A stretch of DNA of 42,569 bases from Nitrosotalea sp. (GTDB taxonomy: Archaea > Thermoproteota > Nitrososphaeria > Nitrososphaerales > Nitrosopumilaceae). Below the pieces are notes generated by a model. That model did no database searches, had not been told where the DNA came from, and was given only the letters and a program-made list of their open reading frames with translations. Position 1 is the first letter of the stretch; each line of letters begins with the position of its first letter. A program made the position numbers and the translations under genes. Location of the stretch: assembly GCA_023252335.1 (NCBI GenBank), contig JAJPEA010000003.1, positions 1 to 42,569 of the forward strand, in the 5' to 3' direction. This document shows positions 1-42,569 of the stretch, one piece after another.

Positions 1-84
1 AATCATTCCAAGTGATACCAAGAACAGCGAGGCAAAGACTAGCGTAAGAAACCGATTGTGACTGTTACTACTTATCAGGTACAA
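1..84 (-). CDS. Possible 5' end of a secreted/membrane protein running off the window edge (TTG start, MYLISSNSHNRFLTLVFASLFLVSLGMI...)
   Basis: Open minus-strand frame to the window edge; hydrophobic signal-like N-terminus; non-ATG start. Confidence 0.3.
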   Translation of the reverse strand, partial: MYLISSNSHNRFLTLVFASLFLVSLGMI

Positions 85-104
85 TGACCATATATTGGAC
101 TTCG

Positions 105-120
105 ATATTCATATGAATAT
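105..120. promoter_or_regulatory. Perfect 16-bp palindrome ATATTCATATGAATAT, possible operator
   Basis: Reverse complement is identical; lies in non-coding sequence just upstream of the putative minus-strand start at 84. Confidence 0.3.
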
Positions 121-425
121 GCTACGAACATTATGTAAGACCGTTATACTTTCACCGTAAATGCACCGACAATCGTCCTGTCACATGGCAAATGAAATGC
201 ACAGTATCAACCATAACTTTGGTACCGTACCCAAAAGAAATGTCCTGCACAACAGTCTTCATGTTTACACACATTCGTACAGATCATGCAAACAGAAAAA
301 ATATCAATTACGCAAACACAGAGAGAAGAGTCTACATATTTTATAATCAATTAGAGAGAGTGTGTTAATCCTTGAACCCAATGCCTCCAAAACTTTATTT
401 CTTATATGAATGAAAATATGACATC

Positions 426-743
426 ATGAAAGGTTATTCTATCGGGCACAAACTGAAAGTAAGGATAGGAATTATAATATTTTCTATTTTCAGCATATTA
501 TTAGTAGATCAAATCATCGAAGTTTCAATAAACCAAATGCAATTTGAACAATGTGTCACACCTTCTCCGCCCCATGTATATCGAAGTATGTGTGAAAATA
601 TTTCTATTCCGTATCCTATTTGGATTTTGGAGTTTTCTATACTAGTTGGAGCAGGAATTTTGATTTTACTATCGAGTCTAAAAAGCAAACCACTAGTTCA
701 CTTTCAAATAAATCAACAAACTATCTATAACACGTCCACATAA
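426..743 (+). CDS. Small membrane protein with two predicted TM segments
   Basis: ORF with hydrophobic segments near the N- and C-termini. Confidence 0.5.
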   Translation: MKGYSIGHKLKVRIGIIIFSIFSILLVDQIIEVSINQMQFEQCVTPSPPHVYRSMCENISIPYPIWILEFSILVGAGILILLSSLKSKPLVHFQINQQTIYNTST

Positions 744-775
744 TTCCACAAGACATATGACTTGAGCAATTTGTA

Positions 776-1108
776 AATGTTGGTCATGATTGTGGCAATC
801 CAACAAATGCAAAAATTGAAACTGACTTTTTCGTTGTACTTGAATCTCAAAAATATAATTCAACCATGATGAATTTGGGTTTTTATGTGGTTGACTCTAG
901 ATACGAGCACTATTCTGAGCCCTTGCTTGATTGCACAAGTGCATCCCCCACAGTTGAAAAACAACTCGAATTAATAAGGGAACAAATGACTGTCATACAG
1001 CATAATGGATATTCGTCTGTGTCAACTCCGGAATTCCCATTTGCAATTCCAGTTTTGTTGGTAGGTACCATGTCATTAATTGTCTTTTACAGGATAAAGT
1101 CAAAATGA
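776..1108 (+). pseudogene. Possible 5'-truncated surface protein with a PEF-CTERM-like C-terminus (STPEFPFAIPVLLVGTMSLIVFYRIKSK)
   Basis: PEF motif + TM + basic tail; the coding-like frame (FVNVGHDCGNPTNAKIETDFFVVLES...) extends upstream of the ATG at 866 to an in-frame TGA without an obvious start. Confidence 0.45.
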
Positions 1109-1129
1109 AAACAGTACATCTTTTGATAA

Positions 1130-1555
1130 TTGACTATTTTTTTGACATATGGATATATACTAAAAGATCTAAACCTGTCTTGGTTGACTAAGATTCTTTT
1201 TGTAGATGATGAACATGACATTCTAAAAGCAATCTCACGTGGTTTGACCAGTAAGGGAATTGATGTAGATACTTATGACAACCCAATAGACGCTTTGAAG
1301 AATTTCAGACCAAAAACGTATGATCTTATCTTGTTAGATGTGAAATTACCTCAAATGAGTGGGTTTGAATTGTATGAAAAAATAAAAGAGATTGATTTTG
1401 AAGCCAAGATCTATTTTCTTTCAGCATTTGAATTTCTAGAGGTGCCAAACAATATTGTACCAAACCTAGGAGGAACGAACTTTCTTAGAAAGCCCATCAC
1501 AATAAAACAACTAGTTGAATTGATAAGTTCTAACATTAGTAACAATGCACGCTAA
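1130..1555 (+). CDS. Stand-alone response regulator receiver domain (start may be the TTG at 1184)
   Basis: ILFVDDEHDIL... DLILLDVKLPQMSGFEL ... FLRKPI receiver motifs; no output domain. Confidence 0.9.
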   Translation: MTIFLTYGYILKDLNLSWLTKILFVDDEHDILKAISRGLTSKGIDVDTYDNPIDALKNFRPKTYDLILLDVKLPQMSGFELYEKIKEIDFEAKIYFLSAFEFLEVPNNIVPNLGGTNFLRKPITIKQLVELISSNISNNAR

Positions 1556-1611
1556 TTAAAAATTAAAGCCTTACAAAGACCTAAATTTTTGAACCCATAG
1601 CCATAATTGAT

Positions 1612-3411
1612 ATGTCTGATGAAAAAAAATCTAAATTGTCACAAATCAATTTATCGAAGGAAATTTTACTTATCATAACAATCCTGGCAGTAACCATTAT
1701 TTTATCAATTATTACATATCAATATTCCAATACTAGCGCATCCCAAATACTAGAATTATCTGAAAATGAGATAAGAGCCGAGGCTAAGATCCAATCACAC
1801 CATATTGCAAACGAGTTTGCGACAAAGGTTGGAGTAATTACCTCTAACTTGGAAATAATTTCGCATTCAAAAACGATATTAAATAAAGATGTGCCTGATT
1901 CAGTTCCACTTTTCAACTCTGCGCAAAAATCTACTGCTGACCTTACAGGAGTATATGCATGGATAGGAAAGGATGGCAAATTATTATGGACTACAGCGGG
2001 CATGAAAAATATTGGAACCGACGTAAGTAACGGAGATTATTACTCAAAACCTAAACAAACTCTTATGCCTTATTATAGCAATACAATTGAAGTAAAGAAT
2101 GGTACCCTAGCTTTAACTATCAGTTACCCTATTTTCACAAATGATTCAGACAAGGCTAATTCGTTTAATGGCGTAATAGTTGCAGGAGTTCCAATAAGTA
2201 AGCTTGGGCAATTTGCTAAAGATAATCTAGCCCCGGGATACGAAAATAGTCTAGGTTTAATGGATAAAGGGGGAATACTTCTTTACAGTAGTAATTCTAC
2301 TACTTCCAACACAAAGTTTATTGGAAAAAACATTTTTGGAAAAGAAATTCAATCAGTAATTCCATCAGATATTAAAGATCAGTTCAATACATTTGTGCGA
2401 AATTCATTAAATGGTCAGACTGGATACGTGGATTTTTCATATATGGGAAAAACCACCACTATAGCATATGATCCGATAAAGATTGGAAATGATAGTTTTG
2501 GTGTGATATACGTATCAGCCCCCCATGACTTTACGTTAAACGCTGTAGCACTTGCTGAACAACCAAGACTAGTAAACCTGATCAGTATTGTTATTGTTGG
2601 ATTAATTACTGTACTAATCGCAGTAATTTTATTTACATGGAATAATCGACTCAAAAAGTTAGTCGAGGACAGGACTCGAGATTTGAAGCTCACTAATGAC
2701 TCATTAAAAGAAGCAAATGATCATTTAATAGCCCTTGAAAAGATGGAGAGAGAATTTATCAACATTGCTGCCCATGAATTAAAAACACCGGTGCAATCAG
2801 TTGTTTTAATGAGTGAAGAAATTGAGGAGAATCTTAAAAAGGAGAGTGAAAAAATAAATCTCTCACGAGATTATGCTGAAATTATTGTTAGAAACACCAA
2901 ACGAATCTCTGGACTTATCAATTCGTTGCTAATGGTATCGAAACTAGAGCATAGGAAATTCCAATTAAATGAAGAAAAAATAAACCTCCAAGAAAAGATC
3001 TTAAAAGTTATCGAAGAGATACGACCGCTTGTAGGCAAAGAACAAGATGTAAAGATTGTATTTAATCCACAGTCTACTGGTAATATTCTAGTAAACGCTG
3101 ACAAGAATATGCTATATGAAGTGATCTCCAACCTGTTAGTAAACGCAATCAAATTTACAAAGCATGGAATAATTGAGATAAATGTATCCAGCAAAGATGG
3201 TTACGCACTAGTAGCAATTCGAGATACTGGTGTTGGCATATCGCCAGAAATAGCGGGTACATTATTTGGCAAGTTTATTTCAACACAGGGTACGGGCTTG
3301 GGCCTTTTTATTTCAAAGAACATAATAGAAATGCATGGTGGTAAGATTTGGGCTGAGAATAATTCAGATGGTAAGGGTGCAACGTTCTTCTTTACTCTAC
3401 AGCTCGTATAA
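1612..3411 (+). CDS. Membrane sensor histidine kinase with an extracytoplasmic Cache-like sensor domain
   Basis: N-terminal TM, ~270 aa sensor region, second TM, AAHELKTPVQ H-box, N-box NLLVNAIKFT, DTGVGIS, GTGLGLFISK. Confidence 0.92.
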   Translation: MSDEKKSKLSQINLSKEILLIITILAVTIILSIITYQYSNTSASQILELSENEIRAEAKIQSHHIANEFATKVGVITSNLEIISHSKTILNKDVPDSVPLFNSAQKSTADLTGVYAWIGKDGKLLWTTAGMKNIGTDVSNGDYYSKPKQTLMPYYSNTIEVKNGTLALTISYPIFTNDSDKANSFNGVIVAGVPISKLGQFAKDNLAPGYENSLGLMDKGGILLYSSNSTTSNTKFIGKNIFGKEIQSVIPSDIKDQFNTFVRNSLNGQTGYVDFSYMGKTTTIAYDPIKIGNDSFGVIYVSAPHDFTLNAVALAEQPRLVNLISIVIVGLITVLIAVILFTWNNRLKKLVEDRTRDLKLTNDSLKEANDHLIALEKMEREFINIAAHELKTPVQSVVLMSEEIEENLKKESEKINLSRDYAEIIVRNTKRISGLINSLLMVSKLEHRKFQLNEEKINLQEKILKVIEEIRPLVGKEQDVKIVFNPQSTGNILVNADKNMLYEVISNLLVNAIKFTKHGIIEINVSSKDGYALVAIRDTGVGISPEIAGTLFGKFISTQGTGLGLFISKNIIEMHGGKIWAENNSDGKGATFFFTLQLV

Positions 3412-3641
3412 AAAACACGAGTGAAAAGATATTTGAGATTTCGACGAGTCCCGGTCGTATTGGACCGCCGCAGGACAATGCCGAGTATGTCGAGTTCCGT
3501 TTCTTGGAACGCAAGGACTATCTGCTACAAGTAACTAAACTACCTGACGAAACAACTGCATCAGGTAAATTTATGTACACATGGAACCAAAAAATGTACT
3601 GTACAGTAGCGTGTCCGGCCCGAATCACCATTTTAATCTAG
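3375..3641 (+). pseudogene. Coding-like open frame without an ATG/GTG start (…TSEKIFEISTSPGRIGPPQDNAEYVEFRFLERKDYLLQVTKLPDETTASGKFMYTWNQKMYCTVACPARITILI*)
   Basis: Protein-like composition in an open frame bounded by TAA (3372) and TAG (3639); only a TTG could serve as an internal start. Confidence 0.35.
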
Positions 3642-3699
3642 AAAGATTCCACACCAATTTTTTATGTCACTTTATTAACGACGGACAATAAATGTAGAC

Positions 3700-3801
3700 A
3701 TGAGCACTACGGATGATCCTGCTGTAGCACTACTCAGGCAGATGCTTGACCAGCTAAAGCAGGTAAATGACAAGCTTGACAAAATAATCTCGCAAATTTA
3801 A
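3700..3801 (+). CDS. 33-aa amphipathic micro-ORF (MSTTDDPAVALLRQMLDQLKQVNDKLDKIISQI)
   Basis: ATG-to-TAA ORF with heptad-like hydrophobic spacing. Confidence 0.4.
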   Translation: MSTTDDPAVALLRQMLDQLKQVNDKLDKIISQI

Positions 3802-3850
3802 GGGGCCCGGCTGCCACGGCATGCGTGTACCGGTCTCTTACCCCTCCCTA

Positions 3851-4291
3851 CTATTTTGAAACTCTTGTGCGATCTGCCACATCCTTGCTTTTCTTGGTAG
3901 CAGCCCTCTTCTTGACAAAGACCAGCTCAAGAATAGAGTTGTTTGAGATTGCAGACTTGAGGTAGATGCTGCCGGAGGGTGTACTACACGGGATCTCCTT
4001 CCTGAACACACGGCCAAGGCCTGTAATCTCGATAGCAAGTATGCCATCCCGTACCTCGTACCAAAAGTCCTCCTCTCTTATGCCCGCAAGTGTGGCAATA
4101 ATGCGTATCTTGTTTCCCTTTCTTATTACGTCTATGAGAGGCTTGTCTACCACGCGGGGAGGATATGTTTTTTTGGGAGCCGGCATGTCCTCAGGGAGGC
4201 CAGCAGAGGATCTGACTGATACATTTACCAAGGGTGAGAGGAGGTCATCAAGTGTCCTTGCAATGTCTTCTATTATGCCCATGGTATACAA
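3851..4291 (-). CDS. Hsp20/alpha-crystallin-like small heat shock protein
   Basis: PLIDVIRKGNKIRIIATLAGIREEDFWYEVRDGILAIEI pattern and C-terminal beta-strand region. Confidence 0.75.
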   Translation of the reverse strand: MYTMGIIEDIARTLDDLLSPLVNVSVRSSAGLPEDMPAPKKTYPPRVVDKPLIDVIRKGNKIRIIATLAGIREEDFWYEVRDGILAIEITGLGRVFRKEIPCSTPSGSIYLKSAISNNSILELVFVKKRAATKKSKDVADRTRVSK

Positions 4292-4635
4292 TACACCGTT
4301 TCTGCTTAAAAATTGAGTACATACATGTCTACGGACCGGGACCTCTTTTTGATACGGGATGAAATCCGGTTAGAAATTGACATAGCATGTCTTGGTCATC
4401 AGAATGACACTTGACGCGGATCACAAACCATATTTTTAAAACAATAATGTGAAATCATATTTCTGTAAAAAGTTACTTTTTTAGGTTTGAATTGACTCGA
4501 GACAGCGTTTGACCAACGAGTCTTGCTAGAACATAAGAAAATTGTAGGACGAATGTTGAACGATCTCATAGTAGAATAATTCATTTTTTTCCTACGCACC
4601 TTTTTTAAACTAAAATGAATCCAGTCTAGAACAAT

Positions 4636-6363
4636 ATGCTGATAAAATTACAAGGAACATTTTTCTGCGCTCTTGTTATCATGATAATTTTTACCACAAC
4701 GGTAATTGCAAACCCCCATCATGCATTTGCAACTCCATCAATTGGAATCATGATACCATTATATTCACACCATGAAAGTAACTGGCCTCAAGTACTTCAA
4801 GAAAAAAATGCCCACCCATCAGTACCAATTGTTGTTATAATCAATCCCAATAATGGTCCTGACTCGTCTATTGATTCAAACCTCATATCTTCAGTAAAAC
4901 AGATGCAGGCAGCTGGAATTGTCGTTATAGGATATGATGATACTGGATATTGTGGACGAAGTGCCGATGATGTAGAATCAGATGCAATGTCATACTACAA
5001 CTGGTATAAAGTAAATGGAATCTTCTTTGATGACATGGCAAATGGCTCAGGATGTGAATCATACTATACGGATCTTACAAATTATGTGCATTCTCATGGA
5101 ATGCCACTGACTGTTGGAAATCCTGGAACTAGGACATTGTCAAGCTATGTTGGAAGTGTAGACAACTTGGTCATATATGAGAAGACAGGTTTGCCAACCC
5201 TGTCAACACTCTTGTCAAATACCTTCAATGGTGAAAATCCTGCATCCAACTTTTCCATCATGGCATTAGGAGTAAGATTACCCAGTGTGAGTTACATAAC
5301 TAGCAACTTGAGTCATGTAGGTTACATATACATCACTGATGCTAGAGGTTCCAATCCCTATGATGTATTACCATCATACTTTAGCACCGAAGTGGCAGAT
5401 CTTGACACCGATTCTGGCACAACTGCTACTATACCATCTGCTCCATCTGGACTAACTTCCTCAGCATCTTCATCATCACAGATCAATCTATCCTGGACTG
5501 CACCATCAAACAATGGTGGTTCTACCATAGCAGGATATGAAATTGACAGGCCTACAAATGGCAGTTCAACATGGTCTGTACTAATTGGAAATACTGCATC
5601 AACAGATACCACATACTCTGATACTGGCCTTGTAGCAAATACCACTTACACTTATCGCATATCTGCAATAAATGCAATCGGCACAAGCTCTCCATCTAAT
5701 ACAACATCTGCTACCACCCAAAGCAGATCTGCTGGTGGTGGGTCTACTTCAGGTACCATTGTACTCAACAATGTACAATATACCTCTGGCACTGTCTCTT
5801 CATCAAACCAGCTAACACTATCAAACTTTACAGTTGGTACTGGTAACAGTAATCTACTTGTAGTTGGAGTAAGTGCAAACAACAACACTGTGACGTCGAT
5901 AACATTTGGCGGAATGCCCCTTAAAATGAGAACAATGTCATTTTACAACAATGATGCCGAGTTCTGGTATCTCAAGAAACCAAACGGAACAGGAGACATT
6001 GTAGTTACCATGGCAGGACCAACACAGGCAGTAGCTGGTGCTTACTCTTTTTCGGGTGTAAACCAAGCAAACCCCATAGCTACTACAGCCAAGAATCACA
6101 ATACCTCTGTTGGCAGCCCTCATATTTCTATCACTACAAAGTATGATGACGACTTGGTCCTTGACCTGCCATCAATATGGGGTGGTATGACACTTGGTTC
6201 TCCAACTTGGACGCAACAGTGGAATGTAAACGTACCAAACGAGATAACTGGTGCATCTAGTTCTACAACGGTGCCATCGGCTACAACTGTAACATGCAAA
6301 TGGGCTGCAAGCAGTAAAGATTTGTGGGATGATGTAGCAATTGAGATTAACGCTGCAAGATAA
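4636..6363 (+). CDS. Secreted multidomain protein: signal peptide, spherulation-specific family 4-like domain, fibronectin type III domain, C-terminal beta-rich domain
   Basis: Signal sequence; IGIMIPLYSHHESNWPQVL...VVIINPNNGP...GYDDTGYCGR...IFFDDMA; FN3 PSAPSGLTSSASSSSQINLSWTAPSNNGGSTIAGYEI... Confidence 0.8.
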   Translation: MLIKLQGTFFCALVIMIIFTTTVIANPHHAFATPSIGIMIPLYSHHESNWPQVLQEKNAHPSVPIVVIINPNNGPDSSIDSNLISSVKQMQAAGIVVIGYDDTGYCGRSADDVESDAMSYYNWYKVNGIFFDDMANGSGCESYYTDLTNYVHSHGMPLTVGNPGTRTLSSYVGSVDNLVIYEKTGLPTLSTLLSNTFNGENPASNFSIMALGVRLPSVSYITSNLSHVGYIYITDARGSNPYDVLPSYFSTEVADLDTDSGTTATIPSAPSGLTSSASSSSQINLSWTAPSNNGGSTIAGYEIDRPTNGSSTWSVLIGNTASTDTTYSDTGLVANTTYTYRISAINAIGTSSPSNTTSATTQSRSAGGGSTSGTIVLNNVQYTSGTVSSSNQLTLSNFTVGTGNSNLLVVGVSANNNTVTSITFGGMPLKMRTMSFYNNDAEFWYLKKPNGTGDIVVTMAGPTQAVAGAYSFSGVNQANPIATTAKNHNTSVGSPHISITTKYDDDLVLDLPSIWGGMTLGSPTWTQQWNVNVPNEITGASSSTTVPSATTVTCKWAASSKDLWDDVAIEINAAR

Positions 6364-6422
6364 TTTTATCTTGGTCTTTTAAAACAACTCAACTGGTGTG
6401 TCCCAAGACGTGTCTTTTTCAG

Positions 6423-6438
6423 GTATTGTTTACAATAC
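6423..6438. terminator. Small hairpin GTATTGT-TT-ACAATAC between convergent genes
   Basis: Perfect 7-bp stem, 2-nt loop, in the gap between the convergent genes at 6363 and 6443; no T-run. Confidence 0.25.
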
Positions 6439-6442
6439 ACTA

Positions 6443-6769
6443 TCAAGTTTGAGAAACCATGTTTACCAGACTGACTGCCCCTTGGGTTGGCGTGTCATTG
6501 AAGAAGGTACTTACAACGTAATAGTACAGTCCAAATGCTAATGCACCAAGTTTTGATTTGTCTAGGCCTCCAAGAAAATCAGTAGTGACTATTTTACCGC
6601 TGTCCGCATTGATCTGCACTACTTTGGTTACCGGTTGATTTTTTTCCATGGTGACGCTAACATGCCACTCATTTCCCTTTAGCATTGCCGAGCAATTAAT
6701 CACATCTATCTTGTTGTGCGTGAGATAGTTTATTGCGATCTCTTTTGCCATTTCTTCATCAATTTTCAA
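6443..6769 (-). CDS. Hypothetical protein, PepSY-like N-terminal part
   Basis: AKEIAINYL...WHVSVTMEKNQPVTKVVQINADSGKIV pattern. Confidence 0.6.
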   Translation of the reverse strand: MKIDEEMAKEIAINYLTHNKIDVINCSAMLKGNEWHVSVTMEKNQPVTKVVQINADSGKIVTTDFLGGLDKSKLGALAFGLYYYVVSTFFNDTPTQGAVSLVNMVSQT

Positions 6770-6958
6770 TGTTGCATAATACAGGTTTTTGCATGATAAA
6801 AGACAGAATATGTCTTATGATGAGACAATCAATTTTGTCGTTTTGATAAAAGACATCTGCACTGTGTGAAAATATGCAGTTAACTCATTACAGACAAACT
6901 CCATTATTAAATGATTGAACAGAAATTGCTAAATTACTAGGATGGCAAGAAAATAACA

Positions 6959-7156
6959 ATGAGTTTTGAAGGGATAGACATACAGATTGAACGATGTACA
7001 AAGAAAATTAATGAAAAAAATGAGTTGCTAAAAGATCCAAACCTTACTCCAGATGCAAAAAAGAAACTCGAGTCAGAGATCAAAAATATGACCCTTGAAA
7101 GAAACAAGTGGAAGATGAAGAAAAATGATCTGTTTACTACCAGACACAAGAAATAG
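6959..7156 (+). CDS. Small highly charged coiled-coil protein
   Basis: 65-aa ORF, K/E-rich heptads. Confidence 0.55.
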   Translation: MSFEGIDIQIERCTKKINEKNELLKDPNLTPDAKKKLESEIKNMTLERNKWKMKKNDLFTTRHKK

Positions 7157-7277
7157 GATGTATTTACTTGACAGGTTGACAAACTGCTGATAATAATATA
7201 TTTTCAAAATCATATAATCTGAGACGGATTTTTATTAGATGACCATTCCATAATGGTACAATGGTGCAACATGCATA

Positions 7278-7463
7278 ATGGATAGTTGGATTTATCCGCT
7301 GCTTCTTAGTTTGATAGGTGGACCTGCAGCGATAGTTTTTAGACGTTGGTATAGCAAGAAAGGTGATGATACTACGAGCAAGTTTAGAGATGCAGGCACC
7401 TATGTGCGTGATGATTCTTTGTACTCGTATGATGACAAGAAAAAAGACTCTCAAGAAAAATAA
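7278..7463 (+). CDS. Small protein with one N-terminal TM and a charged tail
   Basis: MDSWIYPLLLSLIGGPAAIVFRRWYSKKG... Confidence 0.5.
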   Translation: MDSWIYPLLLSLIGGPAAIVFRRWYSKKGDDTTSKFRDAGTYVRDDSLYSYDDKKKDSQEK

Positions 7464-7575
7464 TTTCAATTGATTCCAGAGCATATCCGAATTTGGTACG
7501 AATGTTATGAAATACAAATTAACGCATATGGGAATGACGCAACCGTTTTTATAATTGCAAATTAGCAAATCAGCA

Positions 7576-7821
7576 ATGTCTACTTCTGAATCAAACTCTG
7601 TAGCATGCTCTTTGCTTATCAACATGCAGGGTTGCCAGGAACTAAAAAAACTCAAACAAGGAACACAATACAAGATTGATTTGACTAATGAACCAAGTAT
7701 AACCTTCAAAGATTCAGTAGGGAACAAAAAAGAGATGAAATTCAAACAAAATTGTACTGTTACCATAACACATGAAAAGATACTTTACAACCGTGATGAT
7801 GTTATAATAAAATCAGTATAG
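7576..7821 (+). CDS. Hypothetical protein (81 aa)
   Basis: ORF starting at internal ATG (MSTSESNSVACSLLINMQGC...). Confidence 0.55.
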   Translation: MSTSESNSVACSLLINMQGCQELKKLKQGTQYKIDLTNEPSITFKDSVGNKKEMKFKQNCTVTITHEKILYNRDDVIIKSV

Positions 7822-7872
7822 GGGAAATCATGAAAATACTTATGGATACCTACAGATCAAGTGGTATAATCC

Positions 7873-8004
7873 ATGGAGAACTTACTTAACAACGAAGAGA
7901 TAGATTGGCTAGTCAAGTTTTTGGCTGGAAAGGGTAGCAATGATGAGATAATTGAAAAAATAGTTCGAATAACTACCAAGCTTGAGAAAATGAGACGCAG
8001 ATAA
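7873..8004 (+). CDS. 43-aa micro-ORF (MENLLNNEEIDWLVKFLAGKGSNDEIIEKIVRITTKLEKMRRR)
   Basis: ATG-to-TAA ORF, protein-like helical composition, not in the ORF track. Confidence 0.45.
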   Translation: MENLLNNEEIDWLVKFLAGKGSNDEIIEKIVRITTKLEKMRRR

Positions 8005-8110
8005 TTTAGATGGCATTCTAATGCTAGCAAAGTTTTTTTTGAATATTTTTTATCTTTACATCTTGGTTTTGGCATAAAGTTTAATTCAACAACCCAGGCA
8101 AAAATAAAAC

Positions 8111-9967
8111 ATGCGAATATTACAGCTACACTGCGACTATGTCGAGTATACGCCAGTAAAAAAGGAAATAAAATCTGCTGAAGAAATTATTCCAGAATCA
8201 AAACGCCTCGAAGAGATCGTAGTTGCATTTGTAGCAGTAGAAGAGTCTGATAATGCAGATGTTGCAAAAAGGGCAATTGCTGAAATCTCTGAATCTATGA
8301 AAAAAATAGGCTGTTCCAAATTATTGTTATATCCATATGCTCACTTGAGTTCAAAGCTTGCATCTCCTACAACTGCGTTGCTTTTACTGCAAGACATGGA
8401 AAAAAATGCGCCAGGTCTTGAGGTATATCGCTCACCATTTGGTTGGACCAAATCATACAAACTCCAAGTTAAAGGACATCCGTTGGCTGAAAATTCTAAA
8501 ACGATTACAGCAGGAGATGAAAAAGAAAAAGATTCATCATCAAACGCACTAAAAGCAGAATCCAAGATCCAGTCATATTGGCACATACTTACTCCGGATG
8601 GAAAATTACATGATATTGACAAATTTAATTTTGCAAAATATCAGAATCTTGAGGTGTTGGCAAAATACGAAGCTGCTAAAAAAAGAGCAGTTGATGAACC
8701 TCCGCCTCATGTAAAATTGATGAAAAAATTAGCCATTGCAGATTATGAACCTGCATCAGATGCTGGCAACATGAGATTTTATCCAAATGGTAGACTAATG
8801 AAATCTCTGATTGAAAGATATGTGACAGATAAAGTGATGGAATATGGGGGATTTGAGGTAGAGACTCCAATCATGTATGATTCACATCATCCTAGTATGG
8901 AAAGTTATTTTCATAGATTTCCGGCACGACAATACAGTATTGATTCTGAAGGAAAACACCTCTTCTTGAGATTTGCAGCGTGTTTTGGCCAGTTCTTGAT
9001 GGCAAAAGACTTTCAATTATCGTACAAAAATATGCCATTGAAACTGTATGAATTGACAAGATATAGTTTCAGAAGGGAGCAATCTGGTGAACTAGTTGGT
9101 CTTCGAAGATTACGCGCTTTTACAATGCCTGATTGTCATGCAATGTGTACGGACATGAATCAGGCAAAAGAAGAGTTTAGGAAAAGATTTGAGTTGTCGC
9201 GTGATGTGCTAACTGGACTAGGTATTGAGAATAAAGATTATGAAATGGCAATTCGATTTACTGAAGAGTTTTACAATGAAAACAAATCACTAATTGAAGA
9301 AATTGTAGCAAAGCTAGGCAAGCCAGTGCTTGTTGAGATGTGGAAAGAGAGATTCTTTTATTTTGTACTAAAATGGGAATTCAATTATGTAGACAATCTT
9401 GGGAAAGCATCAGCATTATCTACAGACCAAATTGATGTAGAAAATGGAAAAAGATACAATATCGATTTTATGGATGATACAAACAAGCCTTTGAATCCCA
9501 TAATTTTGCATAACTCTCCTAGCGGCGCAATTGAGAGGGTGATATACACATTATTAGAAAAAGCAGCAACAGACCAAAGAGAGGGAAGAAAACCAATGTT
9601 TCCGCTATGGCTTGCCCCTACCCAAGTACGATTAATTCCCGTCAAACCAGAATTTTTGGATTATTGTGAAAAACTTGCTGACAAACTCACCGAAAATGAG
9701 ATACGCGTAGATGTTGATGACAGAAATGAAAGTGTTGGCAAGAGTATCCGAGATGCAGAGACTGAATGGATACGATACATCATAGTTATTGGTGAAAAAG
9801 AAGTCAACTCTACTACTCTGTCAATTCGAGATAGAAAATCAAAGGATCCGCATAACTTTTCAATTGAAGAATTTATCGCAAGCATCAAAGAAGAGACCAA
9901 GGGAAAACCATTCATGCGAATAAACATGGGCCGCAGTGTGGCAAAAAGACCACAAATAATGGTTTGA
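8111..9967 (+). CDS. thrS: Threonyl-tRNA synthetase with archaeal-type N-terminal editing domain
   Basis: MRILQLHCDYVEYTP N-terminus; class II motifs (YELTRYSFRREQSGELVGLRRLRAFTMPDCH; NPIILHNSPSGAIERVIYTLLE); C-terminal anticodon-binding domain. Confidence 0.95.
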   Translation: MRILQLHCDYVEYTPVKKEIKSAEEIIPESKRLEEIVVAFVAVEESDNADVAKRAIAEISESMKKIGCSKLLLYPYAHLSSKLASPTTALLLLQDMEKNAPGLEVYRSPFGWTKSYKLQVKGHPLAENSKTITAGDEKEKDSSSNALKAESKIQSYWHILTPDGKLHDIDKFNFAKYQNLEVLAKYEAAKKRAVDEPPPHVKLMKKLAIADYEPASDAGNMRFYPNGRLMKSLIERYVTDKVMEYGGFEVETPIMYDSHHPSMESYFHRFPARQYSIDSEGKHLFLRFAACFGQFLMAKDFQLSYKNMPLKLYELTRYSFRREQSGELVGLRRLRAFTMPDCHAMCTDMNQAKEEFRKRFELSRDVLTGLGIENKDYEMAIRFTEEFYNENKSLIEEIVAKLGKPVLVEMWKERFFYFVLKWEFNYVDNLGKASALSTDQIDVENGKRYNIDFMDDTNKPLNPIILHNSPSGAIERVIYTLLEKAATDQREGRKPMFPLWLAPTQVRLIPVKPEFLDYCEKLADKLTENEIRVDVDDRNESVGKSIRDAETEWIRYIIVIGEKEVNSTTLSIRDRKSKDPHNFSIEEFIASIKEETKGKPFMRINMGRSVAKRPQIMV

Positions 9968-9969
9968 CA

Positions 9970-10200
9970 TCAAGACGCATCTAAATCTCGCGGGTCAAGT
10001 TGTAGTGATTTATTGAAACACTCAATGGCCTCATCATATCTTCCTAGGCCTCGCAGGGCAACTCCTTTCTTGTTGAGCAGGTCAGGATTATTTGGTTCAA
10101 GTATTATTGCTTGCTCAAAACAACTCAATGCATTCTCAAAATCTCCTTCGGTGCTAAACTGGGTGCCTTTTTTGACAAGATCTGAGGTGTTTTCGTCCAC
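9970..10200 (-). CDS. Small TPR-repeat protein
   Basis: Two TPR motifs: GDFENALSCFEQAIILEPNNPDLLNKKGVALRGLGRYDEAIECFNKSLQLDP. Confidence 0.8.
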   Translation of the reverse strand: MDENTSDLVKKGTQFSTEGDFENALSCFEQAIILEPNNPDLLNKKGVALRGLGRYDEAIECFNKSLQLDPRDLDAS

Positions 10201-10229
10201 TGGTATAGTAATCTTGTTTCTGCCTTAAG

Positions 10230-11165
10230 TTACTTGCGGGATAAATTCATTGCAATTACTTCAGACATTAGTTTTGCAGCAACAGAAGCTGTGGCTCCAT
10301 TGTCATATGGTGGACACAATTCTACTATATCCATACACCTGATAGTATTACCTTCCAGTGCGTATATCATGTCAAATAATTCACGTGAGGTGATTCCCAT
10401 GGCCTCTGGATTGCCAACTCCTGGTGCAAATGCTGGGTCTAGTACATCCAAATCAATACTGACATAGATCTTGTCAAAAGTAGACATGAAGTCTTTGACC
10501 ATCTTTGGTCCTCTACCCTCCCTGATGTCCTTGTCTGTTACAACATTTACCTTGTGCTCTGTTTTGAACGCAAGTTCTTCTTTTACAAATGATCTTGCAC
10601 CAACATGCACAATGTTTTCAGCTCCTCGTTTTTCTATAATTCTTCTAAGGTATGCTGCATGGCTTAGTTTGATATCTGCATACTCGTCTCTTAAATCGTA
10701 ATGTGCATCAAATACAATGTATCCGGTTTCTTTTGGAAATGACATGTATGTGCCATATGTAATCAAGTGTTCTCCTCCTAAAATTATCATCTGCTTGTCT
10801 CTTGCTGCAAGCTCGGTGGTAATCTTTCCAATCATATCAAGCACTTCGGTTGCAACTACTGTGTGGTATGTATTTCCAAGGTCTTCTATGTTGACACTTT
10901 CCAAATCTACGTTAAATCTTGTTGAAAATATTTCTATATTGTTAAAGGCTTGTCGTACTGCATCTGGACCAAATCTTGTTCCAGGTCTAAATGAATGAGT
11001 CGAGTCAAAAGGAATTCCATAAACTATGGCAGATACTTCACCCTCTTCACTTGGGCTTGTTATCAGTGGATTTCGATTCATGTACAAGTCAAGAAAGCTC
11101 ATTTGTGTAAGGCTCATCATTTTGTTGTGGTATAATAATATTTCAAATCTTGATCTTTTTGGCAA
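10230..11165 (-). CDS. speB: Agmatinase/arginase family ureohydrolase (true start probably an internal Met)
   Basis: GGEHLITYG, DAHYDLRDEY, SIDLDVLDPAFAPGVGNPEAMGIT. Confidence 0.92.
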   Translation of the reverse strand: MPKRSRFEILLYHNKMMSLTQMSFLDLYMNRNPLITSPSEEGEVSAIVYGIPFDSTHSFRPGTRFGPDAVRQAFNNIEIFSTRFNVDLESVNIEDLGNTYHTVVATEVLDMIGKITTELAARDKQMIILGGEHLITYGTYMSFPKETGYIVFDAHYDLRDEYADIKLSHAAYLRRIIEKRGAENIVHVGARSFVKEELAFKTEHKVNVVTDKDIREGRGPKMVKDFMSTFDKIYVSIDLDVLDPAFAPGVGNPEAMGITSRELFDMIYALEGNTIRCMDIVELCPPYDNGATASVAAKLMSEVIAMNLSRK

Positions 11166-11296
11166 ATGAAAAATTGAGATTTTTGGATATGATGTGTCAA
11201 ACTATCATTTATTCTAAAATCCTCTATTTGGTGTGGAATTGAAAATAGTCTTTTTTCAGCAAGCAAAATTGTTCAGGTTTTGGATATTTGAAAAGT

Positions 11297-11503
11297 TTAG
11301 TTGCACATGACATTTCTTGCGATCAGACTACATTTTAGGTGAACCTGCTCATCGCTTGCCTTTCTACAGGTAGAACAGACAAACTGGTTTACCTCGCTAC
11401 ATACGGTGCAACGTTGGAATTCCTCCATTGTAACACCACAGTTTCTACATGAATCTTTTCGCATATATGTAATTTCTACAACTTTCTTTATAAATTTTAG
11501 CAC
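11297..11503 (-). CDS. Small zinc-binding protein
   Basis: CRNCGVTMEEFQRCTVCSEVNQFVCSTCRKASDEQVHLKC. Confidence 0.6.
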   Translation of the reverse strand: MLKFIKKVVEITYMRKDSCRNCGVTMEEFQRCTVCSEVNQFVCSTCRKASDEQVHLKCSLIARNVMCN

Positions 11504-11614
11504 TGATATACTTGATACATTAGTGTAAACATTTGAGCATTTTTAGGGTTTATACTCGATTTTAACGACTTTTTTGTGGTCAAAATCGATCAAAATGTTG
11601 ACAGTAAACCACAC

Positions 11615-14600
11615 TTATTTCCAGAAAAATTGGTCTAGTCCAGTCTGTTTTGGCTCGCCAATCAGGCTAGCAAAATCCAAGTCCATTGATGACAAAATCT
11701 GATCAAATGTACTTTCCATAAACTCCATGTATTTTGGAGTATCAATTTCATCAGGTCTTGCCATTTCCGTAGGTTTTACCCCTGGTTTGTTGATTATTTT
11801 GACATATGAAATAATGTCGCCTTTTTTTATCTCTCTTGTCTGCTCCAACTGTTTAGCAGCACGGATGTGTTGAGGGATGGTCTTGACATATTCTGCAGGA
11901 GACTTGCTAATCATTACGTTGAATGCAAGTTCTACAAGCGGAATCTGTCTTGCTTTTAATTTTTTTGCATATCCAGATATCATGTCACCAATCTTTGTTT
12001 TAGACTGGGTGAACTCTTGTTCATTTTGCACCTGCGATAATATTCCAAGTATTTCATAAAACAAATTTCTGATAAACGGAGGTGTATGAGATTTCTTTCC
12101 AGTCAGTCCTTTGACATCCACCTTGCCATCTTTTTGCACACCGAGATAGTTTTTCTTTCTCTTGCTAAACACAACATAACGATATTCCTTGTCCAAATCC
12201 AAATCTACACCAAATTCACTTTTTGCCCAGTCTACTACCTTGTGCACTTGATCTTGTGATGGTGCTTTTAAAAATAAAGAGTCAGTATTGTGCAATAAAA
12301 CATTGCCCAGTCCTCCACAAAAGTGATGATTTTTTGTTTCAAGATCATATACATATCCATTTATGTTAAATGTTTCAATTTTTTTAATAACGTCTGACTG
12401 TTTTATTCTTGGATCGTTTTTATCTTTGATTATTCGCAGTCTGCAAACATTTGACTTGTCATTTCTTATTTGTAATGAATATTCTAATCCAAGTTGTTCA
12501 AGGATTGTTATGACACCTGCCATTACAGTCTTGTGTATCTGATCAAGTATGGTCAATCCATTTACATCGGTATGTCCGTCGCCATCTAACATTCCATTAA
12601 TGAATGCCTTTTTTGCCTCAATGTTTGCGTTGATTATTGGCTGGGGAACAGCTTTTTGGTCTCCACGGTAGCAGAAAAGTCTGAAATAATCGACAAACAA
12701 TTTGTGCTCACCTTTTGGAACAAGTGCATATGTTGCAGAGCTTTTTCGTATGTCAATCAAGGTTGTTTCCAAAGCCAGGTGTTCTTGTATGATTTTTTGT
12801 GCTTTTTCCAGTATCTTCTTGTCTTGATTTACAAGTCTCCATGAATATTTGATGTTATTTTGATATGTGTACATGTTGCATGTGCCTTCTGCAACGAATA
12901 TTCCAAATAACCACCCAAGGTCTGGGTTTACATGGATTTTGGACTCTGCTTTGAACGGAATCAGATTTATCTTGTCGCCAACTTGAAGTGTTGAAGGTTT
13001 CACACTTTTTCCATTTATCACTAGGCTATGATCTTCGGTACACTCTACAAACCCTTTTCTGGTAAGAATCCTGTACCCTTTTTTCTTTACCTTGTGTCTG
13101 TATACGTATTTTATTTTTGTAAAACCTTTCTCTGTCAGAACATCAATGTCTCCAAATTTTCCATATCTTGAGCTGCTCACAGTTTTTGGCATCAATGATT
13201 CTATTGGAATCAAATCAATTGCTCCATCTTTTCTTCGAATTATTATCGGTGTGTCTGGTAATACACTGTCGCCGTACAATACATCAATTCCAAATGATTT
13301 GCATTTTTCGATTGTTTCCAAAATTGTAAATCTTCCAACTGCAGTTGTGGCTTCTGCAACAGGCAAACAATACAATGGGAATATTTCTGCGCCCATGACA
13401 CCATAGCTTGCATTCAAAATAACCTTGAGCGCTTGACTTACTACGGTATACAGTTGTTTTTGATCAGCAGAAAGATTTGGGTTTTTAGATAGACTCTTGT
13501 AATAATTCACACGCAAGTCCCGCAATGAACCAATTAGAGTAGCTGTTAGACCATTTTTCTTGGTACAAACCCAGTGTGTAGTGCCAGGTATTGTATTTGT
13601 TTTACATTCATCATGAATGCATCTTACTGTCTCATATGATAAATTTCTCACCTTGATTATGCTGGGGTACAGGCTTGCAAAGTCCATCACAGATACATTG
13701 AAGTGAATTCCTTCGGTGGGTTCAACCACTAGACCCCCGCGATATTTCTTGTCCTTTATGACTGCCTCTGTTGTTGCAGCCCCTGATTTTTGATCAAGTT
13801 CTTCTCTTCTTGGTATCAAATAGTTGTGTTTTCTATGTTCATAATAAAACAGACTTCGAATCCATTGCGATACACCCATTCTTGATATATCATCAATTGG
13901 CATGCGCCCAATTCTTGTTATGACAACAAGAAGATTCATCAACAAATCATTGTTAAAACTAGTAAGCTTTTGCGTAATTCTTGAATCGTTGAAACAATAA
14001 TTTGCCAACTCGTAAAGAGAAAGATCCTCCAGTTCTCCTTCATATTCTGTCTTGGATTCTTCAATTAGTCCTTCACAGATTGTGTTTAGTGAAAAATCAG
14101 TATACTTGTGAGAAAAGGCATAGATTTGAAATGAGCGATTAGAAAATGTCCTGTACAAATCAATGTGCACGCCTCTTTTTAGCGTAGCCGAGTCACGCAT
14201 CATTATCAAAGGTATTTCTTTTAGTGGAATCCCTAGTCTTTCTGCTCTATTATACATGAAAGGCATGTCAAATTCGTCTCCGTTGAAGGTTATAACAAAC
14301 GGATAATTTTCTAAAACCTTGAATGCGTCTCTTAGCATGTCTGCTTCCTTGTCTTCGTCATAGAAACTTATTTTGACATCCTTGGGTAGTTCATCAGTTC
14401 CCATTTGTAGTCCTGCACGCTTTAGTACAAAGACTGCCTTGTAGTCATCATTTGCACAAAATCCTATCGCAGTGATTTTTTTGTCTGCAATTTTGGGGTC
14501 TGGGATTCTTCCAGTCTCAGATTCCACCTCGATATCAAAGGTAATTCTTCGTATGTTGGGTATAGGTTGGTTGAGAAGATTTGCCCATTCGCTTATGTGG

Positions 14601-15148
14601 TTTTGAAATCCTTGCACGTCTATTATTCCGGTATTTGTTATCTTGTCAAATAGCAGACCTTTTAGTGCAAGCTGAACCTCGTCTGGTATTTGATACGAGT
14701 ATTCCTTGAGTTTACCATTCTCTATTGTATAATACCTGCCAACAATTAACGAATTGTCATAAAGATAATTTTCATAATATTTAATGTCTGATTCCCATGT
14801 ATCCATGGTGTTTCTTATGCTCTTGTCAGTCTGGGTGCCACCAATTGCAAGCGGATCTGTTACTGTAATTTTTGTCACATCAATCATTTTGTCTTTTAAC
14901 AAGTCTTCTCGCTTGATGCTTTCTAGTTTTAGCACATCAGTTCTGTTTGACAAAAATTTTAGTTCTTCTGGATCTAGTTTTGAATAGCAATATGGTTTGT
15001 GTCCAGTATTGTCAAACCAAATTTTTAGTGTCTGAGATTTTGGCTCATAAAATTTGAGTAACGCACATTTTTTTAGACCATCATATGCGGCAGAGACCAG
15101 TAATGCAGGTGACATGGTGGTTGTTACTTCTTCTATTGCACTTGACAT
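11615..15148 (-). CDS. polB: B-family DNA polymerase precursor interrupted by an in-frame intein
   Basis: Exonuclease FDIEVE...TFNGDEFDMPF; DFASLYPSII; KVILNASYGVMGAE; YGD//TDS; C-terminal PIP-box-like QTGLDQFF. Confidence 0.96.
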   Translation of the reverse strand: MSSAIEEVTTTMSPALLVSAAYDGLKKCALLKFYEPKSQTLKIWFDNTGHKPYCYSKLDPEELKFLSNRTDVLKLESIKREDLLKDKMIDVTKITVTDPLAIGGTQTDKSIRNTMDTWESDIKYYENYLYDNSLIVGRYYTIENGKLKEYSYQIPDEVQLALKGLLFDKITNTGIIDVQGFQNHISEWANLLNQPIPNIRRITFDIEVESETGRIPDPKIADKKITAIGFCANDDYKAVFVLKRAGLQMGTDELPKDVKISFYDEDKEADMLRDAFKVLENYPFVITFNGDEFDMPFMYNRAERLGIPLKEIPLIMMRDSATLKRGVHIDLYRTFSNRSFQIYAFSHKYTDFSLNTICEGLIEESKTEYEGELEDLSLYELANYCFNDSRITQKLTSFNNDLLMNLLVVITRIGRMPIDDISRMGVSQWIRSLFYYEHRKHNYLIPRREELDQKSGAATTEAVIKDKKYRGGLVVEPTEGIHFNVSVMDFASLYPSIIKVRNLSYETVRCIHDECKTNTIPGTTHWVCTKKNGLTATLIGSLRDLRVNYYKSLSKNPNLSADQKQLYTVVSQALKVILNASYGVMGAEIFPLYCLPVAEATTAVGRFTILETIEKCKSFGIDVLYGDSVLPDTPIIIRRKDGAIDLIPIESLMPKTVSSSRYGKFGDIDVLTEKGFTKIKYVYRHKVKKKGYRILTRKGFVECTEDHSLVINGKSVKPSTLQVGDKINLIPFKAESKIHVNPDLGWLFGIFVAEGTCNMYTYQNNIKYSWRLVNQDKKILEKAQKIIQEHLALETTLIDIRKSSATYALVPKGEHKLFVDYFRLFCYRGDQKAVPQPIINANIEAKKAFINGMLDGDGHTDVNGLTILDQIHKTVMAGVITILEQLGLEYSLQIRNDKSNVCRLRIIKDKNDPRIKQSDVIKKIETFNINGYVYDLETKNHHFCGGLGNVLLHNTDSLFLKAPSQDQVHKVVDWAKSEFGVDLDLDKEYRYVVFSKRKKNYLGVQKDGKVDVKGLTGKKSHTPPFIRNLFYEILGILSQVQNEQEFTQSKTKIGDMISGYAKKLKARQIPLVELAFNVMISKSPAEYVKTIPQHIRAAKQLEQTREIKKGDIISYVKIINKPGVKPTEMARPDEIDTPKYMEFMESTFDQILSSMDLDFASLIGEPKQTGLDQFFWK
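12287..13267 (-). mobile_element. Intein (327 aa) in PolB motif C, between YGD and TDS, with LAGLIDADG-type endonuclease motifs
   Basis: Starts SVLPDTPIIIRR; TEDHSLVI block B; LGWLFGIFVAEG and KKAFINGMLDGDG; ends NHHFCGGLGNVLLHN followed by T. Confidence 0.93.
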
Positions 15149-15155
15149 GATGCCA

Positions 15156-15692
15156 TCACTTGGGGGTCAGGTTGGCATCTGGTTCCTCAAGTAGAACCTT
15201 TATCCAATGATTTATCCTGTTCTTGTCCAAAACCACTACCTCCAATCCTGCATCGTGCAATAACCCATAATCTGTTTCAGGATAGCTGCCAAGACATACT
15301 ATTTTTTTAATTCCAATTGTAATTGCCATCTTGCTACACTCTAAACATGTGACAAATGTGGTATACAGAGTAGAGTTTTTTGTACCAGACCCTACTCCAA
15401 GTATTGCACAATGCATTATGGCATTTGCTTCAGCATGGTTACACAAGCATCTATCAAGGCCTTCACCTGAGGCAACTTTGCCTTCCATTCGAAGCTGACA
15501 CCTCTTACAACCCCCTTCAAAGCAATTTTTTACCCCTGGCGGTGTTCCGTTATAACCTGTAGCAATTTGCCTGTTTTCTCGTACAATTACTGCACCTACT
15601 TGTCTTGTAATACAATTTGATCGTAATTTTGCAAGCTCTGCTTGAAGCATGAAATACTCATCCCAGGTGGGGCGGTCAAACGATTTACTCAC
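15156..15692 (-). CDS. dCMP/cytidine deaminase family protein
   Basis: CNHAEANAIMHCA ... TFVTCLECSKMAI zinc motifs. Confidence 0.9.
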   Translation of the reverse strand: MSKSFDRPTWDEYFMLQAELAKLRSNCITRQVGAVIVRENRQIATGYNGTPPGVKNCFEGGCKRCQLRMEGKVASGEGLDRCLCNHAEANAIMHCAILGVGSGTKNSTLYTTFVTCLECSKMAITIGIKKIVCLGSYPETDYGLLHDAGLEVVVLDKNRINHWIKVLLEEPDANLTPK

Positions 15693-15815
15693 ATGGAAAC
15701 TGTATAATGCTCCAATATAAGATTACAAATTTTTGATGTGAAAAGGAAAGAAAGCAAAGCTCAACTCTTTGTTCCAAACAAGCTTTTTACCCAGATGATG
15801 ACAATTATGAATTAA

Positions 15816-17324
15816 TTGAGCGGTAATTTCGTAGAACACAAGTATATCAAAAAATCAAGCATAGAGCATAGGGATTATCAAGACAACTTGGCAAGACAGG
15901 CAATTGCGGAAAATTGTTTGATTGTGCTTCCAACAGGGCTTGGCAAAACTACTGTTGCATTGCATGTAATTGCAGAGTTTTTGTCAAGAGGAAAAGGCGG
16001 CGTCTTGTTTTTGGCTCCCACTCGAGTCTTGGCTCATCAGCATTACGAGTTTTTAAAAAATAATTTGCTAATTGATGACATTGCTCTTGTTACAGGAGAA
16101 GATTTGCTTGCAAAAAGAAAGAAGCTTTGGATTAACAGCATAATATGTGCAACTCCAGAAATTGTAAAAAATGATCTTGATAGACAGATTGTATCACCAG
16201 ATCAGTTTTCACTTGTGATATTTGATGAGGCACATAGAACTGTTGGTGATTACGCCTATTCGGGAATTGCAGAACGTTTTGCAAACATGAATGTTCGAAT
16301 AATCGGCATGACTGCCACCTTGCCAAGTGAGAAGCAAAAGGCAGAAGAAATGGTCAAGATATTAAAAATTGCAAGTATTGCCCAGAGGACCGAAGAGAGC
16401 CCAGATGTAAGCCCATATGTTCAACAAACAGACACGCAGTGGATTACAGTTGAACTTGGACCTGAGATGAAAGAGATCCAGGCTTTGATCAAAGCCACAC
16501 TTGATTCAAGATATCTAGAGCTCAAAAAACTCGGACTCAACCTTTCTGGAAATAGGTCCATGTCTGAACTTTTACGCGTAAGAGAATTTGTTTTAAGACA
16601 AAATAGAAGAGCTGCCAAGCCACTTTTTACTGCCATACGTCTCATTCACGCACTAAATGTGTTTGAATCCCATGGTGTAACATCTTTTCTTAGATTTTGT
16701 GAGAGAACTCTGGAGAAAAAAGGGGTTGGCATAAGAGATTTGTTTGAAAATGACATGAACTTTGGAAAAGCAGTAAGGCTTGCAAAACAAGCGCAAGAAA
16801 AAGGAATCGAGCATTCAAAAATAGAAAAACTAAAAGAAGTATTGCAGGACATTCCCGGAAAAGCACTTGTCTTTACAAGCTATAGGGATTCAGTTGATGT
16901 CATACATCAGAAATTAAATGAAATGGGAATCTCTGCCGGATTTTTAATTGGAAAAGCTGGCGAAACTGGCCTTAAACAAAAAAAACAGATAGAAACAATA
17001 CAAAAATTCCGTGATGGACAATACAAGGTGTTGATTGCCACACGTGTGGGAGAAGAGGGCCTTGACATTTCAGAAGTTAATCTTGTAGTGTTTTTTGATA
17101 ACGTCCCAAGCTCAATTCGATATGTTCAGAGAAAAGGTCGTACTGGAAGAAAGGATTATGGAAAACTAGTTGTGTTGATTGCAAAAGATACAACAGATGA
17201 GACGTATTACTGGATTGGAAAACGAAAGGTTATAGCTGCAAAGGGAATGGGTGAAAAAATGAACAAGTTTTTGGAACAACAAGAAACACCTACTGCAAAA
17301 AAAGGTCTGGACTCATTTTTCTAG
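15816..17324 (+). CDS. Hef-like SF2 helicase (helicase part only, TTG start)
   Basis: LPTGLGKTTVAL, FDEAHR, GMTATLPS, VLIATRVGEEGLDI, YVQRKGRTGR; C-terminal KKGLDSFF PIP-like motif. Confidence 0.92.
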   Translation: MSGNFVEHKYIKKSSIEHRDYQDNLARQAIAENCLIVLPTGLGKTTVALHVIAEFLSRGKGGVLFLAPTRVLAHQHYEFLKNNLLIDDIALVTGEDLLAKRKKLWINSIICATPEIVKNDLDRQIVSPDQFSLVIFDEAHRTVGDYAYSGIAERFANMNVRIIGMTATLPSEKQKAEEMVKILKIASIAQRTEESPDVSPYVQQTDTQWITVELGPEMKEIQALIKATLDSRYLELKKLGLNLSGNRSMSELLRVREFVLRQNRRAAKPLFTAIRLIHALNVFESHGVTSFLRFCERTLEKKGVGIRDLFENDMNFGKAVRLAKQAQEKGIEHSKIEKLKEVLQDIPGKALVFTSYRDSVDVIHQKLNEMGISAGFLIGKAGETGLKQKKQIETIQKFRDGQYKVLIATRVGEEGLDISEVNLVVFFDNVPSSIRYVQRKGRTGRKDYGKLVVLIAKDTTDETYYWIGKRKVIAAKGMGEKMNKFLEQQETPTAKKGLDSFF

Positions 17325-17395
17325 GATAATGTGGTTGTCTAATTTTAGATTCAAAATAAAATCACAGTTAAATATCATAGAAATACCACAGACTT

Positions 17396-18169
17396 TTGAT
17401 GAAGATCTTAAAAAACATAATTTTTCTAATCACTCTTCTAGTCATACCATCAATTGCACTTCCAATTTATGCTGATGACTCTGGAATTACTGCATCTACA
17501 AACAAGGATTCGTACCAACCAGGAGACAAGGTAATAATCAGCGGATCTGTTGGACAGATTGTAAACACCAATCCTGTAGATATCATTGTCAGAAGCCCCA
17601 TGGGAAATGTCTACGATGTGGGGCAGGTAAATCTGTTAAACAATCTATTTGTTCATGATTTTGTACTAAGTGATGACTCGGTAGGCGGCACATATACTGT
17701 CAATATCAAGTATGGCACTTCTTCAGGTCAGTTACATTTTGCATTAGATTCTGGAGCATTAAGTACGATTCCTGTCTTTGATAGCGAAATAAAAGTAAGG
17801 ACAAATGGTACAAACTTGGTAAAATATACCAATGTGGCATTATCAGCCAACAATACCATAAAAATTTCCATGGACACATCACAAATATCTGGCAATTCGG
17901 TAAACCAAGAATACCAAATTCCAAAAAAAGTAATTGATGCACCAGGAGGAAATATCATATTCAAGGTTGATGGAAACCAAATTCTGTGTTCTCAGAGCGA
18001 GACTGATACAATACGCATACTTGATTGTGCAATTCCTGCCAACTCTACAGACATTGAACTAGTCGGTACCACTGTAATTCCGGAATTTGGTCCACTCGCA
18101 GGTCTTGCAATATCAATATCAATAATTGCAGTCATTGTCTTGTCAAGGATTTCCAAAATTCACTTGTAG
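17396..18169 (+). CDS. Secreted surface protein with PEFG-CTERM sorting signal
   Basis: Signal peptide; C-terminal VIPEFGPLAGLAISISIIAVIVLSRISKIHL. Confidence 0.85.
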   Translation: MMKILKNIIFLITLLVIPSIALPIYADDSGITASTNKDSYQPGDKVIISGSVGQIVNTNPVDIIVRSPMGNVYDVGQVNLLNNLFVHDFVLSDDSVGGTYTVNIKYGTSSGQLHFALDSGALSTIPVFDSEIKVRTNGTNLVKYTNVALSANNTIKISMDTSQISGNSVNQEYQIPKKVIDAPGGNIIFKVDGNQILCSQSETDTIRILDCAIPANSTDIELVGTTVIPEFGPLAGLAISISIIAVIVLSRISKIHL

Positions 18170-18174
18170 ATACA

Positions 18175-18633
18175 TTACTTTTGCAAGTTATTCACAGTAA
18201 TACTATGTATCTTGTCTTTTAGATTTTGTATTAGAGTGTTGTATTTTGATATCTCTTTTTGTGACAAGTATTTTTCTTGTTCAAATTTTTTCACATGAGA
18301 CTCACATATCCAAAGAAATTCTAGATCATATGATATTGAATCATGAGAGTTGTTTTCTTCAATAGTGCCTGGATGTTCTTTTTCAAATTTTATCATTTCA
18401 GGTAGATGTTCTGCATTATTTCGTACTAGATTTAGAAATGAATCCAATTCTTTTTTCAAGGCCTTGTTGTCACGAATTTGTTGAGTCCAAACAGGTTTTG
18501 TCTTGTCATGATGTTCAAGTTCCTGATTTGACAAGTCAATCCCAAATGTGTCCAAAACATCCCTTGTTATTTCTTCTCTTACACTTTCTGACGTTTTTAT
18601 CAGGTTTTCTGTAGTATTGTCTCTTAGTCTCAT
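18175..18633 (-). CDS. Hypothetical charged helical protein
   Basis: 152-aa ORF. Confidence 0.6.
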   Translation of the reverse strand: MRLRDNTTENLIKTSESVREEITRDVLDTFGIDLSNQELEHHDKTKPVWTQQIRDNKALKKELDSFLNLVRNNAEHLPEMIKFEKEHPGTIEENNSHDSISYDLEFLWICESHVKKFEQEKYLSQKEISKYNTLIQNLKDKIHSITVNNLQK

Positions 18634-18784
18634 GTCTATTGGTCTAGTTGTATTGTGATACTATACTATGTCCAAATAATGTAACAAATTGGTTTAGAGA
18701 CTGTCTAGTGAACATGATGGAAACATAGAAAAAGGTTTTGTGGACGATTTTTCAAAAGATATTTAACATCTTAAAGAATCATGA

Positions 18785-19042
18785 GTGAACATGATTACGT
18801 ACATTCTTGCAACATGCATACCTGGAAATGAAAAAGAAGTTATACAAAAAATAAAGGAATTGCCAAATGTTGTTGAAGTAAATGGAATCATGGGCAAATA
18901 CGATATTTTTGTCAAGATTCAAGCCTCTGATGTGGCAAAAGTTGATTCCGCCATAGGAAAGGTACGAAGTGTCCCGCATGTTACTAGTACTGTATCCATA
19001 CCTGCAATTTACGGTCAGGGCGGAACTATAGACGACGAATAG
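18785..19042 (+). CDS. Stand-alone Lrp/AsnC ligand-binding (RAM) domain protein
   Basis: YILATCIPGNEKEVIQKIKELPNVVEVNGIMGKYDIFVKIQASD; no HTH. Confidence 0.85.
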   Translation: MNMITYILATCIPGNEKEVIQKIKELPNVVEVNGIMGKYDIFVKIQASDVAKVDSAIGKVRSVPHVTSTVSIPAIYGQGGTIDDE

Positions 19043-19106
19043 TCTGTTTCCAATTTCATATATCAATGCGGATAAAGATTATCTAGAATGATGCTGTACT
19101 TATCAC

Positions 19107-19505
19107 ATGACAAAAGTGATTGAGGTTGCAGATTCGGAAAGAATTGGACGAGTACCTGATAAAACTATTGTATTAATGTCGGGGGGGAAATTTTTGGAAC
19201 GAGGTCATATTGTACAAAATGTCGCACTTAACCTATACATTCAAGGCAAGGATGCACAACTTGGGCCATATTCTTTGATTACTGCACTTGTTGAGACCGA
19301 CAAGGGGGTGATAGAAATGACATATGATGAGGGGTATAGAGGCGAAAATGCCATAGAAGAGGCAACAGCATTTCTTACATCACACCTTGGCATTTCTGCC
19401 CTAATACTAAGATCAATTATCCAGCTTGATCAATCTATGAATAAAAATAATTTAATCATACTAGAATCACGTGATCAAGAAGAAGAGGAATTTTATGAAG
19501 TTTGA
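19107..19505 (+). CDS. Hypothetical protein
   Basis: 132-aa ORF. Confidence 0.65.
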   Translation: MTKVIEVADSERIGRVPDKTIVLMSGGKFLERGHIVQNVALNLYIQGKDAQLGPYSLITALVETDKGVIEMTYDEGYRGENAIEEATAFLTSHLGISALILRSIIQLDQSMNKNNLIILESRDQEEEEFYEV

Positions 19506-19638
19506 ACGAAAACCAATTGTATTTACTCCAACTTGTGCCATGTGCGGAAAACCCGTAAAGGAACACACTCAAGAACAGATAAGATCATGTACTGATGAGA
19601 GACGCAAATCTCATGTGCAAACTAATGAATCTGCGTGA
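19495..19638 (+). CDS. 47-aa putative zinc-finger micro-protein (MKFERKPIVFTPTCAMCGKPVKEHTQEQIRSCTDERRKSHVQTNESA)
   Basis: ATG-to-TGA ORF overlapping the previous gene; CxxC-x6-H-x7-C. Confidence 0.55.
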   Translation: MKFERKPIVFTPTCAMCGKPVKEHTQEQIRSCTDERRKSHVQTNESA

Positions 19639-19685
19639 GATACATTGGTTAGATACAACTAGTTCCTCCTGATACATACATTCGT

Positions 19686-19904
19686 GTGAAAAAAGGACTG
19701 CAAGGAGATCATGTTGTATCACAATATCCTTCGTTTCATGAATCAATGTATGATTCGTTTGAAATAATATCTCTGAATGGTAAAGTTGCAATATATTATT
19801 ACAAAAATGGCACACTTGAAGTAGATGGAGATGACAAGAATTCGTTTTTTCGTAGCATAATACGTCAAGTTAACAAACTTGTTTCAAGAAAAGAGTATCT
19901 GTGA
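19686..19904 (+). CDS. Hypothetical small protein (GTG start)
   Basis: 72-aa ORF. Confidence 0.45.
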   Translation: MKKGLQGDHVVSQYPSFHESMYDSFEIISLNGKVAIYYYKNGTLEVDGDDKNSFFRSIIRQVNKLVSRKEYL

Positions 19905-19917
19905 CATTAAGAATTAT

Positions 19918-20079
19918 TCATGTACTTTTTGTCCAGTTTTCCACATCAAAACCTGGACAATTTCCTGAAAACTCTTTTATCATGATAACTCTGCAAATTT
20001 GTTCTTGCAATTCCGAGTGTTCTGCAAACTTTTGTCTGCAAATAGGACATTTTTCACTTTTGAACAATGATATAATCAA
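19918..20079 (-). CDS. 53-aa putative zinc-finger micro-protein (MIISLFKSEKCPICRQKFAEHSELQEQICRVIMIKEFSGNCPGFDVENWTKST, TTG start)
   Basis: Minus-strand ORF with CxxC-x6-H-x7-C; not in the ORF track. Confidence 0.5.
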   Translation of the reverse strand: MIISLFKSEKCPICRQKFAEHSELQEQICRVIMIKEFSGNCPGFDVENWTKST

Positions 20080-20106
20080 GTAAAACCAGTCTATTGAAAT
20101 TTTCTA

Positions 20107-20766
20107 TTATAGATCAAGTTCGCTTGCGTCTTGTAACTTTCCAGTTAATTCAAGATAGGTATACGGGTCTAGTTGTTTTGCAAAACCTTTGTCTATATTT
20201 ATCAGATATATGGAATGCAAATGGGCATTAAGGATGTCATCTATCTCAATAGGCGGATTCTTGTAAAACCTGTCTACTAGCGACTTTATTTTTTGAACCT
20301 CCTCAAGTTTCCTATCCTTTGGAGGTTTTAGGAATATCTTGGGTATTGGTAAAATTCCAACAACCGGAGTAGCTAACGCAAACTTGGAACAATGTTTACT
20401 ATATCGTGCAATCTTGCTTGATATTCTTGCAACGTAATAATCAATTGTATCAAGTGCATGGTCTGGCGGGGTAAATCCGGTTTCTATTTCTAGAATTAAT
20501 GTGCCATCGCCTTTTGTTGCAAACACATCGCAGACCAAAATGTTTGAGAGTTGTTTTTCAATGTCTACTGTATACCCATAAGATATCAGATTTGCAGCAC
20601 ATATTATCTCCAATACGGAATGGTTTATCTTGACTAGGTTTTTTTTATACAGCTCAATTAGTCGTTCTCTAACAAAGTTTGTCTTTGACTTTATTTCAGG
20701 AGTCTGATCGCGCGTCAGTTTCTCAGTAACTGTATAGACATCATCTGTGAACTTTTCTAAATCCAA
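20107..20766 (-). CDS. Uncharacterised protein, possible PD-(D/E)XK-like fold
   Basis: LISYGYTVDIEKQLSNILVCDVFATKGDGTLILEIETGF ... FALATP resembles the restriction-endonuclease-like core. Confidence 0.55.
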   Translation of the reverse strand: MDLEKFTDDVYTVTEKLTRDQTPEIKSKTNFVRERLIELYKKNLVKINHSVLEIICAANLISYGYTVDIEKQLSNILVCDVFATKGDGTLILEIETGFTPPDHALDTIDYYVARISSKIARYSKHCSKFALATPVVGILPIPKIFLKPPKDRKLEEVQKIKSLVDRFYKNPPIEIDDILNAHLHSIYLINIDKGFAKQLDPYTYLELTGKLQDASELDL

Positions 20767-20945
20767 AATCCACTATTTCAAATCTAGCCCGGGGTTTAAG
20801 AGGATTCGCTAAACCGATCACGATACTATCATTTTCACAGGTTTTGCAACTAGTATGATATTTGGGCAGGCAAGACACATTGAGGAAGTGCACATACAGA
20901 TCATTTCATCGAATTGGTTTTATTCTAGAACTGCAAGGCATTTTC

Positions 20946-21113
20946 ATGATAAAGCAGATGATGTATTTCATAGGCAAAAAATGGCTTATTAGAATACATG
21001 CAAGTAAAAAGAGAATGTCTACACAAACACAATATGAGCCGCTCATCATAGAAGATGATTGGATCTCTTTTGGATATGTAAGACGGGGAGAATCTATCAT
21101 TGATTTACAATAG
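20946..21113 (+). CDS. Small hypothetical protein (start uncertain)
   Basis: Internal Met of ORF 20862-21113. Confidence 0.3.
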   Translation: MIKQMMYFIGKKWLIRIHASKKRMSTQTQYEPLIIEDDWISFGYVRRGESIIDLQ

Positions 21114-21210
21114 ATACGTCATTACAGAATAAAATTTGTTTGCGTAAAAACACTTGGAATTGTGAAAGTTGAAAGATAGATAATAATATGGTATTTTATG
21201 CCATATCATC

Positions 21211-21618
21211 ATGAATTATTGGCTTTTAAAACAAGAACCATCAGTATACAACTTTGAGACTCTGGTGAAAGAAAGAAAAACTGTATGGGATGGAGTTCAT
21301 AACAATTTGGCTCTAAAACATATGCGCAGTATGAAAAAAGGTGACAAGGCAATATTTTATCACACAGGAGATGAAAAACAGGCAGTTGGAATAATTGACA
21401 TTATAACAAACCCATATCCAAATCCAAAAGAATCTGATAAACGATTCATAGTATTTGATGTTCAGGTGTCAGGCAAGCTCAAGAGGCCTGTCACTCTGGG
21501 GGAGATAAAAAACGATGCAAAATACAAAGACTGGGAACTGGTAAGAAATTCTCGTCTTTCTGCAATGCCAGTGCCAAAGATTTTGTGGGATGACATTATT
21601 AAAAAATCAAAGAACTAG
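21211..21618 (+). CDS. EVE domain protein
   Basis: MNYWLLKQEPSVYNFETL...WDGVHNNLALKHMRSMKKGDKAIFYHTG. Confidence 0.93.
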   Translation: MNYWLLKQEPSVYNFETLVKERKTVWDGVHNNLALKHMRSMKKGDKAIFYHTGDEKQAVGIIDIITNPYPNPKESDKRFIVFDVQVSGKLKRPVTLGEIKNDAKYKDWELVRNSRLSAMPVPKILWDDIIKKSKN

Positions 21619-21648
21619 TTTTTTGAAAAGATTTTTTATCAAGGTAAA

Positions 21649-21915
21649 GTGTATCAAACCATGGTAGAACTATCAAATGATGATAAACTAGTGTTACTCC
21701 AGCATGCCATTGGTAAATATGAGGATGAAAATACTTTGCTTGAGAAACTAAAAACAATATTGGAACAAAAAGATATTGATAGAGGTATTGCTACATTGAT
21801 TGGAACACAACGAGTGCGAAGAATAGGTCCCGACATGTTACAAAATAATGTCAGCCACATTGGTGAATTACCTGAAATTCCAGCCCATATCAAAGAAATT
21901 GTGGATAACCTGTAG
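21649..21915 (+). CDS. Small conserved-looking hypothetical protein
   Basis: 88-aa ORF (MVELSNDDKLVLLQHAIGKYEDENTLLEKLKTIL...). Confidence 0.6.
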   Translation: MYQTMVELSNDDKLVLLQHAIGKYEDENTLLEKLKTILEQKDIDRGIATLIGTQRVRRIGPDMLQNNVSHIGELPEIPAHIKEIVDNL

Positions 21916-21942
21916 GTAGTTAATTATTAGATTTTGCAAATC

Positions 21943-22197
21943 TTATTTTTTTGAGTAAATGTCACCGCCAAGATAATTTCCATTCTCATCATATACACAA
22001 AATATTGTTGCATCCTTTGAATTATCAACATCTTTTGAAGCATTTTTGGTCATTAGAGTTGCTTTTTTTATTGCCTCTTCAGCATCATCCAGGTCTTCTA
22101 CTACCCAATGGCCTTCTCCTGGATTCTCAAACATTTCTATACCAATAATACGAAATTTACCATGTGGTGGTTTGAGTTCTGGAAACTCCCTGAACAT
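21943..22197 (-). CDS. Hypothetical protein (MFREFPELKPPHGKFRIIGIEMFENPGEGHWVVEDL...)
   Basis: Internal Met avoids overlap with the divergent gene at 22284. Confidence 0.6.
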   Translation of the reverse strand: MFREFPELKPPHGKFRIIGIEMFENPGEGHWVVEDLDDAEEAIKKATLMTKNASKDVDNSKDATIFCVYDENGNYLGGDIYSKK

Positions 22198-22283
22198 TAA
22201 ACATACTACAACATGACACCATAAAAACAAAATCGGCAATTTATTAACAAAAAATTTGAATTCTTGAAAACTTACAAATAGAT

Positions 22284-23438
22284 GTGATTCAAACCAATAC
22301 CGTGACAATAAAAAATATCACTGTTTTAGGTTCTGGAATAATGGGGCATGGAATTGCCCAAGTTTCTGCAATGGCAGGATATAACGTAGTTCTTCGAGAT
22401 ATTGAAAAACAATTTTTAGATAAAGCGATGGAAAAGATCAAGTGGTCACTTGATAAACTAGTCTCAAAGCAAAAAATTACAGAAGATCAAGGAAAAGAAA
22501 TTTTTGCAAGGATAATACCAGTGGTAGATTTGGCCGAGTCTCTAAAAGACTGCGATTTAATGATTGAAGTAGTACCTGAAATAATGGATTTAAAGAAAAA
22601 AGTCTATGCCGAAGTGGATAAAGTTGCACAACAAAAGACAGTATTTGCATCAAATACCAGTACTTTACCTATAACAGAAATTGCAAGTACTACATCTAGA
22701 CCAGAAAAATTCATTGGAATCCATTTTTTCAACCCTCCACAATTAATGAAGTTAGTCGAAGTCATCCCGGGTCAAAAGACATCAGCAGATCTTGTAGACA
22801 CGACAATTAATTTTGTCAAATCTGTCTCAAAGGAGCCGGTTCTGTGCAAAAGAGATGTTCCAGGATTTATAGTAAATAGATTATTCATTCCACTAGTACA
22901 TGAAGCTGCATATGCAATGGATAGAACTGGTGCAACAAAAGAAGAGATTGATTCTGCAGTAAAATTTACATTACACTTTCCAATGGGAATATTCGAACTC
23001 GCAGACTTTACTGGCATGGATGTAATTCACAAGGCAACACTTGAAATGCATTCACGTGATAAAAAAGTAATCAACCCGCATCCATTAATTGAGAAATTAT
23101 ACAATGAAAAGAAACTGGGACAAAAAAGCGGTGAAGGTTTTTACAAATATTCTGGAGAACAGTATGAAAGAATCACACTAACAGAAGAATTGGCAAAAAA
23201 ATTCAATCCGATTCAATTGTTAGGAAACATACTAAACAATGCTGCGTGGCTTGTTACAAATCAGGCAAGCGATGTTATTGAAATTGAAAAAGCTTTGTCA
23301 CTTGGGATGGGACTCAAAAAACCATTGTTTGATACTGCAAAACAATTTGGAATTGCAAATATCGTACAAGAATTACAAAAATTATCTAAAGAAAACAAGT
23401 TTTACGAACCAGACCCGTATCTAGTATCACTCAAGTAG
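22284..23438 (+). CDS. 3-hydroxyacyl-CoA (3-hydroxybutyryl-CoA) dehydrogenase
   Basis: VLGSGIMGHGIAQVSAMAGYNVVLRDI; SNTSTLPITEIA; GIHFFNPPQLMKLVEVI; RDVPGFIVNR. Confidence 0.93.
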   Translation: MIQTNTVTIKNITVLGSGIMGHGIAQVSAMAGYNVVLRDIEKQFLDKAMEKIKWSLDKLVSKQKITEDQGKEIFARIIPVVDLAESLKDCDLMIEVVPEIMDLKKKVYAEVDKVAQQKTVFASNTSTLPITEIASTTSRPEKFIGIHFFNPPQLMKLVEVIPGQKTSADLVDTTINFVKSVSKEPVLCKRDVPGFIVNRLFIPLVHEAAYAMDRTGATKEEIDSAVKFTLHFPMGIFELADFTGMDVIHKATLEMHSRDKKVINPHPLIEKLYNEKKLGQKSGEGFYKYSGEQYERITLTEELAKKFNPIQLLGNILNNAAWLVTNQASDVIEIEKALSLGMGLKKPLFDTAKQFGIANIVQELQKLSKENKFYEPDPYLVSLK

Positions 23439-23943
23439 AATTAATTTTTTCAAGAATCGTCTTGACAGCTTCTCTAGGAGAAGATACTCCAATTATCAAC
23501 ACGTTTTTTCTGTGATCCAGGTATTGATCTGCATACTTTTCTGCAACACCCCCGCTGTTTTTGATTGCAACAATTGGTTTTTTGTACATGTATGCAGCAC
23601 AAGTCTCAGATAATGTACCTGAACCCCCTCCTATGATTATTACACCATCGGCAGAAAGCGCATTTAGAAAATCCCTTGCAAGACCCATACCACTTGGTAC
23701 TACAATATCACAATATTCATTTGCAAATGAAGGATTGTCTTGAGGAATTATTCCCAATGTCAAACCTCCTGCATCTTTTGCACCATGAGATGCAGCTTTC
23801 ATCACTCCGTCCAATCCACCTGTTACTAGAACGGCTCCGGATTTTGCCACTTCCATGCCTGTATCATATGCAATTTTTTCAAGTTCAGGAGTTGTTCCGC
23901 TCTGATTATTCCCTATGATGAGAATCTGTATTTTTTTTGTCAA
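23431..23943 (-). CDS. LOG-like/TIGR00725 family Rossmann protein
   Basis: VTGGLDGVMKAASHGAKDAGG; IIIGGGSGTLSE. Confidence 0.85.
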   Translation of the reverse strand: MTKKIQILIIGNNQSGTTPELEKIAYDTGMEVAKSGAVLVTGGLDGVMKAASHGAKDAGGLTLGIIPQDNPSFANEYCDIVVPSGMGLARDFLNALSADGVIIIGGGSGTLSETCAAYMYKKPIVAIKNSGGVAEKYADQYLDHRKNVLIIGVSSPREAVKTILEKINST

Positions 23944-24025
23944 TGTGACATTATAAAAAATAGATAATAAAAATTGTATTTTATAGAAATGAAAAGAGAA
24001 ATAGAGAAAATATGTTTCCCTAAGA

Positions 24026-25684
24026 CTAGGTACTAGTCTCAGTCTTTGGAACTGATGTCATAGTTGTGCCCGTTGGCTTTGTTGATCCGGTGTCACTCTT
24101 TTTCTTTCGTGGGGCACGAAGTTTTTTTACCTTGACGTCGGTTTTTGATTCTGATTTTACCTGTGTATTTGGTGCTGTTTGTGGTTTTTGTTGTTGTGGA
24201 GGTCTTTGACCTTGTGGGCGTTGTTGATTCTGTTGTGGATGTTGACCTTGTGGTCTCTGTCCCTGTTGTTGTTTTTGCTGTGGATGCTGTCCTTGTTGCG
24301 GTGGTCTTTGTTGGTTATGTTGCTGTGGCCTATTACCCTGTTGAGGTCTATTACCTTGTTGTGGTTTCTGTCCCGGTCTCTGACCTTGTTGTTTTTGCTG
24401 TGGATGCTGTCCTTGTTTTTGTTGTTGCGGTCTGTTACCCTGTTGCAATTTTTGTCCTGGTCTCTGACCTTGTTGTGACTTTTGTTGTTGACCTTGTGGG
24501 CGTTGTTGATTTTGTTGTGGTTTGTTGCCTTGCTTGTTTCCAGGATTTTGTTTTTGTCCTGGTTTTGTATTTGGTGATGATCCTGGAATTGGTTTCATCC
24601 TACCCCATAATACACTCATTCTTGCCTTGTAACCTACACCATATTCCAATTCATCTGGAACCAAAGTTGCAGGATGTACAAATCCTTGACTTCTAATTGC
24701 AACAGCTCGTTTCATTGCTTCATTTCTGATGTAATCCCAATCTTCAGTTCCAAATCCGTCAATTGGACCTGTCAATATTCCATTGTGCATTGAAAACACT
24801 AATGCTGACACAATTGGAATTGCATAGTTGATGCTTGCTGCAGAGTTGATTTTCACTGGCATCAATGGCATGTGATGACTTCCTCTAGTATTTCCTGCAA
24901 CGAGATGAGGATTGTTAAATGCAGATCCTGCTTCTTCTGTTGCTGGAAAGTCTTTTTGAGTTCGGACTATACAAATAGGATCATCTTTTCCAACATAAGT
25001 TCCAGCAATGTTGTGTAATCTATCAGTAGATGCTGCCAATATTGGTTGATTGTCTTTTGTAGTTACGGTAGATATGACATATCTTCCCGGGTACATCAGG
25101 GCTGCTTCTAATGTTGGTTTATCCTGCCACATTTCTAGTGTAGCGATTTTGCCCTTTTCTACATCCATTACTGAAATTCTGACACCTTTTGCCAAGTTCT
25201 GGTTTACAATTAAACCAGTGTTAGATAGTGCGTCAACAAACATTCTGTAGAATGGATAGTTGAAAGCACCAGGTTCAGTCTTGTCTGCAGCATAAATTGT
25301 AAATGCTTCATTTGGTCTTTCATCAAATGTCATCTCTGCAACGCCAGGTCCCATGCCTTTTACGTTTCCAGAAAATGAATCCTTCAACAAGTCTTGGCCT
25401 GCACCGTAAAGTCCTTCACTTTTTGCAACTCTAGTTGCAGCTTCAAATGCACGCCATGCAAGTCCGTGTACTTGAGAATTGTTAACACCCTTTGTGTGAG
25501 TCATGACAATATGTATGTCATCTCCACAATATCCGATATAGGAATCAATCAAGAGTCCTTTACCATCTTTTCTTACTTGGGGCTTTACAAGATTTCTTAC
25601 GGCGTTTAGTAGACCATCACTTGGTCTTGTGTGTCCGCCAATTCCACCAACATCAGCTTTGATTACTGTTACTGTAATTTTCAT
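24026..25684 (-). CDS. fbp: Archaeal fructose-1,6-bisphosphate aldolase/phosphatase (class V) with ~185-aa low-complexity C-terminal tail
   Basis: MKITVTVIKADVGGIGGHTRPSD...; GYCGDDIHIVMTH; TRGSHHMPLMPV; then Q/P/G-rich repeats. Confidence 0.93.
   Translation of the reverse strand: MKITVTVIKADVGGIGGHTRPSDGLLNAVRNLVKPQVRKDGKGLLIDSYIGYCGDDIHIVMTHTKGVNNSQVHGLAWRAFEAATRVAKSEGLYGAGQDLLKDSFSGNVKGMGPGVAEMTFDERPNEAFTIYAADKTEPGAFNYPFYRMFVDALSNTGLIVNQNLAKGVRISVMDVEKGKIATLEMWQDKPTLEAALMYPGRYVISTVTTKDNQPILAASTDRLHNIAGTYVGKDDPICIVRTQKDFPATEEAGSAFNNPHLVAGNTRGSHHMPLMPVKINSAASINYAIPIVSALVFSMHNGILTGPIDGFGTEDWDYIRNEAMKRAVAIRSQGFVHPATLVPDELEYGVGYKARMSVLWGRMKPIPGSSPNTKPGQKQNPGNKQGNKPQQNQQRPQGQQQKSQQGQRPGQKLQQGNRPQQQKQGQHPQQKQQGQRPGQKPQQGNRPQQGNRPQQHNQQRPPQQGQHPQQKQQQGQRPQGQHPQQNQQRPQGQRPPQQQKPQTAPNTQVKSESKTDVKVKKLRAPRKKKSDTGSTKPTGTTMTSVPKTETST
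24029..24583 (-). repeat. Degenerate tandem repeats encoding Q/P/G-rich tail (QQGQRPGQKPQQGNRPQQ type)
   Basis: Repeated TTGTTG/CCTTGT/TCTCTGACC units read directly in the DNA; basic KVKKLRAPRKKK near the end. Confidence 0.9.
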
Positions 25685-25828
25685 TATTCCTAATTATGAA
25701 ATAGTTCGATTTATACCATGTGAAAAAATTTGATCTAAATGATCGAGTCAGAAAATAATTCAATTTTTGACCAAAAAAAATTCAAAAAATGAAAATGCTA
25801 ATAAAGCCCTTCCCAAGTAACATCCAGC

Positions 25829-27139
25829 ATGAGCACCGCAGCATCAAGAAAACCTCACTTGAACATGATTGTCGTAGGACACATCGATAACGGAAAATCT
25901 ACAACCATGGGTCACTTTTTAATGGAACTCGGACTAGTAGATGAAAGAACAATTGCAGCACACGCAGCCGAATCCGAGAAGACCGGAAAAGGTGACACTT
26001 TCAAATATGCATGGGTCATGGACAATATCAAGGATGAAAGAGAAAGAGGTATCACAATCGATTTAGCATTTCAAAAATTCGAATCACCAAAATACTTCTT
26101 CACATTAATAGACGCACCAGGTCACAGAGACTTTATCAAAAACATGATCACAGGTGCCTCAGAGGCAGACTGTGCAGTTTTGGTCTTGTCAGCAAAAGAA
26201 GGTGAAACAGATACAGCAACAGCACCAGGTGGACAAGCAAGAGAACATGCTTTCTTACTTAGAACACTAGGTGTAGGACAACTAGTAGTAGCAATTAACA
26301 AGATGGATGACAGCAATTTCTCAGAAGCAGCATACAAAGCAGCAAAAGAAAAGGCTGAGAAATTATTGAAGTCCGTAGGTTACAAACTTGACAAAGTAGC
26401 AATCATTCCAGTATCAGGTTGGAAGGGAGATAACTTGGTAAAGAAATCACCAAACATGCCATGGTGGACAGGTAAAACACTATTCGAAGCATTTGATGAT
26501 TTCACAATGCCAGACAAACCAACCGGAAAACCACTCAGAATCCCAATACAAGATGTTTATACCATCACAGGTGTCGGCACAGTCCCAGTAGGACGTGTCG
26601 AAACAGGTGTGGCAAAACCAGGTCAGAAGATAGTTGTAATGCCATCAGGTGCAGTAGGTGAAATCAAATCAATTGAAACCCACCACACTGAAATGCCATC
26701 TGCAGAACCAGGTGACAACATTGGATTCAACTTGAGAGGTATCGAAAAGAAAGATATCCACAGAGGCGATGTAATTGGAACATCTGACAACCCACCAAAC
26801 GTAGCAAAAGAGTTTAGGGCACAAATAATAGTTATTCACCATCCGACAGCAATTGCACCTGGTTATACACCAGTAATGCATGCACACACAGCTCAAGTAG
26901 CAGCAACAATAGTTGCCTTCGAAGCAAAGATAAATCCACAATCTGGTGCAATTGAAGAAGAGAATCCAAAGTTCCTAAAAGCAGGAGATTCCGCAATTGT
27001 AAGAATCAAACCAGTTAGACCATTGTGTATTGAAACATTTGGAGAATTTCCAGAAATGGGAAGATTCGCTCTTAGAGACATGGGTGCAACAATTGCAGCA
27101 GGCATTGTAAAAGAGATTACTGAGAAATACACCAAATAG
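25829..27139 (+). CDS. tuf: Translation elongation factor EF-1alpha
   Basis: GHIDNGKSTTMGHFL; ERERGITIDLAFQKFE; DAPGHRDFIKNMITGASEADCAVLV; NKMD. Confidence 0.97.
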   Translation: MSTAASRKPHLNMIVVGHIDNGKSTTMGHFLMELGLVDERTIAAHAAESEKTGKGDTFKYAWVMDNIKDERERGITIDLAFQKFESPKYFFTLIDAPGHRDFIKNMITGASEADCAVLVLSAKEGETDTATAPGGQAREHAFLLRTLGVGQLVVAINKMDDSNFSEAAYKAAKEKAEKLLKSVGYKLDKVAIIPVSGWKGDNLVKKSPNMPWWTGKTLFEAFDDFTMPDKPTGKPLRIPIQDVYTITGVGTVPVGRVETGVAKPGQKIVVMPSGAVGEIKSIETHHTEMPSAEPGDNIGFNLRGIEKKDIHRGDVIGTSDNPPNVAKEFRAQIIVIHHPTAIAPGYTPVMHAHTAQVAATIVAFEAKINPQSGAIEEENPKFLKAGDSAIVRIKPVRPLCIETFGEFPEMGRFALRDMGATIAAGIVKEITEKYTK

Positions 27140-27147
27140 GGACTTGA

Positions 27148-27456
27148 ATGACACAGACAGCCCGAATTAAATTAACAAGTACTAGTCTTTTAAGACTGGA
27201 CGGGGTCTGTACTGAAATCAAGGGAATTGGTGAAAAAACCGGTGTCAAAGTAAAAGGTCCAACACCATTACCAGTAAAAACACTCAATGTAGTTACACGA
27301 AAGTCACCATGTGGTCAAGGCACCAACACATATGAAAAATGGGAAATGAGAATCCACAGACGAGTCATAGACCTTGGTGCAGATGACAGGGCAATAAGAC
27401 AGCTCATGAGAATTAAAATTCCAAACGATGTATATATTGAACTTACTTTGAAATAG
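27148..27456 (+). CDS. rps10: 30S ribosomal protein S10
   Basis: Position after EF-1alpha; TRKSPCGQGTNTYEKWEMRIHRRVIDL. Confidence 0.95.
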   Translation: MTQTARIKLTSTSLLRLDGVCTEIKGIGEKTGVKVKGPTPLPVKTLNVVTRKSPCGQGTNTYEKWEMRIHRRVIDLGADDRAIRQLMRIKIPNDVYIELTLK

Positions 27457-27464
27457 TGATAAAA

Positions 27465-27659
27465 ATGTCTGAACCAACTCCAGAAATACAAGCAGATGAA
27501 AAACCAACTAGCTTTAGTGTCTTCTATTCATGCATGCGTTGTGGCACCCAAGTGTCCCAGTCTGAGCTTACAAGATTGCCAGAAATAAAATGCATTTGTG
27601 GTTTTAGAGTATTTACCAAAGTCAGACCACCAGTAGTAAAAACAATCAAGGCTTTTTAG
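27465..27659 (+). CDS. rpoP: RNA polymerase subunit P (Rpo12)
   Basis: YSCMRCGTQV...IKCICGFRVFTKVRPPVVKTI. Confidence 0.92.
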   Translation: MSEPTPEIQADEKPTSFSVFYSCMRCGTQVSQSELTRLPEIKCICGFRVFTKVRPPVVKTIKAF

Positions 27660-27856
27660 ATATCCCTAGTTCCGCTATAACTATGGACTCGCTGCATATG
27701 AGTTCGCATCTCTTCCATACTTGAAAAAAATTTGTTGCATTCTTTACAGTCATAACGCTTGTCACTATGATGTAATTGCAAGTGTAACATCAAATATTCT
27801 TGCTGTCTAAATTTTGCATCACACATTTCGCACTTGAATTTTTTAAAAATATTCAT
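27656..27856 (-). CDS. Tandem C2H2 zinc-finger protein
   Basis: CEMCDAKFRQQEYLMLHLQLHH and CKECNKFFSSMEEMRTHMQRVH. Confidence 0.88.
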   Translation of the reverse strand: MNIFKKFKCEMCDAKFRQQEYLMLHLQLHHSDKRYDCKECNKFFSSMEEMRTHMQRVHSYSGTRDI

Positions 27857-28291
27857 CTAGCCCAACTTTGCCTTGTAAGAGTCCCAGCATTCTCTACATA
27901 ATTGTCCTTCAAGCACCCATTTTTTCTTTGGAGTGTATCTTATCATGCCAAGTTTTTTTCCACAGGACTGACAATTTGACTTTTGACTCTTGTATGTGAG
28001 ATCCTTTTTATCAAAACAAGACTTGCACAGTAACCCTTCCATATCCCACTGATATCGTGGCTCCCATAGATCAGGAACATCTTTTTCCACGCCACATGTA
28101 ACACATTTTTGCCTAAGGCTTTGTTCGTAGAACTTTTTCATCTGGGAGACATAGCAGTCAGCACAAAGTGGGCCTTCAATCTTCCATTCGCTCTTGGGCT
28201 TGCTCTTATGGGCAGACTCTTTTTTACAAATTGTACATATGATGGGTTTTCTGGAAAACAAGTTCATGGTATGAAATATCATTAAATCCAT
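27857..28291 (-). CDS. Protein with three CxxC...W-x-x-E/D-G-x-LC-x2-C zinc-binding repeats
   Basis: CTICKK..EWKIEGPLCADC; CVTCGV..QWDMEGLLCKSC; CQSCGK..KWVLEGQLCREC. Confidence 0.85.
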   Translation of the reverse strand: MDLMIFHTMNLFSRKPIICTICKKESAHKSKPKSEWKIEGPLCADCYVSQMKKFYEQSLRQKCVTCGVEKDVPDLWEPRYQWDMEGLLCKSCFDKKDLTYKSQKSNCQSCGKKLGMIRYTPKKKWVLEGQLCRECWDSYKAKLG

Positions 28292-28318
28292 TAAATAGTT
28301 ATCATAAAGGAAAGGAAT

Positions 28319-28335
28319 TGAGAACCTAGTTCTCA
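28319..28335. terminator. Perfect inverted repeat TGAGAAC-CTA-GTTCTCA
   Basis: 7-bp arms, 3-nt centre, directly downstream of the micro-ORF ending at 28339 (minus strand). Confidence 0.3.
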
Positions 28336-28338
28336 GGT

Positions 28339-28461
28339 TTATTGTTCCAGTGCTTCTTCGAGAAGCTGGCCTGCGTTTATCATTCCCTTTTGCTTTGCAA
28401 TCTGTTCAATTTTTGCATATTGTTCAGCTGTAAAACAAACTGGCATTGAACGGTCTTTCAT
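28339..28461 (-). CDS. 40-aa micro-protein, possible ribbon-helix-helix-like (MKDRSMPVCFTAEQYAKIEQIAKQKGMINAGQLLEEALEQ)
   Basis: Short strand then helix-turn-helix pattern; not in the ORF track. Confidence 0.6.
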   Translation of the reverse strand: MKDRSMPVCFTAEQYAKIEQIAKQKGMINAGQLLEEALEQ

Positions 28462-28535
28462 AAATAACAACAGTCTTTCTGATTTTATATCTTTTTTGTT
28501 GATTTGCTTTGATCGTCAAGATCGATTTAGGTTAC

Positions 28536-29987
28536 CTATTCATTGAACACATACTTGCGCTGACCACGCAATTCTGGGCTACTTCCCACCCCTACCAATA
28601 CAAATTCCTTCTTGCCATCCAGGATGTTTTGTGTTGGACTGAGCTTACTTTCATGAATCTGCTCATATTCTTCAAGTGATACCTTTCGCCTATCACCTAT
28701 TTCTGCTTCCAAATTCATGTTTTTGACAATTTCTTTGTATGTATCCATGATGACACCACTGAAGACCATTGCACTACTTCCACTACCATAAGAGCCAAAT
28801 CCGAATCTCTTGTCCTCAAGATTGACACCCTTTTGGAATTCAAATTCTAGACAGCTTCTAAAGCCCATATAGAGTGAAGCAGTGTAAAGATTTCCAACCA
28901 TGCTTGATGCAATAAGTGAGCTTGCAAGCTTGGAGTCATATGCTTCTTGGAATTCATCAGTCATTGTAAATCGCTTTGTAAACTCGTGGTCTTTTTGCAT
29001 AAATTCTTCATCTGCAAGTATTGATTCTATAGTTCCACGAGGATCTTTTGGAACTGGTTCTGACATGCCCATTTTTTCTACAATTCCTTTCCAACGTGGT
29101 AAACTTCTCCACTCGTGTCTTAGTAAGTACGTCAAAGCTTTCTTACCCATGTTACTGTATGGAAGATGCATGTTTACAAAATCAATATAGTCAAGAATTG
29201 ATTCTCCTTCCTTTAGTTTTATTATCCCAGTGGAGAGTGCCTTGTCTTTGTATGCCATAAGTGCCTTCTTTACTTGTATCATGTAAAGCAAGTTAGAGTA
29301 CTGACCATTTACAATTGGAGTCTCTTTTCCAAACGGTCTATAGAAATCATATTCATTTTTAATAGAAGTTGATGTAACCTTGGGATCAAAAGTCATCAAT
29401 CTAGGATTGTCGCTTAGAAGCATTGCAACAGCGCCTGCACCTTGAGTGTATTCACCACTTGAGCCAAGGTCATATTTTGCAATATCTGATACTACAACTA
29501 TGGCAGACTTGCCCTCTGCTTCTCCTGCCCTTATCCAATTAGCATTATCATACAAAGCATACGAACCACTGACACATGCAAATTTGCATTCAATTCCGCC
29601 ACAATGTCCAAAAGAATCATTACCATACACCTGCTCTAACATGCCTATTACGTATGAGTTCATGGCTTTTGATTCGTCAAGAGATGATTCGGTTGCAACA
29701 TACAATCTTCCAACGTCTTTTGGTGAGATCTTGTTTCTTTCCATTATCCTCAGACAGGCATTTGCTGCCATACATGCAGGGTCTTGATTAGTATCTACGA
29801 TAGCCATTTTTGATACTCCGAGGCCTCGCTGTAACTTGTCTGGGTCCATACCACGGGCTTTTGCAAAGTCTCTTGCGTCTACAAACAATTTTGGAATGTA
29901 GATGGCAATGTCATCTATACCTGCGGCCAATAGCTTCAGCTTTCTGATTACAGATATAAGGATTTTGAGAATCGTTTTTGATCTCAA
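28536..29987 (-). CDS. mvaS: Hydroxymethylglutaryl-CoA synthase, bacterial-type motifs (start uncertain)
   Basis: FACVSGSYALYDNANWI; VVVSDIAKYDLGSSGEYTQGAGAVAML; NMHLPYSNMGKKAL. Confidence 0.9.
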   Translation of the reverse strand: MRSKTILKILISVIRKLKLLAAGIDDIAIYIPKLFVDARDFAKARGMDPDKLQRGLGVSKMAIVDTNQDPACMAANACLRIMERNKISPKDVGRLYVATESSLDESKAMNSYVIGMLEQVYGNDSFGHCGGIECKFACVSGSYALYDNANWIRAGEAEGKSAIVVVSDIAKYDLGSSGEYTQGAGAVAMLLSDNPRLMTFDPKVTSTSIKNEYDFYRPFGKETPIVNGQYSNLLYMIQVKKALMAYKDKALSTGIIKLKEGESILDYIDFVNMHLPYSNMGKKALTYLLRHEWRSLPRWKGIVEKMGMSEPVPKDPRGTIESILADEEFMQKDHEFTKRFTMTDEFQEAYDSKLASSLIASSMVGNLYTASLYMGFRSCLEFEFQKGVNLEDKRFGFGSYGSGSSAMVFSGVIMDTYKEIVKNMNLEAEIGDRRKVSLEEYEQIHESKLSPTQNILDGKKEFVLVGVGSSPELRGQRKYVFNE

Positions 29988-30029
29988 AGATTGACAATTT
30001 TTGTCATATTGTTACAATATACGTGAAAT

Positions 30030-30752
30030 CTATTGAGATTTTAGCTTGGATTTGAATAATTCATCAAACGCCTCATAGGGCTGGGCTCCGACAATTTTTG
30101 ACACAGTCTTGTCAGGTGAGAGGATGAAAAAGTCAGGCGTCCCAGTCAATCCTAGGTCTTTGGCATTTGATAGGCTACCCTGAACAGTAGAAATGTATCT
30201 GGATTCCGACATGCACTGCCCAAATTGAGTGGCATTTAGTCCAACATTATTTGCAAACTTTAACAAATTACTAGATGACGCCCAGCCGGTGTTTTCCCCA
30301 GCCCAGTTGTTGTATAACACATCATGATATTGCCAAAATTTGCCTTGTTCTTGTGCACAATGTGCGGCATGTGCCGCATTTACAGAGTCCTGGCCAATTA
30401 TGACAAAATCTTTGAAGACCATACGTACTTTACCAGTATCGATATAATTTTTCACAATATCAGGCTCTGTATTGTGATAAAACTGGTTGCAATAATAGCA
30501 CTGATAGTCTCCAAATTCAATCATCGTAATTGGAGCATTATTTGAGCCAAGTACGGGGGATGTATTTTCAGTCAATAGATTCATTGCCACTTTTTGGGAG
30601 GATGCGACATTTTGCAATGTGGCATTATCCAAAGCACCAATGCTAGTGTGGGACATGTAATTTGAAAAACTTGGTCCAAACAATGAAATCACAACTATGA
30701 CAACAGCAATTGCGCCGATCCCAATCCCTACTGATGGGAGATGAACCTTCAA
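30030..30752 (-). CDS. Membrane-anchored DsbA-like thiol:disulfide protein
   Basis: N-terminal TM; IEFGDYQCYYCNQFYHNTEP; GLTGTPDFFI. Confidence 0.9.
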   Translation of the reverse strand: MKVHLPSVGIGIGAIAVVIVVISLFGPSFSNYMSHTSIGALDNATLQNVASSQKVAMNLLTENTSPVLGSNNAPITMIEFGDYQCYYCNQFYHNTEPDIVKNYIDTGKVRMVFKDFVIIGQDSVNAAHAAHCAQEQGKFWQYHDVLYNNWAGENTGWASSSNLLKFANNVGLNATQFGQCMSESRYISTVQGSLSNAKDLGLTGTPDFFILSPDKTVSKIVGAQPYEAFDELFKSKLKSQ

Positions 30753-30832
30753 GAATTTAACTAGCCTTTCAGATTATTTAGTTCTTGTCAAAGGGTAAAG
30801 CCAAATAAATAGGATTTCCCATTAGAAAACAC

Positions 30833-31882
30833 ATGAAAAAGGTTTTCGTCAATGGCTATGGCTCTATCGGTAGTAGAATAACCCAGTTCATATTGGATGA
30901 CAAGGACGTTGAGGTCATCGGAGTTGGCAAGTATTCTCCTGATGACAAGGTGGCAGACGCATTATCACGAGGACTGCATGTTTACGTACCAAAGGAAAAA
31001 ACTGGTGCTTTTAAAAATTATAAAATATCTGGAACGATTGAAGATATCATCTCTGAAAGTGATCTAGTAATAGATGCCGCACCAGGTGGTATGGGATATG
31101 AGAATAAAAAAACATTGTATGAGCCAAAAAATGTTAATGCAATTTTTCAAGGCGGTGAAACAATTGGCGGAGAAGAATCTGTTGCAAAGTTGATCTTCAA
31201 CTCTCGTGTAAACTATGAAAAGGCATTTGATTCAAAATATGTTATGCAAGGAAGTTGTAATGTTACTGGAATGGGAAGAATACTCCAGCCTCTCAAGGAA
31301 AAATATGGAAAAAAGATCAAACGATTTGATGCAACTCTACTGAGAAGGTGGGCAGATTTGGAGGATTCAAAGACTCAGGTAAAAGACTCCATAGAATGGA
31401 CCAGAAAGCCACACCACAATGATGATGTGAAAAGTTACATGGGCTCAGATACGCCACTGTTTATTCGTGCATTCAAGGTTCCTACAAGACAGATGCATGT
31501 ACATCTAATGGATATTCGTTTTGATGGACCTGCACCAAACTCACAGGAAATTCTTGAACTGTACAAAAACGAATATGGTGTTGCAACATTATATGATGCA
31601 AAAGGGACGAAAGACATTAGAGATTATGCAGAATCGATAAAATTCAATTTTAAAGATACCAACATGATCCACATTCATGCAGATGTGATTGAAGTTCAAG
31701 ATGATACGGTCAAACTGACATACTCTGATGATCAGACTGGTATAGTAGTACCTGAAAATCATCTTTTAATGCAGGCAATGTTATTCAAGAGAAAAAGAGA
31801 AGATGCCTTCAAGCATACAGAAGAATTGTTCCACATGGAAGAAAAGAAAAAACTTTTGCAAGAGCATTTTGCAAAGAAATGA
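30833..31882 (+). CDS. gap: Glyceraldehyde-3-phosphate dehydrogenase, archaeal type II
   Basis: VFVNGYGSIGSRI...; FQGGE; GSCNVTGMGRIL; LLRRWADL. Confidence 0.9.
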   Translation: MKKVFVNGYGSIGSRITQFILDDKDVEVIGVGKYSPDDKVADALSRGLHVYVPKEKTGAFKNYKISGTIEDIISESDLVIDAAPGGMGYENKKTLYEPKNVNAIFQGGETIGGEESVAKLIFNSRVNYEKAFDSKYVMQGSCNVTGMGRILQPLKEKYGKKIKRFDATLLRRWADLEDSKTQVKDSIEWTRKPHHNDDVKSYMGSDTPLFIRAFKVPTRQMHVHLMDIRFDGPAPNSQEILELYKNEYGVATLYDAKGTKDIRDYAESIKFNFKDTNMIHIHADVIEVQDDTVKLTYSDDQTGIVVPENHLLMQAMLFKRKREDAFKHTEELFHMEEKKKLLQEHFAKK

Positions 31883-32072
31883 GAACAAAAATTGTCATAT
31901 TGAATAGATTGTTGTCAAAAAAACCCAATAGCCAATGTGAACTTATAAAAGAGACAGTTGAAAAATGATACACAGACCAATTGTTTGAAATTCAATCAGC
32001 GCATTTATCGATTAAAACACAGAATTTAAGATCAGTACAATGTGAAAAGCATTCCCACCGAGGTAATTAATC

Positions 32073-33332
32073 ATGGATGGCGAAATGATTTTAAAAATAA
32101 TATTACTTGCATTGCTAGTAGCATTATCTGCCATTTTTAGCGGAGCCGAAGTTGCACTAATTGCAACAAGCAAAGCCAAGGTCAACCAATTATTAAAAGA
32201 AAAAGCTAGAGGCTCAGCATCGCTTGCTAAATTAAAAGCAAATCCCAACAGAATGCTTGCAACAATAAACCTTGGAACCGTACTAGCAAACGTAGGATCC
32301 TCTGCACTTGCAACCGAGATTGCACTAGGTTTGTTTGGAAATGGAGGTCTAGCATTATCAATTGGAATAATGACTTTTATACTGTTAATCTTTGGTGAGA
32401 ATGCGCCAAAATCATATTGTAATGCAAATCCAGTCAAAGTATCGCTTTGGATAAGCGGTATCACACTCACTTTTAGTTACATTTTTTATCCATTTGTAAT
32501 ATTATTTGAAAAAATCACTCATGCAATACTTTGGATGTTAAAGAGTCCATACCATCCACCGCCAATTACAGAACAAGAAATTTACAATGTAATTGAACAG
32601 GGTCTTGAAGACAAGGCATTAAAAAAACACGAACGCGAACTTGTGCATGGTGCTCTCAAGTTTGATGACATTGTAATACGTGCAGTCATGACTCCAAGAA
32701 CAAAGATGTTCATGCTTCCCGCAAAGACTATCTTGTTTGATGCAATGCCGCAGATAAGCAAGAGTGGTTATTCTAGAATTCCTCTGTACAAGGATACTAC
32801 AGACCAAATTGTTGGTATTTTACATGTAAGAGACTTGTTAAAGAATTTGGAGAGGGATGAAAAGATAATCACACTTGAATCACTTGCAAGAAAACCAATT
32901 TTTGTATCACAAGAACAACGAATCAGTAAACTTCTAAGAGAAATGCAAGGTAGACAAACTCACATGGCAATTGTAGTTGATGAGTTTGGAGGTGTAGAAG
33001 GCTGTGTTACACTTGAAGATCTGCTAGAAGAGATAGTGGGTGAAATAATGGATGAGACTGATATGGAGGAGCTCAATTTTAAGATGCTAGATAAAAATAC
33101 CATGCTTGCAAGCGGAGACGTGGAAATTGACACAGTAAATGAAATACTAAAATCGGCCATTCCACAAGGCGATGATTATTCTACGCTTAGTGGTTTATTG
33201 CATGACAAGTTAAAAGATATTCCAAGAATGGGGGATAGACTAGTGATAGAGTCTGTCAAGATGACAGTAGAAGAGGCAGCAAATAATCAAGCAACCAGAA
33301 TAAAGATAGAAAAGATTCCAGATAGCAACTAA
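32073..33332 (+). CDS. CNNM/CorC-HlyC family membrane protein (DUF21 + CBS pair + C-terminal domain)
   Basis: LVALSAIFSGAEVALIA; VMTPRTKMFML; MAIVVDEFGGVEGCVTLEDLLEEIVGEI. Confidence 0.92.
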   Translation: MDGEMILKIILLALLVALSAIFSGAEVALIATSKAKVNQLLKEKARGSASLAKLKANPNRMLATINLGTVLANVGSSALATEIALGLFGNGGLALSIGIMTFILLIFGENAPKSYCNANPVKVSLWISGITLTFSYIFYPFVILFEKITHAILWMLKSPYHPPPITEQEIYNVIEQGLEDKALKKHERELVHGALKFDDIVIRAVMTPRTKMFMLPAKTILFDAMPQISKSGYSRIPLYKDTTDQIVGILHVRDLLKNLERDEKIITLESLARKPIFVSQEQRISKLLREMQGRQTHMAIVVDEFGGVEGCVTLEDLLEEIVGEIMDETDMEELNFKMLDKNTMLASGDVEIDTVNEILKSAIPQGDDYSTLSGLLHDKLKDIPRMGDRLVIESVKMTVEEAANNQATRIKIEKIPDSN

Positions 33333-34660
33333 GTTCTTGGCGGAATTGCAAACTTGTTTTGAGGATTTTTGTGATAATCAACTGGGATGCTAGAGTCTTT
33401 TTGTCGTCCGGTCAGGATCCCAACTACAGTTTCATCCTTTTTGATAATTCCCTCGCCGATTAATTTTCTCACACCAGCTGGAACAGCGCCTGAGGCCATT
33501 TCACAGTCAAATCCATTAAGACCAACAAGTGCCATACCATCAAGCATCTCTGCATCAGATACCTGTGTCACAACTCCATTTGTGAAATCAAGTGCACGTA
33601 ACCCTTTGAGAATGTTGGCAGGTTTTGCAATTTGGATTGCCGTTGCCTTGGTCTTGGGCCTTATGTTATTTTTATTCATGTGTTCATAGTACCTTTTGAT
33701 TAAACCAGTGTCTGCTTTTCCATCATTCCATCTTAATTCAATATCCTCAAACTTGCCATTGTACAAATTATACAAAGTGTTGGCACCTTCAGAATTGACA
33801 ACAGCAAGACGAGGTATTTTTTTTATCCACCCCCATTCGTACAACTCTTTGAGTGCCTTGCCACAACTAGATGTGTTTCCAAGTGCACCTCCAGGATAGA
33901 CTATCCAGTCCGGTGGATTCCAGTCCAAAAATTCTAATGCTCTAAAGACAATTGTTTTTTGTCCCTCGATTCTAAAGGGGTTAACAGAGTTTACAGTATA
34001 TCCACCTGCTTGTCCTGCCTGTTTTAGCGAAGCAGATAATGCATCATCAAAATTCCCTTTAATTTCTACAACTTGGGCACCAAATTGAAACGCTTGGCTA
34101 AGTTTTCCAGGTGCAACTTCGCCTGCAGGTATGTATACATCACAATCCATGTTTTCATTTGCTGCATACATTGCAGCAGATGCAGAAGTGTTTCCAGTTG
34201 ATGCACAGATTATTTTTTTAATTTTAACTAGTTTTGCATGTGTTACAGCAGTTGTCATGCCATTGTCTTTGAAGGAACCACTTGGATTGTATCCTTCAGG
34301 TTGTAGCCAGAGATTTTGTAGTCCAACATATTGTGATACACGCGACATGTGATATGGTTTTGATAGTCTGCCCTCTGCTCCGTCTAATGAAACTAGGTAT
34401 TTTGAGCATTGATCAATGTCTTCGGTATCAATCTGACAGAAATTTAGCAGCTCACGAAAACGCCACACTCCACTTTCATTGAAAATATTGTTAGAGTGGT
34501 TTCGACGTTTGTAAAAAACTTCTTTTAATGAGACTGGCGGAGCAGAACTATATTTGACATCAAGCAAGTGACCTTTTTCACATTCGATTCTGGTATCAGT
34601 TACAGGATATTGCAGACCGCATGCTGGATCCATACATTGTAGATATGCCTGTGACTGCAT
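33329..34660 (-). CDS. thrC: Threonine synthase
   Basis: CMDPACGLQYP N-terminus; NPSGSFKDNGMTTAVTHA; ASTGNTSASAAMYAA; YPGGALGNTS. Confidence 0.9.
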   Translation of the reverse strand: MQSQAYLQCMDPACGLQYPVTDTRIECEKGHLLDVKYSSAPPVSLKEVFYKRRNHSNNIFNESGVWRFRELLNFCQIDTEDIDQCSKYLVSLDGAEGRLSKPYHMSRVSQYVGLQNLWLQPEGYNPSGSFKDNGMTTAVTHAKLVKIKKIICASTGNTSASAAMYAANENMDCDVYIPAGEVAPGKLSQAFQFGAQVVEIKGNFDDALSASLKQAGQAGGYTVNSVNPFRIEGQKTIVFRALEFLDWNPPDWIVYPGGALGNTSSCGKALKELYEWGWIKKIPRLAVVNSEGANTLYNLYNGKFEDIELRWNDGKADTGLIKRYYEHMNKNNIRPKTKATAIQIAKPANILKGLRALDFTNGVVTQVSDAEMLDGMALVGLNGFDCEMASGAVPAGVRKLIGEGIIKKDETVVGILTGRQKDSSIPVDYHKNPQNKFAIPPRT

Positions 34661-34743
34661 TATGCAAAATTTAGTTGGTTCGTATTTAAATCTAAAGAAT
34701 TTACGTTTTAGACAAAAGCCTCTGAGACAATGAAAAAACTAGA

Positions 34744-34857
34744 TTATTTTTTTGGACCTGAACGCATGTGAAAATTGATGCAACACTTGCATTCTTTCTC
34801 GATGCATTCCGTTTCAGACACATGTCCACAAATACCACATTCACAATGTGTTTGCAT
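34744..34857 (-). CDS. 37-aa Cys-rich micro-protein (MQTHCECGICGHVSETECIEKECKCCINFHMRSGPKK)
   Basis: ATG-to-TAA ORF with 7 Cys; not in the ORF track. Confidence 0.6.
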   Translation of the reverse strand: MQTHCECGICGHVSETECIEKECKCCINFHMRSGPKK

Positions 34858-34917
34858 ATTTCTTCTGAGGATGTAATGTGTTTAACCAATATGAGGGTTC
34901 TTGTATAGTTATTCTGA

Positions 34918-35280
34918 CTATTTTTTTGATTTTTTAGGCTTTTCAGTAGATTTCTTTGCAGCTTTGGCCTTGTCCTCCAAGTGTTTTGTTTTTGCCTCCT
35001 CTGTCTCTTTGCTTTTTTCATCTACTGCCTTCATGACGGCTTGAATCAAACCATCCAGATCACTGTCAGAAACTTCAGGTTCTACAGCTGCTGCTATCTG
35101 AGTTATAGTATTTGATATGGCAGAGCTTACTTCATCAAAGCTCTCTGGATCCTCATATGCAGCATTATACAGTGCCTTGAGCCTTCTGACATCAGAAAGC
35201 ACTTGATCGGTCAGTGTTAAACGATATTTTTTACCATTTATGGTTATTTCCTGACTTATCATGCATGGACTCGCCATCAT
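34918..35280 (-). CDS. Hypothetical protein with Lys-rich tail
   Basis: Likely internal start MMASPCMISQEITINGKKYRLTL...; KAAKKSTEKPKKSKK tail. Confidence 0.65.
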   Translation of the reverse strand: MMASPCMISQEITINGKKYRLTLTDQVLSDVRRLKALYNAAYEDPESFDEVSSAISNTITQIAAAVEPEVSDSDLDGLIQAVMKAVDEKSKETEEAKTKHLEDKAKAAKKSTEKPKKSKK

Positions 35281-35334
35281 GCTTTCATAAAGTTTTCTGT
35301 AAAAACGAACAATTACCAGTAACACAGTAACAGG

Positions 35335-36228
35335 ATGTTGACCAGAAAAGTTCCAAGCAAGGCAGAACGATATTTTTCCACAGGCGTAAGCATGATCACA
35401 TCAAGAGGCATAAAAGGTCCAAATGTCATGGCGGCAGAATGGGTTATGCAAATTTCATACAACCCAGTTTTAATTGCCATCTTCATTCACAAAGGATCAC
35501 AGACTCTCAAGAATATAGAAAAAACAAAAGAATTTGGAATAAACGTTGCATCAAAAGATCAAACAACTGGAGCAAATGTAGCAGGTGGTTATTCTGGATC
35601 AGAAATTGACAAGTTGAAAATCAAAAATGTTTTTGTGACTAGCAACCCGCAAAAAATCAAGACCCCCATGATTTCAGATTGTACCGTAAATGCAGAGTGT
35701 AAACTAGTTAAAAAAGAAAAAATTGGCGATCATGTCATGCTAGTAGGAAAAGTTGTTCACATCAAACATGATGACACAAAAAGTCCTCTAATATACCACA
35801 AGGGACGATATTTCAGCCTAGATTCTACAATAGAACAGGATAGAAAAGAGGTCAGAGTAAGTAAAGAGACACTAGAGTTTTTCTCAAGTCTTGCACAGGG
35901 TAGATTTGTTTTAAAATGTGCCGGAGTTGTAGTAGAATCAAGAAACAAGATAATTGTCATCAATTGGCAAGAGACTGGATTTGAGACCATACCATTTATC
36001 ATCCCTCAAACAGGCAAGAATCAACGAGACCAGATTATCAAATTCTTGAACAAGACAGGACTTGATATCAAGGTAGATTTTGAACCAATTATGAAGAGAC
36101 TTGTTTTGAAAAATGGAAAGAAAGTCCAGCGGATAAATTTTGTGCTATTCAACGGACAAGTCAAAAAATCGATACCAAACATAACCTGGAAACTAAAACA
36201 TCAAGATGTCATTGCAAGCTTGATCTAG
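35335..36228 (+). CDS. Flavin reductase-like FMN-binding domain protein with C-terminal extension
   Basis: STGVSMITSRGIKGPNVMAAEWVMQISYNPVLIAIFIHKGSQTLKNIEKTKEFGINVAS. Confidence 0.85.
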   Translation: MLTRKVPSKAERYFSTGVSMITSRGIKGPNVMAAEWVMQISYNPVLIAIFIHKGSQTLKNIEKTKEFGINVASKDQTTGANVAGGYSGSEIDKLKIKNVFVTSNPQKIKTPMISDCTVNAECKLVKKEKIGDHVMLVGKVVHIKHDDTKSPLIYHKGRYFSLDSTIEQDRKEVRVSKETLEFFSSLAQGRFVLKCAGVVVESRNKIIVINWQETGFETIPFIIPQTGKNQRDQIIKFLNKTGLDIKVDFEPIMKRLVLKNGKKVQRINFVLFNGQVKKSIPNITWKLKHQDVIASLI

Positions 36229-36584
36229 ATTGCAATATAGTCCAACGCTACAGCATCAGCCAATAATGATGCATGTCTAGAGTTTACAATATATCCATTT
36301 TTGATATCAGTTGTTGGAACCCATCTATTTGTAGAACTATAGTGTCTTTTTTCCTTCATTTCTTTTTCAATGTCATGTAAATCACATTCACCTTCCTCTA
36401 TTTGCTGGGTATTGATGTGTTTTATTGTAATCAGGATTTTTTTTACCTTTACTCTAACCCCAAATCTCCAAATGTGGTCCGAAGTATCATCTTCAACTTC
36501 AAGCAACTTGAGTTTTATTTCCTTTGTACCAAGTGCATCCCTGCTGACCAAACTGCGTTCATCAACAAAATCTTCAAAGCTCAT
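36225..36584 (-). CDS. Hypothetical protein
   Basis: 119-aa ORF between annotated neighbours. Confidence 0.65.
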   Translation of the reverse strand: MSFEDFVDERSLVSRDALGTKEIKLKLLEVEDDTSDHIWRFGVRVKVKKILITIKHINTQQIEEGECDLHDIEKEMKEKRHYSSTNRWVPTTDIKNGYIVNSRHASLLADAVALDYIAI

Positions 36585-36624
36585 TATCTTTTGTTTACAG
36601 TATCACATTAAAGAAGTATTCGAT

Positions 36625-37191
36625 CTAACGGACCTTTGGTTTTTTAACAAACGGCATTACACAAGACTCTAGTTTCAAGGGTTGTCGTTTTCCTTCATGC
36701 ATGGCATAAGTATCCCCATCATATGTACAAATAAAATCAGTGACAGGGTATTTTTCATCCCAAATTTTAAAAAATTCTCGAAGCTCACGATGTTCGTATT
36801 TTCCTGTACCTATTCTCTTCTTGGATGAAAATTTGAATGCCACGATCATTTTTCTTGTCTTGTACAGCTCAAAAGTGTGGATCCATTTCAGACAACGCTG
36901 TATTTGATCAAATGGAACCCTCAAAGTTGTATTTGTGCCAGATTTTGCCTCAATTGTATATATGACATTCTCCATGGTACTTACTGCAAGTATATCTGGT
37001 AAGCCAACACTGGGCGACCCCAACCTAAAGGCCTTCCAGCCATCAATTGCGTTAAATCTTTTCACCAGAGTATCCTCCCAGTTGTAACCTCGCTGTCTTC
37101 TAGTTCTTGCCACGCGTTGATTAGTTGTCTGGATGTTTTTTTTACGAGATATCATCTTATGACTCAGTTCAGTAGACTCTACAGATGTCAC
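36625..37191 (-). CDS. hjc: Hjc-like Holliday junction resolvase / PD-(D/E)XK nuclease
   Basis: RQRGYNWEDTLVKRF; RLGSPSVGLPDILAV; YTIEAKSGTNTTLRVPFDQIQR. Confidence 0.82.
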   Translation of the reverse strand: MTSVESTELSHKMISRKKNIQTTNQRVARTRRQRGYNWEDTLVKRFNAIDGWKAFRLGSPSVGLPDILAVSTMENVIYTIEAKSGTNTTLRVPFDQIQRCLKWIHTFELYKTRKMIVAFKFSSKKRIGTGKYEHRELREFFKIWDEKYPVTDFICTYDGDTYAMHEGKRQPLKLESCVMPFVKKPKVR

Positions 37192-37362
37192 TTGCTTTCA
37201 ATTTTATAAAATGAATTTGATGATATAGACTAGGTGGTAATTATACTAACACCTTGGTGCCTATTTTTTGTTACCATGATTCCTAAACAGAAAACCATTT
37301 TACAAAATTAATCAGAATTTGTGCCTTAGCATTAAATATTGCATGATTCCAATAACAAAATC

Positions 37363-37698
37363 ATGTCTACAAATGACAACCAGACAACGTACTTGAAATA
37401 CAAAGAGTATGGTGATCTACTCAAAGTTATCCTGTATTCATCCCAGTCAGTTCTTGGCGCAGTACCATTAATTTATCATTTAAACCACAATGGACAGAAC
37501 ATTATTTTCATACAGACTGGCACAATAGGAGGAAATGTAATCCATTATCTAGTAACAAATGGTCCGCCTACAAAGAAATTCATTGAATTAAAACGACTAA
37601 CTGGAGATTATAGTTTTGTAGAAAAAATTGGAATTGATGGAATGTCGCTTTATATCCCAATTTTAGAATTGGAAAAATCAAATCTAAAATTCCCATAA
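37363..37698 (+). CDS. Hypothetical protein
   Basis: ORF with likely start MSTNDNQTTYLKYKEYG. Confidence 0.6.
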   Translation: MSTNDNQTTYLKYKEYGDLLKVILYSSQSVLGAVPLIYHLNHNGQNIIFIQTGTIGGNVIHYLVTNGPPTKKFIELKRLTGDYSFVEKIGIDGMSLYIPILELEKSNLKFP

Positions 37699-37711
37699 AC
37701 TACCTTTAATT

Positions 37712-38032
37712 TCATCCAGTCTTGAAAACAAACTTTGGACTGTTATCATAGTCACATTTTTCAAGAATCAAATCTTGAGCATGTTTTGGCTGCGAGTCTT
37801 CTGAGAGTGCTCCAAATACACGAATGTTTCCCTCAAACTCGGCAATACAAAAATATCGCCCATCCTTGCTAGAAGATTCCACAAGTTTTGCATTCTTTGA
37901 CACTTGTTTCCATGTAACATCACCAAGACATTTGTTACAAAATTCACTTGCAGGCCATACAAAATGCTCACACTTGACACAATAGCTACACACAAAGTTG
38001 TTGTTTTTCAGTTCATCTTCAAATCTAGTCAT
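37712..38032 (-). CDS. DUF35/OB-fold acyl-CoA-associated protein with rubredoxin-like zinc ribbon
   Basis: CVKCEHFVWPASEFCNKC; adjacent to and overlapping a thiolase. Confidence 0.88.
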   Translation of the reverse strand: MTRFEDELKNNNFVCSYCVKCEHFVWPASEFCNKCLGDVTWKQVSKNAKLVESSSKDGRYFCIAEFEGNIRVFGALSEDSQPKHAQDLILEKCDYDNSPKFVFKTG

Positions 38033-39138
38033 GATTCTAACACCAATACAGTTGAGGAGGTAGAACCTGCAGACATGTTGTGAACAAGGCCTGTTTTTGC
38101 ACCATCTACCTGTCTTTTTCCTGCCATGCCGTTTAGTTGATAGTATATTTCTGCAACTTGCGCAATTCCAGTTGCACCTAGTGGATGACCTGCTCCAATC
38201 AGCCCCCCTCGCGGGTTTACTTTTTTGTTATTGGTGTCATGTAAATCTCTGACAAGTTTTGATCCTAGTCCCTTTTGACAGAATCCCATGTCTTCTAGTT
38301 CAATAATCTCGCATATACTAAATGCGTCATGCAATTCAATGACATCGATATCCTCAGCAGTTTTGTTTGACATGCGATAAGCATCATCAACTGCAATCTT
38401 TGTTGATTCCATGGATGCCAAATCATCATTTTTTGTAAAACTTGCAGAGATTGTCTTTTGCCCAATCCCAGAAATCCAAACAGGATTGTCTGTGAATTTT
38501 TTTGCTTTTTCTTCAGAGCACACTAGGACAGATGCAGCACCATCACACGGCATGGAACAATCAAGCAACCGCAGATTTTCAGTGAGATTTTTAGAGTGCA
38601 TTACATCATCAAGTGAAAATGATTTTTCAAAATATGCATGTGGGTTATCTAATGCATTTCTATGATTTTTTACAGACACGTATGCCAAATCTTCAAGGGT
38701 TGTGCCATATTTTCTCATGTGTGCACTTGTAAACATTGATGACCAGAAAATTGGATGTCGATATTCGCCGCGTGACATGTCCCAATTGAGAACAAGACCT
38801 GGATTATCTGTTTTATCACCCCCCGTAACAAGTGCAACATCTGCAAGTCCTGAAGAGACATAGGCATACGCTGAAACTAGAGAGTTGGTACCTGAATTGC
38901 ATAGACTTTCAACAGAATGCGATATTTTTGGTTTGATTCCAGATAGCTCTGATATGATATTTGCAAAATAATTGCGATTTGCATTCGTAGATGTCAGTAC
39001 AACATCAATATCGCCTTGTCCCAAATTTTTGGTAGTCTCAAAAATTGGTCTAATTGATGAGAGCATTACAGATTCTAGTGGCTTGTCACTCTTGTTAAAT
39101 TTGGTAATGCCTGCAGCAACTATTGCTACTTTATTCAT
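38029..39138 (-). CDS. SCP2/acetyl-CoA acetyltransferase-like thiolase
   Basis: SVESLCNSGTNSLVSA; ELHDAFSICEIIELEDMG; NPRGGLIGAGHPLGATGIAQ. Confidence 0.92.
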   Translation of the reverse strand: MNKVAIVAAGITKFNKSDKPLESVMLSSIRPIFETTKNLGQGDIDVVLTSTNANRNYFANIISELSGIKPKISHSVESLCNSGTNSLVSAYAYVSSGLADVALVTGGDKTDNPGLVLNWDMSRGEYRHPIFWSSMFTSAHMRKYGTTLEDLAYVSVKNHRNALDNPHAYFEKSFSLDDVMHSKNLTENLRLLDCSMPCDGAASVLVCSEEKAKKFTDNPVWISGIGQKTISASFTKNDDLASMESTKIAVDDAYRMSNKTAEDIDVIELHDAFSICEIIELEDMGFCQKGLGSKLVRDLHDTNNKKVNPRGGLIGAGHPLGATGIAQVAEIYYQLNGMAGKRQVDGAKTGLVHNMSAGSTSSTVLVLES

Positions 39139-40115
39139 TTCATATCACTTGCAAAAGTTTTGACAAGAAGTTCAAAGGATTCTTTTACATTGCCCACGGG
39201 ATTGAATTGAAGTATGGGCAAGTCTACCCCTGACTCAATAAACTGTGATGTCTTTTGTATTACATCATCAGGTGTTCCACATATTGCTAGAGAGTTTACC
39301 ATGTCATCTGTTACAAATACATGATTACCACTGAGACCTTTTTTCTTATACTCTTCAAATATTGTCTCTGTCTCTTTTTTAAAACCATTTGATGCCAAAA
39401 ATTGTCTATAAATTCCTCCAACTGAAACATAAAACGCGATAGTTTGTTTGACGCGAGTAATTGCTTTTTCAGAGTCACTTGAAACACATGTTATCAATTG
39501 ACATGCAACATCAATTTTCCGTCTAGATTGCATCTTTTCAATTGTTGTTTTTAGCTCATGTAATGGTCGCAGATAAAATATCACTCCATCTGCAATCTCC
39601 CAAGTAAGTTCTACCATTTTTTGGTTTATGGCAGCAAGATAAATTGGAATTCTAGTTCTCTCAGGTTTGATCAATAGACCAAAATTTTTCAAATGAAAGA
39701 ATTTACCATCATATGATACTTTTTTCCCAGACATGACAAGGCGAGATACATCCACATATTCCCGCATTCTCTGTAACGGATTTTTAAATTCCATGCCATG
39801 CCAGTCTTCAACAATTGGTTTACTACTAGTACCAAGCCCTAGCATGAATCTACCACCTGATATGACATCAAGTGTAACAGCAGACATGGCTGTCAATGCA
39901 GGACTTCGGGAATAAATATTAATGATGGATGAACCTAACTTGGGCTTGTTTGCAATGCTTGCCACGTGTGATAAAATTGAACCACAGTCCATTCCCCACG
40001 TTTCAGGAATCCAAATAGAGTCAGCAGAGTAACCATTCAACACTTTTGCGCAGTCAAAAATCTCTTTAACTGACAAGAGAGAACCTAGACTAAACCCAAG
40101 TCTCATCATATTCAC
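39135..40115 (-). CDS. LLM-class (F420-dependent type) oxidoreductase
   Basis: LGFSLGSLLSVKEI...SIWIPETWGMDCGSILSHVASI...GGRFMLGLGTSSKPIVEDWHGMEF. Confidence 0.9.
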   Translation of the reverse strand: MNMMRLGFSLGSLLSVKEIFDCAKVLNGYSADSIWIPETWGMDCGSILSHVASIANKPKLGSSIINIYSRSPALTAMSAVTLDVISGGRFMLGLGTSSKPIVEDWHGMEFKNPLQRMREYVDVSRLVMSGKKVSYDGKFFHLKNFGLLIKPERTRIPIYLAAINQKMVELTWEIADGVIFYLRPLHELKTTIEKMQSRRKIDVACQLITCVSSDSEKAITRVKQTIAFYVSVGGIYRQFLASNGFKKETETIFEEYKKKGLSGNHVFVTDDMVNSLAICGTPDDVIQKTSQFIESGVDLPILQFNPVGNVKESFELLVKTFASDMK

Positions 40116-40801
40116 TTGGAGAAAATGAATTTTTCATATTTATGAGTTTTAATAAAAGACTCACATTCTTCCATATCCTTGTAAGAATCAATAGATTTCC
40201 AAAAGGCCTTGTTGTATTTTACGGCATGCAGTCTTCCTGATTCTGCAAAAAGTGGAAATGTTGTGCTCTCAAGATTACCGTTTTTTGGCAGATGTTTTAA
40301 AATGTCCTTGTTTAGATAGTATACACCGGCATTCATCCAGTAATCAAGCATCTCAGGTTTTTCTTCAAATCTCTCAACCTTTTCCCCATCAAGACGAACG
40401 ATTCCAAATGATGTTCTAAGTGGTATCACTGCAACAGAATTTGTTTGAGTTTGTAATTTTTTCAAATCAATATCTGTCAATATGTCACCGTTTATGACAA
40501 AAAAATCTCCAGTATCAATATGCTTGCTTGCTTTTTTTATGGCACCAGCTGTTCCAAGAGGTTCAGTTTCAATGGAATACTCCATATTTACTCCGAGGTT
40601 TTTATTTTCTAGATGTTTTATCACTTGATCTGCTTTATAGCCAGCACATACTATGATGTCGTTGATTGCAAATTTTTTAAAGTAACGTATTTGCCACTCG
40701 ATGATTGGATAATTACAAATCGGTATCAAAGGTTTTGGAAGATAATCTGTCAACGGTTTGAGCCGCTTACCAAACCCTCCGGAAAGAAGTATCGCTTTCA
40801 T
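40112..40801 (-). CDS. Sugar-phosphate nucleotidyltransferase
   Basis: MKAILLSGGFGKRLKPLTDYLPKPLIPICNYPIIEW; FFVINGDILTDID. Confidence 0.93.
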   Translation of the reverse strand: MKAILLSGGFGKRLKPLTDYLPKPLIPICNYPIIEWQIRYFKKFAINDIIVCAGYKADQVIKHLENKNLGVNMEYSIETEPLGTAGAIKKASKHIDTGDFFVINGDILTDIDLKKLQTQTNSVAVIPLRTSFGIVRLDGEKVERFEEKPEMLDYWMNAGVYYLNKDILKHLPKNGNLESTTFPLFAESGRLHAVKYNKAFWKSIDSYKDMEECESFIKTHKYEKFIFSK

Positions 40802-40860
40802 AGATTAGGAATTTTTCAATTTGAATTAAAAGATTTGGAAAACTTCTAGTTCTGAAGAAT

Positions 40861-41022
40861 TCAAGAGTCATCAAGTTTTTTCTCAGTGAGATAATAGTGT
40901 AATTCAGTATAGCATTCTACACAATAATCTTGATCATTTGTATGCTCACAATCGTATACCTTACTTACATCCTGACCGCATTTAGAACAGCTTACCACGT
41001 GAATAAGGTAACATGGACTCAT
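40861..41022 (-). CDS. 53-aa zinc-ribbon-like micro-protein (MSPCYLIHVVSCSKCGQDVSKVYDCEHTNDQDYCVECYTELHYYLTEKKLDDS)
   Basis: CSKC...CEH...YCVEC; not in the ORF track. Confidence 0.65.
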   Translation of the reverse strand: MSPCYLIHVVSCSKCGQDVSKVYDCEHTNDQDYCVECYTELHYYLTEKKLDDS

Positions 41023-41074
41023 CTTTGAGTATTTCTTTGATTGTACACTCTACCCAGCATTCAAGATGGTAAAT

Positions 41075-41452
41075 CTATGATTTTCGTATTTTAATTATGC
41101 CCAGGATGGCAATTATGACACCTATGCCTAAAACAGCCCCCATCTCACGCATACCTCTAGAATCTTGAGACTGACCGCTCTGCATTGCAAGAATTATTCC
41201 AGTACCTGCAAGTATCAAAGCACCTCCAATCAATATCAGTATGCCTAGTTTTTTAGAAGGCTCTTTTCTAGTTATGAAAAAAGAGACTATCAACATCACT
41301 GACGGTATTATTCCAAAAATTGATCCTCTAACGGATACATCAATTGGAAGAAATCCCATTTTATTGCCGTTGGCCACAATTACGTCCGCACCATAAATGC
41401 AAAGCATCACTATGGATATCGCGGACATTACAATTGCAACCTTTAGATTCAT
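41075..41452 (-). CDS. Small multi-TM membrane protein
   Basis: About four hydrophobic segments. Confidence 0.65.
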   Translation of the reverse strand: MNLKVAIVMSAISIVMLCIYGADVIVANGNKMGFLPIDVSVRGSIFGIIPSVMLIVSFFITRKEPSKKLGILILIGGALILAGTGIILAMQSGQSQDSRGMREMGAVLGIGVIIAILGIIKIRKS

Positions 41453-41518
41453 ACCTAATCGTTTTTTTTACAACTAATAAACCTTAGATCAGAAAATCCA
41501 AAAGATGTCTCAAAAACA

Positions 41519-42211
41519 TTAATGCATAATCTTGATAACATTAAAGATAACATCACCATAAACCAGTTGGATAACAAATCCCCCAAAAATATAGATCATG
41601 TATGGAATTCCAGGTGTAACCCATGTATCTGCAGAAGAACAAAACTCTTCATTATCAGCATTCTTTAATGCAAAATCCAACTTGCGTGAGTTTCCTTCTC
41701 TTTTTTCAATTGAAAAACTAAATTTCGGATTTTTCGAACGATGTCCCACAAACATGGCAATTATCTTGCTTTTTCTAGTTTCAGTTTCAAAGCCCTTGAA
41801 AATATCTTCATGTCGCAATATTGCAAAAATATTTCGTGTCACATTGACTAGAACAGGAGTTATTGAAAGTATCACTGTATTAATCAACGTAGTAAATGGA
41901 TGAACTGGAGAAACAGAAAATGTAGATTCAGGAACAAGTGCAGATAGGACAATCAATGCAAAAGCATCTGCTCCCCCAAAAAAACCAATACGCCAAACAA
42001 ATAATGCAACAGGCGCAATTATTAATGAGATTCCAATGGTAGTAAGAGAACCAACCACATTTGGTGTAATAAACAAAAGGACAACTGCCACCCCACCAAA
42101 GATCATCCACAGTCTATCATCAACCTCTCTCTTTTTGATATCAGTATATGATGCAATTCCTAGCATTAGTAATGCCAAGACAATTCTAATATTATTTACA
42201 TCAAAAGACAT
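41519..42211 (-). CDS. Prepilin/preflagellin peptidase-like A24 protease
   Basis: SYTDIKKREVDDRLW and FFGGADAFALIVLSAL Asp motifs; multi-TM; likely start MSFDVNNIRIV. Confidence 0.85.
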   Translation of the reverse strand: MSFDVNNIRIVLALLMLGIASYTDIKKREVDDRLWMIFGGVAVVLLFITPNVVGSLTTIGISLIIAPVALFVWRIGFFGGADAFALIVLSALVPESTFSVSPVHPFTTLINTVILSITPVLVNVTRNIFAILRHEDIFKGFETETRKSKIIAMFVGHRSKNPKFSFSIEKREGNSRKLDFALKNADNEEFCSSADTWVTPGIPYMIYIFGGFVIQLVYGDVIFNVIKIMH

Positions 42212-42569
42212 TGTTAATGATTGGAAATCTACATTAATCAATAAATTAAGATTTCTCAAATTTATTTACTGATGTGCCTAATTATTTGAAAGCACTTTGT
42301 AGTGAAGTACACATATTTTGGGTAAAAAAACCAAATCATCCAACAAGCAGAGCAAGACGTGAAAATGAACAAAAATGTTACTTTATCATTTTATCACATG
42401 GTAAATTATTGTATAAGTTAAAACGATATGTAAAACTCTCCAATAATTTAAAAATTCTATAAATCAGACATGTGATTGTATGAGACTATGCATGTCACAT
42501 AGTTACCTGTTACGTCATCAATTAACGCATTAGCAGTAAAAGTAGGCCAAGGAGGACTATTCAAGACAG

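What the first reader, a model, noticed from the sequence alone, without database searches (positions are those of the whole stretch)
12287..13267. Intein splitting the DNA polymerase B catalytic motif YGD/TDS
A 327-aa in-frame insertion starts with Ser directly after YGD and ends HN before TDS, restoring YGDTDSLFLK on excision (850-aa mature polymerase). It carries both LAGLIDADG-type motifs (GWLFGIFVAEG, FINGMLDGDG), so it may still home. The site matches known archaeal PolB intein insertions; the variant in this lineage may be unsampled.
Basis: partly seen in the sequence, partly recalled or inferred. Interest (0 to 1): 0.6.

Follow-up and report, generated by a model that had tools for sequence, protein, structure and literature searches.

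The report
Intein in archaeal DNA polymerase gene
A self-removing protein insert (an intein) sits exactly in the catalytic motif of the replicative DNA polymerase of an ammonia-oxidising archaeon; it is of a known kind, but its relatives show every stage of its life cycle at one site, from empty site through mobile and decaying copies to stripped-down remnants.

Summary
ORF 11615-15148(-) is the only family-B polymerase found in the genome (PolB1 type). Codons 628-954 (12287-13267) are an in-frame 327-aa insert, Ser1...His-Asn/Thr+1, whose removal gives YGD|TDS and an 850-aa polymerase. It has the splicing blocks and both LAGLIDADG motifs with their acidic residues (E127, D230), and its AlphaFold model (pLDDT 91) matches solved inteins. 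It is an intein at the classic pol-c site.

It is not unsampled: 71-88% identical alleles occupy the same site in other Nitrosotalea, in Nitrosotenuis and in a Nitrososphaera-like genome (probably N. gargensis, whose PolB1 inteins are published); relatives of about 40% lie in Asgard polymerases. Occupancy is patchy (20 of 224 family genomes). The closest polymerase (98% identical) has an empty site. Intein and extein trees conflict (AU p about 0.01), and across genera the intein is more alike than the polymerase, so it has moved horizontally. Relatives carry intact, mutated, scrambled or deleted endonucleases: a whole homing cycle at one site. The window copy is of the intact, possibly still mobile class. 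Splicing and cleavage are untested. New member of a known kind.

The parts
11615..15148 (-). PolB1 precursor gene, 1177 aa plus stop
   Evidence: ORF; NF004417 1132 bits, Pfam DNA_pol_B and exonuclease
13268..15148 (-). N-extein, residues 1-627, ending VLYGD
12287..13267 (-). Intein, 327 aa, Ser1 to Asn327
11615..12286 (-). C-extein, 223 aa plus stop, beginning TDSLFLK (Thr+1)
13229..13267 (-). Splicing block A, SVLPDTPIIIRRK, nucleophile Ser1
   Evidence: Ser1 invariant in 20 alleles
13022..13063 (-). Splicing block B, TRKGFVECTEDHSL, T77 and H80
   Evidence: T77, D79, H80 invariant
12884..12916 (-). LAGLIDADG motif 1, GWLFGIFVAEG, acidic residue E127
   Evidence: sequence; Lys, Gly or lost in decayed alleles
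12575..12604 (-). LAGLIDADG motif 2, FINGMLDGDG, acidic residue D230
   Evidence: sequence; LAGLIDADG_3 match residues 218-284
12311..12358 (-). Splicing block F, GYVYDLETKNHHFCGG, D308 and H315
   Evidence: both invariant in 20 alleles
12287..12310 (-). Splicing block G, LGNVLLHN, His326-Asn327
   Evidence: both invariant in 20 alleles

Best explanation
A class 1 intein with a LAGLIDADG homing endonuclease sits at the pol-c site of the PolB1 gene of a Nitrosotalea-group ammonia-oxidising archaeon. The 1177-aa precursor should splice by the standard route: Ser1 N-O acyl shift, transesterification to Thr+1, Asn327 cyclisation assisted by His326, then O-N shift; this gives an 850-aa polymerase with an intact YGDTDS motif plus a free 327-aa endonuclease. 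The endonuclease should cleave intein-less polB1 around the YGDTDS codons, and repair from the occupied allele copies the intein in. The allele is in the intact phase of a homing cycle that runs across the family. Shown here: anatomy, exact boundaries, empty and occupied alleles, horizontal movement, graded decay in relatives. Inferred: splicing, cleavage, present mobility of this copy. Separate estimates: it is an intein 0.99; it splices 0.95; its endonuclease is catalytically competent 0.7.
For: Exact in-frame boundaries restoring YGDTDSLFLK. Intein and LAGLIDADG profile matches. Splicing-core residues invariant in 20 alleles. AlphaFold model pLDDT 90.6, pTM 0.89, matching TliVMA intein 7qsu (E 1.4e-17, TM 0.60), PI-PfuI, PI-PkoII, PI-SceI, and I-DmoI for the endonuclease part (TM by target length 0.6-0.7). 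Patchy occupancy at one identical position, 20 of 224 family genomes with a polB match. Nearest extein G199, 97.9% identical, is empty. G000-G205: extein 95%, intein 78%; G000-G222: extein 72%, intein 77%; G000-G578: extein 60%, intein 71%. Tree conflict: AU p 0.006 over 15 alleles, 0.009-0.012 within eight close relatives. Endonuclease dN/dS 0.06-0.11 between the window allele and relatives with intact motifs.
Against: Nothing contradicts an intein. For present mobility the evidence is indirect: the nearest full-length sampled intein is old (dS about 0.9 to G196), the flanks show no co-conversion tract toward any sampled donor, and endonuclease dN/dS stays low (0.14-0.18) even among alleles with both motifs damaged, so constraint alone does not prove nuclease function. 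The empty G199 site could reflect loss there rather than gain here.
Confidence: 0.9

Rival explanations
1. A splicing-competent intein whose endonuclease is already dead: it persists only because it splices out and sits where precise deletion is rare.
For: About half of the related alleles have damaged or missing endonucleases. Even damaged alleles keep low dN/dS, so intact motifs could be leftover. No recent transfer of the window allele is visible.
Against: Both motifs and both acidic residues are intact in the window allele, and the endonuclease part is at least as constrained as in other intact alleles.
Confidence: 0.25
2. An intein kept by the host as a switch: splicing of the essential polymerase is conditional (redox or stress) and controls replication.
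For: It interrupts the catalytic motif of the only family-B polymerase found, so the unspliced protein must be inactive; conditional splicing is reported for the mycobacterial DnaB intein (PMC6195587, abstract seen).
Against: Most relatives, including the closest, lack the intein, which does not fit a needed regulator. No specific regulatory residue was tested.
Confidence: 0.05
3. A lineage-specific insertion domain of the polymerase that is not removed.
For: The insert is in frame and stop-free.
Against: It splits the most conserved catalytic motif, carries all intein splicing residues, and is absent at the same point in nearly identical polymerases.
Confidence: 0.01

Closest known systems
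pol-c inteins of archaeal PolI (PolB3) and Mimivirus PolB, and the split intein of Nanoarchaeum equitans at the same site (PMC549080)
   Same: Same insertion point in the same motif (YxD|TD); LAGLIDADG-type endonuclease in full-length archaeal members (established knowledge)
   Different: Host here is PolB1, a different archaeal paralogue. Sequence closeness was not tested because none of those alleles was fetched.
Nitrososphaera gargensis PolB1 inteins (two reported, PMC4104785)
   Same: G578, inferred to be N. gargensis, has a pol-c allele 71% identical over the full length
   Different: G578 has lost the acidic residue of motif 1 (AEG to AGG) and carries a second intein that the window gene lacks
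Haloferax volcanii PolB intein with active endonuclease (PMC3024317)
   Same: Archaeal polB intein with a dodecapeptide (DOD) endonuclease
   Different: Homing shown in vivo there; the window allele is untested; different host group
TliVMA, PhoVMA, PI-PkoII, PI-PfuI and PI-SceI (solved structures)
   Same: Same fold: splicing domain with a two-motif LAGLIDADG endonuclease inside it
   Different: 12-19% identity in the structural alignments, other hosts or sites; the window intein is shorter (327 aa)

Membership tests
Class 1 intein | In-frame insertion with empty homologues at exactly the same point | tested here: met
   Empty sites read YGDTDS without a gap in G199 and many others
Class 1 intein | Block A nucleophile (Ser/Cys), block B TxxH, block G His-Asn, +1 Ser/Thr/Cys | tested here: met
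   S1, T77 and H80, H326-N327, Thr+1; intein residues invariant in 20 alleles
Class 1 intein | Intein (HINT) splicing-domain fold | tested here: met
   AlphaFold model pLDDT 90.6; best match TliVMA intein 7qsu, E 1.4e-17, TM 0.60
Class 1 intein | Protein splicing observed | not testable with these tools
   Needs expression of the precursor
LAGLIDADG homing endonuclease | Two dodecapeptide motifs with acidic residues | tested here: met
   GWLFGIFVAEG (E127) and FINGMLDGDG (D230); LAGLIDADG_3 and Hom_end above cut-off
LAGLIDADG homing endonuclease | Cuts the empty allele | not testable with these tools
   Only indirect support: tree conflict and intact motifs
pol-c intein allele | Insertion between YxD and TD of the family-B polymerase catalytic motif | tested here: met
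   YGD|TDS, the pol-c position as given in PMC549080
pol-c intein allele | Closer in sequence to PolB3 pol-c inteins than to inteins at other sites | not tested
   PolB3 pol-c sequences were not retrieved

The most novel reading that the evidence does not exclude
The polB1 pol-c intein of the family is a currently cycling selfish element, with empty, mobile, endonuclease-damaged, scrambled and mini alleles coexisting, that crosses genera and may be carried by viruses: full-length relatives (46-48% identical to the window intein) lie in the polymerases of two viral contigs at a point two codons away (YIDTD|S and YWDTD|S).
Probability: 0.25. Interest if true: 0.5.

Novelty: new member of a known kind. 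Interest (0 to 1): 0.33.

Why it matters
The element itself is of a known kind. What is useful is the series around it: one insertion site, in one family of archaea that includes ammonia oxidisers, with empty, intact, point-mutated, scrambled and endonuclease-free alleles. That makes the homing-cycle model (invasion, fixation, decay, loss, reinvasion) testable in a group where, as far as the searched library shows, it has not been described. Alleles with intact motifs are also candidate splicing proteins and rare-cutting nucleases.

Tried and rejected
Co-conversion: mismatches per 60 bases around the site show no tract of raised identity between the window gene and any sampled donor. Constraint as proof of activity: endonuclease dN/dS stays at 0.14-0.18 among alleles with both motifs damaged, so low dN/dS was not used as decisive. 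A single-sequence viral search found no confirmed relative; the alignment search found three. G187 looked at first like an intein at a new site about 124 codons downstream; the scaffold is pieces joined by single Ns, with an empty-site polB stretch and a separate intein end, so this is an assembly joint, possibly of two alleles, not a new site. A first tree script with slow bootstraps timed out and was rerun. An Asgard-wide search failed for a wrong handle and was repeated.

Full report
Observation. The minus-strand ORF 11615-15148 encodes 1177 aa and is a PolB1-type family-B DNA polymerase (NF004417 'DNA-directed DNA polymerase I', 1132 bits; Pfam DNA_pol_B and exonuclease domains). It is the only PF00136 gene found in the 1.55-Mb, 96%-complete assembly. 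Residues 628-954 (12287-13267) are a 327-aa in-frame insert starting SVLPDTP after VLYGD and ending VLLHN before TDSLFLK; the joined extein is 850 aa.

Identity. The insert alone matches Pfam Intein_splicing (35.8 bits, equal to the cut-off), LAGLIDADG_3 (36.6) and Hom_end (32.5), and the NCBIfam intein N- and C-terminal models at threshold. In an alignment of 20 alleles from different genomes (A1) Ser1, T77, H80, D308, H315, H326 and N327 are invariant, which is the splicing core of a class 1 intein with Ser1; the +1 residue is Thr. The AlphaFold model from that alignment (pLDDT 90.6, pTM 0.89) matches the TliVMA intein (7qsu, E 1.4e-17, TM 0.60), PI-PfuI, PI-PkoII and PI-SceI, and for the endonuclease part I-DmoI.

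Host lineage. Named genomes holding the closest alleles are Candidatus Nitrosotalea (N. bavarica SBT1, N. sp. FS and MAGs) and Nitrosotenuis. Matching contig lengths link L063, L064 and L065 to G198, G178 and G196, which are in the window's own genus, so the window is from a Nitrosotalea-group ammonia oxidiser (inference from these names).

Distribution. Of 250 genomes of the family, 224 have a match to the polB region around the site. Twenty carry this intein or a recognisable derivative of it at the site: G000, G178, G180, G196, G198, G200, G205, G210 and, in broken contigs, G187 and G201 (own genus); G217, G219, G222, G225, G228 (g16, containing Nitrosotenuis); G239; G021; G244, G245, G246. 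Listed empty sites, including the nearest polymerase G199 (97.9% aa), read YGDTDS without interruption. In a second family of the order, one of 70 genomes has it: G578, a 2,833,868-base single contig with two inteins in PolB1. That fits Nitrososphaera gargensis, the only archaeon reported in 2014 with two PolB1 inteins (PMC4104785); the name is my inference. In the phylum of the Thorarchaeota hit, 3 of 228 genomes carry relatives in family-B polymerases at the same place in the motif.

Horizontal movement. Within the genus the intein diverges faster than the polymerase (G000-G205: intein 78%, extein 95%), yet across genera and families the intein is more alike than the polymerase (G000-G222 77% against 72%; G000-G578 71% against 60%). 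The intein alignment rejects the extein tree (AU p 0.006, 15 alleles) and does so again among eight close relatives with protein (p 0.012) and codon data (p 0.009), while the extein data reject the intein tree (p 0.011 and 0.0003). No recent donor for the window allele is sampled: dS to the nearest full-length intein is about 0.9, and the flanks show no co-conversion.

Decay series. Motif reading on one alignment: both acidic residues present in G000, G196, G198, G178, G239, G219, G222 and G225; motif 2 lost its Asp in G217 and G228; motif 1 lost its Glu in G578; in G205, G210 and G180 motif 1 has Lys for Glu and motif 2 has lost its glycines; the endonuclease region is hardly recognisable in G200 and G021, and it is partly or largely deleted in G244-G246 (248-276 aa in all). 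All keep the splicing residues. Together with empty sites this is the whole homing cycle at one position. The window allele belongs to the intact class; its endonuclease dN/dS against intact relatives is 0.06-0.11, though damaged alleles are also constrained (0.14-0.18), so this is not proof of activity.

Known or new. The insertion point is the pol-c site described for archaeal PolI and Mimivirus (PMC549080). PolB1 inteins are known from N. gargensis (PMC4104785). An in vivo active PolB intein endonuclease is known from Haloferax volcanii (PMC3024317). No paper in the searched library holds both 'intein' and 'Nitrosotalea'. I file the finding as a new member of a known kind. Whether the PolB1 alleles descend from the PolB3 pol-c alleles was not tested.

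Limits. Splicing and cleavage are inferred. Most genomes are drafts; some sites fall at contig ends. In the G206 draft one contig ends in YGDTDS and the next begins just after it, with no intein found. The G187 scaffold holds both an empty-site stretch and an intein end, joined by single Ns; this could mean mixed alleles in one culture but could also be an assembly error.

Noticed in passing
L114:2414-5746 and L115:2747-5578 (viral contigs): Full-length relatives of the window intein (46-48% identical) lie in viral DNA polymerases, but inserted two codons further on (YIDTD|S...HN|SVF and YWDTD|S), so related inteins use two points 6 bases apart in the same motif.
   Followed up: partly
L116:2915-5218 (90-kb viral contig): A relative of the intein (about 35% identical), with both LAGLIDADG motifs, interrupts a glycosyltransferase-like gene (my reading of the sequence), an unusual host for an intein.
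   Followed up: partly
L101, L102, L070 (G214, G223, G228): A different intein (340 aa in G228) at DFA|SLYPS (motif A) of the same polymerase in Nitrosotenuis-group genomes; G228 has both this and the pol-c intein.
   Followed up: partly
L066 (G239): A second, 459-aa intein at GLTGKK|SHTPP in PolB1, after the pol-c intein, giving a 1643-aa frame with two inteins.
   Followed up: partly
L110 (G578, probably N. gargensis): The second PolB1 intein lies near the N-terminus, between ...REKVTSWE and SDIKYHENYLYD, outside the polymerase catalytic motifs.
   Followed up: no
L107:1174-3225 (G000 contig C47): A second intein in the same genome, in rtcB (tRNA-splicing ligase), with a LAGLIDADG-like region.
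   Followed up: partly
L106 (G538): A 353-aa intein distantly related to this one (28%) sits in a gene with no match to the polymerase.
   Followed up: no
L111, L113 (G844, phylum of the Thorarchaeota hit): One genome has two family-B polymerase genes, each with a pol-c intein of this family and another intein just before the SYG motif.
   Followed up: no
window 24029-25684 (-): Fructose-1,6-bisphosphate aldolase/phosphatase with an extra C-terminal tail of about 190 aa rich in Gln, Pro, Gly, Asn and Lys; no Pfam or PDB match for the tail.
   Followed up: partly
window 4636-6363 (+): A 575-aa protein with Spherulin4 and fibronectin type III domains.
   Followed up: no
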